A stretch of DNA of 46,574 nt from Chloroflexota bacterium (lineage in GTDB: Bacteria; Chloroflexota; Dehalococcoidia; Lucifugimonadales; Lucifugimonadaceae): positions 1 through 46,574 of the forward strand of contig JAQBUX010000003.1 in NCBI GenBank assembly GCA_027623795.1. The letters are read 5' to 3'. The notes beneath the pieces were generated by a model, which was given only the letters and a program-made list of their open reading frames with translations, did not search any database and was not told the origin of the DNA. Below, piece after piece: positions 1 to 46,574 of the stretch. Numbering within the stretch: position 1 is the first letter of the stretch; each line of letters opens with the position of its first letter. The position numbers and the translations under genes are program-made.

Positions 1-141
1 CAGCGTTCGGACCGTCAACTACGCCGGCGTGAGAACCCGTGGATTCGTCCATCGGGCGCTGTCCGTCCCTGTTATCTGGGTTATCTGTCAACTCTCCCTC
101 CATGTGTCGAGCGTCCCTCTCCCTGTCTACGGTCATCTGCA
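1..141. other. Left edge, no gene assigned
   Basis: I see no convincing coding sequence here. The plus-strand open frame from 29 overlaps the HspR-like gene antisense and has a low-complexity Arg/Ser-rich translation, typical of a shadow. A minus-strand TTGACA lies in this stretch, but I find no matching -10 element at the right distance. Confidence 0.4.
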
Positions 142-609
142 TTATTCATCGAGGCCGTCCGGGTCTGCGCCTACGTACTTCAAAAATGATCTGAGCTCGG
201 CGGTCGCCCTTATCGCTTCTGCGTCGAGAGATTCGGTGCTCAATTCAGCTCCATCGACCAGCCTGCGCAAAGGGCCGACAAGGTCAAGCACCAGTCGAAC
301 GCCCGCCAGGTTCAAGCCGAGCTCGTCGACAAGGCGGCGAATAACGCGTAGGCGGAGCAGGTCATCTTCCGAGTAAAGCCGAAGCTGTCCGCCCGTCCGG
401 GATGGCTGTACCAACCCGACGCGTTCGTATTTGCGAAGCGTTTGAGGATGCATCTCGAGCAGCCGCGCAGCGACACTGATTATGTAGACGCCGGTGAACC
501 CTATCCGCCCCGCACCGATCCCGGCAGCCCGCCTGTCAGCGACCAAGTCAATTCGTCCGTTCATTGAGACACATTCTGAGGAATGCGACGATTTTCGCAT
601 CCCCATCAC
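142..609 (-). CDS. MerR-family regulator, HspR-like
   Basis: This is a DNA-binding transcription regulator of the MerR superfamily, most like HspR, the repressor of dnaK/clpB-type heat-shock genes. The diagnostic part is the winged helix-turn-helix at about residues 41-80, with AARLLEMHPQTLRKYERVGL followed by a second helix ending in LRVIRRLVDELGLNLAGVR. A C-terminal tail of about 45 residues is rich in Leu, Ala and Glu and could form the dimerisation helix. The N-terminal 40 residues are not conserved in the family, so the true start may be the internal ATG at 564 rather than 609. No dnaK or clp gene is in the window, and I found no HAIR-type inverted repeat beside the gene. The HspR function is inferred from the HTH sequence only. 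Confidence 0.8.
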   Translation of the reverse strand: MMGMRKSSHSSECVSMNGRIDLVADRRAAGIGAGRIGFTGVYIISVAARLLEMHPQTLRKYERVGLVQPSRTGGQLRLYSEDDLLRLRVIRRLVDELGLNLAGVRLVLDLVGPLRRLVDGAELSTESLDAEAIRATAELRSFLKYVGADPDGLDE

Positions 610-731
610 TTATACGAAGGGTATCCTACGGTCTGATACGGACCGTGTCAACCCTGAATCTGAGCGGCTATCGAGTGCCGTTATCCATACATGCTGTTAA
701 CGCCATTTCACCGAAATTTAACGAAATCGAT

Positions 732-747
732 TTGCAACCGCGTGCAA
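732..747. promoter_or_regulatory. Palindrome TTGCA-N6-TGCAA
   Basis: A perfect 5-bp-arm inverted repeat with a 6-nt spacer lies in the 278-bp gap between the HspR-like gene and the zinc-ribbon gene. It has the size and symmetry of a dimeric regulator site. I do not recognise the regulator. Confidence 0.35.
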
Positions 748-785
748 TGGGTCGGAAACCGTAGTAGACTTCGGCGCTGTCAAGA

Positions 786-803
786 TTGTGACATCAGTCA
801 CTA
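786..803. promoter_or_regulatory. Candidate Rex operator upstream of the zinc-ribbon gene
   Basis: The 18-bp site reads TTGTG, 8 nt, CACTA, matching the Rex half-sites TTGTG-N8-CACAA at 9 of 10 positions. The same bases also fit the Crp/Fnr pattern TGTGA-N6-TCACT, so the regulator is ambiguous. Rex is encoded about 800 bp downstream, and comparable sites lie before rex and the atp operon. Confidence 0.45.
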
Positions 804-887
804 ATGGTCGGCAAAATCAACAACGACGCAAAACAATACGAAATCGGTCACGGATGCTCCGTAGACCGCCGAAATAGGAACCCGACG

Positions 888-1052
888 ATGACTCTTTACC
901 TGAAATCATGCCCCCGGTGCCGGGGCGACATCCAGTTGGACACAGATCAGTTCGGCCTCTACATGGAATGCCTGCAGTGCGGGTTCCTGATTCGTTCAAA
1001 GGCCGAAGAAAAGCGCACCTCGGAAGCTCCGTCCTCGACGCGCGCCGCCTGA
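888..1052 (+). CDS. Small zinc-ribbon protein
   Basis: A 54-residue protein with two CxxC knuckles, CPRC at about residues 9-12 and CLQCG at about 31-35, separated by an acidic stretch. This is a typical zinc ribbon or rubredoxin-like metal site. The open frame extends upstream to 804, but the ATG at 888 places the conserved domain at the N terminus and follows a purine-rich stretch, so I prefer it. The tail after the second knuckle is basic and Ser/Thr-rich and is probably disordered. The gene is monocistronic and ends 20 bp before a strong hairpin terminator. I cannot name a function beyond zinc binding. The nearby Rex-like site hints at redox control. Confidence 0.7.
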   Translation: MTLYLKSCPRCRGDIQLDTDQFGLYMECLQCGFLIRSKAEEKRTSEAPSSTRAA

Positions 1053-1072
1053 TCACCCCTCGACTTAACTCC

Positions 1073-1106
1073 AGAAGCCCCGGTTCCGGCGGACCGGGGC
1101 TTCTTT
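1073..1106. terminator. Bidirectional intrinsic terminator
   Basis: A 12-bp perfect stem (AGAAGCCCCGGT pairing with ACCGGGGCTTCT) with an 8-nt loop is followed by a short T run on the plus strand. It lies between the convergent zinc-ribbon and DUF503 genes and could serve both. Confidence 0.85.
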
Positions 1107-1162
1107 GCGTCTGGCCAGGTTTCGTCCCGGTGGCCGATGGGAGCGCCCTGGCCAACACCGGG

Positions 1163-1462
1163 TCAGTCGATATCTATCACTTCCCGCTCGATATCGACGA
1201 CATCCGCCTCAAAGAGTTGCGCCTCCGCATACTCGACGACGCGATCCATCATCTCCCCGGCATGCCGCGCATCTCCGCTTACGATGGCTATGCCGATGCG
1301 CGCGGACTTGAGGATGTCCTGGTCCCCTACCTCCGAAATGCTGACCTCAAACCTGTGGCGGACGCGGTCGATCAACGACCTGACGATGTGCCGCTTGCCC
1401 TTGAGCGACCGGTTGTCGTGCAACCGGAGTGTGAGCCTGCATACCACGACTTGCATCCACAT
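1163..1462 (-). CDS. DUF503 / YlxP-like protein
   Basis: A 99-residue protein matching the DUF503 (YlxP) family over its whole length. Family hallmarks are the N-terminal strand leading to NRSLKGKRHIVRSLIDRVR and the motif VSISEVGDQD followed by a hydrophobic strand and a long C-terminal helix. YlxP-like proteins are often encoded near translation and ribosome-maturation genes and are thought to bind RNA, but the function is not settled. Here the gene stands alone, divergent from rex and convergent with the zinc-ribbon gene. Its length is normal for the family. Confidence 0.85.
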   Translation of the reverse strand: MWMQVVVCRLTLRLHDNRSLKGKRHIVRSLIDRVRHRFEVSISEVGDQDILKSARIGIAIVSGDARHAGEMMDRVVEYAEAQLFEADVVDIEREVIDID

Positions 1463-1525
1463 ACTGTAGCCGCCGCGAAATGTTCGATCGGCACTATAGA
1501 CTCACGTAAGTGTCACGTGGAAAAG

Positions 1526-1554
1526 TTGATTGCCTGTCGTAGATTGTGATAAAA
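1526..1554 (+). promoter_or_regulatory. Candidate rex promoter
   Basis: TTGATT (1526-1531) and ATAAAA (1549-1554) are separated by 17 bp, giving a plausible but weak sigma70-type promoter that would read into rex. The -10 region overlaps the candidate Rex operator. Confidence 0.4.
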
Positions 1555-1561
1555 CGCACGT
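1544..1561. promoter_or_regulatory. Candidate autoregulatory Rex operator
   Basis: The site TTGTG, 8 AT-rich nt, CACGT matches TTGTG-N8-CACAA at 8 of 10 half-site positions. It sits about 50 bp before the rex start and over the likely -10 element, the right place for autorepression. Binding by Rex is inferred. Confidence 0.5.
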
Positions 1562-1609
1562 AACCGGGTTAGTCTCTGCACGAAACGCCTCCGACGAAGG
1601 GTGCATGGC

Positions 1610-2302
1610 ATGACGATGGGCTTCACGCCCGCTCCTACAGGAGATCACCCTCCGGGCGCAGACGCCCCCGAGGTTGTGGTCCAGCGCCTACCGCTCTACG
1701 TACGCGTTCTCGCTCAGTTCGAGGCGGCGGGCGCCGAAATGGTCTCGTCCGAGCAGTTGGGCGCACAACTTCAAATGACGCCCGCTCAAATCCGGAAAGA
1801 CTTGAGCTACTTCGGAAGGTTTGGCAAGCAAGGCCGGGGCTACAACGTCAAACGTCTCGCGCTTGAGTTACGGTCGATCTTGGGGCTGGACCGCCAGTGG
1901 AATGCCGGACTCGTCGGGGTCGGACGACTCGGCCGGGCGATCATCGCTTATCCGGGGTTCCGTCCAGAAGGATTCCGAATCGTGGCGGCGTTCGACGCCG
2001 ATTCAGATGTGGTCGGTTCCGACATAGGCGATATCCAGGTTCGATCAATCAATCAGATCAAGAAATCGGTGGACGATCTCGGCATCCGCATCGGGATCGT
2101 CGCCGTTCCGGCCGCCGACGCGCAGGGCGTGATCGACGCCCTGGTTGCGGCCGGGATCAAGGCGATTCTGAACTACGCCCCGGTCGCGGCTCACGTTCCG
2201 AACGACGTCAGCATACGCGGCGTCGATCCGGTACTCGCGCTTCAGTCGATGACATACTTCCTGAAGCCCCACAACGCCGGAGCATCTGCCGCCGGCGACT
2301 GA
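1610..2302 (+). CDS. rex: Redox-sensing transcriptional repressor Rex
   Basis: Rex is a dimeric repressor that senses the NADH/NAD+ ratio and controls respiratory and fermentative genes. The N-terminal winged helix is seen at about residues 26-75, with the family signature QIRKDLSYFGRFGKQGRGYN. The Rossmann domain follows, with the glycine-rich NAD-binding motif VGVGRLGRAI and the C-terminal segment ILNYAPVAAHVP. The length (about 230 residues) is only slightly longer than usual because of a variable N-terminal extension. The ATG at 1610 has GAAGG about 9 nt upstream. A GTG at 1601 and an ATG at 1616 are alternatives. The operator-like site just upstream suggests autoregulation, and another lies before the atp operon. 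Confidence in the family is very high. Confidence 0.95.
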   Translation: MTMGFTPAPTGDHPPGADAPEVVVQRLPLYVRVLAQFEAAGAEMVSSEQLGAQLQMTPAQIRKDLSYFGRFGKQGRGYNVKRLALELRSILGLDRQWNAGLVGVGRLGRAIIAYPGFRPEGFRIVAAFDADSDVVGSDIGDIQVRSINQIKKSVDDLGIRIGIVAVPAADAQGVIDALVAAGIKAILNYAPVAAHVPNDVSIRGVDPVLALQSMTYFLKPHNAGASAAGD

Positions 2303-2459
2303 GTGACCGGGGAATCCCGTCCGCGCCCGTTCACCGGGGCCCGGGCGTGCATCTGGACCGCCTGCGCCCCTTGCCAATGGATCGAAACAAACGCGCCACC
2401 GCAGAAATACGATGGCCATCCAGACGTCCCGGAAGCGCGCTAATTCCAGGCCAGGCGGT

Positions 2460-2915
2460 CTAGGCGGTCGCTCCCGGCGTGGAGTCGGACGGCATCACCG
2501 GTGAGCGTCTGCGGCCTCGACGACGCGCAACGGTGACGCGTATCTGAGCGCGGCGGAAGGCTTGCGACGCTCGCGCAAAATCGATGTCGGCCGGTCTGCT
2601 TTCGACCCGTTGCCTGGCCCGTTCGAGTGCGGCTTCCGCTCGTTCGAGATCGATCTCTGTGTCCAGCTCGGCCGTGTCAGCCAGGATCGTCACGCGGTTG
2701 TTGAGCACTTCCATAAACCCGCCGGCAACGGCCATGACAACTTCATCATTACCGACGCGTACCGTCATTTCGCCCGGCTGTAGCTGGGTCATCAGAGGGG
2801 CGTGATTGGGAAGTATGCCTAGCTGGCCTTCGATACCTGGCGCAACCAGTGAATCAGCCTCTTCTGAGAAGACCTGGCTCTCCGCTGTAACGATTGTCAG
2901 TGTGAATCTGGCCAT
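2460..2915 (-). CDS. atpC: F-type ATP synthase epsilon subunit
   Basis: The epsilon subunit is part of the central stalk that couples rotation to catalysis and can inhibit ATP hydrolysis. The N-terminal beta-sandwich is clear, with the motifs EGQLGILPNHAPLMTQLQPG and VAGGFMEVLNNRVTILADTAE. A helical C-terminal domain follows (about residues 85-130), ending in an Arg-rich, probably flexible tail. It is the last gene of the atp operon, 46 bp after atpD in transcription order, and converges with rex. I see no clear terminator in the 157-bp gap to rex. The 151-residue length is slightly long for the family because of the basic tail. Confidence 0.95.
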   Translation of the reverse strand: MARFTLTIVTAESQVFSEEADSLVAPGIEGQLGILPNHAPLMTQLQPGEMTVRVGNDEVVMAVAGGFMEVLNNRVTILADTAELDTEIDLERAEAALERARQRVESRPADIDFARASQAFRRAQIRVTVARRRGRRRSPVMPSDSTPGATA

Positions 2916-2961
2916 TTAGGGGCGGCTTCCTGACCGAATCTGGGCCGAATGAAGTGACAGA

Positions 2962-4416
<1,455 letters not shown>

Positions 4417-4510
4417 TCAGCTCCATCCTGTGTTTTCGTCTTATTCCTGGTCGTTCAGAGGGCCGCTAAAAGCTATCCAAAATCCGGGCGCAATTCCCGG
4501 ATCTGGACCT

Positions 4511-4573
4511 CTCCCTCACCCGTTCGACTTCGCTCAGGGCAGGCCCCTAACCCTCTCCCGCTGGGAGAAGAGA
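4511..4573. repeat. Dispersed repeat A inside the atp operon
   Basis: About 63 bp beginning CTCCCTCACC and ending in a palindromic CTCTCCCGCTGGGAGA segment. It matches, with scattered substitutions, the sequence at 45867-45926, including a shared GGCTCAGG/CGCTCAGG core and the terminal palindrome. It fills the gap between atpG and atpD. It encodes nothing that I can see. Confidence 0.65.
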
Positions 4574-4588
4574 CTTCTGAGATGGACG

Positions 4589-5449
4589 CTAACCAAGTGC
4601 CTCAACTCCGCCGACGATGTCCAGCATCTCGGAGGTGATCGCCTCCTGGCGTGCCTTGTTCAACTGCAGTGTCAAGTCATCGATCAAGTCGTTCGCCGCG
4701 TCGGTAGCGTTCTTCATCGCAACCATCCGTGCGGAGTGTTCGCTGGCGATCGCTTCGAGGATGGCGTGGTAAATCTCCATTTCGATGTATCGCGGAAGTA
4801 ACTGGCCGAGTACCTCGATAGGACTCGGTTCGTAGATAAAACCTACGGCCTCGTCGCCGCTTAACTCTGCCGGCGTGACGGGGATCAGGGTGTCGATGAC
4901 CGGTGTCTGGATAGCCGTGTTGACGAAGCGTGAGTACGCCAGCAACACCTGGTCCACGCCAGCCGATTCAAACTCCTCGATAATGATATTTGAGATCGCC
5001 CGTGTGTCCTCTATGGACGGATTGTCGCCCATGTCCTGGAACACGGCCTTCAGATCGTTTCCGGTCCGGAGTGTGAAGTCGCGGCCCTTCCTCCCTACGG
5101 CCACCACCGTTACAGGCGAGTCCAGTTCTCCGATGGCCCGTTCCACGACGCGGGTGAGGTTGCTCACCAGTCCGCCGGCCAGACCGCGGTCCGGCGCTAC
5201 GAGCACGATACCGGTCGTCTTCACATCCCGCGCCTCCAGCAACGGGACCGATGTGTCGTCCGATCCCCGCTCAAGGGCGGCGAGGTGCGAGAGAACCGAA
5301 TTGATGTGCTCCGAGTACGGCCGGCCTTCGACAACCGCCTCCTGCGCTCGCCGCATTTTCGACGCGGCGATCATCTGCATGGCGCGCGTGATTTTCGCCG
5401 TGTTGCCCACACTACGGATTCGGCGTCTTAACTCTCTGGTGCTTGGCAT
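4589..5449 (-). CDS. atpG: F-type ATP synthase gamma subunit
   Basis: Gamma is the rotating shaft of F1. The N-terminal coiled-coil helix begins with RRRIRSVGNTAKITRAMQMI, a strong family signature. The middle domain holds VAPDRGLAGGLVSNLTR. The C-terminal helix contains ARMVAMKNATDAANDLIDDL and LQLNKARQEAITSEMLDIVGG, which form the other half of the coiled coil. The length of 286 residues is standard. The gene begins 45 bp after atpA ends and is followed by a long gap containing repeat A before atpD. Confidence 0.96.
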   Translation of the reverse strand: MPSTRELRRRIRSVGNTAKITRAMQMIAASKMRRAQEAVVEGRPYSEHINSVLSHLAALERGSDDTSVPLLEARDVKTTGIVLVAPDRGLAGGLVSNLTRVVERAIGELDSPVTVVAVGRKGRDFTLRTGNDLKAVFQDMGDNPSIEDTRAISNIIIEEFESAGVDQVLLAYSRFVNTAIQTPVIDTLIPVTPAELSGDEAVGFIYEPSPIEVLGQLLPRYIEMEIYHAILEAIASEHSARMVAMKNATDAANDLIDDLTLQLNKARQEAITSEMLDIVGGVEALG

Positions 5450-5494
5450 TTGTGCTTGCGTTTCAGGGCGGGAACGCGCCCGCCCGTCCGGCTC

Positions 5495-7012
5495 CTATTC
5501 CGCGTAACTGACTGTCTGCTTGAATGCGGCCGCAGCTGCACTGAGTTTCGTCTGTGACTCGTCACTTAGCTCGCCGGATTCAGCGATCGCGCCGAGAACG
5601 TCCGGGATATTTGCGGCGGTGTACTCGTGCCAGCCGGATTCAAACTCCTGGATGTTCGATATCGGCACGTCATCGAGGTCACCGTTGGTGCCAAGGAAGA
5701 AGATCGAGACCTGCTGCTCCATGGTGAGTGGTGACAGCTCCGTTTGCTTCAATATTTCTGTCATTCGTTGACCGCGCTCGAGCTGGTTGCGGGTAGAGAC
5801 GTCCAGGTCAGAGGTGCCGAACTGGGCGAACGCGGCGAGTTCACGGAATTGGGCCATCTCCAGCTTCAGCCGGCCAGCGACGGAGCGCATGGCCCGCCTC
5901 TGAGCGGCGCTTCCTACGCGACTGACTGAAAGCCCGGCGTTCAACGCGGGCCGGATACCTGCGTTGAAAAGCTCCGGCTCCAGGTAGATCTGGCCGTCCG
6001 TAATGGAGATCACGTTCGTCGGCACGTATGCCGACACGTCGCCCGCCTGAGTCTCGATAATCGGCAACGCCGTGATCGATCCGCCGCCGTGCTCGTCGTC
6101 GAGTCGCGCGGACCGCTCAAGCAAGCGGGAGTGGAGGTAGAACACGTCGCCCGGGTAAGCCTCACGACCGGGAGGGCGACGCAGCAGCAGTGACATCTGG
6201 CGGTAAGCCCATGCGTGCTTGGTCAGGTCGTCGTAAATGATCAGGACGTCGCGACCCTGGTCCATGAAGTACTCGCCCATCGCAGCGCCTGCGTATGGTG
6301 CGAGGTACTGCAGCGGCGCCGGGTCTGATGCGTTGGCGGCGACCACGATGGTGTGGTCCATGGCGCCGTGGTCTCGCAAGGTCTGCGCAACTTGCGCAAC
6401 TTTTCCGACCTTCTGCCCGATCCCAACGTAGATGCAGATCACGTCGGTTTCTTTCTGGTTGATGATCGCGTCGATACATACGGACGTTTTGCCGGTGTTG
6501 CGGTCTCCGATCACGAGCTCGCGCTGGCCCCGGCCGACGGGAATCAGGCCGTCGATGGCCTTGATGCCGAACTGTAGCGGTGAGTCCACCGACTTCCGAA
6601 CGACGACGTTAGGCGCCAATCGTTCAACCGCCAGGCTTGCCGACGATTCCACCGGGCCCCGGCCGTCCAGCGGCCTGCCCAGCGAGTCCAACACGCGACC
6701 GATCAGGCCTTCACCCACCGGCACTTCAGCGATGCGCCCGGTGCTGCGGACCTCATCGCCTTCCTTGATGTGCGTGTACTCGCCGAGGATCACGGCGCCG
6801 ACACTGTCCTCTTCAAGGTTGAGCGCCATGCCGATCGTGTCGTTCGGAAACTGCAGCAGCTCCGTGTAGCTAACGTCGGACAGACCATGGATCGTGGCGA
6901 CGCCGTCAGCCGCCTCGACGACCGTTCCGACGTCGACCATCGTCAGCTCGCCGCCGAACTCCTCGATCTGTCGCTTGATGACCGAGGCTATGTCCTGTCC
7001 TCTGACCGCCAT
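5495..7012 (-). CDS. atpA: F-type ATP synthase alpha subunit
   Basis: The regulatory nucleotide-binding subunit of F1. The P-loop reads [10 protein letters not shown], where Asn replaces the more common Gln. The segments [20 protein letters not shown] and [20 protein letters not shown] are canonical. The long open frame extends to 7114, but the ATG at 7012 begins [19 protein letters not shown] as expected and has AAGGAG 5 nt upstream, giving 505 residues. The gene lies between atpH and atpG in the standard order. Confidence 0.97.
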
Positions 7013-7152
7013 GCGATCTCCTTCGCGGACCCCGTTCGGGTGTCCAGTACTCAGTCCCGCTCCCGGGCCATCAAGTTGAGGGTCCAGTGCGGCGCCTGCC
7101 CGAATCCGGCACATTCCGTACCAGCCGGGCGTCGATATTTTTTACTTGAACG

Positions 7153-7713
7153 TTACGGGTCCGTGTCATCCCCTACCGGTATCGCTGCCGGCCTCCCAAG
7201 TGTCTGCCGGAGGGCCTGGAGCTTCGATCGCACACTGCCGTCGACCAGATGATCTCCGACTCGCGCCACCATCCCGCCAAGTATCTCCGGTTCCTCGCGC
7301 CAGGTAGCGTCAACTTCCTGGCCGACAAGAGCGGTGAGGCGGGCGACGATCTCGGCGCGAAGAGCGTCGTCGACCGGCGTCGCCGTTACGATGTTCGCTC
7401 GCGCTATACCCCGTTCCGTGTCCAACATCGCCCGGTACTCGTCGCGGATAGCCGGAGCGAGCCTCGGGGAACGGTGCGTGACAAGCAGTTTCGCGAGATT
7501 GCGGGCCAGATCGCCGACTTCAGCGAGGACGGTGTCGACGCCTCTCATCTTGACGACCGACGGAACCTGCGGCGCTTCGAGCAATGCAGCGAAATCATCG
7601 TCGCCGAGCGTCTGGGCGAGCATATCCATATCCGCGGCCCACTCATCCAACGTGTCGCTCTGAGACGCTATGCCGAAGATGGCCTGTGCGTAACGCCGTG
7701 CCTTAGGCGCCAT
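7153..7713 (-). CDS. atpH: F-type ATP synthase delta subunit
   Basis: Delta (OSCP) belongs to the peripheral stator and links the b subunit to the crown of F1. The N-terminal helical bundle starts with APKARRYAQAIFGIA, and the C-terminal part ends with the family pattern VGDHLVDGSVRSKLQALRQTL. A GGAGGA ribosome site lies about 6 nt before the ATG. The length of 186 residues is typical. The gene is 70 bp downstream of atpF and upstream of atpA. Confidence 0.93.
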   Translation of the reverse strand: MAPKARRYAQAIFGIASQSDTLDEWAADMDMLAQTLGDDDFAALLEAPQVPSVVKMRGVDTVLAEVGDLARNLAKLLVTHRSPRLAPAIRDEYRAMLDTERGIARANIVTATPVDDALRAEIVARLTALVGQEVDATWREEPEILGGMVARVGDHLVDGSVRSKLQALRQTLGRPAAIPVGDDTDP

Positions 7714-7783
7714 GCTCAGTCCTCCATCCCCGTTCGATTCCCACGGCTTTTATACAAGGCGCGGTCGCGTCGACGTGCATCAA

Positions 7784-8287
7784 TTAATTCCTGCGATCCC
7801 CGGCGAGGCCTTCTTGCAGCACACCCTCGATGATCTCTCGGTGCGCCTGCGCATCAAGCGAACGTCCTATTACGCGCTCAGCGGCGTCAACCGCCAGGTT
7901 AGCGAACTCCGCCCTGATCTCTTCGATCGCCGCGTCCCGCTCACGCTGAACGTCCTGCGTGGCGCGCTGCCGCACGGATTCAAGGTCCGTGCGAACGCGC
8001 TCCTCTTCGGAGGACCGCAGCCGTGCAGCGGCGTCGCGCGCCTCGGCGATCAACTGTTGGCCCTGCACGCGCGCGTCGGCGATCTCCTGCTCCACCCGCT
8101 CAGCAGAAGACGCGGCATCCTGCCGCGCCCGCTCCGCCGCATCGAGACTGTCTCGGATCCGGTCCGAACGCTCATCGAGCGCCCGTGAAACCGGACCGTA
8201 CAACAACTTCGACAGGATGAAGAACAGGATCAGGAAACTGACGAGCTGGGTTACCAGTCCCGGCAGGTTTATGCCTATCGCATCCAT
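7784..8287 (-). CDS. atpF: F-type ATP synthase b subunit
   Basis: The b subunit forms the peripheral stalk. A single N-terminal membrane helix (about residues 8-27, LPGLVTQLVSFLILFFILSK) is followed by a long, charged Ala/Arg/Glu-rich helix with coiled-coil character up to about residue 130. The C-terminal end (VIGRSLDAQAHREIIEGVL) is the segment that contacts delta. There is only one b-type gene here, so the stalk is presumably a homodimer. The length of 167 residues is normal. Confidence 0.95.
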   Translation of the reverse strand: MDAIGINLPGLVTQLVSFLILFFILSKLLYGPVSRALDERSDRIRDSLDAAERARQDAASSAERVEQEIADARVQGQQLIAEARDAAARLRSSEEERVRTDLESVRQRATQDVQRERDAAIEEIRAEFANLAVDAAERVIGRSLDAQAHREIIEGVLQEGLAGDRRN

Positions 8288-8354
8288 CGATCTTCCTTAC
8301 AACGGCGCCCGGGTATCGCCAAAAAGCGTCCCGAGCGCCATGTGGGCGTCTTGA

Positions 8355-8702
<348 letters not shown>

Positions 8703-8721
8703 TCAGACAAGCGCTTCGACG

Positions 8722-9894
8722 TTAATGCTCCTCCTCGCCATGGCCGATGGTTGCCATCACACCGAACACCAGCGTGAGCATGGCGAAGATGAATGCCTGG
8801 ATGACGCCAACGAACAGTTCCAGACCGATAAACGGGACGATCCCGATTAGCGGAAATAGGAACGCCATCGCTACGAGTAACACCTCGCCGGCGAACATGT
8901 TTCCAAATAGACGGAAGGTGAAGCTAACTGTACGTGCCAGTTCGCCGATGATCTCCAGCAATCCGACTGCGAAGAAGATCGGCCCCTGGCGTATGTTGAT
9001 GAACTTCCCGCCGTACCCGCGGAATCCGAGCGACCTGAATCCCCAGATCTGGACCGTGACCATCGCGACAAGGGCGATCGCAAGCGTCGTGTTCACGTCG
9101 GTGTTCGCACCACGCAGATAAGGCACAAGGATGCCGACATCTTCGGCAAGGTCAAGCTCGTGGCTTTCGATGTCGGTACGGATGGCCTCGTCGAAGTCTT
9201 CGTCGAGCAGCCCGGGCCGGGCAAGCTCAAGCCCGTGGCCGTCGGCCTCAACCTCGAGGCTCGCGAGCGGGATCGCATCCTGACTGGTCCGGCCGAACGG
9301 AATCCACTTGAAACTGCCGCCGCCTGAGAAGACCACCAGGTCGGGGTCCTTGAAGTCCGCTTTCCCACCGCTCTCTTCGGCCTCATGGATGGCCTCTTCC
9401 CTGTGTTCGGCGAACTCCTCGGCGGTCTCGACCCAGCCGATGGTTCCGACGCCGGGAAGGACGCTGATCCAGTTGGCCATGACGACGACGAGGAAGATCG
9501 AAATGACGAGGGGGAGGAAGCGGCGGCCGTGTCGCCCGCCAGCGGCGGATTCAGCCAGGTTGATGAAGAACTCGACGATTACTTCGAGGAAGTTCTGGAG
9601 ACCGGTCGGCACGTCCGCTTCCGGCGAGCCACTCCGGATTTTGCGGGTGCCTTTCCATGCGAGGAAGACAAGAATCAAACCCGCGATCCACAGCATGATC
9701 GAGGAGTTCTTAACGTCGTAGGACCCGAGTGAGAAGGCACGCTCCGCGGGCAGCTCGATGGCCGCTATCGGTGCGCCCAGAAATCCGAGGCCAAACGGGG
9801 CGCCCAGAGCACCTCCTAGCACGGACAGCACGAACGCGGCCAAGAATAGGATGACTATGGTCAGCGACTTGGGACTGGAGAATATCTTCGACAC
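8722..9894 (-). CDS. atpB: F-type ATP synthase a subunit with a large insert
   Basis: Subunit a forms the ion half-channels. The essential arginine is R328 in the RLFGNMFAGE motif, and the last helices (VIQAFIFAMLTLVF) are canonical. At 390 residues it is over 100 longer than typical subunits. The extra length is mainly residues 154-258, an acidic stretch (with EEFAEHREEAIHEAEESGG near its start) between the NWISVLPGVG helix and the DVNTTLAIAL helix. In topology terms the insert should lie in one extramembrane loop. The frame is continuous and flanked by intact family motifs, so this is a real insert, not a frameshift. It is the second gene of the operon. Confidence 0.95.
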   Translation of the reverse strand: MSKIFSSPKSLTIVILFLAAFVLSVLGGALGAPFGLGFLGAPIAAIELPAERAFSLGSYDVKNSSIMLWIAGLILVFLAWKGTRKIRSGSPEADVPTGLQNFLEVIVEFFINLAESAAGGRHGRRFLPLVISIFLVVVMANWISVLPGVGTIGWVETAEEFAEHREEAIHEAEESGGKADFKDPDLVVFSGGGSFKWIPFGRTSQDAIPLASLEVEADGHGLELARPGLLDEDFDEAIRTDIESHELDLAEDVGILVPYLRGANTDVNTTLAIALVAMVTVQIWGFRSLGFRGYGGKFINIRQGPIFFAVGLLEIIGELARTVSFTFRLFGNMFAGEVLLVAMAFLFPLIGIVPFIGLELFVGVIQAFIFAMLTLVFGVMATIGHGEEEH

Positions 9895-9960
9895 GCTTTG
9901 CGGTTCAGTCCTCTGCCCTGTTTACCCCGGTCCGGCGTCCGTCAAAATCCGTCTCCGGAT

Positions 9961-10221
9961 TTATTCAGGAGTACCGCCCGAGTCGCCATCCCACATGGCG
10001 CTCAATATCCGAATCATACCGGCGAAGGCGACCACGATTCCCAACGCGAGACCGACCAGCGTCAGCAGCGGGCTGGTGTCAAAACGACCGTCCAGCCAGA
10101 ACCCGCCGCCCGTTCCCCCGGCGATGCTCAGCCCTACGTACCAGCCCACGCCCATCAAACGCGCTAGCAGTTCGATAGTGCTCCGTGTGCCCGGCGTTTG
10201 GCCCCCAGATGGTTTACCCAC
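9961..10221 (-). CDS. AtpZ/AtpI-like ATP synthase accessory protein
   Basis: An 86-residue membrane protein with two predicted helices (about residues 25-43 and 52-74). It fits the AtpZ/ATPase_gene1 family pattern: GWYVGLSIAGGTGGGFWLDG, then a short loop containing TSPLLTLVGLALGIVVAFAG. Members of this family and AtpI are proposed to help c-ring assembly or Mg2+/Ca2+ supply to the ATP synthase. Its position as first gene of the operon fits that role. The candidate Rex operator lies about 50 bp upstream. Confidence 0.85.
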   Translation of the reverse strand: MGKPSGGQTPGTRSTIELLARLMGVGWYVGLSIAGGTGGGFWLDGRFDTSPLLTLVGLALGIVVAFAGMIRILSAMWDGDSGGTPE

Positions 10222-10272
10222 AGGCTGGCGTTCTCGCCCGCGGCGACCACGGATTACCCTCCCAAATTACGA

Positions 10273-10290
10273 TTGTGGACTTTATCACAC
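10273..10290. promoter_or_regulatory. Candidate Rex operator of the atp operon
   Basis: The 18-bp site reads TTGTG, 8 nt (GACTTTAT), CACAC on the plus strand, matching TTGTG-N8-CACAA at 9 of 10 half-site positions. It is centred about 60 bp upstream of the first atp gene. Rex control of an atp operon is known in Streptomyces. Here it is inferred from the site and the nearby rex gene. Confidence 0.6.
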
Positions 10291-10638
10291 ACCAAACGGC
10301 GGGACAACGCGACGGCAGAAATTGAGGTCGCGTTGTTAGTGGCTTGGTCCACCGGCTCGTCATGATCAGCCCGAGATCCCCGCACGGGAGCGTTTGCGCA
10401 TCCGATCGATTTAGACCGTCTACAAGGGACCGAGACCGCGTTTTTGCGCTCGCGGTCATCTGGCATCCGAATGAGAGGGTAAATAGGCAAATGCCGTCGC
10501 GGTGTCTGGTTTGCGAGTCTCGACGCTGGTTTTGGCGCGCTGGGATCGCGGGGAAACTCGCCGGAGTTCCTCGATACCCAAAATCCGCTCGCTTCACCAC
10601 CGCCGGTAACTGAGGAACCCGGGTCGTGAGACCGGGCG
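10291..10638. other. Intergenic region upstream of atp operon
   Basis: About 350 bp between the Rex-like site and the bifunctional-nuclease gene. The open frames here (for example minus strand 10214-10600) have unremarkable low-complexity translations and no family resemblance. A short GC-rich inverted repeat near 10620 lacks a T run. I see nothing else. Confidence 0.4.
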
Positions 10639-11193
10639 CTACCCGTCTTTAGCCGCGTCGCCGATGTCGTCAAGATCGAGTGTGTCGATGAAATCTTTGA
10701 ACGCGGACATGCGCTCGATCTCGCCCTGGCTCGGGGGGGTGCCCGCCGTCTCCGTCGTCTCGCCGTCCCCAACGATCGCCTTACCTGTCTCGGCGTCCAT
10801 ATGCACGCCAGCGCGGTCCAGCACGGACTCTTCGGCATAGATCGGCACTTTCGCCCTCACGGCCAGTGCCAGGGCGTCGGAAGGCCGGGAATCGACGGCG
10901 ATCGTCTTATCGGCGGCCGTCATCACGATCTTGGCGAAAAAAGTCTCTTGATCGAGTCCAGAGACTACGACGTGATTCACCACGCCGCCAAGGTCGCCGA
11001 CAACGTGATGAAGCAGGTCGTGAGTCATCGGGCGCGGCGGCGTCATGTCCTGCAGCTTGAGTGCAATGGCTTCAGCCTCGGGTTGGCCGATCCATATCGG
11101 GAGGAAGCGTTCCGCGTCCTTCTCTTTGAGAATCACGATACGCGAGTAGTTCAGCAGGCTCACTCTGATGCTGTCGATAACCATCTCGCGCAT
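10639..11193 (-). CDS. Bifunctional nuclease domain (DUF151) protein
   Basis: A 184-residue protein with the BFN/DUF151 domain over about residues 1-135, which in plants and some bacteria is described as an RNase/DNase. Family signatures are VILKEKDAERFLPIWIGQPEAEAI cut across two strands, the RPMTHDLL segment and VDSRPSDALALAVRAKVPIY. The last 45 residues are acidic, of the sort that in some homologues precedes a UvrB/UvrC motif, but I see only a short partial version (about residues 155-170). It stands alone between the atp operon and the DUF951 gene. Confidence 0.88.
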   Translation of the reverse strand: MREMVIDSIRVSLLNYSRIVILKEKDAERFLPIWIGQPEAEAIALKLQDMTPPRPMTHDLLHHVVGDLGGVVNHVVVSGLDQETFFAKIVMTAADKTIAVDSRPSDALALAVRAKVPIYAEESVLDRAGVHMDAETGKAIVGDGETTETAGTPPSQGEIERMSAFKDFIDTLDLDDIGDAAKDG

Positions 11194-11350
11194 GATCGCC
11201 GTCCTTTATGAAATATCCGGGTCGGCTGCTGCGGGTGCGGACCCCGGGACCCATCGATATCTGGTAACGATGCGCCGGTGTCTGATCCGCGTAGGTTATT
11301 GGCGGTTTCCCGAGGGTGTCAACGAAGCTGACGCCCAGTCGCGACGGTGG

Positions 11351-11596
11351 TTAACCCTGTGCCGACGCTCCATGGGTGTCAGATGCCGGAGTTCTCGATC
11401 GAGTCCGTCTATCCACCTGCCTGCGTGGAAGCATCACACGATGTCCGCACCCTCCGCAACGCAGGCCGATGTCCGCTCCGACCCGATACACCGTCCACTC
11501 GTTCGCGCCACAGGGATGAGCTTTCTTAAGGGTTATACGGTCGCCGACTTCATACTGGACCGGTTCTCCCTGTGATGGGCCCGGCGCCGGGTTCAT
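11351..11596 (-). CDS. DUF951 family protein
   Basis: An 81-residue protein matching DUF951. The conserved core is VGDRITLKKAHPCGANEW, then VYRVGADIGLRCGGCGHRV and MLPRRQV. The three cysteines (one in HPCG, two in CGGC) suggest a metal-binding site. The function is unknown. DUF951 genes often lie near rpsF or ychF; here the gene overlaps pyrF by 4 bp (ATGA), so it is translationally coupled to it. The tail beyond the core (about 20 residues) is basic and not conserved. Confidence 0.85.
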   Translation of the reverse strand: MNPAPGPSQGEPVQYEVGDRITLKKAHPCGANEWTVYRVGADIGLRCGGCGHRVMLPRRQVDRRTRSRTPASDTHGASAQG

Positions 11597-12432
11597 GTGG
11601 TGGGCCCGCCGCCGGTCTCTAACGCCTTCGATATCTCGTCCCTCAACGCTTCGGCCGCGTTTCGGGCCTCAGATGCGTATGTCGCCGCATCTTGTGAGGC
11701 GTAGATGATGCCGCGCGATGACGAAATCATCACCCCCCTGCCATCTGCATTGACGCCGGCACGCGTCGCCGCCGCCACGTCACCCCCCTGTGCGCCGACT
11801 CCCGGTATCAGGAACGGCATCTCGGGGTGAGATTGGCGGAGGTCCGCCATCTCGCCGGGGTAGGTGGCCCCGACGACGATCCCGACGTTGCCCCGGGTGT
11901 TCCACTCGGAGGCCAGCCGGGCTGTGTGCTCGTAAAGCGTGCCGCTCATGCCGCTACCGGTCAGCTCCAGGTCCTGCATCTCGACCGCACTTGGATTGGA
12001 AGTCCGGCACACAATTAGCGCCCCTCTGTCCGCGCGCTCTACAAACGGGTCGATAGATTCATGCCCGAGGTAGGGGTGCAGAGTCACGGTATCGAAGTCC
12101 CACACGTCGAACATCGCACGCGCATACGCGCTCGCCGTCGACCCTATGTCGCCACGCTTGCAGTCGCCTACGAGGACCACGTCCGGCGCAACATCGCGGA
12201 TGTGCGATACGGTCTTTTCAAGGGCGCGGAGTCCGTCCAGACCGAGCGCTTCGTAGAAGGCCAGTTGCGGTTTGAAGGCGCAAACCAGGTCGTGCGTGGA
12301 GTCGATGATGGCGCGGTTGAACTCGGCGATATCCTTCACCGGCATCCGGCTCGGGTCCGGGTCAAGGCCGACGCAAACCAGCGTCTTCCGATCGCGGGCC
12401 ACTGAATCCAGCTTTTCGACCCAACCGGTCAT
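11593..12432 (-). CDS. pyrF: Orotidine 5'-phosphate decarboxylase (type 2)
   Basis: It catalyses the last step of UMP synthesis, decarboxylation of OMP. The catalytic Lys/Asp cluster is in DCKRGDIGSTA at about residues 90-100. The N-terminal CVGLDPDPSRMP and the C-terminal GVGAQGGDV and SSRGIIYA phosphate-binding segments mark the longer type 2 (mycobacterial-like) enzyme. The length of 279 residues fits. It is separated from the pyrR-B-C-carA-carB operon by about 9 kb and lacks an obvious PyrR-binding leader, so it may not share attenuation control. It overlaps the DUF951 gene by 4 bp. Confidence 0.95.
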   Translation of the reverse strand: MTGWVEKLDSVARDRKTLVCVGLDPDPSRMPVKDIAEFNRAIIDSTHDLVCAFKPQLAFYEALGLDGLRALEKTVSHIRDVAPDVVLVGDCKRGDIGSTASAYARAMFDVWDFDTVTLHPYLGHESIDPFVERADRGALIVCRTSNPSAVEMQDLELTGSGMSGTLYEHTARLASEWNTRGNVGIVVGATYPGEMADLRQSHPEMPFLIPGVGAQGGDVAAATRAGVNADGRGVMISSSRGIIYASQDAATYASEARNAAEALRDEISKALETGGGPTT

Positions 12433-12608
12433 ACGCAGTAACCTTTCAAATATCGTCCCGCTTGCCCGCCAGCCGACTCACCTTCATCCCACAAATCAGA
12501 CCCTTCCCTTCCCTCCCATCTGGCGTTCCCCGTCCGGTCGCCAAGTATAGGACTCGTCGGATCCCGAGACCGCCGTACCGTCGGTCACAACGCTATACCA
12601 CACGCCTT

Positions 12609-13301
12609 ATGAATCTTCGACAGGATCGATCCCCGAACGAAACAGATATCCGTGCCCTGTACGACGCATTGTTGGAGGCGTACGGCCCGCAGAACTGGTG
12701 GCCGGGGGACGGCCCGTTTGAGGTGATTGTCGGCGCGATCCTGACCCAGAACACGAGCTGGACAAACGTCGAGAAGGCGCTGGAAGCCCTTAAATCGGCG
12801 GGGTTATGGAGCATCGGCGCTCTACATGAGACGCCACTGGATCGACTGGCCGGGACGATCCGGTCGTCCGGCTACTACAACCAGAAGGCGCGCAAGTTGA
12901 AGACGTTCGCGGAACTCGTCGAGGCCGAGTACGCCGGCAACCTGGCACGTTTCCTTGCGCTCCCGCTTGTCGATCTGCGCCCTGAACTTCTCGCCGTGTG
13001 GGGGATCGGGGAAGAGACGGCGGACGATATCGTTCTCTACGCTGCGGGTCACGCGAGCTTTGTGATCGACGGGTACACGCGGCGGATCGTCGATCGGCTG
13101 GGTTGGCGTGTGGACGGCGAGGCCTACGGCGACTACCAGGCGTTGTTCAGCGACCGGTTACCGGCCGACGCGCGCCTCTTCAACGAGTATCACGCGCTAA
13201 TCGTCAGACACGCCGCCGATGTGTGCCGGCCGACCCCTGTTTGCGAGGGGTGCGTTCTACTGGCGACCTGTCCGACGGGTGTGGAGCGCATCCGGCGCTA
13301 A
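12609..13301 (+). CDS. HhH-GPD DNA glycosylase, COG2231-like (endonuclease III related)
   Basis: A base-excision-repair family protein. The N-terminal segment holds GAILTQNTSWTNVEKAL. The helix-hairpin-helix is VWGIGEETADDIVLY, and the catalytic Asp is in FVIDGYTRRI. Four cysteines at the C terminus (C-x5-C-x2-C-x5-C in CRPTPVCEGCVLLATC) should bind a [4Fe-4S] cluster. The position that is the catalytic Lys in endonuclease III is Glu here (GEETAD), so AP-lyase chemistry is unlikely and a monofunctional glycosylase of the COG2231/MagIII type is more probable. The open frame extends to 12462, but the ATG at 12609 gives a normal N terminus. The base substrate is not predictable. Confidence 0.85.
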   Translation: MNLRQDRSPNETDIRALYDALLEAYGPQNWWPGDGPFEVIVGAILTQNTSWTNVEKALEALKSAGLWSIGALHETPLDRLAGTIRSSGYYNQKARKLKTFAELVEAEYAGNLARFLALPLVDLRPELLAVWGIGEETADDIVLYAAGHASFVIDGYTRRIVDRLGWRVDGEAYGDYQALFSDRLPADARLFNEYHALIVRHAADVCRPTPVCEGCVLLATCPTGVERIRR

Positions 13302-13797
13302 CGGATCACGCACGGGCATCCGCCTTTCGAGCGAGCGACGGCGTCCGACGCGTGTCGTTTCCAAACGGGAAACCCCTGGCCTCAGTCCTCTCGCAATGCG
13401 AGGTGCGACGTGACCGAGAGCGATGTTGAGGGCGCACTTGCGGGCTGGATGGGAGCGCCGCGGATTGTTCCCTCGTTGTCATTGGATCGCCTCTACTTGT
13501 CGGGCGGCATCAGCGAAGTTAGGCTTCGGCCGCCCATCGTCAGTCAAACCTCTGGACGAGACCCGCCGTGGATTTCCATGGAGTCAGGCTGTTTCACGAT
13601 GCGCCGGCACCTAGCCAGAGGTATCACGTGGCGAACGAGCCGGCCCGCTCCCGACCACGTGAGGCACGTTGACGACACAGAGAATCAGGCCATGCGTGGC
13701 CCGCGATTGTTGCCAACTCCCGTGTCGGACGCGAAAAGTGAGCGTTGGGCGTCAAACTCAAAACCAGTTCCCAGTAGTTTCAGGGGGAGGGTGACCC
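13302..13797. other. Long intergenic region
   Basis: About 500 bp between the glycosylase and the zinc dehydrogenase. A plus-strand frame opens at 13410 and runs through the dehydrogenase start in another frame; its translation has no family features. I see no RNA gene, repeat or terminator that I can support. The last 15 bp hold the AGGGGGAGG ribosome site of the next gene. Confidence 0.4.
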
Positions 13798-14949
13798 ATG
13801 AAGGCCGTCGTCTATCAAGAGCCGTTCAAGGTCGCGGTCGAAAACGTGGCCGACCCGGAGATCGGGCACCCGAACGACGTAATCGTAAAGATCACCTCAT
13901 CCTGCATCTGCGGCTCGGACCTGCACATGTACGAGGGCCGGACGGCCGCCAGGCCGGGAATCGTCTTCGGCCACGAAAATATGGGCGTCATCCAGGAGGT
14001 CGGCCCTGCGGTCAAAGACCGTAAGGTGGGCGACCGCGTGGTAATGCCGTTCAACGTCGCTTGCGGCTTCTGCAAGAACTGCCTGAACGGCTTCACAGGG
14101 TTCTGCACCACCGTGAACCCGGGTTTTGCCGGCGGCGCATACGGATACGTGTCGATGGGTCCATGGGTCGGAGGGCAAGCGGAGTACATGCAGGTCCCGT
14201 TCGCCGATTTCAACTGTCTGCTATTGCCGCCTGGAACGGATCACGAGGCTGACTTCTCACTGCTCGCGGACATCTTTCCGACGGGCTATCACGGCGCAGA
14301 ACTCGCCGGCGTGAAGCCCGGCGAGACCGTGGCGGTGTTCGGCGCCGGACCTGTCGGCTTGATGGCCGCCTACAGCAGCCTGCTGAGGGGCGCGTCTATC
14401 GTCTACTCGGTAGATCACGTCAAAGAGCGTCTGGACAAGGCCACAGAGATTGGCGCGGTCCCGATAAATTACGACGAAGGGAACCCGGTCGATCAGATCA
14501 AGGAGCTCAGAGGCGGCGACGGCGTAGACAAGGGCATAGACGCAGTCGGCTACCAGGCGACGAGCGCAGGCTCCTCAGCCGCAGGCGGCGAGCAAGACGA
14601 GGTCCCGAATATCGTCCTGAACCAGTTGATCGATGTGGTCAATCCGACCGGCGCGCTGGGCATACCGGGTCTCTACGTGCCGTCGGACCCGGGCGGCGTC
14701 GACGAGAACGCGGCGCGCGGGGCCCTTTCGATCAATTTCGGAAGGCTGTTCGAGAAGGGCCTGCGACTGGGTACAGGGCAGTGCAACGTCAAGCAGTACA
14801 ACGCCCATCTTCGTGACCTGATCATCGCCGGGCGGGCGAAACCTGACTTCGTGGTGTCGCACGAGGTGTCACTGGATGAGGCGCCGGCGGCATACCAGAA
14901 GTTTGACCGGCGGGAAGACGGGTACACGAAGGTGATTTTGCATCCATAG
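13798..14949 (+). CDS. Zinc-dependent dehydrogenase, glutathione-independent formaldehyde dehydrogenase-like
   Basis: A medium-chain dehydrogenase of 383 residues. Catalytic zinc ligands are the Cys in CICGSDLHMYEGR and the His-Glu pair in FGHENMG. The structural-zinc cysteines are in CGFCKNCLNGFTGFC. The NAD-binding motif is VFGAGPVGLMAA. The motif set and the long C-terminal region (about residues 255-310, with GIPGLYVPSDPGG) are those of the Pseudomonas-type formaldehyde dehydrogenase/dismutase group rather than simple alcohol dehydrogenases. A strong AGGGGGAGG ribosome site precedes the ATG. The NHL-propeller gene follows within about 60 bp and is probably co-transcribed. The aldehyde substrate is inferred. 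Confidence 0.88.
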   Translation: MKAVVYQEPFKVAVENVADPEIGHPNDVIVKITSSCICGSDLHMYEGRTAARPGIVFGHENMGVIQEVGPAVKDRKVGDRVVMPFNVACGFCKNCLNGFTGFCTTVNPGFAGGAYGYVSMGPWVGGQAEYMQVPFADFNCLLLPPGTDHEADFSLLADIFPTGYHGAELAGVKPGETVAVFGAGPVGLMAAYSSLLRGASIVYSVDHVKERLDKATEIGAVPINYDEGNPVDQIKELRGGDGVDKGIDAVGYQATSAGSSAAGGEQDEVPNIVLNQLIDVVNPTGALGIPGLYVPSDPGGVDENAARGALSINFGRLFEKGLRLGTGQCNVKQYNAHLRDLIIAGRAKPDFVVSHEVSLDEAPAAYQKFDRREDGYTKVILHP

Positions 14950-15010
14950 CGTGGCCGGGCCGGGGCGTCAGATACCGGGACGAAACCCGGGACAAAACCT
15001 GGAGATTTTT

Positions 15011-16087
15011 GTGATTATCGGAAGTGGTGAGCACGGATACGAGTGGATCGACGGCTGGGCGAAGATTCCAGACAGCCTCAGCGCACGGGACGGTTGGGCG
15101 CATCCCGGTATGGCGGTGGCCCACACGGGTGAGATCTTCACCGTTCATCCGGGCGAATCAACCGTCCTGGTTTTTGACCCGGACGGAACCCTCAAAAGAT
15201 CGTTTGAGGCGCCAGCGCGGGAGGTCCACCAGATGGCCGTTGCCAGCGACGGCCGGGATGATTTTCTCTGGATTGCGGACCCGGGACGCAAGAACGTCAG
15301 GGCCGGCGGAATGTACGAGCCGTCTCCGGGTGAGTGGGGAGGGCAGGTCTTGCAACTGACGTTCGACGGAGACGTTGTCTCCCGCATCGAACGGCCCGAT
15401 CACGCCGTCTACTCGGATGGGACGTTCGCCCCAACCGCCGTCTCTGTGTTTCAACTGGCGATGGGTGGTAACGGCGATATATGGGTCGCCGATGGTTATG
15501 GCGAAAGTTATCTGCATCGCTACAACAGTTCAGGTGACTACCTTGGTAGCGTCAACGGAGAGGAAGGGCGGGCAGGAAGGTTTGCATGCCCTCACGCGGT
15601 GTGGGTGGACTATCGGAAATCTGAGCCGGAGCTTTTGATCGCCGACCGCACAAACCGTCGGGTTCAGGTTTACGACCTCGAGGGCCAATACAAGAGGCAC
15701 TTCGGCGCCGACGTGATGACGAGTCCCAGCTCGTTCGCCGTGGACGGAGAACAGCTGATCGTCGCCGAACTGCGTGCCCGGTTGACCGTCTTCGACATCG
15801 ACGACAACTTTGTCTGTTACACCGGCGAGAACGAGAGAATTGCCCGGGTTGATCGCAATAGCCCTGAGGATGTGCCCGGCTGGCCCAACAACCTGGACGA
15901 GAACGGAAACGTGATCCGGTCCAGGATTCTTGAACCGGGCAGTTTCAACAGTCCACATGGAGTTGCGGTCGATAACGAAGGCAACATTTATGTGGCTGAG
16001 TGGCTCGTCGGAGGGCGTTACACGAAGTTGGTAAAGCAGCGGTCGTCCGTGACCGCCGATGGCGGGGAGTCCGCGTCAATCTCGTAG
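15011..16087 (+). CDS. NHL-repeat six-bladed beta-propeller protein
   Basis: About 358 residues of repeated beta-propeller blades of the NHL/peptidyl-amidating-lyase-like type, for example GNGDIWVADGYGESYLHRY, LLIADRTNRRVQVYDLEG and PHGVAVDNEGNIYVAEW. No signal peptide is visible, so a cytoplasmic location is likely. The open frame starts at a GTG at 14951, but a GTG at 15011 has GGAG 6 nt upstream and gives a cleaner N terminus. Such propellers are often binding or hydrolase scaffolds. Close spacing after the formaldehyde-dehydrogenase-like gene suggests a shared pathway. The substrate is unknown. Confidence 0.8.
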   Translation: MIIGSGEHGYEWIDGWAKIPDSLSARDGWAHPGMAVAHTGEIFTVHPGESTVLVFDPDGTLKRSFEAPAREVHQMAVASDGRDDFLWIADPGRKNVRAGGMYEPSPGEWGGQVLQLTFDGDVVSRIERPDHAVYSDGTFAPTAVSVFQLAMGGNGDIWVADGYGESYLHRYNSSGDYLGSVNGEEGRAGRFACPHAVWVDYRKSEPELLIADRTNRRVQVYDLEGQYKRHFGADVMTSPSSFAVDGEQLIVAELRARLTVFDIDDNFVCYTGENERIARVDRNSPEDVPGWPNNLDENGNVIRSRILEPGSFNSPHGVAVDNEGNIYVAEWLVGGRYTKLVKQRSSVTADGGESASIS

Positions 16088-16350
16088 TCGTCGCGGTCTT
16101 GGGCGCGACCATGAGGGGGCGTGGTGTCCGCGTGTTCGTTCCCGCAGAGCAGACGCGCCTTCGGCGTGGACTGTCCCTTGAGGATCGCGGGCGGGCGCTA
16201 CGGGCCGCTCGAATGGGGTTGGCCCCCCGCACGGCGAGTACATTCGCGTTTGTGAGAGGCGGGTGCGGACGGCGCGAATCAGGTATCTATGGTTCGGGGG
16301 CCTGGCGGCGCCGGAAGGGACGACAGGACCGTCTCAGGATTGAAGCGTTG

Positions 16351-17517
16351 TCAGCCGGTCGTGGTTCGCGGCTCGGGGGCGGCGTCCAGCAAAGTAACGC
16401 TGTTGGTCTTGAAAACCAGAAAAGCGTTCTGGCCCCGCACGAGGCCGAGCGCCTCAACCGCCCCCGGTGTCAGGGCGACCAGTACGGGCGCCCCGATGTC
16501 TACCGTCGCATATACACGATCGCCTGCCGGCTCGAGCTCGATGATCGCGCCGGTGAGAACGTTTCGTGCGCTGATTCCTGACGGCCTCTCCGTGGCGAGG
16601 ATGATCTCCTCCGCCCCGAGAGCAGCGATTACAGTCGCGCCGATCTCTCTGCCCGTCGGCGGCGTCACGATTTCGGCTGAACCGACCTTGATACGCCCGG
16701 ACACGCCGTCACCACCCGGTTCGGTGACCGTCCCGTCCAGCAGGTTTTCGATCGCATCGTCCTGCACGATTCCGCTCACGGCCGGGTCCAACAGCACGCG
16801 AGACGGCAGGCCGGATGCCACCGCCCTCCCCTCCGAAAGCACAAGCGCGTCGTCCGCCAGCGCCAGGACTTCGGAGATCGAGTGCGATACGTAAACGATC
16901 GGAATCTGAAGATCTCGGTGGATGCGCCTGAGGTAGCTCAGCACGACGCCACGCAGCCGGGCGTCCAGGCTGGCCATCGGCTCGTCCAGTAGCAACAATC
17001 CAGGAGACATGGCAAGGGCGCGCGCCAGGGCGACTCGCTGTCTCTCGCCACCCGACAGCGAGCCGGGCGCCCGGCCCATCAGCGGCCCGAGGCCGAGAAG
17101 CTCCACGATGTGATCCACGTCAACCCGCCGCTCGCCTTCGGGAGTCAAACGCCAGCCGTACCTGATGTTCCCTTCGACATTCATGTGTGGGAACAACGCC
17201 CCGTCTTGAAACACCAGCCCGATACGTCGTCTATCCGGCTGCACAAAGGTTTTCGTACTGCCTCGAAAAAGGTCACGGCCATGCAACACGATCTCGCCGC
17301 GGTCGGGCCGGAACAAACCGGCCAGGCAGTTAAGCGTCGTCGTCTTGCCGCTGCCCGACGGTCCGAAAAGGGCCGTGATCCCCGGCCCGAAATCGCCGTC
17401 GATGTCGAGCACAAAGTCGCCCTGTATCCGTGTGAAGGAGAACTGGAGGACGCCTGATTTGTCCCCTGAATTACCCGAGGAATTGCCCGTGGTTGGGTCC
17501 AAAGTTGCGGCCACCAA
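16351..17517 (-). CDS. modC: Molybdate-type ABC transporter ATP-binding protein
   Basis: The ATPase of an oxyanion importer. Walker A is GPSGSGKTT, the signature is LSGGERQRVALARAL, Walker B is LLLLDEPMASLD and the switch His is in YVSHSISEV. After the ATPase domain (about residues 25-235) there is a regulatory region ending in a Mop/TOBE-type domain (about 310-375, SARNVLTGAIIELEPAG onwards), typical of ModC. Translation probably starts at the TTG at 17517 or the adjacent GTG; the modB stop codon is directly before it. Tungstate rather than molybdate cannot be excluded. Confidence 0.9.
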   Translation of the reverse strand: MVAATLDPTTGNSSGNSGDKSGVLQFSFTRIQGDFVLDIDGDFGPGITALFGPSGSGKTTTLNCLAGLFRPDRGEIVLHGRDLFRGSTKTFVQPDRRRIGLVFQDGALFPHMNVEGNIRYGWRLTPEGERRVDVDHIVELLGLGPLMGRAPGSLSGGERQRVALARALAMSPGLLLLDEPMASLDARLRGVVLSYLRRIHRDLQIPIVYVSHSISEVLALADDALVLSEGRAVASGLPSRVLLDPAVSGIVQDDAIENLLDGTVTEPGGDGVSGRIKVGSAEIVTPPTGREIGATVIAALGAEEIILATERPSGISARNVLTGAIIELEPAGDRVYATVDIGAPVLVALTPGAVEALGLVRGQNAFLVFKTNSVTLLDAAPEPRTTTG

Positions 17518-18204
17518 CTACGCCCCGAACCCGGCCCGCTGCCTGCGGCCGCTCAGTCCGCCTCGACGAAGCAGGTAGTCGTGCAGCACGAGGGTTGCCA
17601 CCGCAAGGCCGATCGACACCAGGATCAGACGAACGGCGGCATAGTCGTCGCCGGCCTGTATTCGCGTGAATATGCCAAGCGGCAGGGTTTGCGTACGTCC
17701 GGGGATGTTGCCCGCGACGACGATCGTCGCGCCAAACTCGGAAAGCGCCCGGACGAAGCCGATCAGCGCTCCAGCCAACAATCCACGATATGCCAGAGGA
17801 ACCGTCACGGTCAGGAGCACACGCAACGGTCCGGCCCCAAGGCTTCGGGCGGCGAGTTCCAGGCGCGGATCCACCCCGTCGAGCGCCACCACAAAGGTGC
17901 GAACGATGAGAGGCAACGCGACGATCGAAGACGCGAGCGAGGCTGCGAAGGTCGTAAATGCGAGGCCGTCTCCGAACAGATCCCCGAATGGCCCTCTCCC
18001 GCCCAGCACTATCAGCAGTCCGTACCCGACGACGACCGGCGGCAGGGCCAGCGGCAAAGACACGACCGCCTCTATAAGAAACCGGCCCCTGACCTGTTTC
18101 CGCACGAGTACCCACGCGATCCCGAATCCGGCGGGGAGCGCGATAAGCATCGCAACGACGGCCACGCGGAGCGATAGCATGACGATAGACAGGTCGGACG
18201 GCAT
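17518..18204 (-). CDS. modB: Molybdate-type ABC transporter permease
   Basis: An integral membrane permease of 228 residues with about five or six helices. It starts with LSIVMLSLRVAVVAMLIALPAGFGIAW and ends with a basic tail. The cytoplasmic EAA loop, which docks on the ATPase, is at about residues 130-150 (ELAARSLGAGPLRVLLTVTV). RALSEFGATIVVAGNIPG is a signature of ModB/CysT-type permeases. The gene abuts modC with no gap and lies 67 bp after the enolase-superfamily gene, so all four genes are probably one operon. Confidence 0.93.
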   Translation of the reverse strand: MPSDLSIVMLSLRVAVVAMLIALPAGFGIAWVLVRKQVRGRFLIEAVVSLPLALPPVVVGYGLLIVLGGRGPFGDLFGDGLAFTTFAASLASSIVALPLIVRTFVVALDGVDPRLELAARSLGAGPLRVLLTVTVPLAYRGLLAGALIGFVRALSEFGATIVVAGNIPGRTQTLPLGIFTRIQAGDDYAAVRLILVSIGLAVATLVLHDYLLRRGGLSGRRQRAGFGA

Positions 18205-18271
18205 CGGCGGTAAGTTTATCCTCCGCTTTTGCGTGCAACGCCATCCTGTTCAGGGGCGACGCGCCTGAGCT

Positions 18272-19402
18272 TCACAGCTCGGTGCGGCTAACGATTTTGT
18301 CCGGGTCAAGCGCGTAGCCAAAGCCCGGCCCGGCAGGCGGCGGGAAGTAGCCGTCCACCGGTTCGTAAAAGTCCGAGAAGAAATGCTGCGTGTTTGGATT
18401 GATCCGCACGCCCCACTCGGCGAGCGGGCAGTTGCGCTCGTGGTGTGCGAACAGGATGTGGAGCGCGTTGCGGCACGACTCGTTGCCGTGCGGAACGACC
18501 GACACCCCGTAGGTGGAACAAACGGCGATGATCTTCCGCATCTCGGTGACGCCGCCCGCCCAGATCGGATCAGGCTGGACGATCGTCGGGTTGCCGGTCT
18601 CGATGATGTGGCGCATCTGCCAGCGGTTGTAGAAGTGTTCGCCGAATGCCAGCGGGATGCTCGTAGACTCAGCGAGTTTGCGATGGGCGTCAAGGTCGTC
18701 GAAAGCGAGCGGCTCCTCGATCCATGTGACGTTGTACTCCTCAAGCCCGCGCGCCATCTGTGTTGCCCAGAGAATGGAGTTCGGGCGAGGGTTTGAGAGC
18801 AGCCAATCGCACATGATCTCTACGCCCGGCCCGACCGCCGCCCGAACCGCTTTGACGAGCGCCAGGTTTCCTTCGATACCTTCCCGGCCGTATGTCCCGT
18901 TGTAGGGCAGGTACCACTTCAAAGCGGTGAACCCCTTCTCCACGTACTCGGCGGAAGACTCGGCGGCCGCGACGGGGTCCGTCGAGAAGCCGAGCATGCC
19001 GGCGTAGGCGCGGATGCGCTCCCGAACGGGTCCACCGAGTAGCTCGTAGACCGGAGCATTACGTATCTTGCCTACGAGATCCCATAGGGCCAGATCCAGG
19101 ACGGCTATCAGCGGCAGCCGCTGGCGGATCCAGACATCCGAGTACAGCTTTTCCCAGATCGCCTCCGTGTGCAACGGATTCTCACCGACGAGAAGTTGTC
19201 CCGCCTCCAACACCTCCCGTTCATCACCGTGCGATACGTATTGCAGCCCGCTGAATCCTTCGTCCGTTTCAATCTCAACAAAGGTCTCCCGGTATGGGCG
19301 GGGCGGCCGCGGAGGCATTCCGGTCCGCATGCTGTGGAAGACGGCGATGTCGTCCTGCATGCGCCCCTCAAGTTCAAACACTCGAACGGCGGTGATCTTC
19401 AT
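18272..19402 (-). CDS. Enolase-superfamily protein (mandelate racemase/muconate lactonizing group)
   Basis: A 376-residue two-domain enolase-superfamily enzyme, expected to abstract the proton alpha to a carboxylate with Mg2+ help. Metal ligands are visible as Asp in EIMCDWLL, Glu in WIEEPL and Glu in FGEHFY. The acid/base candidates are the Lys in TALKWYLPYN at the end of strand 2 and the His in VVPHGNES, followed by a C-terminal tail. The KxK motif of racemases is KWY here, so the reaction is more likely a sugar-acid dehydratase type, but the substrate cannot be predicted. The gene lies between modA and modB, an unusual place for a catabolic enzyme. Confidence 0.88.
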   Translation of the reverse strand: MKITAVRVFELEGRMQDDIAVFHSMRTGMPPRPPRPYRETFVEIETDEGFSGLQYVSHGDEREVLEAGQLLVGENPLHTEAIWEKLYSDVWIRQRLPLIAVLDLALWDLVGKIRNAPVYELLGGPVRERIRAYAGMLGFSTDPVAAAESSAEYVEKGFTALKWYLPYNGTYGREGIEGNLALVKAVRAAVGPGVEIMCDWLLSNPRPNSILWATQMARGLEEYNVTWIEEPLAFDDLDAHRKLAESTSIPLAFGEHFYNRWQMRHIIETGNPTIVQPDPIWAGGVTEMRKIIAVCSTYGVSVVPHGNESCRNALHILFAHHERNCPLAEWGVRINPNTQHFFSDFYEPVDGYFPPPAGPGFGYALDPDKIVSRTEL

Positions 19403-19524
19403 CGTGGAATTTCCTTGAGGTGAGCGTGTCAGGGTTGGAGGGCCCCGGCCGGCGGCGAGTCAGTCTAATCGGTACATCGTGTCAGGCGACCGGCAGGCCG
19501 GACGCATCCGGCCCGGATGTTCAG

Positions 19525-20352
19525 TCAGTCAGCTATCGGTTCAAACCCGTGTCTCTCGAACACGGCGCGTCCCTCGTCAGATGCCAGGAAATCGAGGAAT
19601 CGCATGGCCGCCTCAGAACCGCTCGCCCCATCGATCACCGCTGCGGGGTAGACGATCGGGTCGTGAAGCGATTCCGGAATCAGGAGCACGACGTCTACTC
19701 CCGTCGCCGCCGCGTCGGTGGCGTACACGATGCCGAATCGCGCGCTGCCCGTGGCTACGGCGCCGACCGCGGCCCGCACATCCAGCGTCGGTATCACACG
19801 ATCCTCCAACTCGTCCCACAGTCCAGACGCCTCCAACGCTTGCTTCGCGTACTGCCCGGCGGGCGCAAGTTGGGGGTCCGCCAGTGCGATCCGCCCCCCG
19901 ACGTCCACCAGTTCGGCCAGATTAACCAGCCCTGCGGTACCGGAATCGCTTATAACTACGAGTCGGTTCCGAAACAGGTCGATACGGCTACCGGGAAAAA
20001 TGTTGCCAGAGCCTTCAAGCCGGTCCATCGGTGAGGACCCGGCAAAGATCGCGGCGTCTGCCGGCGCTCCCAACTCCGCCTGACGGGCAAGTGTGTTCGA
20101 ACCCCCGAAGCTAAACGCGACCTCGACGCCGGTCTGCGATTCAAACTTCTCACCTGCCTCGACGAGCGCATCCGTCAGCGAGGCGGCCGCAGCGACGAGG
20201 ATCGAGTCGTTTTCCCCACCACCACAGGCGGCGAGGAGCGCGACCATCGCGGCCATCAACCAGAGTCCGATTTGTCGCGTCAATGAATTGTTCCGGTCGT
20301 ATCGTTCGCTCACTTCGTTCGGTTGACCGCATATCGTCCGATATGGCGTCAT
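19525..20352 (-). CDS. modA: Molybdate-type ABC transporter substrate-binding lipoprotein
   Basis: The periplasmic-type oxyanion-binding protein. A hydrophobic segment ending in VALLAACGGG forms a lipobox, so the protein should be lipid-anchored. The mature domain starts ILVAAAASLTDALVEAGEKF, a strong ModA signature, with FSFGGSNTLARQAELGAPAD and a C-terminal FLDFLASDEGRAVFERHGF. The open frame extends to 20385. The ATG at 20352 and a GTG at 20313 (which gives a more usual signal peptide) are candidate starts. It is the first gene of the mod cluster and is divergent from the methyltransferase. Molybdate versus tungstate is unresolved. Confidence 0.9.
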   Translation of the reverse strand: MTPYRTICGQPNEVSERYDRNNSLTRQIGLWLMAAMVALLAACGGGENDSILVAAAASLTDALVEAGEKFESQTGVEVAFSFGGSNTLARQAELGAPADAAIFAGSSPMDRLEGSGNIFPGSRIDLFRNRLVVISDSGTAGLVNLAELVDVGGRIALADPQLAPAGQYAKQALEASGLWDELEDRVIPTLDVRAAVGAVATGSARFGIVYATDAAATGVDVVLLIPESLHDPIVYPAAVIDGASGSEAAMRFLDFLASDEGRAVFERHGFEPIAD

Positions 20353-20503
20353 CTCTAAGAACTGTAGAAAAGCGGTCCCCGGCAAGGTCTGGCACGTTGC
20401 GGCATGATAGGATTGGCTCCTGCGGGGCGCCGGTCCGACAACTGTAATGTCGTTCGTGGGACGAATGGATGCCGGGAACTGCGTCCACCGTCAGGAGAGT
20501 CCC

Positions 20504-21328
20504 TTGGCTCAGACAGCTCAAGGCTATTCGTTCGCCAAGTTTGCCAGCCTGGACTTCTACACGGAAGTCAACATCGCCACGCTTGACCTCGCGGAGATCG
20601 GCAAACATCACAGGATTGTCGACCTCAGCTGTGGGAACGGCGGCATCACAAAGTTGATCCTCGAAAGGCTCGAGGACGCCAAACAGACCGTCATTTTCGC
20701 CATCGATCACTCCGCGTCAGCTTTGCGCGACGCGAAGGCGAACATCGGCGAGCGTACAGACGCCGCCATCAAGTACATCCAGGGCGAGGTCCAGAACCTG
20801 TCGGAGCTGCTTGGCGAAAAAGTTGACTCGGTCGTGTACTTCAACGCCATCCACTACGTGCCCGACAAGTTGTCGCTGCTCAAACAGATCAGGGAAGCGA
20901 TCAAGCCGGGCGGAACCTTTGTCTTCAACAGCTCCTTCTTCAAAGGCGCCCACCCCGAAGAGACGGATGTGTTCGCTCGCAAGTGGATGATGCGTTCGCT
21001 CCGCATGCTGAAACGCGACCACGGTCTGCGCCCAATCCGGTCCGATAAAACCGAGGCCCGCCAGCAGCTCACTCCGGAGGAGTACGAGCAGCTTCTTCGA
21101 GAAGGTGGGTTCAAGATCGCGGCTGAAGAGATTCACCGCATCGAAGTCCCGATCGACGGCTGGTATGACATCAGCGGGTTCCAGGACTTCATCGAAGGCG
21201 TCATGCCCGGCGTTCCGTTGGATATCGCCCGCGATTGCCTCCAGAGGGCGTGCAAGGAAACATGGGACGAGATGGGACTGGAGACGGTCCCACGGAACTG
21301 GATGCTGGTAGTAGCGTCCAGGGAGTAG
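20504..21328 (+). CDS. Class I SAM-dependent methyltransferase
   Basis: A Rossmann-fold methyltransferase of about 274 residues. Motif I is VDLSCGNGGITKLILERL, with an acidic residue following at FAIDHSASALRDAKANIG. Motif IV-like VVYFNAIHYVPDKLSLLKQI and the IKPGGTFVFNSSFF segment complete the fold. The open frame starts at 20447, but a TTG at 20504 has AGGAG 6 nt upstream and removes a non-conserved leader, so I prefer it. The acceptor molecule is unknown. A long C-terminal region, about 100 residues with no recognised motif, may bind substrate. A strong terminator follows. Confidence 0.85.
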   Translation: MAQTAQGYSFAKFASLDFYTEVNIATLDLAEIGKHHRIVDLSCGNGGITKLILERLEDAKQTVIFAIDHSASALRDAKANIGERTDAAIKYIQGEVQNLSELLGEKVDSVVYFNAIHYVPDKLSLLKQIREAIKPGGTFVFNSSFFKGAHPEETDVFARKWMMRSLRMLKRDHGLRPIRSDKTEARQQLTPEEYEQLLREGGFKIAAEEIHRIEVPIDGWYDISGFQDFIEGVMPGVPLDIARDCLQRACKETWDEMGLETVPRNWMLVVASRE

Positions 21329-21356
21329 GGCGGCCCGAATAGTTCAATAAAGACAG

Positions 21357-21383
21357 CGCCCCGGTTAATGGCCGGGGCGTTTT
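21357..21383. terminator. Intrinsic terminator between methyltransferase and carB
   Basis: An 8-bp perfect GC-rich stem (CGCCCCGG with CCGGGGCG) with a 7-nt loop is followed by TTTT on the plus strand. It ends the methyltransferase transcript. As it lies between convergent genes, the same hairpin could also slow readthrough from carB. Confidence 0.85.
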
Positions 21384-21420
21384 CGCGCCTGGGCCGACCC
21401 GACAACCAAGACCGTCTTAA

Positions 21421-24400
21421 CTACCGGTCCAGGTACTCGCCGAGGCTCATGACGTTGTAGACCTGTTCGCCGCGTGAAAGGCTCTCAACCGCAGCGCGCG
21501 CCGTGTCTATGGACGTGAAGATCGGCACCCGCCTCTCTGCTGCGGCGCGGCGGATGTGGAAGCCGTCCTGTAAGATCGACCGGTCGCCCGTGACCGTGTT
21601 CACCACCGCCCCGACCGACCCATCCTCGATGATATCGACCACGTTGGGATGACCCTCGGAGAGCCGTTTCTCGATCGCCGTCACAGGTAGCCCTGCTGAC
21701 CTGATCAACTCGGCGGTGCCGGCGGTCGCGTACAAAGGGTGCCCATTTTCGATGAGGGAGCGGACGAAGGGCAATGCGGTCGCTTTGTCGTTGTCTGCGA
21801 TGCTTAACAACACGGAGGTCCCTTCAGGAATCGCCATCCCACTTGCGATTAGCGCCTTGGTCACCGCGCCGCGGTACTCGGTATCGATGCCCATCACCTC
21901 TCCGGTGGACTTCATCTCCGGACCGAGGAAAGTGTCGACCCCCGCAAGTTTCGACATCGAGAACACCGGCGCCTTTACCGCCACCAGATTGCGCCTCGGC
22001 GCCAGCCCCGGCGTGTAGCCCTGCTCCCTGATCGAGCGCCCACGCATCACGTTGACGCCGATCTCGATCATCGGCACGCGCGTCACCTTGGAGATGAACG
22101 GTATCGTCCGGCTGGATCGAGGGTTCACCTCGATGATGTAGACCTCAGATTCAGCTCCGCCGCGGCCGGTGCCGGTCTCCCCGAGCGATCGATATGCGCC
22201 ACTTCCCGTGATCACGAACTGGATGTTCATCAGTCCGCGAATACCGAGCGCAACACCAATCCGTCGCGTGTAGTCGACCACCGTATCGACCTCAGACTCC
22301 GTCATGCTGAGCGCCGGATACACGGCCATTGAGTCGCCGGAATGAACACCGGCGCGTTCGATGTGCTGCATGACGCCGGGTATGAGGACGTCCTCGCCGT
22401 CGCAAACGGCGTCCACCTCGACCTCGATCCCCTCAAGGTACCGGTCGACGAGGATCGGCTGTCCCTGCGGCGCGCCGATGGCGGCAAGGTTGCTGAAGTA
22501 CCTCACGAGCTCGGTGGCGTTCTGGATGATCTCCATCGCACGCCCGCCCAGGACGTAACTCGGCCGCACAAGCACCGGATAGCCGATGTTGTCCGCTATC
22601 TGAAGGGCGTCCTCTGCGGTCATGGCCGTGCCGCCGGGTGGCAACGGGATTCCGACCTCGGCCGCCAGGTCTTCAAAACGACCGCGGTCCGATGCCTGGT
22701 CGATTGTCGAGGCCGATGATCCAAGTATCGGCATGCCAGCCACGTCCAGCCCCTGCGACAGGTTGATCGCCGTCTGGCCCCCGAACTGCACGATCGTGGG
22801 CGTGAGCGCGCCGTCGCCATTTTCGCTCGGTGGCAACGACATCCCGGACTCGTTCTCGATGATGTCGCGCACCGACTCGTCGTCGAGCGGCTCGAAATAC
22901 AGGCGGTCGGACGTGTCGAAATCGGTCGAAACCGTCTCCGGGTTTGAGTTCACCATCACGGCCGCTACACCGCCACGCTGCAACGCCCATGCGGCATGGA
23001 CCGAGCAGTAGTCGAACTCGATCCCCTGGCCGATCCTTATCGGACCGCTGCCAAGAACGATCGCCTTCTCGCCCGCCATCGGCAGCGCTTCGTTCTCCTC
23101 CTCGTAGGTCGAGTAGAAGTACGGGGTTTCCGCCTCGAACTCACCCGCACACGTGTCCACCATCTTGTAGACCGGCCGGAGCCCCCACTGGATGCGCTGC
23201 GACCTGACCTGCTCCGGCAGCAGGTCGGAAAGAGTGCCGACCTGCGCATCTGAGAAGCCGAGCCGCTTCGCCTCCCTCAGCAATCCCGGGGTCAGGTCCT
23301 CGGCGAGCAGGCGCCGCTCCATCGAAGTGATCCTGTTCAGGGCGCGCGTAAACCAGGGGTCGACCCCCGTCAGTTCTGATACCTCTTCCGGCGTCCAGCC
23401 TCGGCGCAGAGCGGCGGCCAGTTTCCAGATCCGGTTATCGTCGGGACCAAGATCGAAATTGCCGTTCTCCCACTCGGGGTCCTGCCACAGCAAAGATCGG
23501 CCGCCGACCTCCAGAGATCGGACCGCCTTTTGCAGCGCGGCCTCGAAGGTGCGGTCGATCGCCATCACCTCGCCGGTCGCCTTCATCTGGGTGCCGAGAG
23601 TACGGTCGCCGGTCGGAAACTTGTCGAAGGGCCAGCGCGGAATTTTGACGACGCAGTAGTCAAGCGCGGGCTCGAAAGCCGCAGAGGTCCGCGAGGTCAC
23701 GGCGTTCGGGATTTCGTGAAGCGTCTTGCCCAGAGCGATCTTCGCTGCGACGCGTGCGATCGGGTAGCCCGTCGCCTTCGAGGCCAGCGCGGAGGACCGG
23801 CTAACCCGTGGATTTACCTCGATGACGTAGTAGTGGGGTGAGCCTTCAGGGATCGCGGGCAGCGTCGCTTCGACATCGGCGCCCGGCCGCAACGCCAGTT
23901 GGACGTTGCAACCACCCTCGATGCCAAGCCCCCGGATTATGTTTAACGACGCCGTCCGGAGCATCTGGTACTCCTTGTCGGACAGGGTCTGGCTTGGTGC
24001 GACGACTATCGAGTCACCGGTGTGGACCCCCATCGGGTCCAGATTCTCCATGTTGCAGATCGTGACGGTATTGTCCTCGCCGTCACGCATCACCTCGTAC
24101 TCGACCTCTTTCCAGCCGACGAGGGACTTTTCGATCAACACCTGTCCCACGAGGCTCGCGCTCAACCCGCCCGCCGATATCTCTCGTAATGCGACCTCGT
24201 CAGCGGCGACGCCTCCACCCGTCCCACCAAGGGTGTAAGCGGGCCGGACGACGACCGGGTAGCCGATCTTCTCCGCCGCCAACACTGCGTCTTCGATCGA
24301 CTCCACGGCGTCCGAAGGAGGCACCGGTTCGCCGAGCCGCCTCATCAAGTCCCGGAACTGCTCCCGGTCCTCCGCCATTTGGATCGAAGCGATCTGCGTG

Positions 24401-24747
24401 CCAAGGACACGGACGTTGTACTTTTCAAGAACGCCGGCCTCCGACAGCTCCACAGCCAGGTTCAGCCCGGTCTGGCCGCCGAGAGTCGGCAAGATGCCGT
24501 CCGGGCGCTCCCGCTCGATGATGCGCGACACAACGGCGACCGTTAGCGGCTCGATGTAGACGCGGTCGGCCACGTCCTCGTCTGTCATGATCGTCGCCGG
24601 GTTGGAGTTGACGAGAACGACCTCGACACCCTCCTCACGCAGCGACTTACACGCCTGCGTGCCGGCGTAGTCGAACTCAGCAGCCTGGCCGATAACGATC
24701 GGCCCGGAGCCGATAACGAGGACTTTTTGGCGGGTGGATGTGCTCAA
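21421..24747 (-). CDS. carB: Carbamoyl-phosphate synthase large subunit
   Basis: The 1108-residue ATP-dependent synthase makes carbamoyl phosphate from bicarbonate, ATP and ammonia delivered by CarA. Both ATP-grasp halves are present: the N half starts [20 protein letters not shown] and the second begins at about residue 560 with [20 protein letters not shown]. The C-terminal MGS-like allosteric domain occupies about residues 960-1108. The start is a TTG with AAAGGTG just upstream. No internal disruption is visible. It is the last gene of the pyr operon, 22 bp after carA. Confidence 0.97.
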
Positions 24748-24769
24748 ACGTCACCTTTCTTGGTCGAGT

Positions 24770-26020
24770 TCACAACAGGTTCCGGGTGTCGAATAATTCG
24801 GTCCGCTGTGTCCCGTCTTCCGGTGAGAAACGGGGCATCTGTCGATTTCGTTGCGCGCTTGAGGTACGCCAGATGTCCCCTCTCCCGCTGGCAGAGGGGG
24901 TGCGTTTCGCATCTGCAACCATCTCCACAAACCGGTCGAACAGGTACTCGGCGTCCCGCGGACCCGGCGATGCTTCTGAGTGGTACTGGATCGTCATGAT
25001 CGGCAGCGTCTTGTGTCGCAGCCCTTCCACCGTGTCGTCGCTCAGGTCCCGATGCGTCACCATCATCTCGTCCGAGAGTCCATCCCGGGACACGGCGTAC
25101 CCGTGGTTTTGCGCCGTCACGTAAACCCGGCCTGACTCGTCGTCCATGACGGAGTGGTTGCCTCCGCGGTGTCCGAACTTGAGCTTGAACGTCTCCGCCC
25201 CGAACGCCCGCGCAATCACCTGATGGCCAAGGCATATCCCGAACATCGGTACCCGATCTGAGAGCGACTTCGCCAGATCGACGACCGAGTCCAGAAACAC
25301 AGGGTCGCCGGGACCGGGCGAAAGCAACACACCGTCCGGCTCCAGCGCCATGACCTGCTCGGCCGTCACGTCCATCGGCGTCACCGTTACCCGGCACCCG
25401 CGCTTCTCGAGATTGCGGAGGATGTTGTGCTTCACGCCGAGATCGACGACCACCACATGCGGCCGTCCATCTCCGGCGGCGGTCCCGGCGCCGTCCCACG
25501 TATAAATCTCTGACGTCGATACATTCGTCACGACGTCAAACTCGCCGTAGCGCGGGGCAGCCCCGATCTGCTTCAACCCGTACTCGACGTCTTCCTCAGC
25601 GGTAATCAAACCCATCATCACGCCGTGTGATCTCAGCTTCCGCGTGATCGCGCGCGTATCCACACCTGAAATACCGGGGATGCCGTTTTCCGCCAGGAAC
25701 TCGTCGATCGTTGACTTGCTGTCACGATGGCTCGGGAGATCGCAATCGGAGCGCACGACGAATCCGCGCACCTGGATGCGCTTCGATTCCCAATCGTCGT
25801 CGTTCACGCCGTAATTGCCGATCAACGGATAGGTCGGGATCAGAATCTGGCCGCCGTAGGACGGGTCGGTCAGCATCTCCTGATAGCCCGTCATCGAGGT
25901 ATTGAACACGACCTCGCCCGTGGCCTCTCCGTCTGCCCCGAGCCGGGCGCCGCGATATACAGACCCATCCTCCAGGACAAGGTACGCGGAGAGCCGTGCC
26001 GCTTGCGATCTAGCCGGCAT
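24770..26020 (-). CDS. carA: Carbamoyl-phosphate synthase small subunit with a C-terminal extension
   Basis: The glutaminase subunit feeding ammonia to CarB. The class I amidotransferase nucleophile is the Cys in FGICLGHQVIARAFG, and the His-Glu dyad is in IQYHSEASPGPRD. The N-terminal domain begins SAYLVLEDGSVYRGARLG. The natural end of the domain is at about EYLFDRFVEMV, but the frame continues for about 45 residues through a palindromic repeat (PSASGRGD) to a non-conserved tail. The likely start is the ATG at 26020, overlapping the end of pyrC by 11 bp. The tail looks like a repeat insertion that moved the stop codon. Confidence 0.95.
   Translation of the reverse strand: MPARSQAARLSAYLVLEDGSVYRGARLGADGEATGEVVFNTSMTGYQEMLTDPSYGGQILIPTYPLIGNYGVNDDDWESKRIQVRGFVVRSDCDLPSHRDSKSTIDEFLAENGIPGISGVDTRAITRKLRSHGVMMGLITAEEDVEYGLKQIGAAPRYGEFDVVTNVSTSEIYTWDGAGTAAGDGRPHVVVVDLGVKHNILRNLEKRGCRVTVTPMDVTAEQVMALEPDGVLLSPGPGDPVFLDSVVDLAKSLSDRVPMFGICLGHQVIARAFGAETFKLKFGHRGGNHSVMDDESGRVYVTAQNHGYAVSRDGLSDEMMVTHRDLSDDTVEGLRHKTLPIMTIQYHSEASPGPRDAEYLFDRFVEMVADAKRTPSASGRGDIWRTSSAQRNRQMPRFSPEDGTQRTELFDTRNLL
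24877..24899. repeat. Palindromic repeat fragment in the carA 3' end
   Basis: A 23-bp near-palindrome with arms CCCCTCT and AGAGGGG around GCTGGC-like centre. It matches the terminal palindrome of repeat A at 4511-4573. It is read in frame as part of the carA tail. Confidence 0.5.
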
Positions 26021-27353
26021 GAGCGCGGGCCTCGTGTACCACTTCACCGGCGTACAGGGTCGTTACTACACGGCCCTTCAAAGTCGTACCCGACAGCGGC
26101 GTGTTCTTGCCTTTCGAGAAAAACGCGGTCGGATCTACCGTCCACTTGGCGTTGGGGTCGAGTACGACCACGTCGGCCGGAAACCCGGGCTTCAGGGTTC
26201 CGAGGTTCATTCCCAGAAACCGCGCCGGGGCGGCGGTCATACGCTCGATCAGATCTTCCAGCGACAGACTTCCGGCGTGAACCGGGACCATGCACGAGCC
26301 GAACGCCGTTTCGATATTGCTGATGCCGTGCGCCGCCTCCTGGTAAGTGCACTCCTTGTCCACCGTGGCGTGCGGCGCGTGATCGGTGGCGATCATGTCG
26401 ATCGTCCCATCGGCGAGCCCCTCCACCACAGCGTCTACATCGTCCTGCGTGCGTAACGGAGGGTTCACCTTGGTGTTCGTGTCGTACGCCTTTGTGGTCA
26501 GAGCGCCGTCGTCCGGCATCGCCCCGCCCAGTCCGTACACCCACGCCTCCGTGATGCTCACGTGGTGCGGCGTCGCCTCGGCCGTGACGCGCAGACCGCG
26601 CTCCTTCGCCCGCCGCACCGCCTCGACAGACCTGCGCGTGCTCAGGTGCGCGACATGCAGCCGCCCGCCGGTCAGTTCGGCCAGGGCGATGTCGCGCTCC
26701 ACCATCACCGACTCGGCCTCCGACGGCACACCTGACAGCCCCAGATGTGACGCGATCACGCCCATCTGCATCTGGCCGGCGCCCGCGATCGACGGCTCTT
26801 CGCAGTGGTTGATGATCGGCAGACCGGTAATCTGCGAATAAGTGAGCGCCTGCCGCATCAGGTTCGGGTCCGCCACCGGGCTGCCGTCGTCCGAGAAACC
26901 GATAACCCCGGAGTCCGCAAGCTCCGCCATCTCGACGAGTTGCACACCCGCCCGTCCCACGGTCACCGCGCCGATAGCAAGAACTCGAACGACTCCTTGC
27001 TCACGGCCCAATCTCAAAACAAACTCGATGGTGGAGGCGTTGTCCTGGGCGGGCTCGGTGTTGGGCATCGCGCAGATCGTCGTGAAACCGCCGGCCGCCG
27101 CCGCACGTGTCCCGGTGGCTACCGTCTCCTTGTGCTCCAGCCCCGGCTCGCGAAGATGCGTGTGGACGTCGATGAATCCGGGCGCCACGACCAGGCCCGA
27201 TGCGTCGATCTCTTCATAGCCTTCTGACGCCGCGCCCGGAGTCCCTGTGACGGCCTCGACCACGCCGTCCTTGAGCAGGACGTTTGCCACCCGGTCGATG
27301 CCCTGCGCCGGGTCGATGACACGCCCGCCCGTGATTGCGATCGGCTTACTCAC
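26010..27353 (-). CDS. pyrC: Dihydroorotase
   Basis: A zinc-dependent amidohydrolase that cyclises carbamoyl-aspartate to dihydroorotate. The first metal-binding motif is DVHTHLREPG. The other expected parts are present: AMPNTEPAQDN, PIINHCEEPS, the HVAHLST histidine and the catalytic Asp in IATDHAPHA. The C-terminal beta-strand domain (about 390-440) carries the usual LGTLKPGFPADVVVLDP. The 447-residue length is typical of the type I (PyrC/AllB-like) group. It starts at a GTG that overlaps the pyrB stop by 8 bp and is overlapped by carA. Confidence 0.96.
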   Translation of the reverse strand: MSKPIAITGGRVIDPAQGIDRVANVLLKDGVVEAVTGTPGAASEGYEEIDASGLVVAPGFIDVHTHLREPGLEHKETVATGTRAAAAGGFTTICAMPNTEPAQDNASTIEFVLRLGREQGVVRVLAIGAVTVGRAGVQLVEMAELADSGVIGFSDDGSPVADPNLMRQALTYSQITGLPIINHCEEPSIAGAGQMQMGVIASHLGLSGVPSEAESVMVERDIALAELTGGRLHVAHLSTRRSVEAVRRAKERGLRVTAEATPHHVSITEAWVYGLGGAMPDDGALTTKAYDTNTKVNPPLRTQDDVDAVVEGLADGTIDMIATDHAPHATVDKECTYQEAAHGISNIETAFGSCMVPVHAGSLSLEDLIERMTAAPARFLGMNLGTLKPGFPADVVVLDPNAKWTVDPTAFFSKGKNTPLSGTTLKGRVVTTLYAGEVVHEARAHAG

Positions 27354-28455
27354 CGTTTCGTGACCTCGCGCACAACATGTAGAGCACCGCCATCCGTATG
27401 GCGACGCCGTTGCTCACCTGTTCCTCGATCACGGCCTGCGCACCGTGGGCCACGTCCGAGCTGATCTCGATGCCCTCGTTCATCGGGCCGGGGTGCATCA
27501 GAAGCGCCCCCGAGTTGGCGATCGCCAACCGGTCTGCCGTGATCCCGTACAGACGCGAGTACTCCCTCAGGTCCGGCAAGTTGCCAGAGTCTTGCCGCTC
27601 CCGCTGAATCCGGAGCGCCATCACCACATCTGCGCCCTCAAGCGCCTCCTCGACGCGGTCGACAACTCTTACACCCGTAAATGTCGAGTTCTCGGTCTGT
27701 CTTGTATCGCCATTCGTGCCGGGTCGCAATCCATATGGCAGCAGTGTCGGCGGTCCGCAGACAACAACCTCGGCGCCCATCTTGCGCAGTCCCCACACAT
27801 CTGAACGTGCCACGCGGGAGAAGTGGAGGTCGCCGATGATCGCGACCTTGCGTCCGGCGATACCGCCCAGGTGGCGGCGCATCGTGTACAGGTCCAGGAG
27901 TGACTGAGTCGGGTGGGCGTGCGTCCCGTCGCCGGCGTTTACGACGCCCGCCTCGATATGAGACGCAACGAAGTACGGAGCGCCGGAATGGGGGTGGCGG
28001 ATGACGAGGACGTCGATCTTCATCGCCTCAAGCGTGCGCACCGTGTTTAGCAGCGACTCGCCTTTGGCGACGCTGCTCGCGGACGCGGTCACGTTGATCA
28101 CGTCCGCTCCGAGCACTTTGCCCGCCTGTTCAAACGAAACCCGTGTGCGCGTGCTGTTCTCGTAGAACAGCGTCAGAATCGTTTTGCCCCTCAAGGTCGG
28201 GGTCTTGCGCACGTCTCTCGACAGCACCTCGTTCATGCCGTCAGCCGATTGCAAGATGTGTTCGATCTCTTCGCGGGAGAAGTCATCCAGGTCAAGGACA
28301 TGACGCCGGGAACCGGAGAGCCCGCCGAACATGGGCGGCTGGCTACCGCGCGTGCTGTCCGGGCTTTGCCGGGCCGTCGTGATCGAGGAGTCGCTTCCGG
28401 GATGGCCTTCTACAGACCGTTCCGGGGACGATGTTGCGGTACGGGTACGCGCCAT
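27346..28455 (-). CDS. pyrB: Aspartate carbamoyltransferase catalytic subunit
   Basis: It condenses carbamoyl phosphate with aspartate. The carbamoyl-phosphate loop is FYENSTRTRVSFEQAG, and the second-substrate segments are NAGDGTHAHPTQSLLD and the C-terminal LLMHPGPMNEGIEI. An N-terminal leader of about 40 residues, rich in Ser, Thr and Arg, is not found in the family, so translation may start at the ATG around residue 42 (MFGGLSGSRRHVLDLDDF). No pyrI regulatory subunit is present here. The gene begins 2 bp after pyrR. Confidence 0.95.
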   Translation of the reverse strand: MARTRTATSSPERSVEGHPGSDSSITTARQSPDSTRGSQPPMFGGLSGSRRHVLDLDDFSREEIEHILQSADGMNEVLSRDVRKTPTLRGKTILTLFYENSTRTRVSFEQAGKVLGADVINVTASASSVAKGESLLNTVRTLEAMKIDVLVIRHPHSGAPYFVASHIEAGVVNAGDGTHAHPTQSLLDLYTMRRHLGGIAGRKVAIIGDLHFSRVARSDVWGLRKMGAEVVVCGPPTLLPYGLRPGTNGDTRQTENSTFTGVRVVDRVEEALEGADVVMALRIQRERQDSGNLPDLREYSRLYGITADRLAIANSGALLMHPGPMNEGIEISSDVAHGAQAVIEEQVSNGVAIRMAVLYMLCARSRNGE

Positions 28456-28457
28456 GA

Positions 28458-28997
28458 TTAGGTCAGTCCTCCGCTGTTGGCGGGGGTTTCGGTCGCCCGG
28501 ACAAGCGCAACGCCGTCAGAGCCATCCACCTCGCTCAGCAAAACCTGGACGTCCTCGCCGCGCGCTGTCGGCACGTTCTTGCCGACATAATCGGCCCTGA
28601 TCGGCAACTCCCGGTGCCCGCGATCGACCAGCACGGCGAGCTGGATCGAGCTTGGCCTGCCAAAGTCGAGCAAGGCGTCGAGTGCGGCCCGAATGGTGCG
28701 GCCGGTGTAAAGAACGTCGTCGACGAGAACGACGGGGCGGCCGTCGATCGGAAAGTTGATCTCGCTCGGGAAGACCGGCTTTGTTGATGCCGGTCCCGGG
28801 TCGTCACGGTAAAGCCGAGGGTCGAGCGTTCCGAAATCGGGTTCTTCGCCTTCGATCGATTCGATCAGGCCGGCGAGCCGCCGCCCAAGATCGACGCCGC
28901 GACGATGCATCCCGACGATCGCAACCGGATGCTCGTTTCGTTCCAAAATCTCGTGGGAAATGCGAACGAGCGCGCGGCGGAGTTGCTCCGCCGACAT
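28458..28997 (-). CDS. pyrR: PyrR, uracil-sensing attenuation regulator
   Basis: PyrR binds pyr mRNA when UMP is high and often has uracil phosphoribosyltransferase activity. The phosphoribosyltransferase motif is [15 protein letters not shown]. Its N terminus carries [16 protein letters not shown], and the [15 protein letters not shown] segment is typical. An upstream GTG at 29033 begins 1 nt after the T run of the leader terminator. The ATG at 28997 has GGCGAGG upstream and gives a family-like start, so I prefer it. An intact PyrR-binding RNA site lies 109 nt upstream of that GTG. Confidence 0.95.
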
Positions 28998-29034
28998 GAT
29001 GAGCCTCGCCTGATCGCCCTGGACCTGGGCCACG

Positions 29035-29079
29035 AAAAAACCCTCACCATTCCTGATCCAAAGTCAGGCGGCGAGGGTT
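29035..29079 (-). terminator. Intrinsic terminator (attenuator) upstream of pyrR
   Basis: In the minus-strand RNA an 8-bp stem CCCUCGCC/GGUGAGGG (one G-U pair) encloses a second stem CCUGA/UCAGG with a 7-nt loop, and is followed by six U residues. It lies directly before the pyrR start, the classical site of pyr attenuation. Confidence 0.85.
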
Positions 29080-29141
29080 GGCGTCCGAAGCTATGCGACG
29101 CCCGCAGGCGTACGAAGCAACAGGTGCCGGGTGTCCTTGCC

Positions 29142-29155
29142 AGCCTCTCTGGACT
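29142..29155 (-). promoter_or_regulatory. PyrR-binding site in the pyr leader RNA
   Basis: The minus-strand RNA contains AGUCCAGAGAGGCU, an exact fit to the ARUCCNGNGAGGYU loop of PyrR-binding sites. Flanking bases (GCC upstream, GGC downstream) can close the expected stem. It lies 63 nt upstream of the attenuator stem, so UMP-bound PyrR would favour termination. The antiterminator pairing was not resolved. Confidence 0.9.
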
Positions 29156-29424
29156 GAGTTAAAGGCCACCGGCGAGTTCCAGCGCAGCACGCCAGAACTC
29201 TCGGTTGTCTGCAGATAAGGCTAGCACTCCGACGGGGCGAGGGCTACCTGCATTTCACGATGGAGGGCTTGGTTCGACAACGTGTGGCCTCCTCCCTGGG
29301 AGGGAGGAGCTTTTGGAGGTGGCTCCCGGAGGGGAAAAGTCGAAGGGTTCGCGTCGCGAGTAACCACCCCCGAACCCCCTCCTAAATTAGGAGGGGGTCT
29401 GACCGGCCCAGACGGCGAATCCCC
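29156..29424. other. pyr leader 5' region and repeat-rich gap
   Basis: This gap between the PyrR site and the SprT-like gene should hold the pyr promoter on the minus strand, but no clear -10/-35 pair was found. A second hairpin (GAGTTC/GAACTC) lies about 25 nt upstream of the PyrR site. From about 29280 it is filled by dispersed repeat B. Confidence 0.4.
29280..29400. repeat. Dispersed repeat B, copy 1
   Basis: It contains a near-perfect palindrome, ACCCCCTCCT/AGGAGGGGGT around AAATT (29375-29399), preceded by a GAGTAACCACCCCC segment. The same two elements, with small changes, occur at 37369-37404, together with a GTCGAAGGGTT stretch in both. Confidence 0.65.
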
Positions 29425-30066
29425 CTACCGACGCCGCGGAGACGCGTAGCCCTCCACCCGTGTGACCTGCCCGGCGTCATCTACCGCGACGCGTGCCGCC
29501 CGCTTCACTTCGAGCCTTACGCCGCACGTGCATCGAGCCATCCGAACGAGTCGTTTGCGCACCAGCGCGACACCGCACTCCGAGCAGGTGAATATGTAGC
29601 GCTGGCGGGACGACCACACTTGAATCGGCACATCGACAAATCTGCGGGGCTCGATCCCCAGTTCCCGGCACACCACTTTGAACAATCGCCCGTGCGAACT
29701 CGCCTTCTTGTCCCGGTGGTGCGTGATCGCGTGCGCCGTCTCGTGCAGTAGCACAGTCGTCACGTGCTCGGGGTCGCCGAACGTCAACAACCTTGAGCTG
29801 AGCGATATCAGTCGGATGTCCGGCCGGTAACTTCCGAGCGTTCTTGTCATCCGGCGGGAAACGCGTAGCGGCGGCAGCGGAGTCATGCCCGGTTCATGCT
29901 GTACGACCGCGGCGCCGACGAGCTCATTCAGCTCAGAGAGTCGCTCAAGGGAATCGACGGAGTGGGATTGATCGACCATCGGCGCGGCGGTACTGAGGTC
30001 CAATTGCCGGGGCCTGTCCGCGACAGATGGGCCGAACCGTCTCAGGCGTCCCAACAGCCCGTTCAA
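29425..30066 (-). CDS. SprT-like zinc metalloprotease-domain protein
   Basis: The HExxH zinc motif is in TVLLHETAHAITHHRD, followed by HGRLFKVVCRELGIEP which supplies the third ligand region. A C-terminal zinc ribbon has CSEC and CTC knuckles (about residues 158-178). This is the SprT/Spartan-type domain layout. In eukaryotes such proteins process DNA-protein crosslinks; the bacterial function is unknown. The open frame starts with TTG overlapping the preceding stop by 4 bp; an ATG at 29979 would shorten the N terminus by 29 poorly conserved residues. Confidence 0.85.
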   Translation of the reverse strand: MNGLLGRLRRFGPSVADRPRQLDLSTAAPMVDQSHSVDSLERLSELNELVGAAVVQHEPGMTPLPPLRVSRRMTRTLGSYRPDIRLISLSSRLLTFGDPEHVTTVLLHETAHAITHHRDKKASSHGRLFKVVCRELGIEPRRFVDVPIQVWSSRQRYIFTCSECGVALVRKRLVRMARCTCGVRLEVKRAARVAVDDAGQVTRVEGYASPRRR

Positions 30067-31205
30067 CGGATGCCCGCGAATCGATCGGGGGACAACCTCG
30101 ACACGTCTATAGACGACTCCCGGCCCTCCACCATGTCTGCTATCGATCGCCCCATCGCCGGACCCAGGAAGATGCCTTTCCGGCCGCTACCTGAAGCGAT
30201 AAACACGCCGGAGTTACCGGGGGCGGGTCCGATCACAGGCAGACCGTCCGGCGCGACCGGCCGGAGACATGCGGTGTGCTGGACCAGCTCGGCGTCCGCC
30301 AGATAGGGCAGCACCTCAATGACAGACGCCATTATCGTGTCCCGGCCGAACGCCGTCGGCGTCTCGTCGAACCCGACGCGCTCCTCGGTCGTGCCGCACC
30401 ACAGCAACCCGCCCGGCTTCGTCGTTGCGTAGTTGTGGGACCATGAAAGCGATACCGCCAGCGGCTCGCCGGGCGCCTTCAACCGCAGTATCTGGCCTTT
30501 TAGCGGTGAGATCGGTATGTCTATCCCCAGCCACTCCGTCGCTTTCCCCATCCACGGGCCTGCGGCGAGCACGAAGGCTCCTGCCGTGATCTCTTCGCCG
30601 TTCTCCAGCCTTACGCCGCGAACGTTGCCGCCGCTCCGTTCCACTCCGGCAACCGCCGCGTTCCGCATCACGGCGCCTGAGCGTTCCGCCGCCTGCCACA
30701 GCGCGAGCGTGAACCGGTAGGGCTCCACCTCGCCCGAGCGGTCCGCAAACAGCCCCGCTATTACCGACGCACCGACCCGCGGCTCCAACTCTCGCAGCGA
30801 CTTCTGGTCGTGCCAGACGACCTCGCCATCGTAATTAGTGGCGAGCCAGTCGTATGCAAGTCGAAGGTCATCCACCTCCAACGGCGAGGTAGCGACCGTG
30901 AGCGATGTCTTCCTGCGATATTCGTACTCGACGCCGCTCTCGCCCGGTAAACGTCCTGCAAGCTCACGGTGGATCGCATCTGCCGCGTCCGAAAGCGGGA
31001 GCATCGGGTCGTCTTCCTCTACCCCGATGATCGGTGACAACCCACCGTAGGCGAATCCGGACGCGTGGCTCGCGACCGAATCTCTTTCGATCAGCATCAC
31101 CGACAAGCCGTCCCGCGCCAGGAAGTACGCGGTCGCACATCCAACCACGCCGCCACCGACAATCACTACGTCGGGCCTACCGGGCGTTGAACTACGACCG
31201 CTCAA
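30063..31205 (-). CDS. FAD-dependent oxidoreductase, D-amino acid oxidase (DAO) family
   Basis: A 380-residue DadA/ThiO/sarcosine-oxidase-like protein. The N-terminal FAD motif is VVIVGGGVVGCATAYFLARDG, ending in the acidic ERD. The second FAD segment is near FVLAAGPWMGKATEWLG, and the C terminus has PVIGPAPGNSGVFIASGSG, typical for the family. It starts at a TTG and its stop overlaps the SprT-like start by 4 bp, so the two are probably co-transcribed. The amine substrate cannot be deduced. I see no partner that would suggest thiamine or sarcosine metabolism. Confidence 0.87.
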   Translation of the reverse strand: MSGRSSTPGRPDVVIVGGGVVGCATAYFLARDGLSVMLIERDSVASHASGFAYGGLSPIIGVEEDDPMLPLSDAADAIHRELAGRLPGESGVEYEYRRKTSLTVATSPLEVDDLRLAYDWLATNYDGEVVWHDQKSLRELEPRVGASVIAGLFADRSGEVEPYRFTLALWQAAERSGAVMRNAAVAGVERSGGNVRGVRLENGEEITAGAFVLAAGPWMGKATEWLGIDIPISPLKGQILRLKAPGEPLAVSLSWSHNYATTKPGGLLWCGTTEERVGFDETPTAFGRDTIMASVIEVLPYLADAELVQHTACLRPVAPDGLPVIGPAPGNSGVFIASGSGRKGIFLGPAMGRSIADMVEGRESSIDVSRLSPDRFAGIR

Positions 31206-31367
31206 GATCGATTCTCATGTTGGGGCAAGTAACGGTTAACAAGTACGGGCGATCCTGAAATTCAGGCGCATGGGAATTCCAAGCGCGTGGTAATCCCAGG
31301 CGCGTGGAATTCCAACAGGGAACTCTACCCTCTCCCCGTTCGGCGAAGCGGCTTCAGAGATCGCCGA
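31206..31367. other. Intergenic region with short tandem repeat
   Basis: Nothing coding is seen. Three diverged units of about 17 bp stand in a row at 31264-31314. After them comes a CTACCCTCTCCCC stretch resembling the end of repeat A. Confidence 0.5.
31264..31314. repeat. Three degenerate tandem units of about 17 bp
   Basis: Units AGGCGCATGGGAATTCCA, AGCGCGTGGTAATCCC and AGGCGCGTGGAATTCCA lie head to tail. They sit between the malic enzyme end and the FAD oxidoreductase start. No function is evident. Confidence 0.6.
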
Positions 31368-32822
31368 CTACCGCAGTCGGAAGCTCGTGTAGTTCTCGGC
31401 GTCGTCGTCCGTGCGGCTTGAGCGCCTTGCGACGCCCGAGTCGATCGCCGCCTGCGCCGTCGCTGCGGCGACACGGCCAACCACGTTGGCGTCGAACACG
31501 CTTGGTATTACGAAATCCGGTCCGAGGCTGTCTTCCGGGATGACCGAGGCGAGCGCCCGCGCCGCGGCCAACTTCATCTCGTCGTTAATCTCGGAGGCCC
31601 GCACATCGAATATCCCGCGGAACAAACCAGGAAAGCCGAGCGAGTTGTTGATCTGATTCGGGTAGTCGGATCTTCCGGTGGCGATCACCGCAACGTTGTC
31701 GGGGACCTCTTCCGGCGCGATCTCGGGGGTCGGGTTGGCGAGCGCAAAGATGATGGCCTTGTCGGCCATTCCGGCCAGGTCCTCGCGAGTCACGAGACCC
31801 GGCCCGGACAGTCCCAGGAAAACGTCCGCGCCCTTCAACACTTCACGGAGTGAGCCGCTCTCATTGGCGGGGTTCGTGTTGTCCGCAAACCATTGCTTGA
31901 AACGGTTGTCGCTGTAGTCACGGTCCCGTGAGAGTGCGCCCTGCCGGTCAAATCCGACGATGTTTTTCACACCGTGACTCATCATTATCTTGGCGCAAGC
32001 CGTACCGGACGCTCCGACGCCAAGCACGACGACCTTGATGTCCTCAGGCTGCCTGCCGGTCACGGCAAGCGAGTTGATCAGCCCTGCGAGCATCACAACG
32101 GCGGTGCCATGCTGGTCGTCGTGGAAAACCGGGATATCCAGCTCTGCCTTAAGACGCTCTTCGATCTCGAAACAGCGCGGCGCCGATATGTCTTCCAGAT
32201 TGATCCCACCGAATCCGGGCGCGATCGCCTTGACGATCATGACAATCTCATCCACGTCCTGCGTGTCCAGGCATAGCGGCCATGCGTCGACGCCGGCGAG
32301 CTCCTTGAACAGCAGCGCTTTGCCCTCCATGACGGGCATTGCGGCCTCAGGCCCGATGTCGCCGAGCCCGAGCACGGCGCTTCCATCCGTCACCACGGCG
32401 ACCGTGTTCGCTTTGCCGGTGAGCGCCCACACCGCACTCGGGTCGGCGTGGATCGCCATGCAAACCCGCGCGACGCCCGGCGTGTAGGCCTTTGACATGT
32501 CTTCGCGCGTCTTGGCAGGGACTTTGCTCCGCATCTCGATCTTTCCGCCGAGGTGGAACAGGAAAGTGGCATCTGACACGCTGCGGATTTCCACGCCGTC
32601 GATACTGCCGACCGCATCAATGATCTCTTGGGCGTGCTCGACACCCGAGGCGTAGACCGTCAGGTCCCGGACCATGCTCTGGTCAGTGACGGCGACCACG
32701 TCGATCCCCGCCATGTCCCCGCCCTGATCACCGATGCATGTCGTGATCTTGCCCAGCATGCCCGGCGAGTTCTTGTACTCAGCGCGAATCGTGACGCTAT
32801 AGGCGGGGCCGGTGCTCACCAT
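31368..32822 (-). CDS. Malic enzyme with N-terminal ACT domain
   Basis: Oxidative decarboxylation of malate to pyruvate with NAD(P)+. The first 75 residues form an ACT domain (YSVTIRAEYKNSPGMLGKIT at the start), a likely amino-acid-binding regulatory unit. The catalytic domain follows: YTPGVARVC, the metal-binding VFHDDQHGTA and the NAD-binding VVLGVGASGTACAKIM. The end SLGFPGLFRGIFDVRA fits the short bacterial type. The open frame reaches 33230, but the ATG at 32822 has GAGGTG 7 nt upstream and begins the ACT domain; the longer extension is Ser/Arg-rich and overlaps the divergent gene. Length 484 residues. Confidence 0.93.
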   Translation of the reverse strand: MVSTGPAYSVTIRAEYKNSPGMLGKITTCIGDQGGDMAGIDVVAVTDQSMVRDLTVYASGVEHAQEIIDAVGSIDGVEIRSVSDATFLFHLGGKIEMRSKVPAKTREDMSKAYTPGVARVCMAIHADPSAVWALTGKANTVAVVTDGSAVLGLGDIGPEAAMPVMEGKALLFKELAGVDAWPLCLDTQDVDEIVMIVKAIAPGFGGINLEDISAPRCFEIEERLKAELDIPVFHDDQHGTAVVMLAGLINSLAVTGRQPEDIKVVVLGVGASGTACAKIMMSHGVKNIVGFDRQGALSRDRDYSDNRFKQWFADNTNPANESGSLREVLKGADVFLGLSGPGLVTREDLAGMADKAIIFALANPTPEIAPEEVPDNVAVIATGRSDYPNQINNSLGFPGLFRGIFDVRASEINDEMKLAAARALASVIPEDSLGPDFVIPSVFDANVVGRVAAATAQAAIDSGVARRSSRTDDDAENYTSFRLR

Positions 32823-33099
32823 GGGGATCACCTCGGTGGGACTATCCCCCTGACCGGGGGCGGAGAACGGCGGCCGTAATCGGCCAACGGTATTGGAGTG
32901 GTTCGTACTTAGCGGCTCGATTCTACGCTCGTAACCGATCGAAACCGCATGGCTTGTAGATACCAATCGCGCACCATCCGGGCGCGGTGAATCCGGCAAG
33001 CGGTAGGATATGCGAGCCCCGGAACGAACCAGGGTCCGGAATGGACTCTGGACCGACGTCGAACCGGGTGAAAATCGCCCCGAATCTTCAGGAGGACCG

Positions 33100-33885
33100 A
33101 TGACCCAGCGAGCCGAATCACCCGCCACCCCTCGCGGGCGTTTCACCACCGCGGAGATCACGCGCAGGGAAGACTTTGCCGAGGATTTGTGGCGCGTCTG
33201 GCTCAAGCCAGAACAGAGCTTCCTGTTCAAACCCGGTCAGTACTGCACGATCGGATACGACGGCATTGAGCGCGCCTACTCGATCGTCTCCTCTCCGCGA
33301 GAGGATGAGATCGAGCTATTTATCGAACGAGTGCCGCCGCCCGACGGCGCGCTCACCCCGCTCCTTTACAAGCTACAGCCGGGCGCAACGGTCACGCTTC
33401 GCCCACGCGCGAAGGGTGTTTTCGTGCTCCAACCGGACGCGAAGAACCACCTGTTCATGTCCACGGTGACCGGCGTCGTTCCGTACGTGAGCATTCTTCG
33501 GTACCACCTCGAAACTCTCGTCGGACTGGCGACCGACCCCGGGCAGCAACCGTTCGGTGAGTTCAACTTCTTTGTGCTTGAAGGCGCCAGCTACGTCGAT
33601 GAGTTCGGGTACGACGGAGAGCTTTCGCGCATGGCCGCGGAACACGACAACATCCGTTTCGTCCCGACCATCAGCAGGCCCCGCGAAGAGCGAAACGCGG
33701 GTTGGACGGGTGAGACCGGTCGCGTCAACGTGCTGACCGAGAAGTACATCGACAAGTTCCACCTCTCGCCGGACGACACCATCGTCTACGCCTGCGGACA
33801 CCCCCAGATGATCGAAGACGTCAAACACCGGCTCAACGGCACGGGATACCGCGTGGAAGAAGAGCGGTTCTGGAAAGAAGACTGA
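33100..33885 (+). CDS. Ferredoxin/flavodoxin-NADP+ reductase
   Basis: A 261-residue FNR-type flavoprotein. The FAD-binding motif is RAYSIVSSPREDEIELFIE. The NADP-binding nucleotide fold has TGVVPYVSILRYH where family members usually have TGxGIAP, and VYACGHPQMIEDVK near the C terminus. The protein ends with an aromatic tail (RFWKED), as in bacterial subclass I reductases. The ATG at 33100 has GGAGG 4 nt upstream; upstream frame from 33010 is not family-like. It could supply or use reduced ferredoxin, which is of interest because an FTR-type gene lies 9 kb away, but no direct link is shown. Confidence 0.9.
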   Translation: MTQRAESPATPRGRFTTAEITRREDFAEDLWRVWLKPEQSFLFKPGQYCTIGYDGIERAYSIVSSPREDEIELFIERVPPPDGALTPLLYKLQPGATVTLRPRAKGVFVLQPDAKNHLFMSTVTGVVPYVSILRYHLETLVGLATDPGQQPFGEFNFFVLEGASYVDEFGYDGELSRMAAEHDNIRFVPTISRPREERNAGWTGETGRVNVLTEKYIDKFHLSPDDTIVYACGHPQMIEDVKHRLNGTGYRVEEERFWKED

Positions 33886-33970
33886 TCCCGACACGACGTC
33901 GAAAAGCCGGATCGCCCGGACAGGATCTCTAACAAACCACTAACAAGAAACGATTTTTCTGGAGGATGTA

Positions 33971-34867
33971 ATGGCTGACCTGGAACGAATCGGCGTCATC
34001 GGCCTGGGGATCATGGGCAAACCGATGGCCCGCAACCTCATGGCGGCCGGGCACGAGGTTGCCGTGTACGACCTGTTCCCGGAGCCTGTTGAAGAACTGG
34101 TCACGGACGGCGCAATTCTCGGTACCTCTCCCGCCGACGTGGCCTCGAAGTCTGACGTCACGGTGATCATGGTCCAAAACTCGCCGCAGTCTATGACCGC
34201 GATCCTCGGCGAAAACGGCGTCGTCGAAAGCGCCGACAAGGGCCAACTCGTGGTCGACATGAGCTCGATTGCGCCACTCGTCTCCCAGCAGATCGGCAAA
34301 GAGCTAGCGGCCGCGGGCATCGACTTCCTCGACGCACCGGTCTCCGGCGGCGAGCCGGGCGCGGTCGCCGGAACGCTGGCGATCATGGTCGGCGGCTCTC
34401 AAGCGGCATTCGACCGCGCAGCGCCCGTGTTCAACGCCACGGGCGCATCGGCCGTGCTTTGCGGCGACGTGGGCGCCGGCGGTTTTACCAAACTCGCCAA
34501 TCAGATCTGCGTCGCCGCCAACATCAACGCCCTTGCGGAGGCGCTCGTCCTCACCAGTAAGGCCGGGCTGGACCCCGAGACGGTGTTCAACGCCATCAAG
34601 GGCGGACTGGCCGGCTCGAACGTCATGAACGCCAAAGCGCCGATGATGTTCAACCGCAACTTTCAGGCCGGATTCCGCATCGAGCTGCACCTGAAGGACA
34701 TGAACAACGTGATGGACACGGCGCAGCAGATGGGCGTGCCGCTCCAGATGAGCGCCCAGCTCCAGCAGGTGCTCCAGGCGCTCTACAACGAGGGCAACGG
34801 CAGGGACGACCATGCCGGAATCCTCAAGTACGTCGAGGCGCTTGCGAAGACAGAGGTCAAGAAGTAG
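33971..34867 (+). CDS. 3-hydroxyisobutyrate dehydrogenase family protein, tartronate-semialdehyde reductase-like
   Basis: A beta-hydroxyacid dehydrogenase of 298 residues. The NAD(P) motif is IGVIGLGIMGKPMARNL. The substrate motif is DFLDAPVSGGEPGA, and the catalytic lysine is in GFTKLANQICVAAN. The C-terminal helix bundle has FRIELHLKDMNNVMDTAQ, a feature of the tartronate-semialdehyde reductase/HIBADH branch. A GGAGG ribosome site lies 5 nt before the ATG. It is followed 25 bp later by a strong terminator, and it stands alone after the FNR gene. The acid substrate is not resolved. Confidence 0.92.
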   Translation: MADLERIGVIGLGIMGKPMARNLMAAGHEVAVYDLFPEPVEELVTDGAILGTSPADVASKSDVTVIMVQNSPQSMTAILGENGVVESADKGQLVVDMSSIAPLVSQQIGKELAAAGIDFLDAPVSGGEPGAVAGTLAIMVGGSQAAFDRAAPVFNATGASAVLCGDVGAGGFTKLANQICVAANINALAEALVLTSKAGLDPETVFNAIKGGLAGSNVMNAKAPMMFNRNFQAGFRIELHLKDMNNVMDTAQQMGVPLQMSAQLQQVLQALYNEGNGRDDHAGILKYVEALAKTEVKK

Positions 34868-34892
34868 ACCGCGCGGCGGTTACTTCCAATCG

Positions 34893-34931
34893 ACCGCCCC
34901 CTTTTCGAGAGTCTCGAAAAGGGGGCGGTTT
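34893..34931 (+). terminator. Strong intrinsic terminator
   Basis: An 18-base arm (ACCGCCCCCTTTTCGAGA) and its exact complement are separated by a single G, so the real loop takes up the tip bases. A short TTT follows. It ends the hydroxyacid-dehydrogenase transcript. Confidence 0.9.
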
Positions 34932-35022
34932 CGCGTCTTGCTCTCGCGCCGTCGTGTCGCGCAGATCGCTTCATAGACCGGGAATCAAGAACGCTGGGTC
35001 TCCCGGCGTTGAACTCTTCTGG

Positions 35023-35526
35023 CTAGGAGATCTCTGCCTGCAGTTCAGCGAGTATCTCGGCGATGATTTCGAACCCTGCGCCCCAACCGCCGCCCAGGTG
35101 GTCCATCGCGCCCCTGAAGGAAGCGATTTCGGCGTCCGTGGCCTCAAACGGCGCCCAGGTAAATCGCATCTTGGTCTTCGGGCCTGCGGACTCGAATGTC
35201 GCCGTCGTCGACAACACGCGCGGCCAGTCCGGCATCATCGGGTTGGCGCTGATGTTCCAGTCCGCATCTGCACCGGACTCTCGCCAGGCCAATCGCTCCG
35301 GCGGTTGAATCTCCTGAAACTCGATCTTGACGAAATGTGAGTTCTCGCCCGTCTTCATCTCGTGGAGCCATAAACCGCCGGGCTTCAATTCGAATTTGTG
35401 AACGACCGTTTCTACATTTGGTCCATACCAACGCGCGAGCAACTCCGGCTCAGTCCATGCACGCCAAACCAGTTCCCGGGGAGCGTCGAACTCCCGTTCC
35501 ATTACAAATTCAGGCAACTCACTCAC
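35023..35526 (-). CDS. AHSA1/SRPBCC-domain protein
   Basis: A START-like fold protein of about 167 residues in the AHSA1 family. Signatures are the N-terminal FDAPRELVWRAWTEPELLARWYGP and the central LKPGGLWLHEMKTG, with the end DHLGGGWGAGFEIIAEIL. Such proteins are usually paired with an ArsR repressor as here. The function is unknown; ligand binding is likely. The GTG at 35526 has AAGGGGAG upstream and overlaps the arsR stop by 8 bp, so translation is coupled. An ATG at 35544 is the alternative. Confidence 0.87.
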   Translation of the reverse strand: MSELPEFVMEREFDAPRELVWRAWTEPELLARWYGPNVETVVHKFELKPGGLWLHEMKTGENSHFVKIEFQEIQPPERLAWRESGADADWNISANPMMPDWPRVLSTTATFESAGPKTKMRFTWAPFEATDAEIASFRGAMDHLGGGWGAGFEIIAEILAELQAEIS

Positions 35527-35890
35527 TGTGCTCCCCTTGTTCATTGATCTGTTTCATTTCGCTGAGGAAATCGTCGAGTCGATCGAACCTTGCACCCCAA
35601 AAATCTTTGAACTCGGCGAGCCAATCGGCGGCCACCGCAAGGTTGTCCGCCTTCAAGCTCGCAGGGCGACGCTGTTCGTCGACGTCCCGCACGATCAATC
35701 CCGCTCGCTCAAGTACCTTCAGGTGCCGCGAGACCGCCGGCTGACTGATCTCAAACGGAGCCGCTAACTCGTTTACGGACGCCTGCCCTTGAGCAAGTCG
35801 CGACAGAATCGCCCGCCGCGTCGGGTCGGATAGAGCGGCAAAGATGATGTCGAGATTTGGAGAGGAGTTTATATAACCAACAGCTTCCAT
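35519..35890 (-). CDS. ArsR-family transcriptional regulator
   Basis: A 123-residue winged-helix repressor. The N-terminal FAALSDPTRRAILSRLAQG and the recognition helix SQPAVSRHLKVLERAGLI are typical ArsR signatures, followed by the wing (VRDVDEQRRPASL). There is no CxC metal site, so it is probably not a metal sensor. The C terminus is an Asp/Glu-rich helix. It is co-transcribed with and overlaps the AHSA1 gene. A near-consensus promoter with an operator-like palindrome in its spacer lies directly upstream, placing the transcript start at or next to the ATG. Confidence 0.93.
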   Translation of the reverse strand: MEAVGYINSSPNLDIIFAALSDPTRRAILSRLAQGQASVNELAAPFEISQPAVSRHLKVLERAGLIVRDVDEQRRPASLKADNLAVAADWLAEFKDFWGARFDRLDDFLSEMKQINEQGEHSE

Positions 35891-35896
35891 AACGAA

Positions 35897-35925
35897 AACA
35901 TAATATAACTAATCAGTTATGTCAA
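35897..35925 (-). promoter_or_regulatory. Near-consensus promoter of arsR
   Basis: On the minus strand TTGACA (35920-35925) is followed by 17 bp and then TATGTT (35897-35902). The -10 element ends 6 nt before the ATG at 35890, so transcription should begin at the start codon itself. Confidence 0.85.
35905..35920. promoter_or_regulatory. Candidate ArsR operator
   Basis: The perfect inverted repeat ATAACT-N4-AGTTAT lies in the spacer between the -35 and -10 elements. A repressor there would block RNA polymerase. Autoregulation by the adjacent ArsR protein is inferred. Confidence 0.75.
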
Positions 35926-36132
35926 TGCTCCAGTTCTCGCGGCGACATGTGAGGAGCAGACACCCCGGTCGCCGCTCGACGTTTGCATTCCCGCTTCTGC
36001 GAGCGGCCCGAACGCGACTCTGCTCACCGATGGCCTTTGCCGCCCGACTAACGGTGGATGCAATGTCACGCCCAAGCGGTTAGTCTCCGAAGCCTGAATT
36101 TCGCCCTCCACCGCAGTAGGAGCTCCATACAC

Positions 36133-37266
36133 ATGGCCAGTCCCCGGTTAAAGATCACGGACGTCAGGTCCAGAAACCTCAGGGTCGTAAAAGAGGTCGG
36201 TGAGCTTGAGCCGGCATGGAGCGTGGGCACACTCTCCAAATTCCGGGTCGGGGGCGGTTCGTTCGTCGAGATCCACACCGATCAGGGACTGACCGGAATC
36301 GGCCCGGCGGTCGATCCGCAGTACATTCCAGCGGTCAGAGAGTTCCTGCTCGGTAAAGACCCGTTCGAGGTCGAGTCCCACGACGCCGCGATGCGTTACT
36401 ACATCAAAACCCTGTCGTATCGCGGGCTGGCCGGAATCGACATCGCCCTCTGGGACCTGATCGGCAAGGCCGCGGGGCAGCCCCTTTACAAGCTCTGGGG
36501 CGGCGGGAAGGACCGCGTGATCCCCTACGCCAGCATGTATGTGCTGTCGACGCCGGAGGAAAGGGCTGACATGGCGACGCAGCTCGCCGACGAAGGCTGG
36601 AAAGCTATCAAGCTCCGGCTTCACCACGAGACGATCGCCGAGGACATCCGCACTTTCGAGATGGTCCAGGACGCCGTCGGAGATCGCATGACCGTGATGG
36701 CTGACGCCAATCAGGCCCAGTCAGCCGGAACGTGGCAGCCCGGCGTCCAGTGGGACTTCAAGCGCGCCATGGAAACGGCGATGGCGCTCGACTCGCTCGG
36801 CTGCTACTGGCTTGAGGAGCCACGCCTGCGTTACGCCTACAAGGAGTTGACGGCGATCAACGAGGCGATCGCGATGCCACTTGCGGGCGGCGAGAACAAC
36901 GTCGGTATCCACGAGTTCGTCGATATGGTGGAGCAGAACGTATACGGCGTGCTCCAGCCGGAAAGCATGGTGCTGGACGGCATAACGACGCTACGGAAGA
37001 TCGGCGTGCTGGCGCAGCTTCACGGCAAGCAGATCGTCCCCCACCACGGTGGCGGCAATCTCGGCGTGATCGCCCACCTGCACCTCGTCGCCTCGTGGCC
37101 GCACGCGCCGTTCATGGAGCTGTTGAACGATCCGCCGATCGGCTCGTACAAGAACGGTTTCTCGATAATGGCCAACCACCCGGTCGTCGAAGACGGCTAC
37201 ATGGCGGTTCCGCAGGGGCCAGGTCTCGGCGTGGAGATCGACCCGGACCTGATCGTGGGGGATTAG
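36133..37266 (+). CDS. Enolase-superfamily protein (mandelate racemase/galactonate dehydratase-like)
   Basis: A 377-residue enolase-superfamily enzyme distinct from the one in the mod cluster. Metal ligands: Asp in MADANQAQ, Glu in WLEEPRL and Glu in AGGENNVG. Acid/base candidates are the Lys in AIKLRLHHE (a KxR pattern) and the His in IVPHHGGGNLG. The N-terminal capping domain ends near IALWDLIGKAAGQPLYKLWG. The start at 36133 has a GGAG about 10 nt upstream; the frame extends to 36058 but those residues are not conserved. No transporter or aldolase gene sits next to it. The substrate is probably a sugar acid, but this is inference. Confidence 0.88.
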   Translation: MASPRLKITDVRSRNLRVVKEVGELEPAWSVGTLSKFRVGGGSFVEIHTDQGLTGIGPAVDPQYIPAVREFLLGKDPFEVESHDAAMRYYIKTLSYRGLAGIDIALWDLIGKAAGQPLYKLWGGGKDRVIPYASMYVLSTPEERADMATQLADEGWKAIKLRLHHETIAEDIRTFEMVQDAVGDRMTVMADANQAQSAGTWQPGVQWDFKRAMETAMALDSLGCYWLEEPRLRYAYKELTAINEAIAMPLAGGENNVGIHEFVDMVEQNVYGVLQPESMVLDGITTLRKIGVLAQLHGKQIVPHHGGGNLGVIAHLHLVASWPHAPFMELLNDPPIGSYKNGFSIMANHPVVEDGYMAVPQGPGLGVEIDPDLIVGD

Positions 37267-37284
37267 CCCGACACTCCTTCCCTG

Positions 37285-37480
37285 CGAGCGAGAGGGAGGA
37301 GATCGAGGAGATCATCGCAGTCGAAGGGTTTGGATGTGGGTCGCAACGACTGCCGATCTCACGGCGAATAACCACCCCCACCCTCCTTATATTAGGAGGG
37401 GGCTTTCGCGAAGGCCTCCTCCCTTCCAGGAGGAGGTTTGGAGGTGGGTCGTTTGACGGGTGGTCACCATCCACCTACGC
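37285..37480. repeat. Dispersed repeat B, copy 2
   Basis: A second copy of the 29280-29400 repeat, between the enolase-superfamily and SDR genes. It shares GTCGAAGGGTT, AATAACCACCCCC and the palindrome CCCTCCT/AGGAGGG. It continues with another inverted repeat, CCTCCTCCC/AGGAGGAGG-like, near 37411-37436. Confidence 0.6.
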
Positions 37481-37484
37481 CCCC

Positions 37485-38267
37485 CTACCGCCCGCCCGTG
37501 ACCTCCACGACTGTCCCGGTGATGTAACTCGCATCGTCCGACGCCAGGAACGCCACCGCCTTCGCCACCTCGTCGGCGCGACCCGGCCGTCCCAGCGGGA
37601 CCGCTTCCGCCATCGCCTCCTGCGACACGCGCTGAAGCTCTTCGTATCGTCCGCGAACCCGCGCCCCTTCTTCCGTCAGGATGAAGCCCGGCAGCACGGC
37701 GTTCACGTAGATACCGGAGCGCCCGAGGTCACGAGCCAGTTGCGCCGTCAGACCGACGATCCCCGCCTTCGCCGCCGCATACGGCAGCCGAATGCCTGAG
37801 GTATATAACGGCCCGAAGTGCCCCCTGGCGTTGGACGACGAAAGATTGACGATTCGGCCGTAACCTCGCGCCCGCATATGTGGCACGACCGCTTTGCAGC
37901 ACAGGAACGCTCCCTTCAGGTTCAGATCGACCTGCGCGTCCCAACGATCCTCCGATACGTCCTCGATATCGAGGATGCCCTCGGTACCGCTACCGCCGGC
38001 GTCGTTCACGAGGATGTCGATTGCGCCAAACTCGCGGAGCGCCAACGCAACCATTTCGCCCACCGAACCGGCATTGGTAACGTCGACACTTGTCGCCGTT
38101 GCCGTGCCGCCGGAGGACCGGACCTCGGCCGCTACACCCTCCACCTTGTCGCCCTGGATATCCGCCAGCAGAAGTCCGACGCCACGTTCCGCCAGGTCCA
38201 ACGCCACTGCGCGCCCAATCCCCTGCGCCGCGCCGGTGACTATCGCCGTCTTGCCTTCAAAAGTCAT
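37485..38267 (-). CDS. Short-chain dehydrogenase/reductase
   Basis: A classical SDR of 260 residues. The cofactor motif is TGAAQGIG, followed by NDAGGSGTEG in place of the usual NNAG motif. The catalytic Ser is in IVNLSSSNARG and the Tyr-Lys pair is in LPYAAAKAGIVG. The C terminus ends with the typical YITGTVVEVTGG. The substrate is unknown. A truncated second SDR follows immediately upstream in the same orientation, 19 bp away. Confidence 0.92.
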   Translation of the reverse strand: MTFEGKTAIVTGAAQGIGRAVALDLAERGVGLLLADIQGDKVEGVAAEVRSSGGTATATSVDVTNAGSVGEMVALALREFGAIDILVNDAGGSGTEGILDIEDVSEDRWDAQVDLNLKGAFLCCKAVVPHMRARGYGRIVNLSSSNARGHFGPLYTSGIRLPYAAAKAGIVGLTAQLARDLGRSGIYVNAVLPGFILTEEGARVRGRYEELQRVSQEAMAEAVPLGRPGRADEVAKAVAFLASDDASYITGTVVEVTGGR

Positions 38268-38286
38268 ATCGCGCTCCCCATCAGAG

Positions 38287-38541
38287 CTAACCGCTCACCG
38301 AAAGCATGCCGACAGAGTATCCGCCGTCCACGAAGATCACCTGTCCGCTGACGTGGCTCGCGTCGTCTAACGCCAGAAACGCCATCGCTGCGCCGATGTC
38401 ATCCGGCTCCCCTGGACGACGCATCAGCATCTGCCGCGCACATGCCGTCTGGTACTCCTCGGTCGGAAATCGCTTCGCCTCGGAGCCAGTCAACGTCATG
38501 CCGTGTTTGACAGCGTTCTCAGCGATGCTTTGGCGGCCGAG
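38287..38541 (-). pseudogene. Truncated SDR remnant
   Basis: Only the C-terminal third of an SDR is present. It starts in frame after a TAA at 38542-38544 and reads a degenerate LGRQSIAENAVKHGMTLTG that should be the strand before the substrate loop, then RRPGEPDDIGAAMAFLALDD and VSGQVIFVDGG. The Rossmann nucleotide site and the Ser-Tyr-Lys centre are absent, and nothing SDR-like continues upstream. It lies tandem with the intact SDR and is probably the residue of a deleted copy. Confidence 0.75.
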
Positions 38542-38721
38542 TTAGTCCGGGCAGCATACCTGCACCCGGTTCAGCGCGAATACGTCGCGCCCCGCGGGCG
38601 CCCCGCAAACGTCGGACAAGGCGTGTTGTCATTCCTGGCGCGCAGGTGGAGAACCTCACGGCCGTTTTGCCACCCCTTCGTCCCTGGCCGGAACGCGGCG
38701 CCGCCCCGGTCAGAGCCGAGA

Positions 38722-39045
38722 TTATGCAAATAACTCGACGGTCTCTCTTCTAAGAAGTACCCAGAACGTGTAGCCACCCATGGCGGTCCCGATCGGAAAT
38801 GCCATGACGGCCAGCGCGCCCATGATCAAGACCAGTATCCGGGCCCAGTTTCGACGCTTGAGTAGCCCGACGCCGCCGACGACTCCGGGCAAAGTCCCGA
38901 CGGCCAGGAACAGCAGCTCACCGGCGGTCTTGTCGCCGTCCGACGCGATGAACAGGAAGAAGAAAATGCCTGCAATCGCTCCCAGCGCGATCAACGCACT
39001 GGATACCAACCAGATCCAGCCGAGCCTGTTGCGATGGCGTTCCAT
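38722..39045 (-). CDS. Small membrane protein of unknown function
   Basis: A 107-residue protein with three predicted hydrophobic helices at about residues 9-33, 42-62 and 68-87, and a basic N terminus (MERHRNRLGW). It ends with YTFWVLLRRETVELFA, a pattern I have seen in other short hypothetical membrane proteins. I cannot name a function. It is not close enough to either neighbour to imply an operon. Confidence 0.6.
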   Translation of the reverse strand: MERHRNRLGWIWLVSSALIALGAIAGIFFFLFIASDGDKTAGELLFLAVGTLPGVVGGVGLLKRRNWARILVLIMGALAVMAFPIGTAMGGYTFWVLLRRETVELFA

Positions 39046-39505
39046 CGCGATTCATCTTCGGCTACTTGTCCAGATCCCCATTGCCGCCGCGTGCGCCGCG
39101 CCGTTTCTGGACGCGTCTCCACCCTGGGCGCGGAAATCCGTGGCAGTTTAACCGGGTGGGTATCACGGGGTGAGGACGACCCTGCTCCGGGCGCTCGAGT
39201 CCATCCTCGGTAGATCGACTCAAGCGGCATCGTTGCAGTCATCGAATTGAGAGAACGCCTCAGAACGGACTTCTGAGCTTCCCTCTGGCCGGCTCCCCGC
39301 CGGAGCAAAGAGGGGATTTGACCCCGTACTCCCCGCAACCCCAGATCACCGGGTCCACCGACCACAATCCCTTGTAGCCCGCGTCCAGAGTCTCCGTTCG
39401 ATTCACGATACGGGGCTGCTTTGTGGACATGACGCGGATCGCGGCCGACGTTGGTTGAGGCGCCGCGGCGCGAACCGTGATCTACGCGCTGCGCTCGTGA
39501 ACCCG
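39046..39505. other. Intergenic region upstream of the small membrane protein
   Basis: 460 bp with no supported gene. It contains a palindromic segment (CCGGCTCCCCGCCGG) and a short run resembling the dispersed repeats at about 39270-39320. The minus-strand frame 38991-39365 shares the region but is not family-like. Confidence 0.4.
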
Positions 39506-40846
39506 TTAGTACACGACTACCTGCGCTGAGATGTCCGGATGCAGTGGGTCTTGGACCTCAAAGGTTCCCCGGTCTGCCGGGACGAACAGGATGAGATCCC
39601 AGTCGCCCGGATTGGCGTGGGCGTGCACCCAGTCCCCGGTCGGGCAAATGCCGGACTCTGAGACGCAGATGTGGTGGCCCACCAGTTCACCGGAGGACAC
39701 GAAGTTCATCCCGTCGCCGTCGGCCGCGGCGTGTGAAGTCATGTCCATGCCGGTGTCCATGTCCATGTCGACGTCCGCATCTTCAGCGGCCGTCACGTAC
39801 GCGGCGGCCCCGGCCTCCGTCAACGGCTCGCCCGCGACCACCGTCCCGCTTTTCGCATACCAGTGCAGGACGTCCGTTTCGAGGTCCATGATGTGGAAGT
39901 GATGCTCCTGTACGCCGGTGTTTCGCATCACGAGAGCGACGCGCTGGCCGTACGGGATGCGTAGCTCATCCGGCGTCGCGCCGGCATCGGTCAACTCCAC
40001 AATCACCGTGGCGTCGCTATTGACCGACGCTATCGCGGCTTCCAGTTCTCCCTCGTAACGCGATCCCACCCGGACCAACGACACGATGGAGTCCGCGCCC
40101 GGCTCAGTGCCCAGCGTGACATCTCGCGAGGCGATGCCGTCCGCAAATGCGATCGGCAACTCCCACCGTAGTTCGTTGAGGTCGGTCGAGGCGTCTCCCT
40201 CGCCGGAAAACACCATCTCTATCAAGCGGGTTTTTTCGCCGAAGATCGGCTCGCCGCCGGCTCCGGTAAGACCGTATCGAACGAGCGAAGTGCGGTGGTG
40301 GAAGGAGAATGTCTGCACTTCGACACTCATCGGAGTGTGGCCTTCGCCTCCATCGATTCGCAGAATCGGCGAAGGCGGGTCCGCTCCGAGATCGTCGTGT
40401 GAGTCTTCGTTGACGATGAACAGCAACGACGGCGTCCCCTGATACTCCGCAGGCACCGGTTCGCCGAAGGCTGCGTAGAACGCCGAATTCGCCAGAACGA
40501 CCTCAAGCGACGGCCACACGCCCTGGGGCCAAACGCCGTTTCGGGCCAGTGCGTTCACCACATCTTCGGTCGGAATCCCGATCGGATTGGCTTGATCTCC
40601 AATTGATGCGGCGGCCGTATCGTTTCCGGTCGCGGCCGGGACTGCGGTCGATGTGGCCGCAGCCGAGCCGGTATCCGTCTGTTCATCTGCGGTCCGTTCG
40701 GAGGAGCCGCCGCAGGAGACCAGGGTCGCGACCACGATCATCAACCCCACGGTCTTCAGCCATCCAGATCGCCGGACCGGCCGCCCCGCGGCAACCAATG
40801 CGGTCCGATTTTCAGGAAGAACAGTTCTCGCTGTGACGATACTCAT
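39506..40846 (-). CDS. Putative lipoprotein with a cupredoxin-like C-terminal region
   Basis: An exported 446-residue protein. The signal peptide ends in a lipobox (ATLVSCGGSS, cysteine at about residue 45), followed by a Thr/Ala-rich linker. A central domain of about 200 residues is unrecognised. From about residue 280 on the sequence has a cupredoxin-like look: LRIPYGQRVALVMRNTG, the HHFHIMDL segment, and HHICVSESGIC with HAHANPGDWD near the end, which could form a copper or heme-related site. A segment DADVDMDMDTGMDM is a short Met/Asp-rich motif often seen in copper-handling proteins. Function unknown; metal binding is inferred. Confidence 0.6.
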   Translation of the reverse strand: MSIVTARTVLPENRTALVAAGRPVRRSGWLKTVGLMIVVATLVSCGGSSERTADEQTDTGSAAATSTAVPAATGNDTAAASIGDQANPIGIPTEDVVNALARNGVWPQGVWPSLEVVLANSAFYAAFGEPVPAEYQGTPSLLFIVNEDSHDDLGADPPSPILRIDGGEGHTPMSVEVQTFSFHHRTSLVRYGLTGAGGEPIFGEKTRLIEMVFSGEGDASTDLNELRWELPIAFADGIASRDVTLGTEPGADSIVSLVRVGSRYEGELEAAIASVNSDATVIVELTDAGATPDELRIPYGQRVALVMRNTGVQEHHFHIMDLETDVLHWYAKSGTVVAGEPLTEAGAAAYVTAAEDADVDMDMDTGMDMTSHAAADGDGMNFVSSGELVGHHICVSESGICPTGDWVHAHANPGDWDLILFVPADRGTFEVQDPLHPDISAQVVVY

Positions 40847-41072
40847 GCGAAATATGCTAGACGCCGGAATTCCGCTCGGGTGTGATGAAAAAGGACCTAA
40901 CAGTGAGAGACGCGTGATGGAACGAAACCTTCACGGAATCCGACGCCGGAAGGAACCTAAAAGGCCTGAGGTGAGGCCGTAGGCGGACCACGCACACGAC
41001 TCTGACGGCAGCGCCTTGCCGGATTTCAGGCCGGCGGACGTCTGGCGAAACTACCGCAACCGAAGCGGCGAG

Positions 41073-41978
41073 TTAAATCCCGCCGGAGGTCTGGCCGTCC
41101 TCTGAATCACCGCCGCGCACCTCGTCAAGGAAGCGCTCTATTTCCGGAGGCAGCTCGACGGACGGAGGCGAGTCGTCGTCCTGGTCACGAGAGTCGTACT
41201 CGACCTCGAACCGATTCACCATCTCGGCGAGTCGGGGGTTGTTGGACATCGCAGGGGTGACCTGCGCGTACTGCTGTTCCCCGAGCTCTACCTCGGGGAT
41301 CTTCATCCCCTTCAAACCGTAAAGCGGCGCAAGCGCTTCGATCGCACGCGCCGCGCCTGCGTAATCGTTATCAAGCTGTAGATACATCGGCAGGTGGACC
41401 ATGACGGTGAGCGTGGCCAACCCGCGTTGCGTGGCGCCGACGCCGATTCCGTTGGTCGCAGATGTCGGTCCTTCGTAGCGGCTGCGCGACAGCGTCACGC
41501 CGCTCAAGTCCGGCTCTATCTCCCAGCCGCGCGACGACCCGGTCACGAGTAACGGACGCGAGTGCGGCACTGAGTCATACATCCCGCCGACCGAAATGTA
41601 AGTGGTAACCCCGAGCGCCTCGAGCATTGCGAGAACCGACTCGTTGAAGTCTTCCGAGTTGGAGTGCGGCTCAAGGAGATGCACGAGGACAAGGTCCGGC
41701 TCTTCAGGCCGGCGGACCATCTCGATCTTGGTATTCGGGGTCGTGATCTCACGCTCGCCGTCTACCCACTTCATCTCGGGCCGGTAGCGCGTGAAATCGT
41801 AGAAATGGCCGGGCCGCCGTAGCTGCGCGATCTCTTTGGATTCGTAGATCGACGCGAGCCGCGAGAGGACTATAGAACCAACGTTGCCGACGTTGATCCA
41901 GGGCCGGAGCATCACCAGCGCATGCGGATTGCGCAGCGGCGGGTCCGGCGGCTCGAAGTCAAACCATCCAACTTCCAT
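41073..41978 (-). CDS. PAC2-family protein
   Basis: A 301-residue protein with the PAC2 (proteasome assembly chaperone-like) fold. Features are MLRPWINVGNVGSIVLSRLA at the start, LVHLLEPHSNSEDFNESVLAM in the middle, and VGGMYDSVPHSRPLLVTGSS. The C terminus is acidic and probably disordered. Bacterial PAC2 proteins are of unknown function and are not tied to a proteasome. The gene is divergent from the small unknown gene that precedes the selenoprotein operon. Confidence 0.85.
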   Translation of the reverse strand: MEVGWFDFEPPDPPLRNPHALVMLRPWINVGNVGSIVLSRLASIYESKEIAQLRRPGHFYDFTRYRPEMKWVDGEREITTPNTKIEMVRRPEEPDLVLVHLLEPHSNSEDFNESVLAMLEALGVTTYISVGGMYDSVPHSRPLLVTGSSRGWEIEPDLSGVTLSRSRYEGPTSATNGIGVGATQRGLATLTVMVHLPMYLQLDNDYAGAARAIEALAPLYGLKGMKIPEVELGEQQYAQVTPAMSNNPRLAEMVNRFEVEYDSRDQDDDSPPSVELPPEIERFLDEVRGGDSEDGQTSGGI

Positions 41979-42126
41979 ATTGCGCGTACCCTAGCGCGCG
42001 CCGCCGAACGCTGCAAGAGTGATACGTTCAACACGCGACGATGTTCCGGCCAATCGTCGCCCGATCTTGCGTCGACCGCTTGCTTTGACAGGCTTTGAGC
42101 GCAAACTCATACACCACGGCAATTTG

Positions 42127-42507
42127 ATGACACACGATTCAACAATCACCCCTGACGGAGATACTTCTAGCCAGCCACCCGACAGGGAATGGCTGTACGA
42201 GCGAACGACCGACGCGATCTCACGAGATCCGGATCTGGTCCGCCTCCGGCTCAAGCCTCTGACGCGATTCGATACCAACGTCACAGGCCGGTCTCAGTTC
42301 ATCAAGATCTACTACGGCATAAGCTGTGATTGCTCGACCGCGGCGGTACTAAGTGTGGAGGCGGCGACGGACAAGTCCCGGGACGAGTTCCAACGGGCTC
42401 TCCCCGCCCTGCTTGGGAAACTCAAGCTTCAGGCGGGCGGGTTCCGCAGGATGGATTGCGACTCGCACCTTCAGATGCGAATCCAAAACCTCCCGGGCGC
42501 GTCCTAA
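42127..42507 (+). CDS. Unrecognised small protein upstream of the selenoprotein operon
   Basis: I do not recognise this 126-residue protein. The N-terminal 40 residues are Ser/Thr/Asp-rich; then a compact part contains RFDTNVTGRSQFIKIYYG and ISCDCSTAAVLSVEAAT, followed by DEFQRALPALLGKLKLQ. The CDC pair suggests a redox or metal role but is not a family motif. The ATG at 42127 is chosen because the extension to 42019 runs into poorly conserved sequence near the PAC2 start. It ends 131 bp before the selenoprotein gene, so co-transcription is possible but not shown. Confidence 0.6.
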   Translation: MTHDSTITPDGDTSSQPPDREWLYERTTDAISRDPDLVRLRLKPLTRFDTNVTGRSQFIKIYYGISCDCSTAAVLSVEAATDKSRDEFQRALPALLGKLKLQAGGFRRMDCDSHLQMRIQNLPGAS

Positions 42508-42638
42508 GATAAATAAGCGCCCACCGAGGTTCCGTAAGTCCAAAGGGATCCCCCAAGATCCTCAGAACCCCGAAAGGCCGGGTAAGCGTCAGGAACAACG
42601 TCCGCGGCGGATAGATCGCCGCACAACGAAAGGTCCGA

Positions 42639-43085
42639 ATGCCCAGGCGAAAATTGACACAGGAAGAGGCGCTGGCGGGAACGATCAAGTTCTCCGAGCG
42701 TTACACGGAGCGCGGCGCGTACGAGCTGTTCCCTGAACCGGAAGTGGTTGCCGAGGTCCAACGCGGACTCGCCGAAAACCAGGTCGAGCACGGGTACCGC
42801 TACTGCCCTTGAATGCCCTTGAGTGGCGATCCGGTCGAGGATCGCAAGAAGATCTGCCCGTGCGATCGGCACCACGAGGACATCGCGCGCGACGGGTTCT
42901 GTATATGAATGTTTTTCGTTAGCGAAGAGTTTCTTCGTGAGTACCAGGGCGCCGACGAGATTACCCAGACAATCGACGAGGCCGTAGGAGAGGGCGAAGA
43001 CTTGTTCGGCGGCGACTACCGCACGAAATCGGATGCGAATATCGGCCGGCGCGACGATTCGCCAAAAGACGCACCTAAAGATTAA
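42639..43085 (+). CDS. Ferredoxin-thioredoxin reductase catalytic subunit, selenoprotein with two selenocysteines
   Basis: This 148-residue frame reads through two TGA codons (42810-42812 and 42906-42908) that I interpret as selenocysteine, U58 and U90. The family motif C-P-C-x14-C-P-C-x12-C-x-C is otherwise complete: GYRYCPU, ICPCDRHHEDIARDGFC, then IU and MFFVSEEF. In the plant enzyme the second residue of the first pair and the last residue form the redox disulfide next to the [4Fe-4S] cluster; both are U here, while the four cluster ligands stay Cys (C56, C73, C75, C88). The start is ATG with AAAGG 7 nt upstream. About 55 residues of acidic tail follow. TGA ends normal genes nearby, so this is not genetic-code change. 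A SECIS-like hairpin follows each TGA. Confidence 0.9.
42826..42845 (+). promoter_or_regulatory. Candidate bacterial SECIS element 1
   Basis: A perfect 7-bp stem (GCGATCC/GGATCGC) with the 6-nt loop GGTCGA. The loop starts exactly 20 nt after the first TGA and begins with G, which meets the bacterial SECIS rules (loop 16-37 nt from UGA, G in the first two loop positions). Confidence 0.8.
42922..42938 (+). promoter_or_regulatory. Candidate bacterial SECIS element 2
   Basis: A 6-bp perfect stem (CGAAGA/TCTTCG), extendable by a G-U pair, with loop GTT. The loop starts 20 nt after the second TGA, the same spacing as element 1. An alternative hairpin starting at 42911 overlaps it. Confidence 0.7.
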
Positions 43086-43184
43086 AGGGTTACACTCGAC
43101 CCGGCCAGAGTTCGGCCCGCCTGCAGACGGCGTGCCAAAAACGGCGTGTACGGAATCCGTGCCCCACAAGCGCAGGAGTTAGTG

Positions 43185-43436
43185 TTGAACGCAAACAACG
43201 AGATCACGGTCTTCACCTCAAACGGCTGAGGACCCTGCCACATGGTGAAAGTGTATCTTTCACGCAAGGACATCCCGTTTGAGGAAGTCAACGTCTCCGG
43301 GAACCGTGAAGGTGTGGCGCGCTTGATCGCGCTCGGCCGCAACACGACGCCCGTGACGACCATCGGCGACGAGGTGATCGTCGGCTACAAGCCGAAGGAC
43401 ATCGACAGCGCCCTCGAGGCGGCCGGCATAAGCTAG
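43185..43436 (+). CDS. Glutaredoxin-like selenoprotein (U-G-P-C active site)
   Basis: The frame at 43242-43436 alone encodes a glutaredoxin lacking its active site. Extending it upstream through an in-frame TGA (43227-43229) gives 83 residues beginning with a TTG and reading NEITVFTSNG, U15, GPCHMVKVYLSRKDIPFEEV. The TGA falls on the first cysteine of the CxxC centre (UGPC). The rest fits the family: TTPVTTIGDEVIVGYK holds the cis-Pro region. AGGAG lies 6 nt before the TTG (3 nt before an alternative GTG at 43182). A hairpin with loop 22 nt after the TGA fits a SECIS. It lies 99 bp after the FTR-type gene, so the two probably form an operon and act together in thiol reduction. Confidence 0.87.
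43245..43263 (+). promoter_or_regulatory. Candidate bacterial SECIS element 3
   Basis: A perfect 7-bp stem (GTGAAAG/CTTTCAC) with loop TGTAT. The loop starts 22 nt after the glutaredoxin TGA and has G in the second position, as required. Confidence 0.75.
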
Positions 43437-43461
43437 CCGCTCCGAAGACCGAGATAGACCA

Positions 43462-43495
43462 CGAAGAGGCCTCGCCGACCGGCGGGGCCTCTTCG
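43462..43495 (+). terminator. Hairpin terminator after the selenoprotein pair
   Basis: A 15-bp stem (one T-G pair, arms starting CGAAGAGGCC) with a 4-nt GACC loop lies 25 bp after the glutaredoxin stop. It has no long T run, but it is the strongest hairpin here and marks the end of the unit. Confidence 0.75.
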
Positions 43496-43580
43496 CGCCC
43501 GGCAAGTCTCGCGGAGGATTACACTCGCCGTCGCAAAACCTGTATTTGACAACGCCCAACGCTGGCAGAAGGTGACCACC

Positions 43581-44657
43581 ATGCTTGAGCAGTTCCACGT
43601 CCCGGAAGCGATCGCACATCGGGTCGATCACGACGATCTGCGTGACACCTGCGCCGCACTGTTGGAGCGTGCAGGCCTGCCTGAGGCGGACGCCCGGCTC
43701 GCTGCCGACGTCCTGGTCGCCTCCGATCTGCGCGGCGTCGAGACGCACGGCGTGTCCAACCTGATGCGCAGCTACATCACAGGGCTTGGCAACGGCCACC
43801 TCAATCCGCGGCCCAACTGGAAGATCGTACGGGAGACGCCCGCCTGCGCCACTATCGACTCCGACCGCGGGATGGGGGTCGTGATCGCGCCGAAAGCGAT
43901 GGAGATCGCCATCGAGAAGGGCAAAGCCACCGGCGCCGGGCTCGTCTCGATCAGCAACGGTCGCCACCTTGGCATGGCGGGCTACCACGCCATGATGGCG
44001 CTGGAGCACGACATGATCGGCCAGTGCATGACGGCGTGCGGACCGACCTTCGCCCCGACGTTCGCCGCAGAAGCCGCCATCGGCACGAACCCGATCGCCA
44101 TAGCGGCCCCGGCGGGAGACGAGCCACCGTTCGTTTTCGATGCGGCGATGTCGATCCTTGCCGCAAACAAGATCACCCTGGCAAAGCGGCTCGGCGTAAA
44201 TCTCGAACCCGGCTGGATCGCCTCACCGGACGGCACTCCGATCATGGAATCGGTACCGGTTCCTGACGAGTATGTCTTGCTTCCCGCCGGAAGCACCAGA
44301 GAACTGGGCTCGCATAAGAGCTACTCGCTCGGTGTCGTTGTAGACATTCTTGGCGGTTTGCTGAACGGGAGTCCGGCCGGACCGATGGCGCCGAAAGGCA
44401 ACAACAACCACTTCGTCGCCGCGTACGACATCGAGGCGTTCATCGATATCGGGGATTTCAAGAAGGGGATGGACGAGTACCTCCGATCCCTCCGCAACCT
44501 GAAGCCGGCGCCGGGACACGAGCGCGTGTTCTACGCCGGACTGCCGGAATTCGAGGAGGAGGCGGAACGCAGGGTCCGCGGCATCCCGCTCCACCCGGAG
44601 GTGATCGACTGGTTCCGCTCGGCATGTGGCGAGCTGGGGGTAGAGTTCAAGTTCTAA
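43581..44657 (+). CDS. Malate/L-lactate dehydrogenase-family (LDH2) oxidoreductase
   Basis: An LDH2/YlbC-type dehydrogenase of 358 residues, a family unrelated to the classical Rossmann lactate dehydrogenases. The signatures are DLRGVETHGVSNLMRSY near residue 55, the long SISNGRHLGMAGYHAMMAL and the IGTNPIAIAAPAG segment, plus GSHKSYSLGVVVDILGGLLNG. The ATG at 43581 has AAGGTG about 6 nt upstream; a GTG at 43572 is an alternative. The substrate may be an alpha-hydroxyacid such as malate, lactate or ureidoglycolate. The next gene is also a hydroxyacid dehydrogenase, about 95 bp on. Confidence 0.9.
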   Translation: MLEQFHVPEAIAHRVDHDDLRDTCAALLERAGLPEADARLAADVLVASDLRGVETHGVSNLMRSYITGLGNGHLNPRPNWKIVRETPACATIDSDRGMGVVIAPKAMEIAIEKGKATGAGLVSISNGRHLGMAGYHAMMALEHDMIGQCMTACGPTFAPTFAAEAAIGTNPIAIAAPAGDEPPFVFDAAMSILAANKITLAKRLGVNLEPGWIASPDGTPIMESVPVPDEYVLLPAGSTRELGSHKSYSLGVVVDILGGLLNGSPAGPMAPKGNNNHFVAAYDIEAFIDIGDFKKGMDEYLRSLRNLKPAPGHERVFYAGLPEFEEEAERRVRGIPLHPEVIDWFRSACGELGVEFKF

Positions 44658-44752
44658 GGACCATCACAAGTCGCCCGATATTCAGCGCCGAAGTACAACC
44701 CGGATTCAACCCCCGGATACAACCGCCAAATACAACAAGGGAAGGACCGCCA

Positions 44753-45730
44753 GTGCCCAAGCTCGTGATCATGCCGCCGCAGACCGACGCCCAGAAGATG
44801 TGGGCCGCCCGCATATCCGACACGCTGCCTGACTTCGATGTCGTCCTGCCGGGGAATGCGGACGAGGCAAAGCGCGAGATCGTCGACGCCGACGCCGCGT
44901 TCGGAAATGTACCGTCTGACGCGCTAGCGGCAGCCACCAGATTGCGCTGGTTGCAGTCGCCGCAGGCCGCTCCCCCGCCCGGCTACTACTACGACGAGTT
45001 GATCGCGCACCCGGTCACCGTCACGAACTTTCGCGGCATCTACAACGACCACATCAGCGCCCACATCATGATGATGGTCCTTGGACTCTCGCGCGGACTC
45101 CCGGGCTACATGCGGGCGAAGGCGAACCACGCCTACGACAAGGACGCGAACGACGCGGAGTTCGTGTTCCTTCCCGATTCCACCGCGGTGATCGTCGGAG
45201 TCGGCGGCATCGGCGGCGCCACCGCGCTGCAGTGCAAAGGCTTCGGCATGCGCACGATCGGCGTCGATCCCCGCGTGGGCGGGCCGCCGGACGGGGTCGA
45301 CGAGTTGTTCAGCCCAGACCGATTGACCGACGTAATCGGGCGTGGGGACTTCGTCATCCTCACGATGCCTCATACGCCCGAGAACAGGGGAATGTTCGAC
45401 GCCGCTATGTTTGCCCGGATGAAGAGCTCGGCCTACTTCATCAACATCGGACGCGGCCCGACCACGAAGCTAGATGACCTTGCGGCAGCGATCGACAACG
45501 GCGTCATCGCCGGAGCGGGCCTCGATGTGTACGAGACCGAGCCGCTTCCCGCCGATCATAGGCTCTGGGACATCCAGAATGTGATCCTGACCCCACACGT
45601 CGCGGCCAAAGAGGACGCCGGAGGCGCAAACCTGGACGAACGCCGCTCAGACCTCTTGTTGGACAACGCCCGCCGGTTCGCCGCAGGGGATGAACTTTTG
45701 AACGTCGTGGACAAGTCGCTCTGGTTCTAG
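44753..45730 (+). CDS. D-isomer-specific 2-hydroxyacid dehydrogenase
   Basis: A 325-residue enzyme of the D-2-hydroxyacid dehydrogenase family. The NAD-binding motif is VIVGVGGIGGATALQCKGFG. Catalytic positions expected in this family are visible: Arg in INIGRGPTTKLDDL, Glu in GLDVYETEPLP and His in VILTPHVAAKEDAG. The GTG at 44753 has a GGAAGG ribosome site upstream; the longer frame to 44624 overlaps the previous gene and is not conserved. It and the LDH2 gene are plausibly one unit for 2-hydroxyacid oxidation, but the exact acids are not predictable. Confidence 0.92.
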   Translation: MPKLVIMPPQTDAQKMWAARISDTLPDFDVVLPGNADEAKREIVDADAAFGNVPSDALAAATRLRWLQSPQAAPPPGYYYDELIAHPVTVTNFRGIYNDHISAHIMMMVLGLSRGLPGYMRAKANHAYDKDANDAEFVFLPDSTAVIVGVGGIGGATALQCKGFGMRTIGVDPRVGGPPDGVDELFSPDRLTDVIGRGDFVILTMPHTPENRGMFDAAMFARMKSSAYFINIGRGPTTKLDDLAAAIDNGVIAGAGLDVYETEPLPADHRLWDIQNVILTPHVAAKEDAGGANLDERRSDLLLDNARRFAAGDELLNVVDKSLWF

Positions 45731-45796
45731 CGCAGACAGGCGGACCCAGATCAACCCACCCTGAGGCTCTCGAAGGGCGGCGTCTGTCACCACACT

Positions 45797-45825
45797 ATCG
45801 GGGCGGACGGCTATCCACCCTCCGC
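45797..45825. repeat. Short palindromic repeat C, copy 1
   Basis: A segment with GGGCGGACGGCTATCCACCC, a near-palindrome. The second copy at 45962-45990 differs by a few bases. Confidence 0.6.
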
Positions 45826-45866
45826 GTGTGCGAACGCGTAGGCCGCGTGCCGCTTGCCAGCGGAAA

Positions 45867-45926
45867 CTCCCTCATCCTTCGGCTGGCTCAGGACAGGCTC
45901 TCAATCCTCTCCCACCGGGAGAGGAG
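45867..45926. repeat. Dispersed repeat A, second copy
   Basis: About 60 bp matching 4511-4573, including CTCCCTCATCC, a GGCTCAGGACAGG segment and the terminal CTCTCCCACCGGGAGA palindrome. Confidence 0.6.
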
Positions 45927-45961
45927 GCATCGACACCCGCCCTCCCACAGGCCACCAGACC

Positions 45962-45990
45962 GTAGGGGCGGATGGCTATCCGCCCTTCGC
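45962..45990. repeat. Short palindromic repeat C, copy 2
   Basis: A perfect-looking palindrome, GGGCGGATGGCTATCCGCCC. The arms GGGCGGAT and ATCCGCCC can form a hairpin. Confidence 0.65.
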
Positions 45991-46091
45991 AGGTCGACCC
46001 CGACAACCAGTTTCGGCCGACGCGCGGCAACTTTCCACAAGGTCCCTGAAAAACGGCCCGCCGTCGCCACACCGTTCCATCGGCGGTCGCC

Positions 46092-46574
46092 GTGACGGCG
46101 CGCAACAACGCAATACGCGGCGACAACTACCAGTGGGTCGCGCTCTTCGCCGTCGCGCTCAGCGTGATGACGACCGTCGTCGACTTCAGCGGCATCACCG
46201 TCGCGCTGCCGACCATCGCCGACGACCTGAACCTGTCGTTGCCGTCCGCGTCGTGGATAATCCTGGCGTCCACGCTCACGATAATCGCCTTCCTGATGCC
46301 TGCCGCAAGCCTTTCAGACAGGCTTGGCCGGAAGCAGTCGTACACCCTTGGTCTGGTGCTTTTCGGCGTCGGCGCGGTCGGCGTTGCGATCTCGCCCTCG
46401 TTCGGGTTTGTCATAGCGGCGCGCGTGGTTCAGTCCGCCGGTATCGGGATCATCCAGACAAACTCCTACGCCATCGTCGCCGTCGTCTTCCCGGAAGACC
46501 AGCGGGGCAAGGGAATCGGCGCGTACGTGTCGGTCGTCGGGTTGGCTGGCATCGCCGGTCCGGTCATCGGCGGA
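46092..46574 (+). CDS. MFS transporter, partial (N-terminal part, runs off the window)
   Basis: An open frame from a GTG at 46092 continues to the last base without a stop, so only the N-terminal 161 residues are visible. Five or so hydrophobic helices are seen, with the typical major-facilitator segment SLSDRLGRKQSYTLGLVLF between helices 2 and 3 and AARVVQSAGIGIIQTNSYAI later. The early DFSGITVALPTIADDL pattern resembles DHA2-type (EmrB-like) drug/H+ exporters. The substrate is unknown. The frame may begin a little upstream, where no better start is apparent. Confidence 0.85.
   Translation, partial: MTARNNAIRGDNYQWVALFAVALSVMTTVVDFSGITVALPTIADDLNLSLPSASWIILASTLTIIAFLMPAASLSDRLGRKQSYTLGLVLFGVGAVGVAISPSFGFVIAARVVQSAGIGIIQTNSYAIVAVVFPEDQRGKGIGAYVSVVGLAGIAGPVIGG

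Follow-up and report, generated by a model that had tools for sequence, protein, structure and literature searches.

Plant and cyanobacterial FTR reduces thioredoxin. In its catalytic subunit (FTRC), which follows the pattern CPC...CPC...CxC, four cysteines serve the cluster and two form the redox-active pair, namely the second cysteine of CPC and the last cysteine of CHC. Ferredoxin feeds single electrons into the cluster; the pair then opens, its outer residue attacks the partner protein and its inner residue binds the cluster. The enzyme also has a partner subunit (FTRV/FtrA, PF02941), the absence of which is expected for FTRs outside oxygenic phototrophs.

An FTR with selenocysteine (Sec) at both positions of the redox pair is not new. 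GOS reads had already led to its prediction in 2008 (PMC2398784), and NCBIfam covers it with a curated equivalog model, NF041072 ('FtrB family double-selenoprotein'). For an FTR read, JCVI_READ_1093012271142, the 2008 study predicts two Sec that coincide exactly with the redox-active cysteines; these are the same two positions as in the FTR described here, and the text presents them on a single read with no organism or gene context. Reviews from 2022 and 2026 also list the family, the latter as an FTR that contains CxU and two Sec, and the 2026 review treats Sec-containing glutaredoxins with UxxC as a known kind of selenoprotein. The original prediction for the present locus, which considered such an FTR possibly new, has therefore been anticipated. 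The literature passages on NF041072 and double-Sec FTRs that were searched make no mention of a linked Sec-glutaredoxin or CxC protein, and no description of the three-gene, three-Sec module reported below was found in the texts covered, a search that left most subscription papers outside. A literature search on selenoproteins of SAR202/Dehalococcoidia gave nothing relevant.

Here, we analyzed a window of 46,574 nucleotides from a marine Chloroflexota bacterium (GCA_027623795.1, contig JAQBUX010000003.1, positions 1-46,574, forward strand; GTDB lineage Chloroflexota; Dehalococcoidia; Lucifugimonadales; Lucifugimonadaceae). The assembly is a fragmented draft of 357 contigs and is 83% complete. 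Elsewhere in the window, a malic-enzyme ORF on the minus strand (31368-33230) reaches with its 5' part into a ferredoxin-NADP reductase-like ORF on the plus strand (33010-33885); the true start of this long minus-strand gene probably lies further in. The features of the locus of interest are collected in Table 1.

Table 1. Features of the double-Sec FTR locus, in window coordinates.
Feature	Position	Strand	Remarks
Small CxC protein (126 aa), outside known families	42127..42507	+	Invariant CxC (C67, C69) and M-x-C..H (C111, H114)
FTR catalytic subunit (FtrB family), Sec U58 and U90	42639..43085	+	FeThRed_B; NF041072; TGA conservation
TGA codon for Sec58	42810..42812	+	Aligns with the partner-facing (interchange) Cys of plant FTR
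SECIS-like hairpin 1	42826..42845	+	7-bp stem GCGATCC/GGATCGC, invariant GT in loop
TGA codon for Sec90	42906..42908	+	Aligns with the cluster-interacting Cys of plant FTR
SECIS-like hairpin 2	42922..42938	+	7-bp stem GCGAAGA/TCTTCGT, invariant GTT loop
NrdH-like glutaredoxin, U-G-P-C active site (Sec15), TTG start	43185..43436	+	Pfam Glutaredoxin
TGA codon for Sec15 of the glutaredoxin	43227..43229	+	Third conserved TGA of the module
SECIS-like hairpin 3	43245..43263	+	7-bp stem GTGAAAG/CTTTCAC, invariant GT in loop

Translation of the FTR gene gave one frame of 148 residues that runs from ATG to TAA with two TGA codons, at codons 58 and 90, as its only internal stops. The product matches Pfam FeThRed_B (PF02943, E 7.6e-21) and passes NF041072 (cut-off 160 bits) with 220.1 bits over 119/121 positions; the protein itself does not differ from that family. 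Its motif reads C56-P-U58 ... C73-P-C75 ... C88-I-U90. Aligned with 7bzk, a solved catalytic chain of plant FTR, the product has U58 at the second cysteine of the first CPC and U90 at the last cysteine of CHC, and the four [4Fe-4S] ligands of the PF02943 pattern CPx/CPC/Cx are kept as C56, C73, C75 and C88. These comparisons establish the family and the TGA positions at the sequence level, and they bear out what the original prediction had claimed: a single frame with two internal TGAs, encoding an FTR catalytic subunit in which the TGAs replace exactly the redox-active pair while all cluster cysteines stay. The architecture is that of plant and cyanobacterial FTRC, but the redox pair is Sec,Sec instead of Cys,Cys, and FTRV, present in the plant and cyanobacterial enzyme, was found in 0/7 Chloroflexota genomes (the Synechococcus control was positive). 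A [4Fe-4S] cluster and ferredoxin-dependent activity are predicted for the window FTR. The closest solved relatives by sequence are 7pwe and 4tpu (named Rubredoxin), the latter presumably a Methanosarcina-type FTR homolog. Many Chloroflexota FTRs carry a C-terminal extension of rubredoxin-like look with two CxxC motifs; unlike these, the window FTR has no extension and has the Sec,Sec pair. An AlphaFold model of the window FTR with eight close homologs was too poor to use (pLDDT 44).

Both TGAs are conserved. Seven further Chloroflexota/Dehalococcoidia draft genomes have an FTR gene with the two codons, and together with the source they provided eight loci for close comparison. In pairwise comparisons of these loci, the 31 codons between the TGAs (59-89) differed by as many as 14 synonymous changes and by no amino-acid change, and no more than two amino-acid changes were seen in codons 91-120, indicating that the stretches between and after the TGAs are both translated. 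When 250 genomes of the order were surveyed, exactly two TGAs were present in the FTR gene of all 45 genomes over the NF041072 cut-off, single-contig genomes included. Finally, reading 57 FTR genes for TGA placement revealed that TGA is restricted to the two redox positions and never falls on any of the four cluster ligands.

Hairpins were scored by direct counting of stem pairs and by folding energy against a synonymous-codon null. The three TGAs of the locus, two in the FTR gene and one in the downstream glutaredoxin gene, each have a SECIS-like hairpin 23-26 nt behind them, in whose loop GU is invariant, and all three stretches fold more stably than the null. For hairpin 1, most of the 25 distinct sequences keep the stem paired (mean z -1.9), and 6/7 pairs were kept in 24/24 distinct sequences for hairpin 2 (mean z -1.8) and in 23/23 for hairpin 3 (mean z -2.0). 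Hairpin 1, clear from direct stem counting, escaped RNAalifold when this was run on all columns. The source genome contains tRNA-Sec with a UCA anticodon, selA (520 bits) and selB (316 bits). Of the selenocysteine machinery named in the original prediction, only selD was not recovered over the cut-off from the source assembly; a SelD candidate on contig C212 was rejected, being a truncated AIR-synthase-like protein. All seven near relatives have selD, with one TGA of its own, and its absence from the source draft is likely a matter of assembly incompleteness. None of the grounds that the original prediction had named against itself held up: a genome without the Sec machinery, homologs in close relatives that lack TGA at both positions and carry frameshifts, or TGAs produced by assembly errors. 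Hence the sequence evidence strongly supports the conclusion that the two TGAs of the window FTR encode selenocysteine.

The FTR gene is flanked by two small genes. The original prediction had passed over both, although they are the more informative part of the locus. The glutaredoxin gene begins 99 bp 3' of the FTR gene. Its product matches Pfam Glutaredoxin (PF00462, E 2e-13), and the nearest solved chains are 7c10, 7c12 and 1h75 (NrdH). It resembles NrdH redoxin but scores below the NCBIfam cut-offs of NrdH (TIGR02194; 58.1 vs 85.75 bits) and of YruB (65 vs 88.6), and this NrdH/YruB-like glutaredoxin therefore probably constitutes a branch of its own. At a threshold of over 120 bits, a Sec-glutaredoxin with one TGA was found in 46/46 genomes with a U,U-FTR (the 45 over the NF041072 cut-off plus G544, in which the gene is in two pieces) and in 0/204 others. 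It lies directly downstream of the FTR gene in 44 genomes; in G500 the distance is 16 kb, and the glutaredoxin of G471 is divergent. Genome G538, which has an FTR of another type without TGA and no U,U-FTR, encodes this glutaredoxin in a Cys form (116 bits, no TGA). A second, related glutaredoxin group of 76-92 bits also occurs in the order (G511, G518, G510, G495 and others), about half of its members having one TGA and half none, which suggests frequent Sec/Cys exchange in that group.

Upstream, the gene for the CxC protein ends 131 bp 5' of the FTR gene. The protein had no match in Pfam or NCBIfam, a Pfam search with eight members gave chance matches only, and its AlphaFold model (pLDDT 66) had no Foldseek match in the PDB with E below 0.7. 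It was found in 45/46 U,U-FTR genomes and 0/204 others, and in 44 genomes its gene is directly upstream of the FTR gene on the same strand. The exceptions are G556, which lacks the protein, and G553, in which the gene sits on another contig than the FTR gene. In G544 (C97:1862-3580), additional DNA splits both the FTR gene and the CxC gene into two parts, as an insertion or an error of assembly would do. Since the genomes surveyed are related, the evidence for co-occurrence is weaker than the Fisher values for these distributions (about 1e-49 and 1e-51) suggest. The conserved order of CxC protein, U,U-FTR and Sec-glutaredoxin makes up a module with three Sec in total. Beyond the module, matches among flanking genes came only from the loci closest to the window, most other loci having only about 1.5 kb of flank.

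Of the 57 FTR genes, 28 have the redox pair U,U, 22 have C,C, six have C,U and one has U,C, and all four forms occur in Chloroflexota. The U,U genes form one group of the tree (support 98/96) and the C,U genes are scattered in separate places. Single-Sec FTRs with CHU or CYU, in which only the last position is Sec, were noted in other Dehalococcoidia (L052, L053, L054, L055, also L049 and L050); they fall in two separate FTR groups, one of which has the rubredoxin-like C-terminal extension with two CxxC motifs, suggesting more than one origin of Sec at the cluster-facing position. The U,C gene (L028:958-1809, minus strand, in another Chloroflexota genome) sits on a long branch beside the U,U group, a weakly supported placement (95/62). 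It encodes an FTR fused to two glutaredoxin domains; Sec occupies the first, partner-facing position of the FTR and the glutaredoxin domains have Cxx[S/V] sites. We take this fusion as an independent sign that FTRs on the U,U side of the tree may act on glutaredoxins. Beside the fusion gene, on the opposite strand, lie genes that appear to encode a thioredoxin-like lipoprotein and a membrane protein of the CcdA type. In the survey of the order, 40 genomes have only another FTR type, and none of the 250 has both types together. The two types are distributed as if they replaced each other, a pattern that shared descent could also explain.

We propose that the ferredoxin-dependent double-Sec FTR (U58-U90) reduces the neighboring Sec-glutaredoxin, which in turn reduces client disulfides, and consider this reading probable. 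C56, C73, C75 and C88 would hold the [4Fe-4S] cluster and, judging from their positions, U58 and U90 would be joined as a diselenide beside it in the oxidized enzyme. Electrons would enter singly via the cluster, presumably from ferredoxin. With U90 bound to the cluster, U58 would attack the selenylsulfide between U15 and C18 of the glutaredoxin; the mixed FTR-glutaredoxin intermediate could also be Se-Se, formed with U15. Reduced glutaredoxin would finally pass the electrons to client disulfides. In this scheme we infer the diselenide, the glutaredoxin as immediate acceptor and ferredoxin as donor from the module and from the plant enzyme.

The proposal presupposes that the TGAs are read as Sec. 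A frame kept open through TGA alone would look identical if a suppressor tRNA or a changed code inserted another amino acid. This is very improbable, given the presence of tRNA-Sec, SelA and SelB, the hairpin after every TGA and the confinement of TGA in 57 FTRs to the redox cysteines. In addition, TGA serves as the ordinary stop of 10 of the 41 window genes, indicating that the genetic code is not reassigned, and we rejected a changed code for the window FTR on this ground. The fragmentation of the source assembly could likewise invite the suspicion that mutation or a sequencing fault created the TGAs in a pseudogene or an assembly error. This notion is contradicted by the recurrence of both codons in 45/45 assemblies and by the purifying selection evident between them; it was rejected and deserves practically no credence.

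As to the partner of the FTR, the plant and cyanobacterial enzyme acts on thioredoxin, and the double-Sec FTR might do the same, with the Sec-glutaredoxin being a separate selenium user reduced by a flavoprotein thioredoxin reductase. A TrxB-like flavoprotein was indeed present in 7/7 genomes tested, so that FTR is not the only possible reductase and the glutaredoxin could be reduced by the flavoprotein instead. We nevertheless regard this arrangement as unlikely in view of the strict co-occurrence and adjacency of U,U-FTR and Sec-glutaredoxin and of the natural FTR-glutaredoxin fusion in L028. Another possibility, also doubtful though somewhat less so, is that the module serves one client, possibly the CxC protein, whose three conserved cysteines would form a disulfide or hold a metal. 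The distribution of this protein, which is close to that of the FTR, and its gene position directly upstream in nearly all cases speak for such a role, but G556 lacks the protein, G553 has its gene apart from the FTR, and neither sequence nor fold reveals a function. Within the proposed relay from FTR to glutaredoxin, the CxC protein is most likely a client or a metal-binding accessory. In a more specific form of this relay, to which we give about an even chance, a dedicated three-Sec chain would run from FTR(U,U) to glutaredoxin(UGPC) through diselenide intermediates, with a nearly obligate CxC...C..H partner of a new family, and would take the place of the FTRs with Cys or a single Sec that related lineages have.

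The pairing with a Sec-glutaredoxin gives the double-Sec FTR, until now a predicted family name, a concrete candidate acceptor and a testable pathway, and it ties an unnamed protein family, that of the CxC protein, to this FTR. With all four forms of the redox pair at hand in Chloroflexota, the question of why Sec is placed at one or both positions becomes directly testable.
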